Shown: in pieces, positions 1 through 28,732 of the stretch
How the letters are laid out: each line of letters starts with the position of its first letter
Numbering within the stretch: the first letter of the stretch is position 1
Source: a virus
DNA length: 28,732 nt
IMG/VR virus record: IMGVR_UViG_3300037493_001625
Coordinates: 1 to 28,732 of that record
Direction: 5' to 3' (one strand)
Position numbers and translations under genes: made by a program
Notes under the pieces: model-generated
What the model was told of the DNA's origin: nothing
What the model saw: the letters and a program-made list of their open reading frames with translations, nothing else
Database searches by the model: none

Positions 1-732
1 AGAGCACTGGCTTTTAATAAATTAAGTTCACACGGTGATTCAAAGGTTAAGTCTTCTGAAGAAATTGATGTAGCAAAATCTCAAATCAAAGATTTAATTA
101 AACCTGAACATCATTCAAAGTATCCTATTTCTAAAATTACTAGTATGTCCCATGGACGTAAGATTTATAGAGACGCTAGTGCTGCGGGTCATCTTAAAGA
201 AGAAGTTGAAGAACAATTAGAAGAAAATGGTGATGCATGGGATGCTTTGGTAGCAAAACGTAAAGCTAACGCAGCAACAAAAAAACCTGTTGACCATAAT
301 GCTGATTTGAAATTGAATATAACTAAAGCTCAAAACTCTCAAAGAGTTAGTAAGATTCTTGCTAAAGAAGAAGTTGAATTGGATGAAATGAATATTGGTA
401 AAAAGCAACCTAGACCAGACACTCATCATATTGTTGATAAAGAAAACAAACCATTAAGTTTGGCTGCTTACTATGATAAAGCTAAGGCTGAAAAAGACCG
501 TGATGAAAAACATCCTGGAGCAAAGGTTATTACTCGAGGTCCAAGAGGTAAAGTCAAAGAAGAAGTTGAACTTGACGAAAAAGAATTAACAGATACAGAT
601 GTTAAGCAAAAAGAAAAAGTTGTAAAGGGCATGAAGAAAAACATCCAATCTTTCAAAGATAAGTATGGCGAAAAGGCAAAAGGTGTTATGTATGCAACTG
701 CTACTAAGATCGCGCAAAAGATGCCTGATTGA
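1..732 (+). CDS. Virion structural protein of the T4-like cyanophage/pelagiphage type (5' partial)
   Basis: The frame is open from the first base, so the gene starts outside the window; the ATG at 145 is internal. 243 residues are visible. The protein is highly charged and rich in Lys and Glu. It carries the segment KEEVELDE twice (LDE at visible residues 127-129 and 191-193) and a related QLEE at 72-75. The C-terminal stretch, about residues 211-238, has the MYATATK motif that I remember from several T4-like cyanophage and pelagiphage virion proteins. L-X-E is the recognition motif of the T4 prohead protease gp21, so these may be processing sites; that is inference. The late promoter of the next gene follows directly, which fits a late structural gene. 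The exact role is unknown. Confidence 0.6.
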   Translation, partial: RALAFNKLSSHGDSKVKSSEEIDVAKSQIKDLIKPEHHSKYPISKITSMSHGRKIYRDASAAGHLKEEVEEQLEENGDAWDALVAKRKANAATKKPVDHNADLKLNITKAQNSQRVSKILAKEEVELDEMNIGKKQPRPDTHHIVDKENKPLSLAAYYDKAKAEKDRDEKHPGAKVITRGPRGKVKEEVELDEKELTDTDVKQKEKVVKGMKKNIQSFKDKYGEKAKGVMYATATKIAQKMPD

Positions 733-736
733 TCAA

Positions 737-744
737 TATAAATA
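737..744 (+). promoter_or_regulatory. T4-type late promoter (TATAAATA)
   Basis: An exact match to the T4 late promoter octamer TATAAATA lies 29 bases upstream of the ATG of the MALWGN structural gene, directly after the stop of the preceding gene. In T4 this element is read by host core polymerase with gp55 and gp33. Its position before a virion gene supports late expression. Confidence 0.75.
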
Positions 745-773
745 ACTAATAAACTTAAATAAGGAATAAAGAA

Positions 774-1571
774 ATGGCACTTTGGGGCAATAGAGATTCA
801 TTCTCAATCACAGGTACAAGCGTTAGTGTAGTAAATGGTTCACCTACTGTTACTAGCAATGGTGCTACAGATACTACATTCTTAACAGACTTTCAAGAAG
901 GTGATACAATTGTTATTACCGGTGTTAAGTATAAAATTTTTAAAATTAATTCAGCCACAGTATTAACTTTAGTTGTTAACTTTGCAGGTTCTACTGCTAC
1001 AGTATTAAATACTAATCTTAAAGGTGCAGATATTCCTAAGTATATTCTTCAAGAAGATTTACAATATATCTACTTTGTATCTGAAGAAGAAGCTTTATTA
1101 ACAACTAACCATAATAAAGGAATTTGTGGATCAGGTTGGTGGAAGATTAAGGAATATACAGATTCTGACGGTAATCCAAGACACAAAACTGAATTATTAG
1201 TTGCTATGGATGTTCTTAATGCTGTTTCTGGCGATGCTACTGATGATTTAATTGTTCCTGATGTTGAAGCAGTTCTTTCTATCTCAGTACAACCAACAAC
1301 TCAAGCAATTACTTTAGGTGCTGCTACATTCTCTGTTACAGCGGCAGTTACTGGTGGTGGTTCTGTTACATATCAATGGCAAAAAGCTGTTTCTGGCTCA
1401 ACCAAATATGTTGCTGTTTCTGGAGCTACAAGTTCTTCAATCGTTCTTTCAGGACAAACTGCTGCTAATACTGGCGACAGATATAGAGTATTGCTTGGTT
1501 CTACTACACAAGGTGCAACAGCAATAACTTCTAACTCTGCAGTATTAACATTTGTATCTGAAGCACCATAA
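774..1571 (+). CDS. Virion structural protein with C-terminal Ig-like domain
   Basis: 265 residues. The opening MALWGNRDSF matches the start of a structural protein that is conserved in T4-like cyanophages. Residues 1-160 form a beta-rich domain. Residues about 168-261 look like a bacterial/phage Ig-like domain, with a YQWQK strand at 200-204 and a DRYRV strand at 236-240, rich in Ser, Thr, Val and Ala. Phage Ig-like domains are usually displayed on capsid or tail surfaces and bind carbohydrates weakly. The start is preceded by AAGGAATAAAGAA, a good ribosome binding site, and a late promoter lies upstream. A strong terminator follows the stop. Structural class is fairly secure; the location in the particle is not known. 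Confidence 0.7.
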   Translation: MALWGNRDSFSITGTSVSVVNGSPTVTSNGATDTTFLTDFQEGDTIVITGVKYKIFKINSATVLTLVVNFAGSTATVLNTNLKGADIPKYILQEDLQYIYFVSEEEALLTTNHNKGICGSGWWKIKEYTDSDGNPRHKTELLVAMDVLNAVSGDATDDLIVPDVEAVLSISVQPTTQAITLGAATFSVTAAVTGGGSVTYQWQKAVSGSTKYVAVSGATSSSIVLSGQTAANTGDRYRVLLGSTTQGATAITSNSAVLTFVSEAP

Positions 1572-1579
1572 CATATATT

Positions 1580-1607
1580 GGGGAGTTGAAATATACTCCC
1601 CTTTATT
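1580..1607 (+). terminator. Rho-independent terminator after the Ig-domain structural gene
   Basis: A perfect 7-bp stem GGGGAGT / ACTCCCC with an 8-base loop is followed by TTTATT. It begins 8 bases after the stop of the structural gene. The run of T residues leads straight into the ATG at 1608. Confidence 0.8.
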
Positions 1608-1988
1608 ATGATTGAAATATTAAATAAAGATAACTTCATACTTTATTGTATGAAGCACTATGATAATCCTCAGTGTACTTCTGTAAGGGAGTTTGAGGAG
1701 GATTTAAATAGGTTTTTATATCTTCAGAAGTTATTGACTAGATATATTAATAACAAAGATGAATTAAGAGAGCGATTGATATTAAACCATTTTATCGTTC
1801 TATTTAATTTATTTAATGATGCTACAGTAAATATATTATTTTATAAAATAGATAACGAATATTGGAATATATTGGTTACATTCCTAATTTATTTAAATAG
1901 GATGCCTGATACATTACCTCAATATGGTATTATCACATCTGATTATTTACTTGATGATTATATTGTTTCAAACCTAAGGAAAATTTAA
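1608..1988 (+). CDS. Conserved T4-like phage protein of unknown function
   Basis: 126 residues. The pattern of acidic helices (REFEEDLNRF, residues 27-36), then RERLILNHFIVLFNLF (about 54-69) and a hydrophobic helix ending in LIYLNRMPD, matches a small conserved protein seen in many T4-like cyanophages beside structural genes. I recognise the family but no function is known to me. No ribosome binding site precedes ATG 1608, because the terminator tail abuts it; ATG 1650 is an alternative start and also lacks one. The stop overlaps the next start (TAATG), so the two genes are probably translated together. Confidence 0.6.
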   Translation: MIEILNKDNFILYCMKHYDNPQCTSVREFEEDLNRFLYLQKLLTRYINNKDELRERLILNHFIVLFNLFNDATVNILFYKIDNEYWNILVTFLIYLNRMPDTLPQYGIITSDYLLDDYIVSNLRKI

Positions 1989-2530
1989 TGTCACGTATAG
2001 TTGATAATCTTATAGCATTCAGAGTCCTCTCGATGCTCGTTAAACCATTTCCTGAAACAGAAGCATTCAAGTTTGGTATAATCGATAAAACAGGTAAAAA
2101 AATAAGAGATCCTAAAACTGAACAAGAAAAGGATTCTTACGATTACCTAAGTCGATTGACATTCAATATGAAAAAATTGATAAATAAACTACCGGGTGGA
2201 GATACTAAATTAAAAAATATAGTAGCTGCCTTGTTTTTAATCAAAGAACAATGGAATTCTAAATCTGAATTGGAAACTATTTCAGAACATGAATTACAAA
2301 GAATTATAAACCTTAATGTTATTCTTGCCGAAGAGACATTACAGGTAAAAATGTTTGAAGATGGTGCTATTGTAGGTCAAGGGCAGGTTGTTGCTTCTAC
2401 AGAGCCTACTAATAAAACAACTGGTCTAGTATCAACGCAAGAACCAGTTATTAGAAAGAAAAGACCTCCTATTGTAAAAAGGCAATCAATGAAACAAATT
2501 GCTATTGACATTAATCAAAAAACACTATGA
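1988..2530 (+). CDS. Conserved T4-like phage protein of unknown function
   Basis: 180 residues, predicted cytoplasmic. The N-terminus MSRIVDNLIAFRVLSMLVKPF and the central NMKKLINKLPGGDTKLK followed by AALFLIKE are signatures of a protein that is conserved and syntenic in T4-like cyanophages next to late genes. The C-terminal 50 residues are basic and low in hydrophobic residues (RKKRPPIVKRQ). The start overlaps the stop of the preceding gene, and the stop overlaps the start of the spanin gene, giving a tightly coupled operon. Function unknown. Confidence 0.6.
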   Translation: MSRIVDNLIAFRVLSMLVKPFPETEAFKFGIIDKTGKKIRDPKTEQEKDSYDYLSRLTFNMKKLINKLPGGDTKLKNIVAALFLIKEQWNSKSELETISEHELQRIINLNVILAEETLQVKMFEDGAIVGQGQVVASTEPTNKTTGLVSTQEPVIRKKRPPIVKRQSMKQIAIDINQKTL

Positions 2531-3120
2531 TGTTATTATTAAACTTCCTACCTGATTGGATATTTTATGCGTTAGCATTTGCTGGCGGAGTAGGTACAGT
2601 TTTAGTTATGATATTTGGTGGTTTAATACCTTTACCGTATAAATTAGGATTACAGATTTTATCTGCATTTCTATTAGTTGTAGGTATATTCTTTATTGGT
2701 GGTATGTCTAATGAAGCAGAATGGCAATTAAAAGTCAAACAGATGGAAGCAGAAATTGCTAAGAAAGAATTAGAAGCAGAAAAGATTAGTCATGAAGTAG
2801 TAACTAAATATGTTGATCGAGTTAAAATTGTTGAAGGAAAGACCCATGAAATTATTAAGAAAGTACCAATTTATATTACCAAAGAATCTGATGATAAGTG
2901 TACTATTAATAATGGGTTTGTCAGCTTGCACAACAGTAGTGCCAGTCAAACAAAAGTTCCCAACACCTCCAGAGATATTAATGAAGGAACCTCCAATGTT
3001 AAACTCTCTGAAGTCGCAGTAACAGTTAGTCAAAATTATGGTACATACTATCAAGTAGTTGAACAATTAAAATCTTTACAATCTTGGATTATAAAGCAAA
3101 AGGAATTGAGTGATGGTTAA
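2527..3120 (+). CDS. Rz-like inner-membrane spanin (i-spanin)
   Basis: 197 residues. Two hydrophobic segments (about 12-34 and 39-60) precede a charged coiled coil (62-110). The segment KKVPIYITKESDDKC and the following GFVSLHNSSA (about 111-139) are the hallmark of phage Rz-type i-spanins. A complete o-spanin lipoprotein gene lies inside it in the +1 frame, which is the classic Rz/Rz1 arrangement and makes the call strong. In the last step of lysis the pair bridges inner and outer membranes and fuses them. Known i-spanins usually have one N-terminal membrane segment; two here would require an N-out topology or a re-entrant first segment. ATG 2530 is an equally possible start. Confidence 0.8.
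   Translation: MMLLLNFLPDWIFYALAFAGGVGTVLVMIFGGLIPLPYKLGLQILSAFLLVVGIFFIGGMSNEAEWQLKVKQMEAEIAKKELEAEKISHEVVTKYVDRVKIVEGKTHEIIKKVPIYITKESDDKCTINNGFVSLHNSSASQTKVPNTSRDINEGTSNVKLSEVAVTVSQNYGTYYQVVEQLKSLQSWIIKQKELSDG
2846..3022 (+). CDS. Rz1-like outer-membrane lipoprotein spanin (o-spanin), embedded in the i-spanin gene
   Basis: 58 residues in a different frame entirely within the i-spanin gene. From ATG 2846 the protein begins MKLLRKYQ, then a hydrophobic stretch ending in the lipobox LSAC (Cys at residue 28), followed by a short Pro/Lys-rich mature part containing TVVPVKQKFPTPP. Signal peptidase II cleavage at LSA|C would give a 31-residue outer-membrane lipoprotein, typical of Rz1. I chose ATG 2846 because AAGGA lies 7 bases upstream; ATG 2891 would give a shorter signal (MISVLLIMGLSAC) and ATG 2810 a longer one. 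It works with the i-spanin in outer-membrane disruption. Confidence 0.85.
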   Translation: MKLLRKYQFILPKNLMISVLLIMGLSACTTVVPVKQKFPTPPEILMKEPPMLNSLKSQ

Positions 3121-3514
3121 TGAACTAAAAACTGAAGTAGCCGTTCTGCAATCAGTAGTATATAAAATAGATTCAGCTGTAGCTGAAATAGCAAAATCAT
3201 CTACTGAAGTGACAAGATTATTAGCAGTTCATGATTCACGTATAGGTAATTTAGAGTTTGGCAGTAGAGAAACTTCAACAGATGTTCGAGAGTTGTATAA
3301 GAAAATGAATGAAAATACAAAGGAAATAGTTGAAAAACTAGAAGATATGGAAGAAAGAATAGAACTTAAGTTAAAAGAGCATTCAGATAAATCCGTATCC
3401 CAACATAACTCAATATCAGATAGACTATCAGTACTAGAAAACTGGAAATGGATGGTAGTAGGTAGTGCAGTAGCAGTAGGTTTTCTAATTAAACATTTTG
3501 ATATATTCAAATAA
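3113..3514 (+). CDS. Coiled-coil protein with C-terminal membrane anchor
   Basis: 133 residues from ATG 3113; AGGAA lies about 8 bases upstream, and the GTG at 3110 is a weaker choice. Residues 1-105 are long amphipathic helices with heptad character, ending SDRLSVLENWKW. A single hydrophobic segment (about 111-127) and a short basic tail follow. This outline resembles XhlA-type hemolysis-associated proteins, and I recall similar proteins beside spanins in T4-like cyanophages. A role in lysis is suggested by position only. It overlaps the end of the i-spanin gene by 8 bases. Confidence 0.5.
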   Translation: MVNELKTEVAVLQSVVYKIDSAVAEIAKSSTEVTRLLAVHDSRIGNLEFGSRETSTDVRELYKKMNENTKEIVEKLEDMEERIELKLKEHSDKSVSQHNSISDRLSVLENWKWMVVGSAVAVGFLIKHFDIFK

Positions 3515-3664
3515 ACTAACTAAGCATTAACCTAGAAAAACCTGGTATAACCAGTATATCACAAAAGTAAACAGTTGTAAACAGTAAAATAAAAATATAT
3601 TTTAATGTACAAAATAACATCTACATGATATAATAACCCTATTAAACTAAATAGGTAATTCATT
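3515..3664 (+). promoter_or_regulatory. Intergenic control region with hairpin, direct repeat and sigma70-type promoter
   Basis: The region separates the late block from the metabolic block. It holds a small hairpin CTGGT-ATA-ACCAG at 3542-3554, two copies of GTAAACAG (3567-3574 and 3577-3584) and a promoter with -35 TGTACA at 3606-3611, 17-base spacer and -10 TATAAT at 3629-3634, preceded by CATGA as in the other early promoters of the window. GTAAAC is the reverse complement of the GTTTAC found at the other -35 elements. Confidence 0.65.
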
Positions 3665-3985
3665 ATGATTGATATAGATGTTAAGTATGCGAATTTAATA
3701 ATCCCCCAATTACAAAACGGTAAACAAAAATCTGAATTTGTTTGGAATTCAAGATGTTGTTTATGCGGTGATTCAAAAAAGAACCTCAAAAAAGCTCGAT
3801 TATTCATCTATAAAAGATTTACAAGTCTATTTGTAAAATGTCACAATTGTCAATATAGTAGTTCACTTGGATCTTTCTTAGAAAAGGTTGACTCAGAATT
3901 GTATAAATTATATGTTATAGAAAGATATAGAACCGGTAATGATAAATTACCCCATACAGATATAGCAAAGGTGTTAAATTTATGA
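3665..3985 (+). CDS. Zinc-binding, primase-like N-terminal domain protein
   Basis: 106 residues. It has C31xxC34 and C59xxC62 pairs within RCCLCGDSKKN...KARLFIY...FVKCHNCQ. This is the layout of the CHC2/zinc-ribbon domain found at the front of DnaG-like primases, including a family in T4-like cyanophages. Only the zinc domain and a short helical tail (SFLEKVDSELYKLYVIERY) are present; no TOPRIM domain follows. It could be a stand-alone zinc protein, a remnant of a longer gene, or a DNA-binding accessory factor. The stop overlaps the next start. Confidence 0.5.
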   Translation: MIDIDVKYANLIIPQLQNGKQKSEFVWNSRCCLCGDSKKNLKKARLFIYKRFTSLFVKCHNCQYSSSLGSFLEKVDSELYKLYVIERYRTGNDKLPHTDIAKVLNL

Positions 3986-4182
3986 GCCCAGAAGCATTAG
4001 AAATAATACAAACAATAGGTGCATTCATTTTCGTATTAATAATTCTTTTTAGTATACGGATTATTGCCGTAGTTATAGGTTTTATTATTACTATGTTTGT
4101 AGGTGCAGGTTCTATTGTTATAGTTGTTGCTGGTATAATAGCATTGATATATTTTGGAATACAACATTTTATACCGGTATAA
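3982..4182 (+). CDS. Small membrane protein, two to three transmembrane segments
   Basis: 66 residues, almost wholly hydrophobic, with helices at about 10-28, 31-48 and 48-62 separated by little polar sequence. No family recognised. It starts inside the stop of the zinc protein gene (ATGA overlap), and the ThyX gene follows after a gap of 10 bases. Phage membrane peptides of this kind often act in early takeover or lysis control, but nothing here decides that. Confidence 0.5.
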   Translation: MSPEALEIIQTIGAFIFVLIILFSIRIIAVVIGFIITMFVGAGSIVIVVAGIIALIYFGIQHFIPV

Positions 4183-4192
4183 GGAGAAAATA

Positions 4193-5026
4193 ATGACATG
4201 TGAAGTAAAAGTGATAGAGGATAGTCTAAATCCTTATAATAAGATAAGATTAACTACATTGCAATTGAGGTACTGGAGAGGCATTCATGCTGAATTCATG
4301 ACGCATCGAGTATTTAGTCGTAATGCATCAAGTTCAAGAGCAATCCCTGTTTCAACATTTCTAAAACAAGTTTGGTATGATCCTGCAACTCCAGTTCATT
4401 GGGGAGCAAATCAACCTGGAATGAAGGCAAGAACTGAATTAACTGGATTCAAGAAATGGTTTGCTCAGTTTATGTGGAAAACCTCGGGTAGAATCATTTG
4501 CTGTTTAGTATGGTTAACTAATAAAGTAAGTAGTCCACATAAGCAAGTCTTTAATAGACTCCTCGAACCTTGGCAATATATATCTGTGATAGTAACATCA
4601 ACAGAATGGGACAATTTCTTTGAATTAAGAAATCATCCGGATGCACAACCAGAGATACAAGAGTTAGCAAGGGAAATGAAATATGCAATGGACAATTCTA
4701 AACCTACAGAACAGTATACTCACGTTCCTTATATCACTGGTTCTGACTATATTGCTTTGGGAAATGACAATACCACCGGAAGATTGATGCAAATATCTAC
4801 TGCAAGATGTGCTCGAGTATCATATTTTACCCATGATAAACAAATACCAGAAATAGAAAAAGATTTAAAATTGTTTAATGATCTTGTTGGATCAATACCA
4901 TTACATGCTTCTCCAACAGAACATCAAGCAACGGCCTTAGACTCTGAAGAATTTAATAAAAACTTTAGAGGATGGTCTCAATTTAGAAATATCGTAGAAA
5001 CTAACATGCCTAAAGGAAATAAATAA
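4193..5026 (+). CDS. thyX: Flavin-dependent thymidylate synthase ThyX
   Basis: 277 residues. It makes dTMP from dUMP using FAD, NADPH and methylene-tetrahydrofolate. The ThyX motif appears as HRVFSRNASSSRAIP at residues 38-52, the form common in phage ThyX proteins; a second conserved part is the C-terminal FRGWSQFR (about 259-266), which carries the substrate-binding Arg residues. ATG 4193 is chosen because AAGGAG lies directly upstream; the longer frame from TTG 4154 has none and overlaps the previous gene. It sits with nrdB and nrdA, so the operon supplies dNTPs for phage DNA synthesis. Confidence 0.9.
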   Translation: MTCEVKVIEDSLNPYNKIRLTTLQLRYWRGIHAEFMTHRVFSRNASSSRAIPVSTFLKQVWYDPATPVHWGANQPGMKARTELTGFKKWFAQFMWKTSGRIICCLVWLTNKVSSPHKQVFNRLLEPWQYISVIVTSTEWDNFFELRNHPDAQPEIQELAREMKYAMDNSKPTEQYTHVPYITGSDYIALGNDNTTGRLMQISTARCARVSYFTHDKQIPEIEKDLKLFNDLVGSIPLHASPTEHQATALDSEEFNKNFRGWSQFRNIVETNMPKGNK

Positions 5027-5175
5027 TGACCCAAATACCACAAGATTCAGTTTTACGTAGACATTATCTTACTGAATTAAAAAATAATGAATCTATTACT
5101 GAGTATAAATTTAATAGTAGTATATTAATACTACCTATAATTGCATTTGTTTTATTATTATTTTTTATTATTTAA
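5026..5175 (+). CDS. Small phage membrane protein, C-terminal anchor
   Basis: 49 residues, starting in the stop of thyX (TAATG). The N-terminal half MTQIPQDSVLRRHYLTELKN is polar; residues about 32-49 are a single hydrophobic helix ending at the C-terminus. Small proteins with the pattern PxDSxLRRHYLT plus a tail anchor are widespread in phages; no function is known to me. Confidence 0.55.
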   Translation: MTQIPQDSVLRRHYLTELKNNESITEYKFNSSILILPIIAFVLLLFFII

Positions 5176-5184
5176 GGATTAATT

Positions 5185-5337
5185 ATGAATAAAGTTAAAA
5201 ATTATATAATGCTTTTAATTGCAATACTTATGGCTTTTTGGATAGCATCAACAATATTTTATTCTATTAAAGATTTACGTACAGAACATACTATAGTTGA
5301 ATATAGTTCTGAAACTATCCCACTATATCCTGAGTAA
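5185..5337 (+). CDS. Small membrane protein, N-terminal anchor
   Basis: 50 residues. A basic start (MNKVKN) precedes one hydrophobic helix at about 7-26 and a polar tail that would lie in the periplasm. AAGGATTAATT upstream gives a usable ribosome binding site. It ends 3 bases before nrdB. No family recognised. Confidence 0.5.
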   Translation: MNKVKNYIMLLIAILMAFWIASTIFYSIKDLRTEHTIVEYSSETIPLYPE

Positions 5338-5340
5338 ATT

Positions 5341-6333
5341 ATGTCAATACGATTATTAGAAAAAAAATCAACATACACAGTAGATTATCCAACTGCAATA
5401 GAATTTGCAAAACAGCAAGCAGAAATATTCTGGTTACCAGATGAAATTGAAGTAGAAAAAGATTTACATGATTTAAAAACAAACTTCACTGAAGCAGAAT
5501 ACCATGGTGTTATATCTACATTAAAGTTGTTTACCATATATGAATTATCGGTAGGTAATGATTACTGGCAGAATTATGTCGGTAAGATATTCCAAAGACC
5601 TGATATTCAAAGAATGGCTACAACATTTGCATTCATGGAAATAGGAGTTCATGCGCCATTCTATAATAAGATCAATGAGATTTTAGGTTTAGATACTGAT
5701 GAGTTTTATAATGATTATCTAAATGATGATGTGTTAAAGAATAGAATGGCGTGGATAGGCAAACGTGTAGAAAAACAAGATAGTGTCTATAATATCCTTA
5801 AATCAATCGGTATTTTCTCAATGATTGAAGGTGCTATATTATACAGTTCATTTGCATTTCTTAAACATTTTAATAATGTTGGCAAAAATAAACTTATAAA
5901 CATTAATGCAGGTATTAACTTTTCAGCAATAGATGAAACATTACATAGTCAAGCAGGTGCTTGGTTATTTAGAACTCTATTGAAAGAAGCAACTGATGCC
6001 GGTGTTATATCAGAAGAAGCATTATTAGAACTAAGAACTGAACTTGAAGATACTACAAAAGTTATTCTTGAGCATGAAACCGTTATTATAGATAAGATAT
6101 TCGAAAAAGGACATATCAAAGGCATCACCGAAAATCAATTAAAAAACTTTGTAGAATCAAGACTTGATACATGTCTTAAGAATCTAGGATATAAAATGAT
6201 ATTTAAACCATCATATAATCCTATAGCAGATTGGTTCTATCGAGATTTAGAGTCAAGCACATTGCATGACTTCTTTTCGTCAACAGGCAACGATTATAAC
6301 AGAGCATGGTCAGAGAGCAAATTCAAATGGTAA
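5341..6333 (+). CDS. nrdB: Ribonucleotide reductase class I beta subunit NrdB
   Basis: 330 residues, short for the family (E. coli NrdB is about 375). It carries the di-iron centre and tyrosyl radical that start ribonucleotide reduction in NrdA. Metal ligands can be placed as E68 (in YELSVGNDYW), E100 and H104 (MEIGVH), E163 (MIEGA) and E199/H202 (DETLH); Y108, four residues after H104, fits the radical Tyr. The first E-x-x-x-H has one residue more than the E-x-x-H of E. coli; I recall the same spacing in T4-like cyanophage NrdB. The C-terminus (ESKFKW) lacks the usual acidic tail. It overlaps the next gene. Confidence 0.92.
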   Translation: MSIRLLEKKSTYTVDYPTAIEFAKQQAEIFWLPDEIEVEKDLHDLKTNFTEAEYHGVISTLKLFTIYELSVGNDYWQNYVGKIFQRPDIQRMATTFAFMEIGVHAPFYNKINEILGLDTDEFYNDYLNDDVLKNRMAWIGKRVEKQDSVYNILKSIGIFSMIEGAILYSSFAFLKHFNNVGKNKLININAGINFSAIDETLHSQAGAWLFRTLLKEATDAGVISEEALLELRTELEDTTKVILEHETVIIDKIFEKGHIKGITENQLKNFVESRLDTCLKNLGYKMIFKPSYNPIADWFYRDLESSTLHDFFSSTGNDYNRAWSESKFKW

Positions 6334-6476
6334 ACGAAGAACAAGTAAGATATTTAAGAATGGAACTAGCAAAGGCAACTGATCCTAAAAGAAGACAAGA
6401 ATTAAAAGAACAACTGGATAAGTTAGATGAAGGTCTAGGTGAAATTAGTGAGAAACAAACTTTATTGGTGGAATGA
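6327..6476 (+). CDS. Small charged helical protein between nrdB and nrdA
   Basis: 49 residues. It overlaps the end of nrdB by 7 bases and the start of nrdA by 1 to 4 bases, so it is part of the operon. The sequence is nearly all helix-forming, with many Glu, Lys and Arg residues (RRQELKEQLDKLDE), and no hydrophobic core. No family recognised. It could simply keep translation coupled between the two reductase genes, or be a small partner of them; nothing decides this. Confidence 0.5.
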   Translation: MVNEEQVRYLRMELAKATDPKRRQELKEQLDKLDEGLGEISEKQTLLVE

Positions 6477-8182
6477 TGGTAAAATTTAAAAGTATATACG
6501 ATGAATTAGGAGAAGAACGCAAGCAACTCCAGTCTGAATGCATGTTACCTGAATGGGTAACTACACCTGCATATCAGATGCTCAAAGAGAATTATCTTTC
6601 AAAAGATTATCCAGATTTGAAATCAGTTTATACACGTGTAGCCTCACATGCAGCAAAGTATACATCAAATCAAATATTATGGGAAAATAAGTTCTTTAAT
6701 CTATTATGGAATGGTTACCTGGCAGCTTCTACTCCTGTATTATCTAATATGGGTACTGGAATTGGATGTCCTGTAAGTTGTTCAGGTGGATTCCTTGAAG
6801 ATTCTGTTTATTCATTTTATGGTGCTCAACAAGAAGCTGCAGTTCTATCAAAAAATGGATTTGGTACATCTGGTTATTTAGGAGCAATCAGACCTAGAGG
6901 TGCTAAGATTGCCGGTATTAAAGGTGCTGCTTCAGGTGTATTACCAGTTTTTAAAGACTTTGTGCAAATGTCAAGAGATATTAGTCAAGGTTCTCAAAGA
7001 CGAGGGGCTTGGGCAGGTTATATTGAAATAGATCATAATGATTTTTATGAATTAGTTAACTATATTAATAAAAATCCAGATGATGCTAATATTGGTTGGA
7101 ATATTTCAGATGAATTTATTGCTAGATTAGAAGCAGGTGATAAAGATGCTATTGAGAGATACCAAAAAGCATTAAAGTTAAAGATGGTCACAGGTAAAGG
7201 ATATTTTAATTTCATTGACAAAGTCAATAAACAAAATCCTCAAATGTATAAAGATAGAAATCTTACTGTAAAAGCAAGTAATCTATGTACAGAAATTGCA
7301 TTATTTTCAGATGAAGAACATACCTTTTCTTGTGTATTATCTTCAATGAATGCAAGTCTATATGATGAATGGAAAGATACAGATGCTGTTTTTGATGCTA
7401 CAGTATTTTTAGATTGTGTTAATTCAGACTTAATTGAAATAGGTAAACGAACTCCAGGCATGGAAAAGGTAGTTCGTTTTGCTGAAAAGAGTAGAGCATT
7501 AGGTTTAGGTCTATTAGGATTTCATACGTATTTGCAAGACCATATGATTGCTTTTGAATCAATGGAAGCATACTTTAAGAATGGCGAAATATTCCAACAT
7601 CTAGATTCAGAGTCTAAAAGAGCTACTGAATGGATGGCAAAAGAATGGGGTTCACCATTATGGTGTAAAGGTTATGGAGTTAGAAATACACATAGAATAG
7701 CCATTGCACCTAACCTTAGTTCTGCTTTAATATGTGGTTCTGTTAGTCAGGGAATTGAACCAATATATAAGAATGCATATGTACAAAATACATCTGCCGG
7801 CAAAATGGAACGGGTTAATCCATCTTTATTAAAAGTAATGAAAGATAAAGATGTATATTCACAAGAAACTATAAAAGATATTATTAGTCATAATGGTTCA
7901 GTTCAACATGTTGAATGGTTGACTAAAGATGAGAAATCAGTATTTAAAACTGCATTTGAAATTGACCAAAAACAAATTATTCGTTTAGCTTCCGGTAGAC
8001 AAAGATATATAGACCAAGCACAAAGTATTAATTTGTTCTTTTCTGCCGATGAAAATGAAGAATATATTTCTGAAGTACATAAACTGGCATTTCTTGATCC
8101 ATATATAAAGAGTCTATACTATATACGTAGTGAATCAGGAGTAAATGTTAGTAAAGGTGAATGTACTAGTTGTCACGGATAA
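6476..8182 (+). CDS. nrdA: Ribonucleotide reductase class I alpha subunit NrdA, no ATP-cone
   Basis: 568 residues from ATG 6476 (GGTGG upstream fits this start better than ATG 6473). It reduces ribonucleotides to deoxyribonucleotides with NrdB. Visible catalytic parts, numbered from this start: C102 and C286 as the redox pair, N269-L-C271-x-E273 as the thiyl radical site, the Y548-Y549 pair of the radical path, and the C-terminal C563xxC566 that re-reduces the active site. E. coli NrdA is about 760 residues. The N-terminal ATP-cone is missing, so the enzyme should not be shut off by dATP through that domain; the specificity-site region appears present. Confidence 0.93.
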   Translation: MVKFKSIYDELGEERKQLQSECMLPEWVTTPAYQMLKENYLSKDYPDLKSVYTRVASHAAKYTSNQILWENKFFNLLWNGYLAASTPVLSNMGTGIGCPVSCSGGFLEDSVYSFYGAQQEAAVLSKNGFGTSGYLGAIRPRGAKIAGIKGAASGVLPVFKDFVQMSRDISQGSQRRGAWAGYIEIDHNDFYELVNYINKNPDDANIGWNISDEFIARLEAGDKDAIERYQKALKLKMVTGKGYFNFIDKVNKQNPQMYKDRNLTVKASNLCTEIALFSDEEHTFSCVLSSMNASLYDEWKDTDAVFDATVFLDCVNSDLIEIGKRTPGMEKVVRFAEKSRALGLGLLGFHTYLQDHMIAFESMEAYFKNGEIFQHLDSESKRATEWMAKEWGSPLWCKGYGVRNTHRIAIAPNLSSALICGSVSQGIEPIYKNAYVQNTSAGKMERVNPSLLKVMKDKDVYSQETIKDIISHNGSVQHVEWLTKDEKSVFKTAFEIDQKQIIRLASGRQRYIDQAQSINLFFSADENEEYISEVHKLAFLDPYIKSLYYIRSESGVNVSKGECTSCHG

Positions 8183-8189
8183 ATAAAGT

Positions 8190-8230
8190 TTTACAAATTG
8201 TAAATTGGTTTACCATATTGTAAGCCAATT
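8190..8230 (+). promoter_or_regulatory. Two adjacent inverted repeats before the zinc-ribbon gene
   Basis: TTTACAA-A-TTGTAAA at 8190-8204 is a perfect palindrome. It merges with an 11-bp hairpin, AATTGGTTTAC-CATATT-GTAAGCCAATT (8203-8230), with one G.U pair. No T-run follows, so this is not a typical + strand terminator. TTTACA at 8190-8195 with CATATT at 8214-8219 could be a weak promoter whose elements lie inside the repeats, which would suit an operator. Confidence 0.4.
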
Positions 8231-8254
8231 AAATTAAATTAAATAAGGATAGAA

Positions 8255-8404
8255 ATGGCAACATCAAAAACATTTGAATGCAAATCATGTGAAACTGAAG
8301 GCAAAATAGTGATTATATCTAAAGATATAAGTTTAGAAGAAATTGTATATTGTCCAGTATGTGGAGCAGATATATTAGAAGAAGATACGGATGACTATTA
8401 TTAA
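8255..8404 (+). CDS. Small zinc-ribbon protein
   Basis: 49 residues. C9xxC12 (CKSC) and C33xxC36 (CPVC) with 20 residues between them form a zinc ribbon; the tail is acidic (EEDTDDYY). AAGGATAG upstream is a good ribosome binding site. Small FmdB-like or rubredoxin-like ribbons of this kind are common in T4-like phages, without known function. Its stop overlaps the start of the GIY-YIG gene. Confidence 0.6.
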   Translation: MATSKTFECKSCETEGKIVIISKDISLEEIVYCPVCGADILEEDTDDYY

Positions 8405-8847
8405 TGACTTGGTATTACAAGGATGTTGAGGTAACTGAGTTACCTGATAATTGTATAGGTTTTGTATATTTAATAACTTGTATACCTTCAGGTCGTAAAT
8501 ATATAGGTAAGAAATCAGCCAAGTTTTCAAAAACAAAAACAAAAACTGTTACTCTAAAGACTGGCGAAAAGAAAAAGAAGAAGATTAAATCAAAGGTAGA
8601 TTCAGATTGGCTAGATTATTATGGATCTAGTATTGAACTATCTTTGGATGTATCTACATTAGGTCAAGATAAATTCAAACGTGAAATACTATATTTCTGC
8701 TCATCAAAGGCATCATGTTCTTATTTGGAAGCAAAAGAACAAATGCTTCGTAATGTATTAGAATCAAATGATTATTATAATAATAATATAATGATTCGCG
8801 TGCATGGTAATCATATACGAGATAAAGTCCTTATTATTTCTCCCTAG
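8404..8847 (+). CDS. GIY-YIG-fold protein, Seg-like putative endonuclease
   Basis: 147 residues. GFVYLI at 19-24 and KYIGKK at 32-37 are the GIY and YIG halves of the GIY-YIG nuclease fold, followed by a Lys-rich insertion (50-65) and DWLDYYGSS (about 68-76), which is typical of a conserved GIY-YIG protein of T4-like phages. T4 relatives include the free-standing Seg homing endonucleases and I-TevI. This copy is short and lacks an obvious separate DNA-binding domain, so it could be a nuclease with a host or phage target rather than an active homing enzyme. A terminator overlaps its stop. Confidence 0.65.
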   Translation: MTWYYKDVEVTELPDNCIGFVYLITCIPSGRKYIGKKSAKFSKTKTKTVTLKTGEKKKKKIKSKVDSDWLDYYGSSIELSLDVSTLGQDKFKREILYFCSSKASCSYLEAKEQMLRNVLESNDYYNNNIMIRVHGNHIRDKVLIISP

Positions 8848-8868
8848 GAAACAGTATATTTCCTTTTT
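8846..8868 (+). terminator. Rho-independent terminator after the GIY-YIG gene
   Basis: Stem AGGAAA / TTTCCT (6 bp, 7-base loop) followed by TTTTGG. The stem begins inside the TAG stop codon of the GIY-YIG gene. A decayed copy of the same sequence is at 16720-16746. Confidence 0.6.
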
Positions 8869-8883
8869 GGTTAAAAATAAACG

Positions 8884-8911
8884 TTTACAATGATGTAAAC
8901 TAGTATATAAT
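8884..8911 (+). promoter_or_regulatory. Early promoter with palindromic -35 region
   Basis: -35 TTTACA (8884-8889), 16-base spacer, -10 TATAAT (8906-8911). The -35 is half of a perfect palindrome GTTTACA-ATGA-TGTAAAC (8883-8900), which the other promoters do not have. The downstream leader CATAAATTAAATAAATGAGG is shared with the other early cassettes. Confidence 0.85.
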
Positions 8912-8948
8912 AGTCTCATAAATTAAATAAATGAGGAAATTATATATT

Positions 8949-9116
8949 ATGAAATACACCGTCGACTTTAAACTAAAACCAAAAGGAACTTTTTCCATTA
9001 CTAATATTGATGCTGATTGCAAGCTAAGAGCAAAAGTTTCTGCAATTGAAACTCTTAGACTTAGTGGTTATCCACTTTCAGACATTAAGAAATATACTGT
9101 TAAAGAGGTTAAATAA
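8949..9116 (+). CDS. Small early protein, unknown
   Basis: 55 residues from ATG 8949, about 10 bases after GAGGAAA; the in-frame ATG at 8931 is part of the promoter leader common to all cassettes and is not used in the others. The protein is basic with beta-strand-like segments (YTVDFKLKPKGTFSI) and ends KKYTVKEVK. It is the first gene after an early promoter, and its stop overlaps the next start. No family recognised. Confidence 0.55.
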   Translation: MKYTVDFKLKPKGTFSITNIDADCKLRAKVSAIETLRLSGYPLSDIKKYTVKEVK

Positions 9117-9334
9117 TGAACTTAGAAGAAATGACTTTACAAGAACTAAAAGAAAAAGCTGAATCCATTCATAGTAGTAATAGCCATTGGAAATCATCAC
9201 AAGATGGTTCTTATGAGATGGCATTATCATATGCTGGTTATTATAAACTATGTGAAAGAATTAATAAACTTGAACAGTGTTTAAAAGAACTGGATGAAGG
9301 TCAACAAGAATTTGACCAAACATTTGGAGTATAA
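9116..9334 (+). CDS. Small helical protein, unknown
   Basis: 72 residues, acidic, mostly helical with a coiled-coil-like middle (YKLCERINKLEQCLKELDE). It starts in the stop of the preceding gene (TAATG). No membrane segment and no recognised family. Confidence 0.5.
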   Translation: MNLEEMTLQELKEKAESIHSSNSHWKSSQDGSYEMALSYAGYYKLCERINKLEQCLKELDEGQQEFDQTFGV

Positions 9335-9335
9335 C

Positions 9336-9452
9336 ATGTTACAATTTATTCAATATTTTGTTGTAATTGCCGGTGTATTTACTTTTGTTGCAATAGCTTT
9401 ACAAGATGTATGTGATTTATTTTCAGAAACAATAAAGAGGTGCAAAAAATGA
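9336..9452 (+). CDS. Tiny single-pass membrane protein
   Basis: 38 residues. One hydrophobic segment (about 3-22) followed by a polar tail ending in KRCKK. It begins 1 base after the previous stop and overlaps the next gene (ATGA). No function is known. Confidence 0.45.
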   Translation: MLQFIQYFVVIAGVFTFVAIALQDVCDLFSETIKRCKK

Positions 9453-9550
9453 GAAATCCTGTAGCGAAGGCATTAAGAACTCCAAGGTTCAAGATGCAAG
9501 TCGTGAAATCTAAAAAACTGTATAGTCGAAAAGGTATAACAATATTATGA
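9449..9550 (+). CDS. Small basic protein conserved in T4-like phages
   Basis: 33 residues, very basic, of the form MRNPVAKALRTPRF followed by KSKKLYSRKG. Short proteins with RxPVAKxL...KVxxxKKxYSRKG are conserved in many T4-like phages, usually next to replication genes. The conservation of so small a gene argues that it is real. The charge suggests nucleic acid or ribosome binding, which is inference. It overlaps both neighbours. Confidence 0.6.
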   Translation: MRNPVAKALRTPRFKMQVVKSKKLYSRKGITIL

Positions 9551-9735
9551 AATCAATCCCAACAGTATTATTAATTACAATTTTAATAGCAACATTATCA
9601 ATTGCGCCCATATTATTAATATGGGCATTGAACACTTTATTTCCTTTGTTAGCAATAGATTCTTCATTTGAAAATTATCTTGCAGCATGGGTACTTATTT
9701 GTATTTTTAATTTATCAACAAAATCAGGAAAATAA
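9547..9735 (+). CDS. Two-pass membrane protein conserved in phages
   Basis: 62 residues with helices at about 5-27 and 43-58, and the segment ILLIWALNTLFPLL, which recurs in small membrane proteins of many T4-like and other phages. It starts in the stop of the basic protein gene and lies 1 base before the DsbA-like gene. No function known to me. Confidence 0.6.
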   Translation: MKSIPTVLLITILIATLSIAPILLIWALNTLFPLLAIDSSFENYLAAWVLICIFNLSTKSGK

Positions 9736-9736
9736 T

Positions 9737-9997
9737 ATGACATTAGTAGTGAGCAATCCGGTCGACAAGAAAAAAATTAAAGATGCCTTATTCGAGATTA
9801 GCAATTCGTATACTAGAATTGACGCTGAGAAAGAACTCGTCAAAGATATTGTTGAAGATTTAGCTGATAAATTTGAGTTACCCAAGAAACATATCAATAA
9901 GATTGCACGAGCTTATCATAAACAAAACTATAACGAGCAAGTTACCGATTCAGAAGAATTTCAACATTTATATGAATCTTTACTTGAGACCGAATGA
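9737..9997 (+). CDS. DsbA-like double-stranded DNA-binding protein
   Basis: 86 residues, all-helical, with alternating acidic and basic helices (VKDIVEDLADKFELPKKHINKIARAYHKQNY, given here in parts) and an acidic tail. Length and the LxKxxxxxIARxYHKxN segment resemble T4 DsbA (89 residues), a dsDNA-binding protein linked to late promoters. Gene order supports this: in T4 dsbA lies beside rnh, and here rnh is one gene away. The ATG at 9737 follows AGGAAAAT; the longer frame from 9668 runs back over the preceding gene. Alternative: another small T4-like DNA-binding protein. Confidence 0.55.
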   Translation: MTLVVSNPVDKKKIKDALFEISNSYTRIDAEKELVKDIVEDLADKFELPKKHINKIARAYHKQNYNEQVTDSEEFQHLYESLLETE

Positions 9998-10094
9998 TTC
10001 TAACATATTGATTATGTGTAACAAAATAAAAATAATGCGTTCGGTGCACACTTTTATATTTTAAGGGTGTATATCTTAGCATTTTCACAGAAAA

Positions 10095-10162
10095 GCGAAA
10101 AAGGTGGTCTCTAAATGATTGATTTTAAAATGAAATTTTTATTAAAAAGGTCACTTTTTCGC
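10095..10162 (+). repeat. Long inverted repeat with AT-rich loop upstream of the replication-associated genes
   Basis: Left arm 10095-10109 (GCGAAAAAG then a bulged G and TGGTC) pairs with right arm 10149-10162 (GGTCA then CTTTTTCGC): 9 perfect pairs, a bulge and 5 more with two G.U pairs. The 39-base loop is almost only A and T. It lies in the 229-base gap between the DsbA-like gene and the promoter at 10175. No T-run follows. It could be an attenuator or a replication origin element; neither is shown. Confidence 0.45.
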
Positions 10163-10174
10163 ATTTGTTAACTA

Positions 10175-10203
10175 TTTACTTTTCTCAGCTTTTGATATAT
10201 AAT
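10175..10203 (+). promoter_or_regulatory. Sigma70-type promoter before the 384-residue gene
   Basis: -35 TTTACT (10175-10180), 17-base spacer, -10 TATAAT (10198-10203), 24 bases before ATG 10227. It lacks the leader shared by the other early promoters, so it may be expressed on a different schedule. Confidence 0.7.
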
Positions 10204-10226
10204 GGTACTTTGAAATTGGAGCAATT

Positions 10227-11381
10227 ATGGCTATTAAAACTAAAAAAATAGAGCGATCAGACTCTTTTGTTGAAAGTAAAAAAGCAAAAGCTGAAAAAAG
10301 ACGTGATAAGGTTAGAAGTATCGAAGCTAAGTTTAAAGGTGGAGATGAACCTTCTACAGATCCTTTCAATTATAAAATGTCACTAGTTCATGTAACTAAT
10401 TGGTATAATCTTAATATAGACTTTAAGCAAGCTAGAACATATATTCATGAATATCTTATCTCAACTGAAAGGAAGAAATTAGTCCCTACTATTAATAAAG
10501 CTTCTGATTCTGAAATAAGATCTCTCGGTGTTTTATGTCGTTTAAAACTTAGAGACGAATATCTCGAAGATGTACATTCAACTTATATTGAAGATACAAT
10601 TAAAAGGTTGATTGAGATTTACAGTTTAGTTAAAGAACCAGACCTTTTAATTACTACTAAAGTCGAACCTAAGATTAAAGTAGATAAAACCCATGAATTA
10701 GCAATTCAGTATTCTGAAGATATTGAAGGTGCTATCGATGATTTTGTAAAGAATAAGAAATCTGATTTTGATATTACAAGTTATTTAAAAGCACGTGAAA
10801 TCACCGGTCCTGTAGCTAAAGATATAGGTTCATATTATAATGAACTATTAAAAGAACTTGAAGAAGTAGAGACTGATTTAGATCTTCAAGAAGGATATAG
10901 TAATTTCACAAAAGCTCAATTAAAGAAGTTTATTACATTTGTTTCTTCTATAGTTAATGGTTGTAATCAACGAATAGTTTCAGCAAAGGTATCTAAACCT
11001 AGAGTTAAGAAACCTATACCTCTAAATAAAATTATTGAAAAGGTTAAGTATCTTAAAGAGTTTGGTGATCTTAAACTAAAATCTATTTCACCTACATCCT
11101 TAGTTGATAGTAATGAAATATGGACTTATAATACTAAGTACAGAAAACTTGCAGTATACAAAGCAGTTAAAGATACTAAATTGACTATTAAAGGTACAGC
11201 AATTCTTGGTTTTGATATAACTGAATCTATACAAATTATGCTTAGGAAACCTGAAGAGTTCTTTAATAATACTGCAATCGCAAAGAAAACTTTAAGTGCC
11301 GGTGTAAAAACAGTTAATGCAAAAACAGTAACACCAAATGGCAGGTTGAATGAAGACACAATATTATTAGGAGCATTCTGA
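10227..11381 (+). CDS. Conserved T4-like phage protein between dsbA-like and rnh genes, unknown function
   Basis: 384 residues. A basic N-terminus (KKAKAEKRRDKVR, residues 19-31) is followed by a helical middle and a C-terminal beta-rich part with IWTYNTKYRKLAVY (about 299-312) and LTIKGTAILGFD (about 319-331), ending GRLNEDTILLGAF. I recognise it as a conserved protein of T4-like cyanophages with the same C-terminal signatures and no known function. GGAG lies 7 bases before the start, and its stop overlaps the start of rnh, so it is co-translated with a replication enzyme. That position suggests DNA metabolism, but the sequence shows no enzyme motif. Confidence 0.65.
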   Translation: MAIKTKKIERSDSFVESKKAKAEKRRDKVRSIEAKFKGGDEPSTDPFNYKMSLVHVTNWYNLNIDFKQARTYIHEYLISTERKKLVPTINKASDSEIRSLGVLCRLKLRDEYLEDVHSTYIEDTIKRLIEIYSLVKEPDLLITTKVEPKIKVDKTHELAIQYSEDIEGAIDDFVKNKKSDFDITSYLKAREITGPVAKDIGSYYNELLKELEEVETDLDLQEGYSNFTKAQLKKFITFVSSIVNGCNQRIVSAKVSKPRVKKPIPLNKIIEKVKYLKEFGDLKLKSISPTSLVDSNEIWTYNTKYRKLAVYKAVKDTKLTIKGTAILGFDITESIQIMLRKPEEFFNNTAIAKKTLSAGVKTVNAKTVTPNGRLNEDTILLGAF

Positions 11382-12283
11382 TGATTATATTAGATTATTC
11401 ACAGATAGCAATGTCTGTTATAACAAACAGTGAATTCAAACCATTATTGGTTGGTGGTGATGAAACCCAAGTTAAGAATATTGTAAGACATGCTATATTG
11501 AATACTATATTGTCTTATAAAAATAAGTACAGTAAAGAATATGGCCAAGTAGTAATCGCAGCAGATGGTAGAAACTATTGGCGTAAAGAAGTATTTCCTT
11601 ATTATAAAGGAGATAGAAAGAAAAGCCGTGAAAAGTCTGACATGAACTGGAAACTAATATTTGATTGTATGACTAGTATCCGTGAGGATATTAAAGAATA
11701 TTTTCCATACAAAGTTATGCATATTGATAGAGCAGAAGCAGATGATATTATTGCAATACTATCTGAATGGTCTCAAACAAATGAACTAGCATCGACAGGT
11801 TTATTTGAGGAACCACAGAAAATAATGATTATTAGTTCTGATCATGACTTTTTACAATTACAAAAATGGGATAACATTTATCAATTCTCGCCTATAATTA
11901 AAAAACAGTTAAAGATGTCAAAGCGAGATCTTTATGAGAAGTATATCACCCATATTGTAAAGGCTTCTGATGACGGTATACCAAATATACTAAGTGATGA
12001 TTCTGCTATAGTCACAGAAGGTGTAAGACAAACCCCTGTTTCAGCAAAACGTCTTGCAGAATTTATAGAATTAGGAAAAGCGGCTTGTAAAAATGATACT
12101 GAAATCCGTAATTGGGATAGAAATGAACAATTGATATCATTTGAAAAGATTCCTGTTGATATAAAAGAAACTATTATAGATGAATATATAAAATGCAAAC
12201 CCAAAATGGATCGAATGCGAATAATGAATTATCTTATTCAAAATAGGTGCAAATTACTATTAGACAAAATTGAGGAATTTTAG
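11381..12283 (+). CDS. rnh: T4-type RNase H, FEN-family 5'-3' nuclease
   Basis: 300 residues, about the length of T4 RNase H (305). It removes RNA primers and adjacent DNA from lagging-strand fragments. Acidic metal-binding residues of the PIN/FEN fold are visible: D5 (ILDYSQ), D62 (AADGR), E119/D121/D122 (AEADDII), D154/D156 (SSDHDF) and D197/D198 (ASDDGIPN). The basic KGDRKKSR (77-84) is the bridge region that contacts DNA. The start overlaps the stop of the 384-residue gene, and the stop overlaps the GTG of the next gene. Confidence 0.9.
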   Translation: MIILDYSQIAMSVITNSEFKPLLVGGDETQVKNIVRHAILNTILSYKNKYSKEYGQVVIAADGRNYWRKEVFPYYKGDRKKSREKSDMNWKLIFDCMTSIREDIKEYFPYKVMHIDRAEADDIIAILSEWSQTNELASTGLFEEPQKIMIISSDHDFLQLQKWDNIYQFSPIIKKQLKMSKRDLYEKYITHIVKASDDGIPNILSDDSAIVTEGVRQTPVSAKRLAEFIELGKAACKNDTEIRNWDRNEQLISFEKIPVDIKETIIDEYIKCKPKMDRMRIMNYLIQNRCKLLLDKIEEF

Positions 12284-12756
12284 TGAGTAAATATTTAACA
12301 GAAATATTAGATGAAATTAATACTGATGCTTCAGCATTAATGAAATATAGAGAAAATGGCGCATTAAGATTATTATTTGAATATGCTTATGACCCAGCAA
12401 AAAAGATGGTATTACCAGAGGGTGCACCTCCATATAAAGAAGATGTGGCTCCAATAGGTATGACACCGGGTAATTTAATGATGGAAGTAAAGAAGTTATA
12501 CATCTTTTGTCGTACTGATTTAACAGCATTACGTAGAGAATCTATCTTTGTTCAATTATTAGAAGGATTGCATCCTACAGAAGCTAAGTTAATTCTTGCA
12601 GTTAAAGAACAGGATTTGACTCCATTATATAAAAATTTAAGTCATAAATTTGCATTTGATAATGGTTTAGTTTCTATAGTGCCTGTGGAAAAGGTGAAAA
12701 AAGAAAGAAAAAAGTCGGTGAAGACTGGTCAAAAGGACTTGCCAGAAAGCGAATAA
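12283..12756 (+). CDS. Conserved T4-like phage protein, DUF6433-like
   Basis: 157 residues, GTG start overlapping the rnh stop, with GAGGA 6 bases upstream. The pattern LRLLFEYAYDP (28-38), LPEGAPPYK (44-52), RRESIFVQLLEGLHPTEAKLILAVKE and a following LTPLYKNLS matches a family conserved next to replication genes in T4-like phages, which I recall as DUF6433. The C-terminal 25 residues are basic. Function unknown; the operon position with RNase H suggests replication or recombination. The family name is from memory and should be treated as likely, not certain. Confidence 0.65.
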   Translation: MSKYLTEILDEINTDASALMKYRENGALRLLFEYAYDPAKKMVLPEGAPPYKEDVAPIGMTPGNLMMEVKKLYIFCRTDLTALRRESIFVQLLEGLHPTEAKLILAVKEQDLTPLYKNLSHKFAFDNGLVSIVPVEKVKKERKKSVKTGQKDLPESE

Positions 12757-12781
12757 AAGATATAAAAAGTGAAAATAAATG

Positions 12782-12809
12782 TTTACTTTTTCTGAAAACT
12801 GTATATAAT
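12782..12809 (+). promoter_or_regulatory. Early promoter cassette
   Basis: -35 TTTACT (12782-12787), 16-base spacer, -10 TATAAT (12804-12809), followed by the shared leader CTCATAAATTAAATAAATG and GAGGAATTATATT before ATG 12844. It may also drive the tRNA region downstream, since no terminator is visible between them. Confidence 0.85.
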
Positions 12810-12843
12810 AGACTCATAAATTAAATAAATGAGGAATTATATT

Positions 12844-13098
12844 ATGAGAACAGAAAATTATGTTATGACTGTAGATCCTAAATCTACTGTTGAAATGGCT
12901 CAATTAGCTTCTATTAGAACCACAGTTAAAACTCTGAATAAGATTAATAAACAATCTTTTAGAGTATCGGTTAAAGGTAGATTAGGAAAGAATAATCCAG
13001 CAGCTGCTAAATATAAAAACACTAGTATTGTTACTATAGCTTTAGCAGATGCTGTTCGTTATGATGTATACATACATAGAAGATACACAACTAAATAA
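12844..13098 (+). CDS. Small conserved phage protein, unknown function
   Basis: 84 residues from ATG 12844, about 10 bases after GAGGA; the ATG at 12829 belongs to the promoter leader. The protein begins MRTENYVMTVDPKSTVEM and is basic towards the C-terminus (DVYIHRRYTTK). Similar small proteins with a TVDPKS segment and a C-terminal AFDVYV-type strand occur in T4-like phages. No membrane segment. Function unknown. The split tRNA begins 8 bases after the stop. Confidence 0.55.
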   Translation: MRTENYVMTVDPKSTVEMAQLASIRTTVKTLNKINKQSFRVSVKGRLGKNNPAAAKYKNTSIVTIALADAVRYDVYIHRRYTTK

Positions 13099-13106
13099 AG
13101 ATTTAA

Positions 13107-13131
13107 TCCTTGATAGCTCAGTGGTAGAGCG
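13107..13131 (+). tRNA. tRNA-Asn(GUU), 5' part of a split gene
   Basis: Acceptor strand TCCTTGA (13107-13113), TA, then a D arm GCTC-AGTGGTA-GAGC and G26. The acceptor strand is the exact complement of TCAAGGA at 13928-13934. Joined to 13888-13938 it gives a canonical 76-nt tRNA. After G26 the sequence (AATTTTTGAA) does not form an anticodon stem, so this fragment cannot function alone. Confidence 0.8.
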
Positions 13132-13143
13132 AATTTTTGAAAT

Positions 13144-13233
13144 GTATAAATAGATGTAGTTAGAGAAATGCTAGTAACATTTCTCAACTCGGCTACGGAT
13201 TAACCTAGCTGTCCTACACAAATCTATTTATAC
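13144..13233 (+). promoter_or_regulatory. Late promoter within a long translation-control hairpin
   Basis: GTATAAATAGAT (13144-13155) pairs perfectly over 12 bp with ATCTATTTATAC (13222-13233), which ends next to GGGTG, the likely ribosome binding site of the endonuclease gene. The left arm contains TATAAATA (13145-13152), the T4 late promoter octamer. Inside are GTAG/CTAC and two hairpins, GAGAAATG/CATTTCTC (13163-13185) and CGGCTA/TAGCTG (13190-13211), making a three-way junction. A transcript begun at the late promoter would lack the left arm. Confidence 0.55.
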
Positions 13234-13243
13234 GGGTGTCAAA

Positions 13244-13855
13244 ATGCAACATTGTAAATTTTGCGACAAAGAATGTAAAAATGATAATTCATTAAGAAAT
13301 CATCAAAGGTTATGTCCTAAAAATGATGATAGAGTATATGTTAATGGTATGACTGGTAAGAAAGGAGGAAACCAGTATACAAAAGCAGAGAAATTAGGAT
13401 TACCTAAACCTATAATTTCACTTGAAACAAGTAAAAAACTTAGCGATTCTGTATTATCTCGTTCGAAAAACTGGCAAGAAATAAACGGTAAAAAGATTAG
13501 CAAAACTGTAAATGAAAAAGTTGCTAATGGTGAATGGCATACTTCTTTAGCAAAACATATGCATATAGATTACAATGGTGTTGATATGCATGGAAATTGG
13601 GAATTACAATATGCTATAGATTTGGACTCTAAAAATATAAAATGGATTAAATGTAAAGAAAGTTTTGGATATATATTTGAAGGAAAACCTAGACGATATA
13701 CACCAGATTTTTATTTAATTGAGACTGATGAATATATAGAAATAAAAGGTTATAAAACAGAAAAAGATGACGTTAAATGGTCTCAATTTCCAAAAGATAA
13801 AGTTCTAAAAGTGTTAATGAAAAATGAATTAACACTTTTAGGGATAAAATTATAG
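13244..13855 (+). CDS. PD-(D/E)XK homing-type endonuclease with N-terminal zinc finger
   Basis: 203 residues. An N-terminal zinc finger has C4xxC7 and H20xxxC24. Then comes GMTGKKGGNQYTKAEKLG (35-52), a basic motif common in phage homing endonucleases. The C-terminal domain has E120 (GNWE), P154-D155 (RYTPDFYL) and E166-I-K168 (YIEIKGY), the PD-(D/E)XK nuclease triad. The family includes I-Ssp6803I, which is encoded in a cyanobacterial tRNA-fMet intron; the tRNA location here is parallel. It lies inside the split tRNA-Asn. The ribosome binding site is weak (GGGTG, 5 bases) and next to the arm of a 12-bp hairpin, so expression is probably held back until late infection. Confidence 0.75.
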   Translation: MQHCKFCDKECKNDNSLRNHQRLCPKNDDRVYVNGMTGKKGGNQYTKAEKLGLPKPIISLETSKKLSDSVLSRSKNWQEINGKKISKTVNEKVANGEWHTSLAKHMHIDYNGVDMHGNWELQYAIDLDSKNIKWIKCKESFGYIFEGKPRRYTPDFYLIETDEYIEIKGYKTEKDDVKWSQFPKDKVLKVLMKNELTLLGIKL

Positions 13856-13887
13856 TTTATTCCCTCTTAGCGATCATGGTGAATGCG

Positions 13888-13938
13888 CTCCGCTGTTAAC
13901 GGAGAATGAGGTTGGTTCGAGCCCATCTCAAGGAGCCA
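13888..13938 (+). tRNA. tRNA-Asn(GUU), 3' part of a split gene
   Basis: Anticodon stem CTCCG/CGGAG (13888-13892, 13900-13904) with loop CTGTTAA, anticodon GTT. Then variable AATGAG, T arm GTTGG-TTCGAGC-CCATC with one T-T mismatch, acceptor strand TCAAGGA, discriminator G and encoded CCA (13936-13938). The acceptor strand pairs 7 of 7 with the fragment at 13107 but only 4 of 7 with TCCCTCT at 13861-13867 immediately upstream. Confidence 0.85.
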
Positions 13939-13943
13939 ATTTT

Positions 13944-14017
13944 GCGGGATTAGTTTAATGGTAAAACTGGAGTTTTCCAAACTTCTGTCATCAGTTCGAT
14001 TCTGATATCCCGCTCCA
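13944..14017 (+). tRNA. tRNA-Gly(UCC)
   Basis: 74 nt with acceptor GCGGGAT/ATCCCGC, D arm GTTT/AAAC, anticodon loop TTTCCAA (anticodon TCC), T loop TTCGATT and encoded CCA. The following AATT resembles the AATTTT spacers between the other tRNAs. Confidence 0.93.
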
Positions 14018-14117
14018 AATTAATCGTTTGTGAAGTTTTTAAACGAAAGTAAAACACTACAGTCTGGCATGGGACTGATAATTGGTGGGGTAAGAGTCCT
14101 TAAATATGTCCCTAATT
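14018..14117 (+). ncRNA. Structured 100-nt unit A of a tandem pair
   Basis: Closed by AATTA/TAATT (14018-14022, 14113-14117). Inside: hairpin TCGTTT/AAACGA (14024-14046); helix CACTA/TGGTG (14055-14059, 14083-14087) stacked on CAGTC/GACTG (14060-14077) with loop TGGCATGG and a one-sided ATAAT bulge; then GGGTAAGAGTCC (14088-14099), whose GGG can pair with CCC before the closing strand. It is homologous to unit B, and stem differences keep pairing. It is not a tRNA: no anticodon arm of 7-nt loop, no CCA. Confidence 0.6.
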
Positions 14118-14123
14118 AAAAAG

Positions 14124-14223
14124 AATTAATCGGAGTAATTACCCGAAAAGTAAGGCACCACAAGCGTTGGCACATCGCTTGATAAAATGGTGGGGTAAGA
14201 GTCCCTGACCTGTGTCTCTAATT
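14124..14223 (+). ncRNA. Structured 100-nt unit B of a tandem pair
   Basis: Same length and plan as unit A: closing AATTA/TAATT (14124-14128, 14219-14223), hairpin TCGG/CCGA (14130-14146), helix CACCA/TGGTG (14156-14160, 14188-14192) on CAAGCG/CGCTTG (14161-14181) with loop TTGGCACAT and bulge ATAAAA, then the identical GGGTAAGAGTCC (14193-14204). The stems have changed on both strands compared with unit A, while loop TGGCA, bulge and 3' core are kept. Confidence 0.6.
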
Positions 14224-14228
14224 TTAAT

Positions 14229-14307
14229 AAAACACATTAGATAGACCTACTGAGTCGAGTCTAACTGCTGGAGCCAGAAATGGGGTATCGTAAGGCTAGT
14301 GTGTTTT
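14229..14307 (+). ncRNA. Structured 79-nt element closed by a 12-bp helix
   Basis: AAAACACATTAG (14229-14240) pairs with CTAGTGTGTTTT (14296-14307), 12 pairs with a single U.G. The interior has TAGAC/GTCTA (14242-14246, 14259-14263) and a small CTG/CAG hairpin (14268-14277). It has tRNA-like length but no tRNA arms or CCA. Confidence 0.5.
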
Positions 14308-14310
14308 CTT

Positions 14311-14374
14311 AAATGTATTTGTAATTGATTAGGTTACCTATGGAGATAGTTCCTAATTACGTATAAGTACATTT
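14311..14374 (+). ncRNA. 64-nt long hairpin before tRNA-Thr
   Basis: Two 23-base arms, 14311-14333 and 14352-14374, pair over nearly their whole length: AAATGTA/TACATTT and ATTAGG/CCTAAT at the ends, with two G.U pairs and a short internal loop between. The tip carries CTAT-GGAG-ATAG (14338-14349). No T-run follows, so it is not a standard terminator. It could be a processing signal or a small RNA. Confidence 0.5.
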
Positions 14375-14383
14375 AAATAGTTT

Positions 14384-14458
14384 GCTCCCTAAGCATAAGT
14401 GGCGATGCAGTTGACTTGTAATCATCATAAATCGGTTCGATTCCGGTAGGGAGCTCCA
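14384..14458 (+). tRNA. tRNA-Thr(UGU)
   Basis: 75 nt, acceptor GCTCCCT/AGGGAGC, D arm GCAT/ATGC, anticodon loop CTTGTAA (anticodon TGT), T loop TTCGATT, encoded CCA. The anticodon stem GTTGA/TCATC has one T-T mismatch. Confidence 0.9.
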
Positions 14459-14465
14459 AAATTAT

Positions 14466-14540
14466 GTCCCTATCGTCTAGCGGTTAGGATATTGGACTTT
14501 CAATCCAATAACATGAGTTCGAATCTCATTAGGGACACCA
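14466..14540 (+). tRNA. tRNA-Glu(UUC)
   Basis: 75 nt, acceptor GTCCCTA/TAGGGAC, anticodon stem TTGGA/TCCAA with loop CTTTCAA (anticodon TTC), T loop TTCGAAT, encoded CCA. Confidence 0.93.
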
Positions 14541-14546
14541 ATTTTA

Positions 14547-14621
14547 GGTTCTATAGTATATTGGTTAGTATAACGCTCTGTCACAGCGTAGAGATGGGTT
14601 CAATTCCCATTAGAACCGCCA
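14547..14621 (+). tRNA. tRNA-Asp(GUC)
   Basis: 75 nt, acceptor GGTTCTA/TAGAACC, anticodon stem ACGCT/AGCGT with loop CTGTCAC (anticodon GTC), T arm TGGG-TTCAATT-CCCA, discriminator G, encoded CCA. The D stem is weak. Confidence 0.9.
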
Positions 14622-14627
14622 ATTTTT

Positions 14628-14704
14628 CTCCTATTAGCGCAGTCTGGTAGCGCATTCCGTTTGGGGCGGAAGGGTCGGAGGTTCAAATCCTTCATAGGAG
14701 ACCA
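14628..14704 (+). tRNA. tRNA-Pro(UGG)
   Basis: 77 nt, acceptor CTCCTAT/ATAGGAG, D arm GCGC/GCGC, anticodon stem TTCCG/CGGAA with loop TTTGGGG (anticodon TGG), T loop TTCAAAT, encoded CCA. Confidence 0.92.
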
Positions 14705-14710
14705 ATTTTA

Positions 14711-14769
14711 GGGGTCTACCAGTGGTAGAAGTCCGTTTCCGCTATCGCTCGGAACATAATAAGCGACCA
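14711..14769 (+). other. Degenerate tRNA-like unit ending in CCA
   Basis: 59 bases between AATTTTA and ATTTTA spacers like those around the real tRNAs, ending GACCA. It has a hairpin TCTACC-AGT-GGTAGA and either TTCCG/CGGAA or TCGCT/AGCGA, which exclude each other. There is no T arm and no paired acceptor. It looks like a decayed or recombined tRNA gene that kept its 3' end. Confidence 0.4.
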
Positions 14770-14791
14770 ATTTTATAACATGAGGTGAATT

Positions 14792-14956
14792 ATGCAATAT
14801 ATAATATCAATTATCGCATTATGCAGTTTGATTGGTGTATCTGTTTATACAGTAAACCACGAAGATACTGTTAAGATGGAAATAGCAGCAAAGTCTGGAT
14901 TAATACAATGTCGTGAAGAGTCATTCGTATTATGGAAGAAAGAGTGTACTAAATAA
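14792..14956 (+). CDS. Small membrane-anchored protein with periplasmic tail
   Basis: 54 residues. A hydrophobic segment (about 2-19) is followed by a charged tail with two Cys (C40 and C52, in QCREES and KKECTK). GAGGTG lies 6 bases before ATG 14792. It could also be read as a signal peptide with a small secreted, disulfide-bonded product. No family recognised. It is the first gene after the tRNA region. Confidence 0.5.
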   Translation: MQYIISIIALCSLIGVSVYTVNHEDTVKMEIAAKSGLIQCREESFVLWKKECTK

Positions 14957-14981
14957 TTTTAATTAATAAAAGGATAGTGAA

Positions 14982-15251
14982 ATGAGTGAAGTTACACCAA
15001 TTAGAAAACAAGTATTGATTGCCCAAATTGCTAGAAAAACCATTTCAACGGGTGGTATTATTATTGAAGGTGTTAGGTCTGTAATTGATAATGAAACTGG
15101 GCGGGTATTAGCAATTGGTTCAGAAGTTACTGAAGTTGCAGTTGGAGATGAAATATTATTAGATTGGTCAAAAGGTAATCCTGTTACTATTAATGGTGAA
15201 CAACGAGTAATGATTAAAGAAGAATTCATTATAGCTGTATTAGACAGATAA
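14982..15251 (+). CDS. GroES-like co-chaperonin (gp31 analogue)
   Basis: 89 residues, close to the size of GroES (97) and T4 gp31 (111). The order IRKQVLIAQI (6-15), TGGIIIEG (23-30), GRVLAIGSEV (40-49), VAVGDEILLDWSKG (53-66) and EQRVMIKEEFIIAV (73-86) follows the GroES fold strand by strand. The GGIIIEG stretch corresponds to the mobile loop that touches GroEL. In T4, gp31 replaces host GroES so that the large capsid protein gp23 can fold; the same job is likely here. AGGATAG precedes the start, and the stop lies 1 base before the glycosyltransferase gene. Confidence 0.8.
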   Translation: MSEVTPIRKQVLIAQIARKTISTGGIIIEGVRSVIDNETGRVLAIGSEVTEVAVGDEILLDWSKGNPVTINGEQRVMIKEEFIIAVLDR

Positions 15252-15252
15252 T

Positions 15253-16083
15253 ATGGATATCCAATTAAGTAAAGAAACTCTCGGTGGTAAAAGTCTATTA
15301 GTTGGTACTCCCATGTATGGTGGTCAATGCTATCATGAGTATCTACATGCTTTATTAGAACTACAGCATTTATGTTTACAGTATGAAATTCCTATTAAAC
15401 TAATTAGCACATCTAATATTAGTTTAGTACAAGAAGCGCGTAATCATATTGTTAATCAATTCTTGGAAACTGAATATACTCATTTATTATTCATTGATGC
15501 CGATGTAGGATTCAAGGCAATTGAAGTAATTGCTATGTTAGCTACAGGCAAACAAGTTATTGGTGGAGCATATCCAAGGAAACTTATTAATTGGAACAAT
15601 ATAAAAGATGTTATATTGAAGAATCCTGATATTGATCCAAGTTTATTACCATCTGTAACAGGTTCATTTCCTATTATTCCGGTAGATACAAATGCTGAAT
15701 ATAGTTCTGCCGATATTATGAAAGTAAAGGGAACTGGAACTGGTTTAATGATAATTGAACGAGATGTATTTAGACAGTTCCGTGAGTCTTATCCAGATTA
15801 TTATTATTCACCGGATGTAGATTCCTATCAATTAAAAGGCGAAGCAAAGAAGATTGAATTATCTTATTCATATTTCAATGTAGGTATTACTGAAGTAGAA
15901 GATGGTGGAATTGTTCAAAAAGTAAATATGGGAGAAGATTATAAATTCTGTTATATGTGTAGAAAAATAGGTATTGATATATGGTATGCTCCATTTACTA
16001 ATACCACACATACAGGAACTTATGCATTTTCAGGTAGTATTGGGGCTTTGGCAAAATACTCTAACGGAGGATTAGTAAACTAA
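15253..16083 (+). CDS. GT-A type glycosyltransferase of phage
   Basis: 276 residues. The N-terminal Rossmann-like part has LLVGTPMYGG (15-24) and EARNHIVNQF (61-70), followed by the D82-A-D84 motif (LLFIDADVGF) that binds the metal and nucleotide sugar. IGGAYPRK follows, as in a glycosyltransferase family found in T4-like cyanophages. Later GTGTGLMIIERDVF and MGEDYKFCYMCRK (with the acidic ED that often acts as catalytic base) complete the fold. No membrane segment. Substrate unknown: phage DNA base modification, capsid decoration and host surface change are all possible. Overlap and spacing place it in an operon with the GroES-like gene. Confidence 0.75.
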   Translation: MDIQLSKETLGGKSLLVGTPMYGGQCYHEYLHALLELQHLCLQYEIPIKLISTSNISLVQEARNHIVNQFLETEYTHLLFIDADVGFKAIEVIAMLATGKQVIGGAYPRKLINWNNIKDVILKNPDIDPSLLPSVTGSFPIIPVDTNAEYSSADIMKVKGTGTGLMIIERDVFRQFRESYPDYYYSPDVDSYQLKGEAKKIELSYSYFNVGITEVEDGGIVQKVNMGEDYKFCYMCRKIGIDIWYAPFTNTTHTGTYAFSGSIGALAKYSNGGLVN

Positions 16084-16239
16084 ATGAGTAGTTGGAAAGG
16101 CGGTAAAGGTAGTAAACCAAGACCAATTTCAGACAGAAAGAAGTTTGATGATAATTGGGATGCTATTTTTAACAAGAAAAAACAAGATGATTCTAAAACA
16201 AAAGAAGAGGTGAAAGATGGCGTCAACAGTAATGATTAA
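16084..16239 (+). CDS. Small conserved basic phage protein, unknown function
   Basis: 51 residues, directly after the glycosyltransferase stop. It contains SKPRPISDRKKFDDNWDAIF (residues 10-29); short proteins built on the pattern SxPRPxS...KxFxDNWDxIF are widespread in phages of many types and in some bacteria. The rest is Lys/Asp-rich and looks disordered. Function unknown. It overlaps the next gene by 23 bases in another frame. Confidence 0.65.
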   Translation: MSSWKGGKGSKPRPISDRKKFDDNWDAIFNKKKQDDSKTKEEVKDGVNSND

Positions 16240-16369
16240 AAAATGTGTTTGCAAAGATACTCCAGCAGCAAAATTCCAAGATAAAGAATATGGGCAAGGA
16301 AACAGAGTTTGTAATGAAGACCAGAAGAAAGGTTATAAATGCACTGTTTGTGGAACTACTCATAAATAA
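16217..16369 (+). CDS. Small four-Cys zinc-binding protein
   Basis: 50 residues with C10-x-C12, C32 and C42xxC45, plus the segment FQDKEYGQGNRV (20-31). Small proteins of the form YQDKxYGxGxRxxN...FRCTVCG are common in bacteria and phages and probably bind zinc. The start lies inside the preceding gene, with AAGAGGTGAAAG as ribosome binding site. Function unknown. Confidence 0.65.
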   Translation: MASTVMIKKCVCKDTPAAKFQDKEYGQGNRVCNEDQKKGYKCTVCGTTHK

Positions 16370-16373
16370 AACG

Positions 16374-16401
16374 TTTACATTTCTATAAAGTATGATATAA
16401 T
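16374..16401 (+). promoter_or_regulatory. Early promoter cassette
   Basis: -35 TTTACA (16374-16379), 16-base spacer, -10 TATAAT (16396-16401), with upstream AACG and downstream AGACTCATAAATTAAT and GAGGATATTATATC before ATG 16436. Confidence 0.88.
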
Positions 16402-16435
16402 AGACTCATAAATTAATTATTGAGGATATTATATC

Positions 16436-16714
16436 ATGAATAAAGTAGTACAGGCAAGACTTCAAAAAATATCAGAATTTGGCGGCTGGGTAGGAATGAT
16501 TCTTATCCAGTCCTCAACCATCCCAGTTTCAATCAGTATCATTCGTGGTAATGTTGAAAGAATACCTCCTATAGATATGACTATTATGATATGGGTAGGA
16601 TTGTTCTTATTCTTATTAAGAGCTATTGCTAATAAAGATTCATTATACATAGTATCTAATTCAGTAGGATTCTTTTTTCAAACAATTCTATTAGTTCTTA
16701 TAGCATATAAATAG
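16436..16714 (+). CDS. Three-segment membrane protein, SemiSWEET-like outline
   Basis: 92 residues with hydrophobic helices at about 16-36, 48-64 and 72-91. WVGMILIQSSTIP in the first helix and SNSVGFFFQTILL in the third resemble the PQ-loop/SemiSWEET three-helix repeat by layout only; the diagnostic PQ is absent (SST-IP instead). It is the sole gene of its promoter cassette, since a terminator remnant and the next promoter follow. A transport function is a guess from topology. Confidence 0.5.
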   Translation: MNKVVQARLQKISEFGGWVGMILIQSSTIPVSISIIRGNVERIPPIDMTIMIWVGLFLFLLRAIANKDSLYIVSNSVGFFFQTILLVLIAYK

Positions 16715-16719
16715 TTTCT

Positions 16720-16766
16720 TCCTAGGAAACAGTCTATTTCATATTTGGTTAAAAATAAATGTTTAC
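16720..16766 (+). repeat. Second copy of the terminator-promoter segment at 8843
   Basis: Starting at CCTAGGAAACAGT, this segment matches 8842-8888 at about 43 of 47 positions up to GTTTACA. The stem is weakened here (only GAAA/TTTC is left), and the T-run is broken, so it is probably a poor terminator. Confidence 0.6.
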
Positions 16767-16789
16767 ATTTACAGAAGCCATGATATAAT
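16762..16789 (+). promoter_or_regulatory. Early promoter cassette
   Basis: -35 TTTACA (16762-16767), 16-base spacer, -10 TATAAT (16784-16789), followed by ACATAAATTAAATAACTAAGGAAAAC and ATG 16826. Confidence 0.88.
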
Positions 16790-16825
16790 AGATACATAAA
16801 TTAAATAACTAAGGAAAACTATATT

Positions 16826-17122
16826 ATGAAATCAACTACACCTATCCAAGATCGTTTAGACAATGGATTTAAAATTATTGCAATTACATCTTTAGATATA
16901 AGAAAACAACCTATAAATCGTGATGAAATTGAAAAAGAAGCAGTAAGAATCGAACGTTGTGTTGAACATTTTTATAAAATCGAAAACCATGACCTTCAGT
17001 ATCCTGAATATGCTACTAAATTTTTAAATGAAAAATTCCGTGATATTATCGAAGGTAAATATGATGGTGAATGGTTAGATGGTATTAAAGATGTAAACTA
17101 TGTTGAAGAAAGTTTTAACTAA
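16826..17122 (+). CDS. Early protein of unknown function
   Basis: 98 residues, acidic, soluble, mixed alpha/beta: KIIAITSLDI near the start, then a long helix with EIEKEAVRIERCVEHFYKI, and a C-terminal acidic part (EGKYDGEWLDGIKD). AAGGAAAAC precedes the start. First gene of its cassette. No family recognised. Confidence 0.55.
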   Translation: MKSTTPIQDRLDNGFKIIAITSLDIRKQPINRDEIEKEAVRIERCVEHFYKIENHDLQYPEYATKFLNEKFRDIIEGKYDGEWLDGIKDVNYVEESFN

Positions 17123-17135
17123 AATAGGATATGAA

Positions 17136-17291
17136 ATGCAACAATCGCTTATGCAATGGAAATCAGATAAACAGATTAAAGCAGCAAAAAAGAAATCTGT
17201 TAAACAATTAGTGAAAGATGGTTCTAGTCATAATCTGGCAAAGAAACTTGTTAATGAAGCCTACTCCAGGATAAAAAATGAAACGATATAA
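17136..17291 (+). CDS. Small basic helical protein
   Basis: 51 residues from ATG 17136, with AGGA 6 bases upstream and clear of the previous gene. ATG 17100 in the same frame would add 12 residues but overlaps the previous gene and lacks a binding site. The protein is Lys-rich (DKQIKAAKKKSVKQLVKDG) and helical, so nucleic acid binding is possible. Its end overlaps the next gene by 14 bases. Confidence 0.5.
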   Translation: MQQSLMQWKSDKQIKAAKKKSVKQLVKDGSSHNLAKKLVNEAYSRIKNETI

Positions 17292-17532
17292 TCACGACGG
17301 CGTTCCTATGCCAATGGTAGAAGATAAAGATGGGTATTGGGTTACTTATGATGATCATAACCAAACAGTATTAGATTCTAATAAGTTAGTTGAAAAGTCT
17401 TGGAGAGCCAGAAATAGTTTGGCTGTTGTGGATGAAATTAAGTTAGAAAAGATGCACGATATCATTGTTGGTTTATCTATTGCATTGTTTGTAGCAGTTG
17501 CTGCATTATTGTTTATTTGGATGAGGAATTGA
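17278..17532 (+). CDS. Tail-anchored membrane protein
   Basis: 84 residues. A polar N-terminal domain (MVEDKDGYWVTYDDHNQTVLD) is followed by a helix and one hydrophobic segment (about 62-81) ending in IWMRN. The topology suggests a cytoplasmic domain fixed to the inner membrane. CCAGGATAAAA precedes the start. No family recognised. Confidence 0.55.
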   Translation: MKRYNHDGVPMPMVEDKDGYWVTYDDHNQTVLDSNKLVEKSWRARNSLAVVDEIKLEKMHDIIVGLSIALFVAVAALLFIWMRN

Positions 17533-17533
17533 T

Positions 17534-17941
17534 ATGGAATTTGCAACACCACAAGATGATTTTTATGTTGCGACAGGTATTAATACCTCAAATATAAGTA
17601 CATCAATAGGTGTTACTGCTCTAGGTAGTTCTACTGGACCTCAACCGATAATATACAAGTCAAGTTATTCCGTGGACACGCCAGTCTCATTAGTTCAAAT
17701 TAAAGGTGAAATGTTTATTGAAGAACAACCTGAAAGTCATTTTATATTGCGACACTATCAGTTATCTGAGGATGAAATTAAACAAGAATTGGCCCGAGCA
17801 TTAGTAGATAAATTAATGAAAAGTAATTATATTGAATTTACTAAACAAACTAATCCTCATGATATGTTATTAACTTATAGAGCAAGAATCTTTGCAGTAC
17901 CAAACACTGATGTTCAAACAATAAGAACTGTTATAAAATGA
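17534..17941 (+). CDS. Unknown protein, beta-rich front and helical middle
   Basis: 135 residues. The first 45 residues are Ser/Thr/Gly-rich (INTSNISTSIGVTALGSSTG) and low in charge, then a two-strand part, an amphipathic helix DEIKQELARALVDKLMK and a final strand region. No signal peptide or membrane segment. It starts 1 base after the preceding stop and overlaps the next gene. Function unknown. Confidence 0.5.
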   Translation: MEFATPQDDFYVATGINTSNISTSIGVTALGSSTGPQPIIYKSSYSVDTPVSLVQIKGEMFIEEQPESHFILRHYQLSEDEIKQELARALVDKLMKSNYIEFTKQTNPHDMLLTYRARIFAVPNTDVQTIRTVIK

Positions 17942-18207
17942 AAAAAATATTATGGGTAGATGTAGTAGAACGCGATCAAGAAACGGATAATGAAGAAGTC
18001 ATAATTAATTCTTATCCGTTTCCTAATGTAGACATTTCAACAATAACTTTTTGTTGTTCTATACAAGAGTTAAGGGATTTAATAGATGAAATGGATGATG
18101 ATATTATGAAGGAATGTTATCATACAAGATTACATTTCATAATGACTAGATGGCACCCAAAGAACTTTGTTAATGTTGAATTAAAAGATTGGAAATACGA
18201 GGACTAA
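17938..18207 (+). CDS. Small acidic protein, unknown
   Basis: 89 residues, acidic, with a stretch LRDLIDEMDDDIMKEC in the middle and a Trp-containing C-terminus (RWHPKNFVNVELKDWKYED). It starts in the stop region of the preceding gene (ATGA). No family recognised. Confidence 0.5.
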   Translation: MKKILWVDVVERDQETDNEEVIINSYPFPNVDISTITFCCSIQELRDLIDEMDDDIMKECYHTRLHFIMTRWHPKNFVNVELKDWKYED

Positions 18208-18384
18208 ATGCAAACCTATAGAGCACGGGATTTAACCAAAGGTCAAGTTATTTTAAAAAATAATGAACAACTTGTTATTGATAGAGTTGATATATCTAAT
18301 CGAGGTAATATTCTAGTTTGGGTTAATAACAAGATTAACCAAGTTATCCATTATGATCCAATGGATATTGTAATTTTAAAATAA
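18208..18384 (+). CDS. Small beta-rich protein, unknown
   Basis: 58 residues, directly following the previous stop. The sequence YRARDLTKGQVILKNNEQ followed by alternating hydrophobic strands (LVIDRVDIS, ILVWVNNK, DIVILK) suggests a small beta barrel, of the SH3-like or Hfq-like size class. The stop runs into the next promoter. Function unknown. Confidence 0.5.
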   Translation: MQTYRARDLTKGQVILKNNEQLVIDRVDISNRGNILVWVNNKINQVIHYDPMDIVILK

Positions 18385-18388
18385 AACG

Positions 18389-18416
18389 TTTACATTTCCA
18401 AAATACATGATATAAT
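18389..18416 (+). promoter_or_regulatory. Early promoter cassette
   Basis: -35 TTTACA (18389-18394), 16-base spacer, -10 TATAAT (18411-18416); the core from AACGTTTACATTTC to TATAATAGACCC is the same as that at 24411-24445. Confidence 0.9.
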
Positions 18417-18452
18417 AGACCCATAAATTAAATAAATGAGGAATATTATATC

Positions 18453-18734
18453 ATGATCAAAAAACCTACCGAATTACAATTCAACTTAATGACTAAGATA
18501 GTCGAAGATGATTTTACCAGTTTCAATGGTAATGCTAAAGCATTAATTGAATCAAGTGAACCTATTAGCAGTGCTACTTGGACTTCCATGATCGTTGAAT
18601 CAGCATCAGATAAAGGAACCTTAGCAAGTTTAATCAATGCTGATTTAGTTTGGCATGAAGGAGAAGGAAGAGATTCTCTTGTAGGAATAACTCATGCCGG
18701 TTTTTTAGTTATGAAACAATTTTACGGAGTATAA
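18453..18734 (+). CDS. Winged-helix-like early protein
   Basis: 93 residues. The C-terminal half has the order helix - GTLASLINADLVWHEGEGRD - LVGITHAGFLVM, which resembles the recognition helix and wing of MarR-type winged-helix proteins (SLxxxGLV...xxxxGITxxG). The first half is a helix pair. A DNA-binding regulator is possible but not proved. It is the first gene after its promoter, 1 base before the phosphoesterase gene. Confidence 0.5.
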   Translation: MIKKPTELQFNLMTKIVEDDFTSFNGNAKALIESSEPISSATWTSMIVESASDKGTLASLINADLVWHEGEGRDSLVGITHAGFLVMKQFYGV

Positions 18735-18735
18735 T

Positions 18736-19527
18736 ATGAAAATTGCTTATGGCTCAGATATCCACCTGGAAATCAGAGCCCTTGAAATTAATAACACAGA
18801 AGATGCTAAGGTATTGGTATTGGCTGGTGATATTTGTACTGTTACAGATTTAGATTCATTAAATGATATTGATATCGGGTACTTTAGAAGTCAACGAATC
18901 CATAACTTTTTCAAGGATTGTTGTGATAAGTTTGAAAAGGTTATCTATATTATGGGTAACCATGAACATTATCATCATCAGTTCTACGATACAATAGGTA
19001 GATTAAAGACAAATCTTGGTTATCTACCTAATCTACATATTCTTGATAGAGAAGTAATTACCATTGCTGGAACTACCTTTATCTGTGGAACTCTTTGGTC
19101 TGATATGAACAACGAAGATCCTGCTACTAAAGAATATATGCTTACACGGATGAATGACTTTAGGATTATTAAGAATGGAATGGTAAAGTTCAGTCCAAAT
19201 GATGCTATTCTTGAACATCGTAGGATGTTGAAGTTCATTTGGGATATAGTAGGTGAAGGAGATTATGTTGTAGTTGGTCATCATTCTCCTAGTTTTAGAA
19301 GTGTTTCAAAGGAATTTGAGAAAGATAAATTAATGAATGGTGGATTTCATTCTAACCTAGAGGAGTTCATTACCAATAGACCGCAGATTAAGGTCTGGAT
19401 TCACGGACATACGCATTCTGCACACGATTATATGCTGGGTGAAACTAGAGTAGTTTGTAATCCGAGAGGATATGCTGGTTATGAAGCAATTGCCGATACT
19501 TTTGAACTAAAATATATTGACATTTAG
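18736..19527 (+). CDS. Calcineurin-like metallophosphoesterase
   Basis: 263 residues, soluble. All blocks of the two-metal phosphoesterase fold are present: D8-I-H10 (GSDIHLE), G31-D32, G74-N75-H76 (IMGNHEHY), a later GHH (VVVGHHSPS), and GHTH near residue 230 (WIHGHTHS). The enzyme should hydrolyse a phosphodiester or phosphomonoester, but the substrate cannot be read from the sequence; phage relatives include Ser/Thr phosphatases and 2',3'-cyclic phosphodiesterases. It is coupled to the winged-helix-like gene. A second member of the superfamily, of the LpxH type, begins at 28410. Confidence 0.85.
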   Translation: MKIAYGSDIHLEIRALEINNTEDAKVLVLAGDICTVTDLDSLNDIDIGYFRSQRIHNFFKDCCDKFEKVIYIMGNHEHYHHQFYDTIGRLKTNLGYLPNLHILDREVITIAGTTFICGTLWSDMNNEDPATKEYMLTRMNDFRIIKNGMVKFSPNDAILEHRRMLKFIWDIVGEGDYVVVGHHSPSFRSVSKEFEKDKLMNGGFHSNLEEFITNRPQIKVWIHGHTHSAHDYMLGETRVVCNPRGYAGYEAIADTFELKYIDI

Positions 19528-19539
19528 TGAAAATAAACG

Positions 19540-19567
19540 TTTACATTTATAGAAAGCATGATATAAT
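19540..19567 (+). promoter_or_regulatory. Early promoter cassette
   Basis: -35 TTTACA (19540-19545), 16-base spacer, -10 TATAAT (19562-19567), preceded by AGTGAAAATAAACG as at 22432, followed by AGACTCATAAATTAAATTAATGAGG. Confidence 0.9.
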
Positions 19568-19600
19568 AGACTCATAAATTAAATTAATGAGGTAAGTGAA

Positions 19601-19792
19601 ATGAAAGTAACAATAGATTTGAATGATTTGAAGAAATTTATAAAGACTTTAGATTCAAATAGTGATGAATGGTATGGACCAGAGAACTGGATGACTGGTA
19701 AATGTATCCAAGACTTTCTTGAATGGAAAGGTGAGAAAGAAATTGCTGAAGAATTTGGTAAGTTTCTACAAGAAGATTTGTCTAGTTATTAA
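19601..19792 (+). CDS. Small acidic early protein, unknown
   Basis: 63 residues, acidic, soluble, with two Trp-containing segments (SDEWYGPENWMTG) and a C-terminal helix (GEKEIAEEFGKFLQEDL). It follows GAGGTAAGTGAA. No family recognised. Confidence 0.5.
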   Translation: MKVTIDLNDLKKFIKTLDSNSDEWYGPENWMTGKCIQDFLEWKGEKEIAEEFGKFLQEDLSSY

Positions 19793-19793
19793 G

Positions 19794-20093
19794 ATGAACA
19801 TTTATGAAGCCCGATGGAACAATGTCCTTAAGTGGGCGAAGAAAGTTAAAGAACACTTTGATACTGGCAAGTATATGATTAAGTGGGATGATGATTTTTA
19901 TCCTAATGAATACGATTTTGTTATTGATGAAGCGAACCGATTAATTTCAATCAACTCAAAAGATAAAACAACTTCGAATCAGGTTTACGAATATGATTTA
20001 GAATGGGATCATGGTTCTTATACTTCAATTGAAAAAACAAACAAAATGCTTGCAGATATTAATCTGTTTATGATGATAAAGGTGAAATTATGA
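19794..20093 (+). CDS. Unknown protein
   Basis: 99 residues from ATG 19794; the longer frame back to 19719 overlaps the previous gene heavily. It has an N-terminal basic helix (WNNVLKWAKKVKEHF), then KWDDDFYPNEYDFVIDEA, and a beta-rich C-terminal half. It starts 1 base after the previous stop, and its own stop overlaps the next start. No family recognised. Confidence 0.5.
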   Translation: MNIYEARWNNVLKWAKKVKEHFDTGKYMIKWDDDFYPNEYDFVIDEANRLISINSKDKTTSNQVYEYDLEWDHGSYTSIEKTNKMLADINLFMMIKVKL

Positions 20094-20353
20094 ATATGAC
20101 CACTTGGCGTAAAGAAATAATGCAACGGATGATAGAGAATGAAGATAAGGATATCACTAATTATGTAACTACCTTAACTGAAGAAGAACTTGATATTTCG
20201 TTTGATGCTGGTTATGGTGGAACTAACGGATTACCATTCACTCTTTGGACCACTTGGCACGTTTACTTCCCGATTGAATATGATGGTTCAGAATGGTGTG
20301 GGTCAGTAGATAGGAATCCCACACAGAATCCTACATATCATCAAGGTGGTTAG
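20090..20353 (+). CDS. Conserved small phage protein, unknown function
   Basis: 87 residues. TTLTEEELDISFDAGYGG (28-45) followed by a Trp-rich part (LWTTWHVYFPIEYDGSEW) looks like a family of phage proteins with a C-terminal aromatic beta region; the end NPTQNPTYHQGG is polar. It overlaps the previous stop. Function unknown. Confidence 0.5.
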   Translation: MNMTTWRKEIMQRMIENEDKDITNYVTTLTEEELDISFDAGYGGTNGLPFTLWTTWHVYFPIEYDGSEWCGSVDRNPTQNPTYHQGG

Positions 20354-20354
20354 T

Positions 20355-20489
20355 GTGTCAGTAACTGATTTGCAATTAATTAATTTTATAGTTATCAGTG
20401 TATTGTCTGGTGGTTTAATATTGGCTACAATGTATAAGATGCTTAAATGTATTTTTAATAAATTTAATGAACTGAGAAAAAGATTATGA
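20355..20489 (+). CDS. Tiny membrane protein with GTG start
   Basis: 44 residues. One hydrophobic helix (about 8-28) is followed by a basic tail (KCIFNKFNELRKRL). The GTG at 20355 has AAGGTGG about 8 bases upstream, and the stop overlaps the next ATG, which supports the frame. No function known. Confidence 0.4.
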   Translation: MSVTDLQLINFIVISVLSGGLILATMYKMLKCIFNKFNELRKRL

Positions 20490-20785
20490 GTGCTGAAAGA
20501 GATTTGTTGAGAAGAGTAAAGGTATTGTTGGAATGCTCTAATATGGAACCTTTACAAAGACAAACTGATTTGATTGTTGGTGAGATTAAAGATTTATTGG
20601 CACAATCTGAGCAAGAGCCTTTTAAACCAGATTGGGTTAATTACCGACAAGGTGTAGAAGATGCAAAACGTGAGCCTTTGAGTGAACAAGCTGTTGGGGA
20701 ACTTTTAAGGGGTGGATATTCTACACATTTGCATGATGTAGTAAGGAAGGTAGAAAAAGCACACGGCATTGGAGAACAGAAATGA
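20486..20785 (+). CDS. Paralogue 1 of a phage family ending in AHGIG, unknown function
   Basis: 99 residues. It is homologous to the protein at 25885: both begin MSxERxLLxRV, contain EPFKPDWxNYxQGVxDxKREPLS (given here as a pattern) and end VEqAHGIG. The family is common in phages infecting proteobacteria and often multi-copy. It is helical and acidic to neutral with no enzyme motif. It overlaps genes on both sides by 4 bases. Confidence 0.6.
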   Translation: MSAERDLLRRVKVLLECSNMEPLQRQTDLIVGEIKDLLAQSEQEPFKPDWVNYRQGVEDAKREPLSEQAVGELLRGGYSTHLHDVVRKVEKAHGIGEQK

Positions 20786-21063
20786 GTGGCGGATTTTTTA
20801 ACCATAGTCAATATAACCTAGACCAAATCTCAGCAGATATTGAAGATGAAATCTATTATAATGATTCAGAAGAAGTTAATGAATATAATGATAAAAGAGG
20901 TAATGGGTTTTCCGAAGATACTATCCAAGAATTCAAATTGGCTGTATGGTATTTGAAACAAGCATTCGTGTATACTCAGAGAATTGATTGGTTACTTTCT
21001 GGAGATGATGGTGAGGAAACATTTCACGAAAGATTGAAAAAAGATTTGGAAAAATTGAAATGA
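20782..21063 (+). CDS. Conserved phage protein (MSGGFFNHSQY family), unknown function
   Basis: 93 residues. The start MSGGFFNHSQYNLDQI, the acidic middle and the C-terminal RIDWLLSGDDGEETFHERL are signatures of a family seen in many unrelated tailed phages of Gram-negative hosts. Helical, acidic, soluble. Function unknown. It overlaps both neighbours (ATGA). Confidence 0.65.
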   Translation: MSGGFFNHSQYNLDQISADIEDEIYYNDSEEVNEYNDKRGNGFSEDTIQEFKLAVWYLKQAFVYTQRIDWLLSGDDGEETFHERLKKDLEKLK

Positions 21064-21224
21064 AAACATATACAACTGAGGTCTATGAGTTTGGTCCAGA
21101 TAATGATTTGATAATTAAACTTCCAGAGGAACTGTTAGAAGAATTGAAATGGTTTGATGGTGATAAAATAATTTGGATAGATAACAATGATGGTACTTTT
21201 AACTTGAGGAAAGAAAATGAATAA
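21060..21224 (+). CDS. AbrB/SpoVT-like small protein
   Basis: 54 residues. LIIKLPEELLEELKWFDGDKI (17-37, given approximately) followed by IIWIDNNDGTFNLRK is the layout of an AbrB/MazE-type swapped-hairpin domain: strand, helix, W..GD turn, strand, strand. Such domains bind DNA as dimers, though phage versions with acidic surfaces may instead bind proteins. No toxin partner gene is evident next to it. The end overlaps the next gene by 8 bases. Confidence 0.55.
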   Translation: MKTYTTEVYEFGPDNDLIIKLPEELLEELKWFDGDKIIWIDNNDGTFNLRKENE

Positions 21225-21411
21225 TAAAATTAAAGCACTACAAGAACTTTATGCAAAAGCACCATTAGATAAAGCAAAAGAACCATATGTTGCATACAGA
21301 GTTGCTCAAGCGACAGATGAGATGGTAGATAGTATTATTAGGATGGCACATTATGTGGCTTGTAAAGAATGGGAAGATTATCTAAATCAACTTAAAAATG
21401 AGGAAAGATAA
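21217..21411 (+). CDS. Small helical protein, unknown
   Basis: 64 residues, helical throughout (ALQELYAKAPLDKAKEPY, then AQATDEMVDSIIRMAHYVACKEWEDYL). No membrane segment. AGGAAAG upstream, overlapping the previous gene. No family recognised. Confidence 0.5.
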   Translation: MNNKIKALQELYAKAPLDKAKEPYVAYRVAQATDEMVDSIIRMAHYVACKEWEDYLNQLKNEER

Positions 21412-21443
21412 TGGCGATGGGTCGTTTTCACTAAGGAAAACTG

Positions 21444-21614
21444 ATGATTTACTTAGATTATAGATGGGAATTATTTTCTTTTGGTATTATTCTTGATGAA
21501 GAACTTAATACTGATGAAATAGGTTGGAAAGAGGGTGATTGTTTTAGATTAGAAAAAGTTAATGGTGTATCAAAGTTAATTAAATTCAACTATATTAGGA
21601 AAGAAAATGAGTGA
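21444..21614 (+). CDS. Small protein, unknown
   Basis: 56 residues. AAGGAAAACTG precedes ATG 21444. The middle NTDEIGWKEGDCFRLEKVNG has the G-W-K-x-G-D turn seen in small phage beta proteins. It overlaps the next gene by 8 bases (GAAAATGAGTGA), the same junction style as the gene pairs before it. Confidence 0.5.
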   Translation: MIYLDYRWELFSFGIILDEELNTDEIGWKEGDCFRLEKVNGVSKLIKFNYIRKENE

Positions 21615-22020
21615 AACTAGAGAAGATGGTCCAACAGGTGCACCGTATCCAGGTGAAGTAAATTATTGGTATGACAAAACCGAAGATACGAAAAAAAGTG
21701 AACAAGCAAGAGGCATACAGTATCCTGGTGTAGAAACACAATTAGTATTAGTGGAATGTATCCAACAATACCGTATGCGTTATGTCGTTGAAGTTCCATT
21801 TGGACACGCAGATTGGGCATTAGATACAGTTACAATGGAAGAAGCCAAAGAGTTCTCGCAATTATCTCTCGGTGAAACTATCGTATCCCATAGAGTAGTA
21901 TCCCGTGATCAAGTTCTAAAGTTATGCGATGATGATAATGATTATTGCAGTTCTTGGACTGATGAAGAAAAACTTGAAGCGTTTGTGACATATGATAATG
22001 AAGATTTAATGGAGTATTAA
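21607..22020 (+). CDS. Unknown phage protein
   Basis: 137 residues, acidic, soluble. The first 40 residues are polar and look disordered; then QYRMRYVVEVPFGHADWALDTV and GETIVSHRVVSRDQVL form a small alpha/beta domain followed by an acidic tail. I have seen similar VVEVPxGxxDWALDTV proteins in phages but know no function. Confidence 0.5.
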   Translation: MSETREDGPTGAPYPGEVNYWYDKTEDTKKSEQARGIQYPGVETQLVLVECIQQYRMRYVVEVPFGHADWALDTVTMEEAKEFSQLSLGETIVSHRVVSRDQVLKLCDDDNDYCSSWTDEEKLEAFVTYDNEDLMEY

Positions 22021-22021
22021 A

Positions 22022-22423
22022 ATGGAAAGATATAAGCAAAGATTTACTGGTGCGTTCGCACAACTGATTAAATCTGATACTGGTAAATGGGTTAAGTATG
22101 AAGATTTTGAAACCTTACTAAACGGTAATAATGACGCATTGTTTGACGTTATCAGAGAGCGTAATGACGAAATTGAAACGCATAAAACGTGTATTGAAGG
22201 ACTTAATGTGTTAATTAGTAAAGTTAATAGATGTAGAGAAGATGACCTTAAAGAACATCAAAGCGAATCTATGCAAAATTTTGAAGAACTTCAACGTCTA
22301 GGTGATGATTTACAAGAATACAAAAATTGGAACATCAAATTATTTTCATTATTAGTGATATCAACAGTATTTAACTTTGGAGCAATTGCCTTCTTTGTGT
22401 TAGAAAGAATAGGAATTAAATAG
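22022..22423 (+). CDS. Coiled-coil protein with C-terminal membrane anchor
   Basis: 133 residues. Residues about 44-105 are long charged helices (VIRERNDEIETHKTCIEGL and later ESMQNFEELQRLGDDLQEY), followed by one hydrophobic segment (about 106-127) ending FFVLERIGIK. Comparable in layout to the protein at 3113 but without clear sequence similarity. Function unknown. Confidence 0.55.
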   Translation: MERYKQRFTGAFAQLIKSDTGKWVKYEDFETLLNGNNDALFDVIRERNDEIETHKTCIEGLNVLISKVNRCREDDLKEHQSESMQNFEELQRLGDDLQEYKNWNIKLFSLLVISTVFNFGAIAFFVLERIGIK

Positions 22424-22443
22424 TACTTTAGTGAAAATAAACG

Positions 22444-22471
22444 TTTACATTTCTAAAATACATGATATAAT
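22444..22471 (+). promoter_or_regulatory. Early promoter cassette
   Basis: -35 TTTACA (22444-22449), 16-base spacer, -10 TATAAT (22466-22471), preceded by AGTGAAAATAAACG and followed by ACACATAAATTAAATAAATG and GAGGAATATTATATT before ATG 22508. This copy is close to the consensus of the set. Confidence 0.92.
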
Positions 22472-22507
22472 AGACACATAAATTAAATAAATGAGGAATA
22501 TTATATT

Positions 22508-22591
22508 ATGAAACAAACAATTCAAATGATAACAATGGCAATTACTACCGGTATATTGTATATGGCTGCTAGTCTTGTTTTTAATATTTGA
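22508..22591 (+). CDS. Tiny membrane peptide
   Basis: 27 residues, hydrophobic from about 8 to 26 (ITMAITTGILYMAAS is the core). It stands at the exact position where every cassette of this type starts its first gene, with GAGGA about 9 bases upstream, which is why I list it despite its size. Confidence 0.5.
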   Translation: MKQTIQMITMAITTGILYMAASLVFNI

Positions 22592-22601
22592 GGATATAAA
22601 A

Positions 22602-22766
22602 ATGAAAGGTTTAATACGTTTAGTTGTTGGTGCATTAATGATGGTTGGTTCTTTATTATATGTAGAAGTTAATCAGTTTGATCCAGGAGTACAACCCGCA
22701 GTATGGTTGGCATTAGGTGTTATGTCGTTCTACTTTGGTTTAGTTGCTAGAAAGGAAAATAATTAA
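22602..22766 (+). CDS. Two-pass small membrane protein
   Basis: 54 residues from ATG 22602 (GAGGATATAAAA upstream); the TTG-initiated longer frame overlaps the preceding peptide. Helices at about 4-20 and 32-48, and a polar loop EVNQFDPGVQ. Small MKGLIRLxVG proteins of this kind occur in other phages. Function unknown. The stop overlaps the next start. Confidence 0.55.
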   Translation: MKGLIRLVVGALMMVGSLLYVEVNQFDPGVQPAVWLALGVMSFYFGLVARKENN

Positions 22767-22927
22767 TGTACCTATTACTAATTGTAATGTTTACAGGGCA
22801 AATAGCAGTATATGAATATCCAAATGCATCAGATTGTGAAGTTGGATTGATTCAGAAAACAGATGTAGGTAATTATAAAAAGATTAAAAGGGCAGTTTGT
22901 GTTAATACAGAAGAAGAGGTAGAATGA
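22766..22927 (+). CDS. Small probably exported protein
   Basis: 53 residues. A hydrophobic start (YLLLIVMFTG) and two Cys residues (C24 and C45) in a polar remainder suggest a periplasmic peptide with one disulfide. It overlaps both neighbours. No family recognised. Confidence 0.45.
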   Translation: MYLLLIVMFTGQIAVYEYPNASDCEVGLIQKTDVGNYKKIKRAVCVNTEEEVE

Positions 22928-23103
22928 AGACTTTTATAGTTTATACTATGGATTTTATTTTGATGTTTTTAATAGTTAGTTCATTGTTTATTTTAATTAT
23001 AACGGGTGAATTAGTTATTTCGTGTATAATGACTATTGCATTTGTGATAGTTGCTAATAACTATATTGTATATAGAAGAATATATTTAACTGGTAAATGT
23101 TAG
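22924..23103 (+). CDS. Two-pass small membrane protein
   Basis: 59 residues, very hydrophobic, with helices at about 9-28 and 31-49 and a basic end (YRRIYLTGKC). It starts in the stop of the previous gene. No family recognised. Confidence 0.5.
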   Translation: MKTFIVYTMDFILMFLIVSSLFILIITGELVISCIMTIAFVIVANNYIVYRRIYLTGKC

Positions 23104-23111
23104 GAGATATG

Positions 23112-23408
23112 ATGCAAGATAAAGTAGAGTTTTTAAAGTGGATATTTAAGAATATTAATTATTTTTATATAGCATTGTTTTTCCATTTAGTTATATGTTT
23201 TTCATTTGTGTTTTTACCAAAACCATTTGATAAAGTTGCTGCGGTTTATATACTAATTACACTTTCAATATCTGCAATTTATTATTTAATAATATTGCCA
23301 TTAACTTGGGCTTATGCAAAGTTTAAGCTTGAAAAAAAAAAAAAGATTGAATCTGAGTTAATAGATATTCCATTAACATTTTCCATGAAAGATAGATATA
23401 AATTATGA
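23112..23408 (+). CDS. Two-pass membrane protein with basic cytoplasmic tail
   Basis: 98 residues from ATG 23112; AGGAG lies 5 bases before it, whereas the in-frame ATG at 23097 has none. Helices at about 16-34 and 42-62, then a basic stretch (KFKLEKKKKIESEL) encoded by a run of ten A residues at 23332-23342, a possible slippage site. The stop overlaps the next start. Confidence 0.55.
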   Translation: MQDKVEFLKWIFKNINYFYIALFFHLVICFSFVFLPKPFDKVAAVYILITLSISAIYYLIILPLTWAYAKFKLEKKKKIESELIDIPLTFSMKDRYKL

Positions 23409-23917
23409 TTAAAACAATATATGTGGATATGGATGGTGTATTGGCAGATTTCAAGAAGAGATTTGTAGAAAGGTTTAAAGAAGAACCTGAAGTAGACTAT
23501 CCATCTAAAAGTAAAGAAAAGAGTGCCTATAAAGGTAGATTTGCTACTATGGTCGATGAAGAGCAATTTGCTACACTTGATCCTATGCCAGATTTAGATG
23601 AAGGTCTTCAGTTTTTAGATATCCTTGCATTCAAACGATATGATTTTACCATAAAGATATTATCATCTACTGCTAGAATTGAACTTAAGCAAACTATATC
23701 TGAACAAAAAGAACAATGGTTAAAAGATTATGATATTAAATATCCTGCTATATTTGTACCTGGAAAGATATTAAAGCAAACTTATGCTAGACCTGATAGA
23801 CTATTGATTGATGATACAATTTCTAACATAGATCAATGGCGAGCTAAAGGTGGTAAAGCAATATTGCACACATCTTGGAAAGAAACAATTGAGGAGTTTT
23901 ATTACTATTATGAATGA
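23405..23917 (+). CDS. HAD-superfamily 5'(3')-deoxyribonucleotidase-like phosphatase
   Basis: 170 residues. Motif I is D8-M-D10-G-V (IYVDMDGVLADF), motif II S87-S88-T89 (KILSSTA), motif III probably K121 (PGKIL), and motif IV D136-D137 (LLIDDT). The length and the DMDGVLADF start are those of the NT5C family, which removes phosphate from deoxynucleoside monophosphates; T4-like phages often carry such genes, so a role in nucleotide pool control or polynucleotide end repair is possible. The substrate is not decided by the sequence. It overlaps the previous gene by 4 bases. Confidence 0.75.
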   Translation: MIKTIYVDMDGVLADFKKRFVERFKEEPEVDYPSKSKEKSAYKGRFATMVDEEQFATLDPMPDLDEGLQFLDILAFKRYDFTIKILSSTARIELKQTISEQKEQWLKDYDIKYPAIFVPGKILKQTYARPDRLLIDDTISNIDQWRAKGGKAILHTSWKETIEEFYYYYE

Positions 23918-24083
23918 AATGACAACTGAAGAAAAGAAAGTTTATACTGATTTATTAAAGCAAATATCTATGAAAATAGATTCCAATAGTGTTAGTTATC
24001 ATATAGCAAGATTAAAGGATTTCGTTGAAGTAGTTAATCTTAGAATTGAGGGTGTAAATTACAAAAATGAATACGATTGTTAG
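23910..24083 (+). CDS. Small helical protein, unknown
   Basis: 57 residues from ATG 23910, overlapping the HAD gene by 8 bases. Sequence MNEMTTEEKKVYTDLLKQI then a second helix ARLKDFVEVVNLRIEG. Acidic to neutral, soluble. The binding site is weak; ATG 23919 is an alternative start. No family recognised. Confidence 0.45.
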   Translation: MNEMTTEEKKVYTDLLKQISMKIDSNSVSYHIARLKDFVEVVNLRIEGVNYKNEYDC

Positions 24084-24222
24084 ATTTATATTTGAACGAA
24101 TCTTTATCATATTATTTGGATTGGCGATTATCCTTGTTGGAATTGTCAGTCCAAAATATGCATTAGTAAATCTATGGACTACTTTCCAAAGAGTTAATTA
24201 TGACACTAAAAGAAGCAAATAA
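24067..24222 (+). CDS. Single-pass small membrane protein
   Basis: 51 residues. A helix at about 10-28 (ERIFIILFGLAIILVGIVS in part) is followed by a polar, basic tail (NYDTKRSK). It overlaps the gene on each side in other frames (17 and 23 bases). No family recognised. Confidence 0.45.
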   Translation: MNTIVRFIFERIFIILFGLAIILVGIVSPKYALVNLWTTFQRVNYDTKRSK

Positions 24223-24409
24223 GCGATATGCTGAATTGTCGATAAAATATCACGATTGTATACCATTTCACCCAGATGAAGATATTGAATGGCAAGAAGT
24301 TTGTAAAATTGTATTTGATGATTTACGAATAAGCAATCCAGATATGTTTATTGATATAAAGAAATCAAGTAAAGATAAATATGAAAAATATTCACACAAA
24401 GTGAAATAA
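24200..24409 (+). CDS. Small soluble protein, unknown
   Basis: 69 residues. Starts MTLKEANKRYAELSIKYHD, has an acidic middle (HPDEDIEWQEVCKIVFDDL) and a basic end. Last gene before the next promoter. A small TTCAC/GTGAA hairpin overlaps its end. No family recognised. Confidence 0.5.
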   Translation: MTLKEANKRYAELSIKYHDCIPFHPDEDIEWQEVCKIVFDDLRISNPDMFIDIKKSSKDKYEKYSHKVK

Positions 24410-24413
24410 AACG

Positions 24414-24441
24414 TTTACATTTCCAAAATACATGATATAAT
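24414..24441 (+). promoter_or_regulatory. Early promoter cassette
   Basis: -35 TTTACA (24414-24419), 16-base spacer, -10 TATAAT (24436-24441). The leader here is CCCATAAACTAATTAAAGAGGC, more diverged than the others. Confidence 0.9.
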
Positions 24442-24474
24442 AGACCCATAAACTAATTAAAGAGGCTATATATT

Positions 24475-24675
24475 ATGAAATCATTTACTCCTGCTGAAAA
24501 ATCCTTAATGACAGAACTTGGTAGTTCTACTAAAGAAGAAATGGATATGTTCTATGAAGGTTGGGAAGAATCAAGTTTTGAATGTCGTGCTAATGGTATT
24601 CCTGCTTTATCATTTTATAAGTACATACAACAAAAGATAATGTGGAATGAACTTTTTAACAAAGTGAGTGCATAA
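24475..24675 (+). CDS. Small early protein, unknown
   Basis: 66 residues, first gene of its cassette. FTPAEKSLMTELGSSTKEEM then aromatic-rich YEGWEESSFECRANGIPAL and a C-terminal helix. Acidic, soluble. No family recognised. Confidence 0.5.
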   Translation: MKSFTPAEKSLMTELGSSTKEEMDMFYEGWEESSFECRANGIPALSFYKYIQQKIMWNELFNKVSA

Positions 24676-24676
24676 C

Positions 24677-24910
24677 ATGTATATACTTGAAATGATGAAA
24701 AAAGATCCTACTTCAGTTATCGGATTGACTGTTGGTGTTGTAATCAACGGTGTTGTTGATGCAGTAGTTGGTGTTGTAAAAGATGCTGAAGTGAGGAATT
24801 ATAGTTGGACAGTTGATGATGTTAAAACTGAAGTTCCCCGATATCTAGTTTCATTTGATGGAATAAAATATTTTAATATTGATAGATTCACTAGTGGGTA
24901 TGAGTTATGA
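24677..24910 (+). CDS. Small beta-rich protein, unknown
   Basis: 77 residues from ATG 24677. Val/Gly-rich strands (VIGLTVGVVINGVVDAVVGVV, in part) are not long enough without breaks to be a clear membrane helix and look like a beta barrel, followed by WTVDDVKTEVPRYLVSFDG. GTG 24668 in frame is less likely. The stop overlaps the next start. Confidence 0.5.
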   Translation: MYILEMMKKDPTSVIGLTVGVVINGVVDAVVGVVKDAEVRNYSWTVDDVKTEVPRYLVSFDGIKYFNIDRFTSGYEL

Positions 24911-25011
24911 GTAATATTGAATGGTTTTATACGATTATGTCAATGGGGTTTGGGTGGGCTGTTTTAAGTTTCCCCTATTTAGTTGAGAAGTTTTGTAAAT
25001 TATTTAAATGA
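24907..25011 (+). CDS. Tiny membrane peptide
   Basis: 34 residues with one hydrophobic aromatic-rich helix (about 6-24) and a basic end (KLFK). It overlaps the preceding stop (ATGA). No family recognised. Confidence 0.4.
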   Translation: MSNIEWFYTIMSMGFGWAVLSFPYLVEKFCKLFK

Positions 25012-25024
25012 GAGAGATTATATT

Positions 25025-25237
25025 ATGAATGAAAGAATTAAAGAATTAATTGAACAAGAAATGACCAAATATTATGAAGGAGAATATGCCGATTCCAAGA
25101 CTGCTGAATGGAGTCTTGAAGAGTTTGCTGAATCAGTTGTTAAATTATGTGCTTCTCATATCTTAACCAGTTCTGATAGACATAGAAGAGAATACTTTGC
25201 TGAATCATTATTGGAACACTTTGGTGTAGATCAATGA
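25025..25237 (+). CDS. Member of the FAELIVKEC / HFGV phage family
   Basis: 70 residues from ATG 25025. MNERIKELIEQEM, then LEEFAESVVKLCASHIL and the ending LLEHFGVDQ. The same pattern (EKFAELIVKEC in the middle, HFGV/I at the end) is found at 25542, 26718 and partly at 26984. Such families are multi-copy in many tailed phages and have no known function. Helical, acidic. Overlaps the next gene by 4 bases. Confidence 0.55.
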   Translation: MNERIKELIEQEMTKYYEGEYADSKTAEWSLEEFAESVVKLCASHILTSSDRHRREYFAESLLEHFGVDQ

Positions 25238-25545
25238 TTGAACCATTAGATTTTAGCAAATACGAAGTTCCAGAATTCCCCCATAGTTTACATTTTCATA
25301 AAGACAATTATGAGGAAGCCATAGTAGAATGGCATCAGTTAAATGTTTCTACTACTGCCAAATTTAGAGAAGACCTTGAAGATTACTTGATGAATTACCT
25401 AGCAATAGAGTTGGGCGAACAGTCTATTCATCTCTCTAAGATTAGGAAGTTGATTGAGATTGCAATGGATTATGTGGAAGAATATGATGAAGTTCTGAAC
25501 CTTTGTGTTAGAATGTTACCTTTGTTACAAGCAGATAGATTATGA
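25234..25545 (+). CDS. Acidic helical protein, unknown
   Basis: 103 residues, acidic. An N-terminal part with Pro and His (FSKYEVPEFPHSLHFHKDNY) is followed by helices, including KIRKLIEIAMDYVEEYDEVL. Starts and stops overlap its neighbours (ATGA). No family recognised. Confidence 0.5.
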   Translation: MIEPLDFSKYEVPEFPHSLHFHKDNYEEAIVEWHQLNVSTTAKFREDLEDYLMNYLAIELGEQSIHLSKIRKLIEIAMDYVEEYDEVLNLCVRMLPLLQADRL

Positions 25546-25820
25546 GTAGATTATTGGAACTTGCACAGGAAGCAGAACAATCAGCCAATTTAGGTAATGC
25601 CGTAGATGTAAAATTAATGATGCAGAATTACGCCAAGTTGATTATCAAAGAATGTTTGTCATTAAGTAGTGACCTTAATCCTTTTGATGCAATGGATGCT
25701 GCTGGTGCAGGGTCGGAATCACAATATGGTTCAGCAGCATTACTTAGAGTTTATGATAACACTGTTGACCAATATTATGATGCTATCAAGAACCATTTTG
25801 GAGTAGATGATGAGTGTTGA
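25542..25820 (+). CDS. Member of the FAELIVKEC / HFGV phage family
   Basis: 92 residues. NYAKLIIKECLSL in the middle and IKNHFGVDDEC at the end match the family described for 25025; the linker is longer here and contains a Gly/Ala-rich stretch (DAMDAAGAGSESQYG). Function unknown. It overlaps the preceding gene by 4 bases and the small peptide after it. Confidence 0.55.
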   Translation: MSRLLELAQEAEQSANLGNAVDVKLMMQNYAKLIIKECLSLSSDLNPFDAMDAAGAGSESQYGSAALLRVYDNTVDQYYDAIKNHFGVDDEC

Positions 25821-25875
25821 AAATATAGTGTGCGTTTCTTTAGTGGTTTTGGCTATTGTGCTTTGGCTTTGTTGA
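25810..25875 (+). CDS. Possible 21-residue membrane peptide
   Basis: MSVENIVCVSLVVLAIVLWLC, that is 21 residues, is almost entirely one hydrophobic helix; only its first 20 are given as residue run MSVENIVCVSLVVLAIVLWL. It has GGAG about 8 bases upstream and overlaps the preceding gene. The size makes it uncertain. Confidence 0.3.
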   Translation: MSVENIVCVSLVVLAIVLWLC

Positions 25876-25884
25876 GGAATTATG

Positions 25885-26169
25885 ATGAGTAAAGAAAGAG
25901 AGTTGTTAGAACGAGTGATGTACATGATCCCATCATCAACCATATCTGAACACGACTTAGATTTGGTTGATGATATTAAAGGACTACTTGCCCAACCCGA
26001 ACCTTTTAAACCAGACTGGGATAATTACAAGCAAGGTGTAGCAGATTCAAAACGTGAGCCTTTGAGTGATGAAGAAATAGCGGCACTATGGGCTAACAAA
26101 TCACCTGCTAATGAATTTGAGTGTGTTAGGTTAGTAGAACAAGCACACGGCATTGGAGTTGAACGATGA
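25885..26169 (+). CDS. Paralogue 2 of the phage family ending in AHGIG
   Basis: 94 residues from ATG 25885 (GAGG 7 bases upstream; ATG 25882 is also possible). It matches the 20486 protein: MSKERELLERV, then GLLAQPEPFKPDWDNYKQG, KREPLSDEEI, and EQAHGIG. Identity is concentrated in these blocks, with differences between them, so the copies are old. Function unknown. Confidence 0.6.
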   Translation: MSKERELLERVMYMIPSSTISEHDLDLVDDIKGLLAQPEPFKPDWDNYKQGVADSKREPLSDEEIAALWANKSPANEFECVRLVEQAHGIGVER

Positions 26170-26534
26170 GTGGTTTTGGAAGTGTTGATAGATTTACAGA
26201 TAAAAAAGGTGGTCCTCAATGCACTGGTCTATTTGAAAACCCAGTAGATCCGTATGCTCAATATCACAATGATCCAACAAAACGTGAAGAACCTCGTAAA
26301 TCGTATGAAGAACAAAAGACCGATGAACTAGAAGGTCAAGGATTTGTTTGGTTGTTGAAACAATTATATGTTGGTCGTGTAGTAGAATACCATAGACAGA
26401 AGTATCCAAATCCTACATTATATGTTCATATAGTTAGATTTGAGGAAAAGTGTGGATGGACATTAGGAACAGGTATTGTAGTGAATAATCTGGGTAGAGA
26501 ACATACAATATCATTAGAGGAAATAAGATTATGA
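26166..26534 (+). CDS. Unknown phage protein
   Basis: 122 residues. Polar first half (GSVDRFTDKKGGPQC, then DPYAQYHNDPTKREEPRKSY), then a helix and a beta-rich C-terminal half (YPNPTLYVHIVRFEEKCGW). It overlaps the previous gene by 4 bases, as the MSGGFF gene does after paralogue 1, but I see no similarity between these two followers beyond MSG. Confidence 0.5.
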   Translation: MSGFGSVDRFTDKKGGPQCTGLFENPVDPYAQYHNDPTKREEPRKSYEEQKTDELEGQGFVWLLKQLYVGRVVEYHRQKYPNPTLYVHIVRFEEKCGWTLGTGIVVNNLGREHTISLEEIRL

Positions 26535-26728
26535 ATGAAGATATCCAAAATGCAACCTATACACTATCCATTCCTGAAAAATCAGAATGGAAATGTTATA
26601 TGTTTGGTAGTCGTCCAGATGGTAATGGTTTGGTATATCATCCAAATAAAGACAACGAACCTAACTGGTTTTGGAGAAAGATGCAGTTTTTAATTCTTGG
26701 AAATAAGTGGGTGAAGAATGAACGATAA
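26531..26728 (+). CDS. Conserved small phage protein rich in Trp, unknown function
   Basis: 65 residues. WKCYMFGSRPDGNGLVYHP (21-39) and EPNWFWRKMQFLILGNKWVK (43-62) are signatures of a small family that I remember from siphoviruses and myoviruses of proteobacteria. Basic at the end. Function unknown. It overlaps both neighbours. Confidence 0.6.
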   Translation: MNEDIQNATYTLSIPEKSEWKCYMFGSRPDGNGLVYHPNKDNEPNWFWRKMQFLILGNKWVKNER

Positions 26729-26987
26729 ATTCTTTGAAATATTGTCTAAATCTTCTGGACGAACTATTACTAGACCATACGAGGGTTCACTACTTATCAA
26801 ATTAGATTTACCAGAATTGGAAAAGTTTGCTGAATTAATTGTGAAAGAATGTGTTCGTGTATGCGAAGACGATTTACTTGATGAATATATGAGAAAATGC
26901 TTTGCAGCACAGGAAGAAGGTATTTTATATGCTGCTGTTGCTGATTGTTGCAGTGCTATGAAACAACATTTTGGAATAGAAGAATGA
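26718..26987 (+). CDS. Member of the FAELIVKEC / HFGV phage family
   Basis: 89 residues. Starts MNDKFFEILSKSSG, has ELEKFAELIVKECVRVCEDD in the middle and MKQHFGIEE at the end, the clearest member of the family in this window. The next gene begins with the same codons (ATGAACGATAAATT), so the two are a tandem duplication. Confidence 0.6.
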   Translation: MNDKFFEILSKSSGRTITRPYEGSLLIKLDLPELEKFAELIVKECVRVCEDDLLDEYMRKCFAAQEEGILYAAVADCCSAMKQHFGIEE

Positions 26988-27190
26988 ACGATAAATTATT
27001 AGAATTTGCTATACAATCTGGTGTTGTTGAATCTAATGTTGATTGGGAAAAGTTTGCTGAATTGATTGCGAAGGAAATTCTCAATATATCGGATGAAGTC
27101 ATTACCCTTAGCGATAGCCCAGAATGGTTGATATGTGAAAGATTGGGCATCAACCATGACTGGCGAAGACAATATAATTTTTGGAGTTGA
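26984..27190 (+). CDS. Member of the FAELIVKEC family with a different C-terminus
   Basis: 68 residues from ATG 26984; the longer TTG frame overlaps the previous gene. MNDKLLEFAIQSG and WEKFAELIAKEILNI match its neighbour, but the usual HFGV ending is replaced by LICERLGINHDWRRQYNFWS. Either it lost its end and read on into other sequence, or the region diverged. Function unknown. Confidence 0.55.
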   Translation: MNDKLLEFAIQSGVVESNVDWEKFAELIAKEILNISDEVITLSDSPEWLICERLGINHDWRRQYNFWS

Positions 27191-27193
27191 AGA

Positions 27194-27832
27194 ATGAAAA
27201 TAGTAATCGGAAACTACAGGAATCATTGGCTGTCTCCTTACATAATCCTTGAGAAGTTTTTCTATTGGAGAAAGAACTATGATGCCTACAAGAAAGAGCC
27301 ACCAATTTGGCTTCAGACTGTATGTAAATGGAATCAGAAGTTCCTTGATACAGTTCATCCTAAAATTGAATATATAAAGATAGACCCTTGGGATACCTGG
27401 AGTATGGACCATACACTTGCTCCAATTATTCTACCGATGTTAAAAGAATTACAGAAATCTAAACAAGGCGCACCTTATGTTGATGATGCGGACGTTCCAG
27501 ACGAACTAAAATCTATGAATGCTCCAAGATGTGAAGAAGAATGGGATACTGATGATAATTGGTTCAAACGTTGGGACTGGATACTTCAAGAGATGGTATT
27601 TGCATTTGAAGCTAAGATTACTGACAATTGGATGGCACAGTTTATAACTGGGGAATCTGATGTCATTTGGGTTGAATCTGATGAAGTATATGAGGGTGAT
27701 ACTTGTCACGAAATGAAACACGGTCCAAACCATACACAAGTATATGACTGGGAAGCGATTGCAGCATATGAAGCAAGAATCCAAAATGGATTCGAGATGT
27801 TCGGAAAATATTACAGAAGTCTTTGGAGTTGA
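27194..27832 (+). CDS. Widely conserved phage protein of unknown function
   Basis: 212 residues, rich in Trp and acidic residues. KIDPWDTWSMDHTLAPIILP (62-81), then APYVDDADVP and EEWDTDDNWFKRWDWILQEM followed by VFAFE form the core of a protein found in very many unrelated tailed phages. Predicted soluble, with no enzyme motif I can name. Its spread among phages suggests a general role in infection. The C-terminal part is variable in my memory of the family. GAAGA precedes the start. Confidence 0.7.
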   Translation: MKIVIGNYRNHWLSPYIILEKFFYWRKNYDAYKKEPPIWLQTVCKWNQKFLDTVHPKIEYIKIDPWDTWSMDHTLAPIILPMLKELQKSKQGAPYVDDADVPDELKSMNAPRCEEEWDTDDNWFKRWDWILQEMVFAFEAKITDNWMAQFITGESDVIWVESDEVYEGDTCHEMKHGPNHTQVYDWEAIAAYEARIQNGFEMFGKYYRSLWS

Positions 27833-27833
27833 T

Positions 27834-28007
27834 ATGAAATTTGCGTTATTGATGTTGGTAAGTATTATTATAGGTGTTGCTTTATGGTGTCTCTTGGGTA
27901 TTACCTTGGAACAATATGGAGTATCTAATGTATGGTTTATGGTGGCAGGATATTGGTTCTATCCAGCATTTAGTTTTCTCAATGAAAGAATTATGGGTTA
28001 CAAATGA
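27834..28007 (+). CDS. Two-pass small membrane protein
   Basis: 57 residues from ATG 27834, 1 base after the previous stop; the longer frame overlaps the previous gene. Helices at about 3-23 and 33-50, and a basic end. No family recognised. Overlaps the next gene (ATGA). Confidence 0.5.
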   Translation: MKFALLMLVSIIIGVALWCLLGITLEQYGVSNVWFMVAGYWFYPAFSFLNERIMGYK

Positions 28008-28219
28008 ATATGATAAATTATAGAGTAATTAGTGCTATGACTGTAACTGGTGAAAAATTTAGAGCAGAATATATAGATATGGCGAGGCATAACAGTTGGA
28101 AAAATATTTCAGATACAGACTGGTTTGTTTGGCACGATAGTATGGAAGAAGCAAAACAAACAGTATCCAACCATAAAAGACAGTTTGAATATGTTCCAAC
28201 AATAACTTATATAGAGTAA
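28004..28219 (+). CDS. Small soluble protein, unknown
   Basis: 71 residues, alpha/beta, with Trp-rich middle (SDTDWFVWHDSMEEAKQTV) and strand-like ends (YVPTITYIE). ATG 28010 in frame is an alternative start. No family recognised. Confidence 0.5.
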   Translation: MNMINYRVISAMTVTGEKFRAEYIDMARHNSWKNISDTDWFVWHDSMEEAKQTVSNHKRQFEYVPTITYIE

Positions 28220-28222
28220 CGT

Positions 28223-28321
28223 ATGAAAAAATTAAACTTGTTCATTCTAAAATGCGCTGTCTGGGTCGCTTCAGTTGCTCTTTTTATTTTAATAATTAGG
28301 GTTATTGAGGATATGCAATGA
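28223..28321 (+). CDS. Tiny membrane peptide
   Basis: 32 residues with a helix at about 11-27 and basic start (MKKLN). It overlaps the next peptide by 4 bases, which supports both frames. No family recognised. Confidence 0.4.
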   Translation: MKKLNLFILKCAVWVASVALFILIIRVIEDMQ

Positions 28322-28410
28322 GGTTAGCATTAGTCCTTTCAGTATCCCTTATACTTTCAGTTGTTCTGGCTGTTGCAGTAATCGTTGAAACTGCTCTAAC
28401 ACAATTTTAA
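28318..28410 (+). CDS. Tiny membrane peptide
   Basis: 30 residues, one hydrophobic helix (about 3-24). GAGGATATGC lies upstream. The stop overlaps the ATG of the LpxH-like gene (TAATG). No family recognised. Confidence 0.4.
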   Translation: MRLALVLSVSLILSVVLAVAVIVETALTQF

Positions 28411-28732
28411 TGAAAAACAATTATAAAACCATCTTTATATCTGATGTCCATCTCGGAACTAGGGATTGCAAAGCATTAGAACTGCACAATTTCCTTAAAC
28501 ATAATAAATGTGAAACACTTTATCTTGTCGGTGATATAATTGATGGATGGAGGATACAACAAAATAAATGGATGTGGAATCAATCCCACTCTAATGTTGT
28601 TCAGAAGATACTTAAATTAGCTAAAAGAAAAACTAGAGTAATCTATGTTGCTGGTAACCACGATGAATTTCTAAGACCATTAATGCCATATGGTATAGGA
28701 TTCGGTGATATAGAAATTGTTAATCAAATTGA
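28410..28732 (+). CDS. LpxH-like UDP-2,3-diacylglucosamine pyrophosphatase-type metallophosphoesterase (3' partial)
   Basis: 107 residues are visible before the window ends. Blocks: I-S-D-V-H (SDVHLGTRDCKA, 11-22), VGDIIDGW (45-52, metal-bridging Asp), the linker MWNQSHSNVVQKIL, and AGNHDEFLR (83-91). The combination SDVHLGTR...GDIIDGW...GNHDEFLR is that of the LpxH-like subgroup of metallophosphoesterases common in proteobacteria, acting on UDP-2,3-diacylglucosamine in lipid A synthesis or on related substrates. It starts in the stop of a membrane peptide gene. The GHTH block would lie beyond the window. A lipid A function in a phage is inference. Confidence 0.75.
   Translation, partial: MKNNYKTIFISDVHLGTRDCKALELHNFLKHNKCETLYLVGDIIDGWRIQQNKWMWNQSHSNVVQKILKLAKRKTRVIYVAGNHDEFLRPLMPYGIGFGDIEIVNQI

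Follow-up and report, generated by a model that had tools for sequence, protein, structure and literature searches.

The window, i.e., the whole 28.7-kb stretch of DNA analysed here, is a virus record with T4-like genes (RNase H, DUF6433, and ribonucleotide reductase). The locus considered is flanked by an 89-aa ORF on one side and by a tRNA cluster on the other, and between them lie, in this order, a tRNA 5' half, a structured leader, a 203-aa endonuclease ORF, and a tRNA-Asn. An earlier note on this DNA had joined positions 13107–13131 and 13888–13938 into a tRNA-Asn(GUU) that is interrupted by an insertion at 13132–13887. Both parts are present in the sequence and their join, which falls at tRNA position 26/27 and is ambiguous by three bases, is accepted by ARAGORN. 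The joined tRNA had been called canonical, and this holds for the acceptor stem (7/7), the D-stem (4/4), and the anticodon stem (5/5) but not for the T-stem, where a U.U mismatch leaves 4/5 pairs. Similarly, the presumed insertion does carry the 203-aa ORF (13244–13855), but its last part, 13861–13887, is the 5' end of a second tRNA that had been overlooked. A complete tRNA-Asn is called by ARAGORN at 13861–13938, directly after the endonuclease. As 13861–13887 is itself a tRNA 5' portion, the locus holds two 5' portions and one 3' portion and, judged by its sequence, is an old 5' fragment followed by an endonuclease gene and then by a chimeric tRNA.

The origin of the three tRNA segments, all on the plus strand, can be traced in related loci. 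The 5' end stranded upstream (13107–13131, tRNA positions 1–25) is identical at 25/25 positions to the intact tRNA-Asn of locus L027, taken here as the resident type. Exact copies of its first 23 nt are present in 10 viral loci, in nine of which (9/10) they start an intact tRNA-Asn(GTT), and the 5' half is beyond what would be expected to occur by chance. The tRNA-Asn(GUU) downstream of the endonuclease (13861–13938) agrees at 45/53 positions of its first 53 nt with the tRNA-Asn of a sister locus, L001, and its last 25 nt agree at 24/25 positions with L027 and at 17/25 with L001. In L001 the endonuclease is 75% identical to that of the window (tblastn), and a complete tRNA-Asn with a window-like unusual D-arm starts 5 nt after its ORF. 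Because the window tRNA is donor-type from 13861 to about 13912 and L027-like from about 13916 onward, it is read as a donor/resident chimera, the resident 3' end (13916–13938) comprising the T-loop, the 3' acceptor strand, and the CCA. We infer an inserted element at 13132–13912 (plus strand) made up of the leader, the endonuclease gene, and the donor tRNA-Asn 5' portion, with borders ambiguous by a few bases: similarity to L001 starts at 13135, and resident (L027-type) identity stops at 13131 and resumes at about 13916. Both outer pieces match one resident tRNA, which bears out the view that an endonuclease-bearing element interrupts a real tRNA-Asn gene. A search for the uninterrupted gene in relatives had been proposed, and it was found in L027, L028, L029, and L035. 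The sister loci L008, L013, and L017 have an ordinary intact tRNA-Asn at the corresponding place, without an endonuclease.

Donor-type tRNA-Asn was found in 15 loci, and the 14 complete copies all have an acceptor stem of 7/7 and a T-stem of 5/5, vs. 4/7 and 4/5 in the window. The idea that this tRNA always travels with the endonuclease was rejected, most of its 15 loci being without an adjoining endonuclease gene. Among the viral contigs scanned no exact donor of the window was found, and an exact scan of viral contigs for the 22-nt 3' end of the window gave no match. The tRNA at 13861–13938 scores 21.7 bits in Rfam relative to a cut-off of 29; this was not taken to show that the tRNA is defunct, as the intact tRNA-Asn of L001 is also below the threshold.

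Further features were observed elsewhere in the window. A stretch of about 76 nt (12772–12847), upstream of the 89-aa gene, recurs at about 80–87% identity in several positions of sister loci and resembles a dispersed repeat that perhaps bears a promoter. Within the tRNA cluster, a structured intergenic stretch (14018–14384, z -2.9) contains the 16-nt word GGTGGGGTAAGAGTCC twice; among 105 loci, 16 have one to three copies of it, overlapping stretches of the window and L001/L002 being counted. No Rfam match at threshold was obtained for 14018–14384, which is possibly an unknown RNA. A second homing endonuclease candidate, a SegE-type GIY-YIG gene (Pfam PF19835, 4.5e-31), is located at 8404–8847, downstream of the gene for the large subunit of ribonucleotide reductase.

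Leader hairpin and endonuclease

The leader hairpin (13144–13233, plus strand) has a 12-bp closing stem and a fold z of -5.1 (-6.0 in sister L001). Within it lies the box TATAAATA (13145–13152), which is T4 late-promoter-like. Six leaders were folded, and five of them (window, L001, L003, Citrobacter phage CkP1, and Acinetobacter phage AB-Navy97) gave stable hairpins, with z from -4.1 to -7.2 and a late-promoter-like AT-rich box within or beside them; the L004 leader folds weakly (z -1.3). The possibility that 13144–13233 is a ribozyme or the remnant of an intron was considered and set aside for a late-promoter hairpin, since the sequences of the relatives differ while the layout is the same. 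A similar layout of hairpin and late promoter is described for segB, mobE, and the I-Tev enzymes (excerpt of PMC2988022).

The protein encoded at 13244–13855 (plus strand, 203 aa) is a predicted PD-(D/E)XK nuclease that is T7-endonuclease-I-like and has a zinc-finger-like N-terminus. Cys4, Cys7, His20, and Cys24 of the latter are common to 18 relatives, and across 18 sequences E120, P154-D155, and K168 are invariant and E166 is present in at least 90%. The family profile matches T7 endonuclease I (structures 1m0d and 1fzr, E 4.8e-9), and the window protein itself matches PHROG endonuclease families. An AlphaFold model (pLDDT 79) gave weak Foldseek matches, the best of them (E 7.5e-3) to Bax1 nucleases. 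No Pfam match to a GIY-YIG domain was found in the 203-aa protein. Relatives are present in viral contigs and in 38 of 50,697 phage records. A search of the genomes of bacteria and archaea gave 78 candidate stretches, none of which was confirmed as a relative. One family member, in Aeromonas phage AsFcp_4 (L051, 2004–2057), has its ORF interrupted by an early stop, and the copy in AsFcp_1 is open.

tRNA genes at related loci

Halves of tRNA genes recur upstream of the endonuclease in many family members, among them those of unrelated phages. A detector scoring acceptor spacing, D-stem, and D-loop, with called tRNAs masked and a top score of 18, was run on 27 endonuclease loci, several of them near-duplicates. 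A top-scoring 5' half was present within 150 nt upstream of the ORF in 15/27 loci vs. 6/2700 control windows, which were drawn from the same loci and some of which may contain relics themselves. One of the 15, L047, reaches the score of 18 as an entire tRNA whose anticodon arm is damaged, and leaving it out gives 14/27. A binomial value for these counts was set aside because it takes related loci to be independent. This masked run supersedes an earlier one (26 loci, 1040 controls). The 12/27 loci without a top-scoring half include L068 and L070, entered as non-hits because they are masked by an intact tRNA and by a called tRNA-Met, respectively. By eye, an imperfect or truncated 5' half is seen in L003, L049, L051, L060, L052, L061, L062, and L067, and no trustworthy upstream 5' half in L001, L050, and L070; in L068 the intact tRNA occupies this place. 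At the other end of the gene, the endonuclease stop codon lies inside the downstream tRNA gene in L048, L049, L052, L054, L061, L065, L067, L068, and L071, with overlaps of 10 to 38 nt, the stop often falling at the conserved U8-A9-G10 or in the anticodon loop. It could be argued that the endonuclease gene landed between unrelated tRNA remnants without any targeting of tRNA, in a tRNA-rich place that is merely tolerant, as phage tRNA clusters tolerate insertions and SegB-type genes are also common near tRNAs (excerpt of PMC13096335). This is unlikely given the excess of 5' halves directly upstream of the ORF, the match of both outer window pieces to one resident tRNA, and two empty sites, described below, that show a single tRNA gene cleanly cut.

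In one kind of locus, here class II, a 5' relic lies upstream and a complete carried tRNA downstream. In L004 a tRNA-Asn 5' half precedes the ORF and a complete tRNA-Asn starts 4 nt after it; the 31-nt relic is found in 11 loci, i.e., in nine intact tRNA-Asn genes, in L004 itself, and in one cut contig. Kuttervirus Se_EM4 and Agtrevirus SW16-7 share an 803-nt cassette of ORF and whole tRNA-Met that is identical at 781/803 positions (97%). It lies inside different resident tRNA-Met alleles, which are intact in JN03 and SKML-39, respectively, and positions 1–26 and the 3' terminus of the resident tRNA-Met are retained. The upstream flanks of the two phages are similar and the next 150 nt downstream align poorly (66/138). 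We read this as movement of the endonuclease together with the tRNA from one genus to another, with the same gene as target. In 4/4 identifiable cases (the window, the L004 group, Kuttervirus, and Agtrevirus), the last two of which share one cassette, the anticodon of the relic is also that of the carried tRNA. In class II relatives the acceptor stem of the complete downstream tRNA is unlike that of the upstream 5' half, so that the parts cannot be joined.

The other kind, class I, is a clean split in which no replacement tRNA is carried, and comprises CkP1, the Aeromonas and Acinetobacter phages, and L042, a damaged example. In CkP1 the CAT anticodon of a tRNA-Met is interrupted by an insert of 669 bp, and the joined halves are found verbatim in Enterobacter phage KMB20. 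In AB-Navy97 the insert is 666 bp long and splits a tRNA-Met for which phage MD-2021a (OV298649) has the intact counterpart; the TAA of the tRNA anticodon loop here serves as the endonuclease stop codon. AsFcp_4 and AsFcp_1 are of the same clean-split kind. Sister phages thus differ in presence or absence of the gene, as is typical of free-standing phage homing endonucleases, and empty sites are seen in the pairs CkP1/KMB20, AB-Navy97/MD-2021a, Se_EM4/JN03, and SW16-7/SKML-39.

Class I loci are the natural ground for the view that the interrupted tRNA is functional and that its halves are rejoined as RNA, by an intron of unknown type, trans-pairing, or phage RNA repair. The insertions of CkP1, the Aeromonas phages, and the Acinetobacter phage sit in the anticodon loop, the joined CkP1 halves reproduce the tRNA of a sister phage, ARAGORN accepts the joined AsFcp halves, and in the window joining restores a 7/7 acceptor stem. 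Furthermore, the halves of AsFcp_1 and AsFcp_4 differ at 3/78 sites, beside an insert that differs in 168/693 columns. The DNA upstream of the AsFcp insertion is, however, also conserved, with 24 mismatches over 702 columns, so that selection on the halves in particular need not be assumed; of the three tRNA changes, two fall on G1-C72 and on the terminal CCA. The absence of a group I or II core, claimed earlier, was confirmed in that no Rfam intron reached threshold in the window; none was found in 13000–14450 with E up to 5, and none at the gathering threshold in 10 related loci. In the window the U.U mismatch in the T-stem, which stems from the crossover at the donor/resident boundary, persists in the joined molecule and therefore speaks against selection on a joined product. 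The RNA-level routes suggested in the earlier note (processing, trans-pairing, or splicing) thus gain no support: the insertion brings its own tRNA 5' part, the joined window tRNA is mismatched, and class II halves cannot pair. For these reasons homing at the DNA level is preferred, and rejoining of RNA is considered very unlikely. T4-type Pnkp and RNA ligase 1 are phage tRNA repair enzymes, and it may be speculated that class I halves are cut free and sealed by such enzymes, i.e., that they are protein-spliced, endonuclease-bearing tRNA introns ancestral to the carried-tRNA form of the window; this too is given little credence.

A locus outside the family has a comparable appearance. In L030 (about 11100–12150, minus strand) an unrelated ORF, HNH-like by eye, comes after the same 24-nt tRNA-Asn 5' half. 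Adjoining tRNA-like sequences look interrupted or rearranged, and ARAGORN finds no tRNA in L030. The ORF is possibly a second endonuclease family entering tRNA genes.

Probable homing into tRNA genes

The reading we favor, with a probability of about 0.86, is that a resident tRNA-Asn gene received a copy of a homing endonuclease gene that is free-standing and linked to a diverged tRNA-Asn gene of its own. The enzyme would cut the resident gene between the D-arm and the anticodon, both the cleavage and its site being predictions, and the donor tRNA would resist the cut. The break would then be repaired from the donor, whereby the endonuclease gene and either the 5' portion of the donor tRNA or the whole of it would be copied in, and the 5' end of the recipient tRNA would stay upstream as a fragment. 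A right-hand crossover within the T-arm would give the chimeric tRNA of the window; elsewhere the full-length tRNA would be donor or chimera. Unlike an intron that splices out, the element would supply a replacement for the gene it breaks, the carried tRNA presumably being functional. A crossover inside a tRNA has a cost that protein genes escape: as the ends of a tRNA must pair, it leaves a mismatched acceptor stem. The replacement tRNA is probably impaired in the window copy, because its two acceptor strands stem from different alleles, and 'rescue' may have failed here given the poor pairing of the chimera. That assembly instead fused two tRNA-Asn loci of different metagenome phages is hardly credible: the window is a metagenome virus record and the two tRNA types do share short words at the right-hand crossover, but these are only about ten bases long, there are none at the left junction, and isolated phages, e.g., Se_EM4 and PhaxI, have the same architecture.

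Homing endonucleases usually spare their target by residing in an intron or intein or by a position between genes. The present family seems to enter phage tRNA genes directly, and several lineages carry a replacement tRNA. If this is true, the element would parallel, in nature, an engineered home-and-rescue drive. It would also account for the tRNA gene fragments in phage genomes and would offer tRNA genes a route from phage to phage. Phage tRNAs counter tRNA-cutting defences (excerpt of PMC13096335), and a gene that breaks and replaces phage tRNAs would therefore bear on that contest. The pairs of phages with empty and filled sites are ready for tests of this proposal.

Relation to known systems

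Parts of this arrangement have counterparts elsewhere. The likeness to T7 endonuclease I is one of nuclease domain sequence (the profile match given above), and T7 endonuclease I is a Holliday-junction enzyme without a zinc-finger part. I-Ssp6803I is a PD-(D/E)XK homing endonuclease encoded in a self-splicing group I intron of a bacterial tRNA gene; the window element resembles it in the type of enzyme and in having a tRNA gene as target and differs in that an intron core is absent. In open-licence literature on homing endonucleases and tRNA genes, on split, interrupted, or pseudo-tRNAs, and on SegB, the insertion pattern is not described in titles and abstract openings. Interruption of phage genes by homing endonucleases is noted in an excerpt of PMC10448857, which makes no mention of interrupted tRNA genes.

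The SegB gene of T4 and T6 is, like the window gene, free-standing, located in a phage tRNA cluster, and preceded by a predicted late promoter and a leader hairpin (excerpt of PMC2988022). SegB cuts within tRNA genes, and the tRNA region moves along with it (excerpt of PMC13096335). It is, however, a GIY-YIG enzyme whose gene is inserted between tRNA-Arg and tRNA-Ile (excerpt of PMC2988022), whereas the family described here is PD-(D/E)XK and appears inside tRNA genes, leaving 5' halves behind.

A close parallel in layout is the WHO elements of the yeasts Torulaspora and Lachancea, which home into FBA1 so that the WHO gene lies between a chimeric full-length FBA1 and the old 3' fragment of the recipient (excerpt of PMC7282813). 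The window shows the same layout: its endonuclease gene has a full-length, chimeric target on one side and, on the other, what is left of the old end of the recipient. The two are also alike in that homing exchanges one end of the target (predicted for the window), no splicing is involved, and a zinc finger is fused to a nuclease (PMC7282813). The window element is nevertheless the mirror image, as it is the 5' and not the 3' end of the target that is replaced, and the target is a phage tRNA gene. WHO genes are intein-zinc finger fusions (excerpt of PMC7282813), and the window enzyme is of the PD-(D/E)XK type, with cleavage here a prediction. As PD-(D/E)XK takes the place of the intein-zinc finger fusion, the window element would resemble WHO elements in how it works without belonging to them.

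Follow-up and report, generated by a model that had tools for sequence, protein, structure and literature searches.

Phage tRNA arrays carry a conserved group of non-tRNA elements that is most aptly regarded as a new RNA family of putative function, and a published candidate list with this motif may exist. Two members lie in the window, the 28,732-nucleotide stretch of DNA analyzed here, whose source is a 28.7-kb viral record of tailed-phage type by gene content. The family is outside Rfam 15, although at least 45 viral contigs contain it, some of them from phages larger than 300 kb. The comparisons described below show that it is conserved in diverse phages and that its position and orientation among tRNA genes are constant. 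The original prediction, which singled out two adjoining 100-nt units inside a tRNA array, captured something real and understated it.

The window encodes ribonucleotide reductase, GroES-like, head-protein and endonuclease-like genes together with six tRNA calls (13861-14704), which are on the plus strand throughout. The two units are located between tRNA-Gly and tRNA-Thr and consist of the following parts:

13944-14017, plus strand: tRNA-Gly(TCC), the neighbor upstream of the units in the array
14018-14117, plus strand: unit 1, whole, 100 nt, directly 3' of tRNA-Gly; covariance model match at 14042-14117, 62.5 bits
14024-14046, plus strand: unit 1 P2 hairpin, TCGTTT (14024-14029) with AAACGA (14041-14046); varies among relatives, where it is optional
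14046-14054, plus strand: unit 1 purine junction AAAGUAAAA, conserved; RNase P CR-III-like AGUAAR-C
14055-14058, plus strand: unit 1 P3 5' strand CACU, partner GGUG at 14084-14087; covariation
14060-14077, plus strand: unit 1 P4 hairpin CAGUC...GACUG, its loop containing the pseudoknot strand GGCAU (14066-14070)
14084-14087, plus strand: unit 1 P3 3' strand GGUG; covariation
14088-14100, plus strand: unit 1 P5 T-loop hairpin GGG[UAAGAGU]CCU, RNase P CR-II-like
14106-14110, plus strand: unit 1 pseudoknot 3' strand AUGUC, loop-tail pairing
14124-14223, plus strand: unit 2, whole, 100 nt; covariance model match at 14143-14223, 72.9 bits
14130-14146, plus strand: unit 2 P2 hairpin, TCGG (14130-14133) with CCGA (14143-14146)
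14147-14155, plus strand: unit 2 junction AAAGUAAGG
14156-14159, plus strand: unit 2 P3 5' strand CACC, partner GGUG at 14189-14192; covariation
14161-14181, plus strand: unit 2 P4 hairpin CAAGCG...CGCUUG, its loop containing the pseudoknot strand GGCACA (14169-14174)
14189-14192, plus strand: unit 2 P3 3' strand GGUG; covariation
14193-14205, plus strand: unit 2 P5 T-loop hairpin GGG[UAAGAGU]CCC; covariation
14211-14216, plus strand: unit 2 pseudoknot 3' strand UGUGUC, loop-tail pairing
14384-14458, plus strand: tRNA-Thr(TGT), the next tRNA called downstream of the units

Separated by a 6-nt spacer (AAAAAG), the units share the 16-mer GGTGGGGTAAGAGTCC, which has two matches in the window at up to 3 mismatches, while its reversed control has none. 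The contrasts between their stems can all be read in the sequence as first described: P2 is TCGTTT/AAACGA in unit 1 versus TCGG/CCGA in unit 2, P4 is CAGTC/GACTG versus CAAGCG/CGCTTG, and either CACT or CACC faces GGTG. Two further traits on which the original prediction relied are true of both units and carry less meaning than was assigned to them. Firstly, the AATTA...TAATT ends are probably spacer, as their pairing is unconserved among relatives, and a terminal stem was consequently rejected. Secondly, the exact 100-nt length is incidental, since relatives measure about 97-130 nt. The ORF listing contains no reading frame of at least 40 codons across the two units, where frames are short or interrupted only. 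The folding energies of the single sequences are not significant (z of -0.33 and -1.56 for units 1 and 2, respectively), and the case for structure therefore rests upon comparison rather than energy.

Relatives were sought by scanning IMG/VR with the 16-mer and several relaxed gapped patterns, and three criteria distinguished them from chance matches: covariance models (R1, built from 9 units, and R2, built from 42 aligned matches; E-values are rough), a complementary stem closing the T-loop, and a pseudoknot whose strands match. Homologous units, many of them related by descent, were identified in no fewer than 44 further IMG/VR contigs, with 1 to 4 units per contig, and the carriers include records of 340-434 kb (those of L013, L017 and L094). 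Several distinct unit types can occur in one array, with four in L021 and three each in L010, L011 and L338. Pattern matches in coding sequence, such as the L261 group, were dismissed as false positives, having either no matching P5 or pseudoknot or no tRNAs; L073, by eye a thioredoxin-like frame, and L283, a terminator-like hairpin, were likewise discarded. A BLAST search with several subfamilies as queries, covering 50,697 phage records, returned tRNA among the matches listed and no relatives, R2 found no match in the genomes of 13 named phages (T4, T5, KVP40, RaK2 and CcrColossus among them), and no cultured phage with a unit was found.

The order of elements among these sequences is conserved: an optional P2, the junction AG[U/A]AAR, the P3 5' strand, the P4 hairpin, the P3 3' strand, the P5 T-loop hairpin and a tail. 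P3 occurs as CACC/GGUG, CACU/AGUG, CAUC/GAUG, CACG/CGUG and CUCA/UGAG, and the P5 stem surrounds UAARAGY as GGG/CCC, GGG/CCU, CAG/CUG or CGG/CCG. In an alignment of 42 rows, which was fitted to the model and is thereby biased towards the structure, compensatory changes are found at 5 of the 7 P3 and P5 pairs, standard pairing occupies 98.9% of the P3/P5 pair cells and 24 cells have changed on both sides. None of 500 shuffles of the same alignment reached the observed P3/P5 values of pairing, double change or covariation, and sliding the pairing partners by 1-3 columns abolished the signal. Furthermore, neither the P5 stem changes nor the CAUC/GAUG change was demanded by the searches that found them. 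Together with the covarying pseudoknot described below, these results strongly support the earlier proposal that selection acts on the structure of an RNA.

The P5 loop has the consensus U-A-N-R-A-G-Y among 42 sequences with an invariant closing G-C, although most of the T-loop and parts of the core were preset in the search patterns, such that their conservation is partly a product of ascertainment. The resulting G[UANRAGY]C is of the same kind as the loop of tRNA T-arms, for which the consensus is UNNRANY. Natural variants are UAAGAGU, UAAAAGU, UAGAAGC and UACAAGU, the latter two of which came from weak model matches rather than from patterns. Junction type tracks T-loop type, with AGAAAA accompanying UAAAAGU and AGUAAR accompanying UAAGAGY, a correlation confounded by descent.

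P4 and the pseudoknot were tested sequence by sequence, because early MAFFT alignments misplaced P4 in the diverse members. The TGGCA loop common to both units proved to be more than a shared motif, as the P4 loop that includes it pairs with the 3' tail in a pseudoknot that the first reading had missed. The pairs are GGCAU/AUGUC in unit 1 and GGCACA/UGUGUC in unit 2, and those in relatives include GGGAGAUA/UAUCUCCC, GACUUGUCG/CGGCGAGUC, UUCCAAUA/UAUUGGAA and AGGAGGAU/GUCCUCCU. Among 21 distinct loop-tail sets, the pairing of each loop with its own tail was equaled in none of 100,000 permutations. The comparisons accordingly show P3, P4, the P5 T-loop hairpin and the loop-tail pseudoknot as the fold of the family. 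The 3' tail misfits its own P4 loop in L022:2706-2783 and L088:810-886 and matches another unit type, and these two are probable recombinants between units.

P2 varies freely and seems to be absent in some relatives, such as L284, in which the upstream tRNA abuts the junction. In seven loci (L004, L005, L015, L017, L128, L130 and L131), the P2 hairpin GTGGAAAGCAAGAGCCAC is identical while the remainder of the unit diverges, which suggests a possible separate role for P2 in these phages. In a separate subfamily (L012, L024 and L116), the P2 loop GUUCGAAA is that of a canonical tRNA T-arm, yielding two T-loop hairpins per unit.

Each of the 42 units whose surroundings were tested has tRNA genes no more than 2.5 kb away, and the 238 unit-tRNA neighbor pairs within this distance are all on the same strand, with none opposite. 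A downstream tRNA starts within 5 nt of 16 of these 42 units, often at 3-5 nt, and several units begin at or right after a tRNA 3' end; for unit 2 and many relatives, the upstream tRNA is about 100 nt or more away. Unit neighborhoods exhibit no clear specificity for the identity of the adjacent tRNA. Given the shared strand and tight spacing, the units take up positions equivalent to tRNA slots, an arrangement in favor of co-transcription and of processing in common with the tRNAs. Presumably, the unit RNA would be transcribed with the tRNAs and excised by the same nucleases.

Alternatively, the units could themselves do the cutting, either as a self-cleaving ribozyme of a new kind or as a cis processing element acting on the polycistronic tRNA transcript. 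Such a role has precedent in the theta ribozymes, which are HDV-like, tRNA-associated and found in phage tRNA regions (Kienbeck et al. 2024, PMC10879173). Tenancy of tRNA-sized slots on the tRNA strand, often with the next tRNA only a few (3-5) nucleotides on, would suit this role, and compactness, a pseudoknot and a short invariant core are features typical of small ribozymes. We nevertheless consider it improbable, as the distance to tRNA 3' ends is not fixed, unit 2 in the window follows unit 1, and Rfam ribozymes were unmatched even at E values up to 10. In addition, the processing of tRNA arrays is normally the work of host RNases E, P and Z. Least credible by a wide margin is that a unit is a theta ribozyme proper, which would generate the mature 3' end of tRNA-Gly upstream. 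Theta ribozymes (PMC10879173) are similarly small, pseudoknotted and encoded in phage tRNA regions on the same strand as the tRNAs, and unit 1 does start directly after tRNA-Gly. However, only unit 1 in the window lies close enough (within 5 nt) to the 3' end of a tRNA for the expected cleavage site, unlike unit 2, which adjoins no tRNA, and many relatives. The units also differ in fold and core, their cleavage-site position relative to tRNA 3' ends would not be fixed, their 5' end forms its own P2 with no GC-rich P1 from the tRNA 3' end, their pseudoknot strand lies in a hairpin loop, and HDV models did not match them. The nested double pseudoknot of theta/HDV ribozymes was rejected as a fold, since the unit 5' end has only weak A/T-rich pairings and no HDV-family match.

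The view that the units belong to no known riboswitch or ribozyme class holds against Rfam 15, which matched only tRNAs in the window, with the units unmatched at both gathering and relaxed thresholds (E up to 10), and likewise only tRNAs over nine relative loci. RNase P RNA models (RF00010/RF00011) did not match the units at gathering thresholds or at E up to 10, and reciprocally R1 and R2 did not match the RNase P loci L110, L139, L145, L158 and L201. A T-box riboswitch was rejected because there is no RF00230 match and the units sit inside tRNA arrays. Neither ARAGORN nor RF00005 recognizes the units as tRNA, and the T4 region L138 and genome NC_000866 are unmatched by R1 and R2, which speaks against T4 species 1/2 RNA. 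By these tests, the units are not RNase P RNA, T-box, theta ribozyme, T4 species 1/2 RNA or tRNA.

A looser relationship to tRNA is conceivable, in which the T-loop hairpin of a mimic or decoy is recognized by tRNA enzymes or by host tRNA-targeting defenses. P5 has a canonical tRNA-like T-loop, G[UAARAGY]C, the unit ends resemble tRNA slots, and L012 and L116 additionally possess GUUCGAAA as in tRNA T-arms. Despite this, the units lack an acceptor arm, an anticodon arm and a CCA end, they escape ARAGORN and the Rfam tRNA model, and their AAAG junction and pseudoknot have no counterpart in tRNA, all of which makes mimicry quite unlikely.

A more informative parallel arose when a relaxed core pattern was run over prokaryote genomes, where RNase P RNA accounted for at least 114 of 119 stretches among the matches listed. 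Their CR-II is GGUGGGGUAAGAGCCC and their CR-III is GG[CU]AA[AG]CCCCACC, which by our own mapping are the two T-loops of type A RNAs; the unit counterparts are GGUGGGGUAAGAG[UC]CC and AG[U/A]AA[AG]..CACC, respectively. In RNase P, CR-II and CR-III fold into a pair of interleaved T-loops, against which the tRNA elbow stacks (PMC6565675, PMC8704770). Like P11 of the type A (RF00010) specificity domain, the units carry both a CR-II segment (GGUGNGGUAAGAG-YCC) and a CR-III-like segment ([AG]G[NU]AA[AG]C), and with these they flank a short CACC/GGUG-type helix in the same polarity, AG[U/A]AAR preceding CACC and GGUG preceding GGGUAAGAGYCC. The differences are also considerable. The halves are circularly permuted in the units, with the helix closed by a hairpin, and P2, if present, replaces the hairpin preceding CR-III. 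The units of about 100 nt have no catalytic domain, lacking the core formed by CR-I (GAGGAAAGUCC) and P4 as well as CR-IV/V, and a CR-I test separates the 114 RNase P stretches from the others. They add the loop-tail pseudoknot, and covariance models do not cross-match. Moreover, the GGUGGG strand of RNase P pairs downstream with CCCACC, whereas the unit GGUG pairs upstream, and the identity across the full core is therefore partly coincidental.

Based upon these segments, their shared polarity and the reuse of the same double T-loop motif by T-box stem I and the L1 stalk (PMC4919913, PMC4810234), we place first, albeit tentatively and at somewhat under even chances, the interpretation that the units are phage RNAs co-transcribed with tRNAs that dock on tRNA elbows. 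The AGUAAR-C junction and the UAARAGY T-loop flank P3 with the polarity of CR-III and CR-II around P11. Together they may form an interdigitated double T-loop, the flat face of which would stack on the elbow, and the RNA could then act in trans as a small tRNA holder, for example by shielding or sequestering tRNAs during infection. This folding and stacking are less secure than co-transcription. P5 is canonical, but the second candidate T-loop, AG[U/A]AAR-C, is only partly T-loop-like, with U as its first residue in about half of the units and A in the others, and the proximity of the two is deduced from P3. If the double T-loop reading is right, the units share an elbow-docking motif with T-box stem I (RF00230) and the L1 stalk of 23S rRNA. 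They differ from T-boxes in not being upstream of amino-acid genes and in having no specifier loop or antiterminator, and from both as stand-alone elements in tRNA arrays with no Rfam match. The coexistence of distinct types in one array, as in L021, suggests different partners or roles. It is possible, with slightly less confidence than docking itself, that the units constitute a fourth independently arisen elbow-docking class after RNase P, T-box and the L1 stalk, one that is virus-encoded, comes in sets of types and acts in trans. Elbow docking would mean that phages make dedicated tRNA-handling RNAs, which are then candidates for guarding or redirecting tRNAs against host tRNA-cutting defenses, and it would fulfill the prediction by reviews that further double T-loop cases exist in viral transcriptomes (PMC4919913, PMC4810234).

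A further argument against elbow docking is that T-loops are general tertiary-contact modules for which tRNA binding is not required. The units may instead be stable structured RNAs that are made from a tRNA operon and interact with a protein or with some other RNA, with the T-loop serving only to hold their own fold, for example by receiving the AAAG junction. T-loops often make intramolecular contacts, and the pseudoknot and T-loop give a compact, probably stable fold. The T4 tRNA cluster yields two such stable non-tRNA RNAs (annotated in X03016), the RNAs C and D (species 1/2) that the original prediction had offered as potential kin. This kinship is unsupported: R1 and R2 miss the T4 tRNA region and genome, the T4 sequences have no unit core and no covariance-model similarity, and the likeness reduces to an analogy of location. 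As stable RNAs of this sort, the units would be functional analogues of the T4 RNAs rather than homologues. The stable RNA interpretation also leaves unexplained why the units match both of the RNase P segments that bind the elbow, and with the same polarity around a helix, and we judge it rather unlikely, though less so than cleavage or mimicry. Whatever their role, the units give phage tRNA arrays a conserved component other than tRNA, which can be tested as an RNA of about 80 nt with a defined core.

The window and related loci contain several other elements. A three-way-junction hairpin of about 94 nt (13145-13238), whose 5' arm includes TATAAATA, a T4-type late promoter, lies just 5' of a homing-endonuclease-like ORF (13244-13855), an arrangement that we take to resemble the late-promoter/RBS-hairpin control of T4 I-TevI. 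The element also occurs in L001, L021:5857, L022:4089 and L097:4790; it precedes a different ORF in L021, and in L097 it forms a fusion with the half of a unit that contains the T-loop. Immediately upstream, a tRNA 5' half (13107-13141; Rfam tRNA, 20 bits) breaks off near the anticodon loop, stopping at the hairpin element and endonuclease ORF, and represents an interrupted or dead tRNA. Downstream of unit 2 are two non-tRNA structured segments, one at 14224-14316 with a long hairpin (AAAACACATTAG..CTAGTGTGTTTT), the start of which also follows a unit in L009, and another at 14316-14384 with a second hairpin. The segment at 14711-14776 resembles a tRNA remnant (GGGGTCTACCAGTGGTAGA...GCGACCAATTTT) and is uncalled by ARAGORN and Rfam. 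Three IMG/VR loci (L125, L126 and L135) contain apparent bacterial RNase P RNA stretches, which are likely host sequence or misassigned contigs. Lastly, the ribonucleotide reductase large subunit of the window (6473-8182) is 61-63% identical to proteins of Vibrio phage vB_CoeS_P1 and Pseudomonas phage PA11, which hints at a gammaproteobacterial host.
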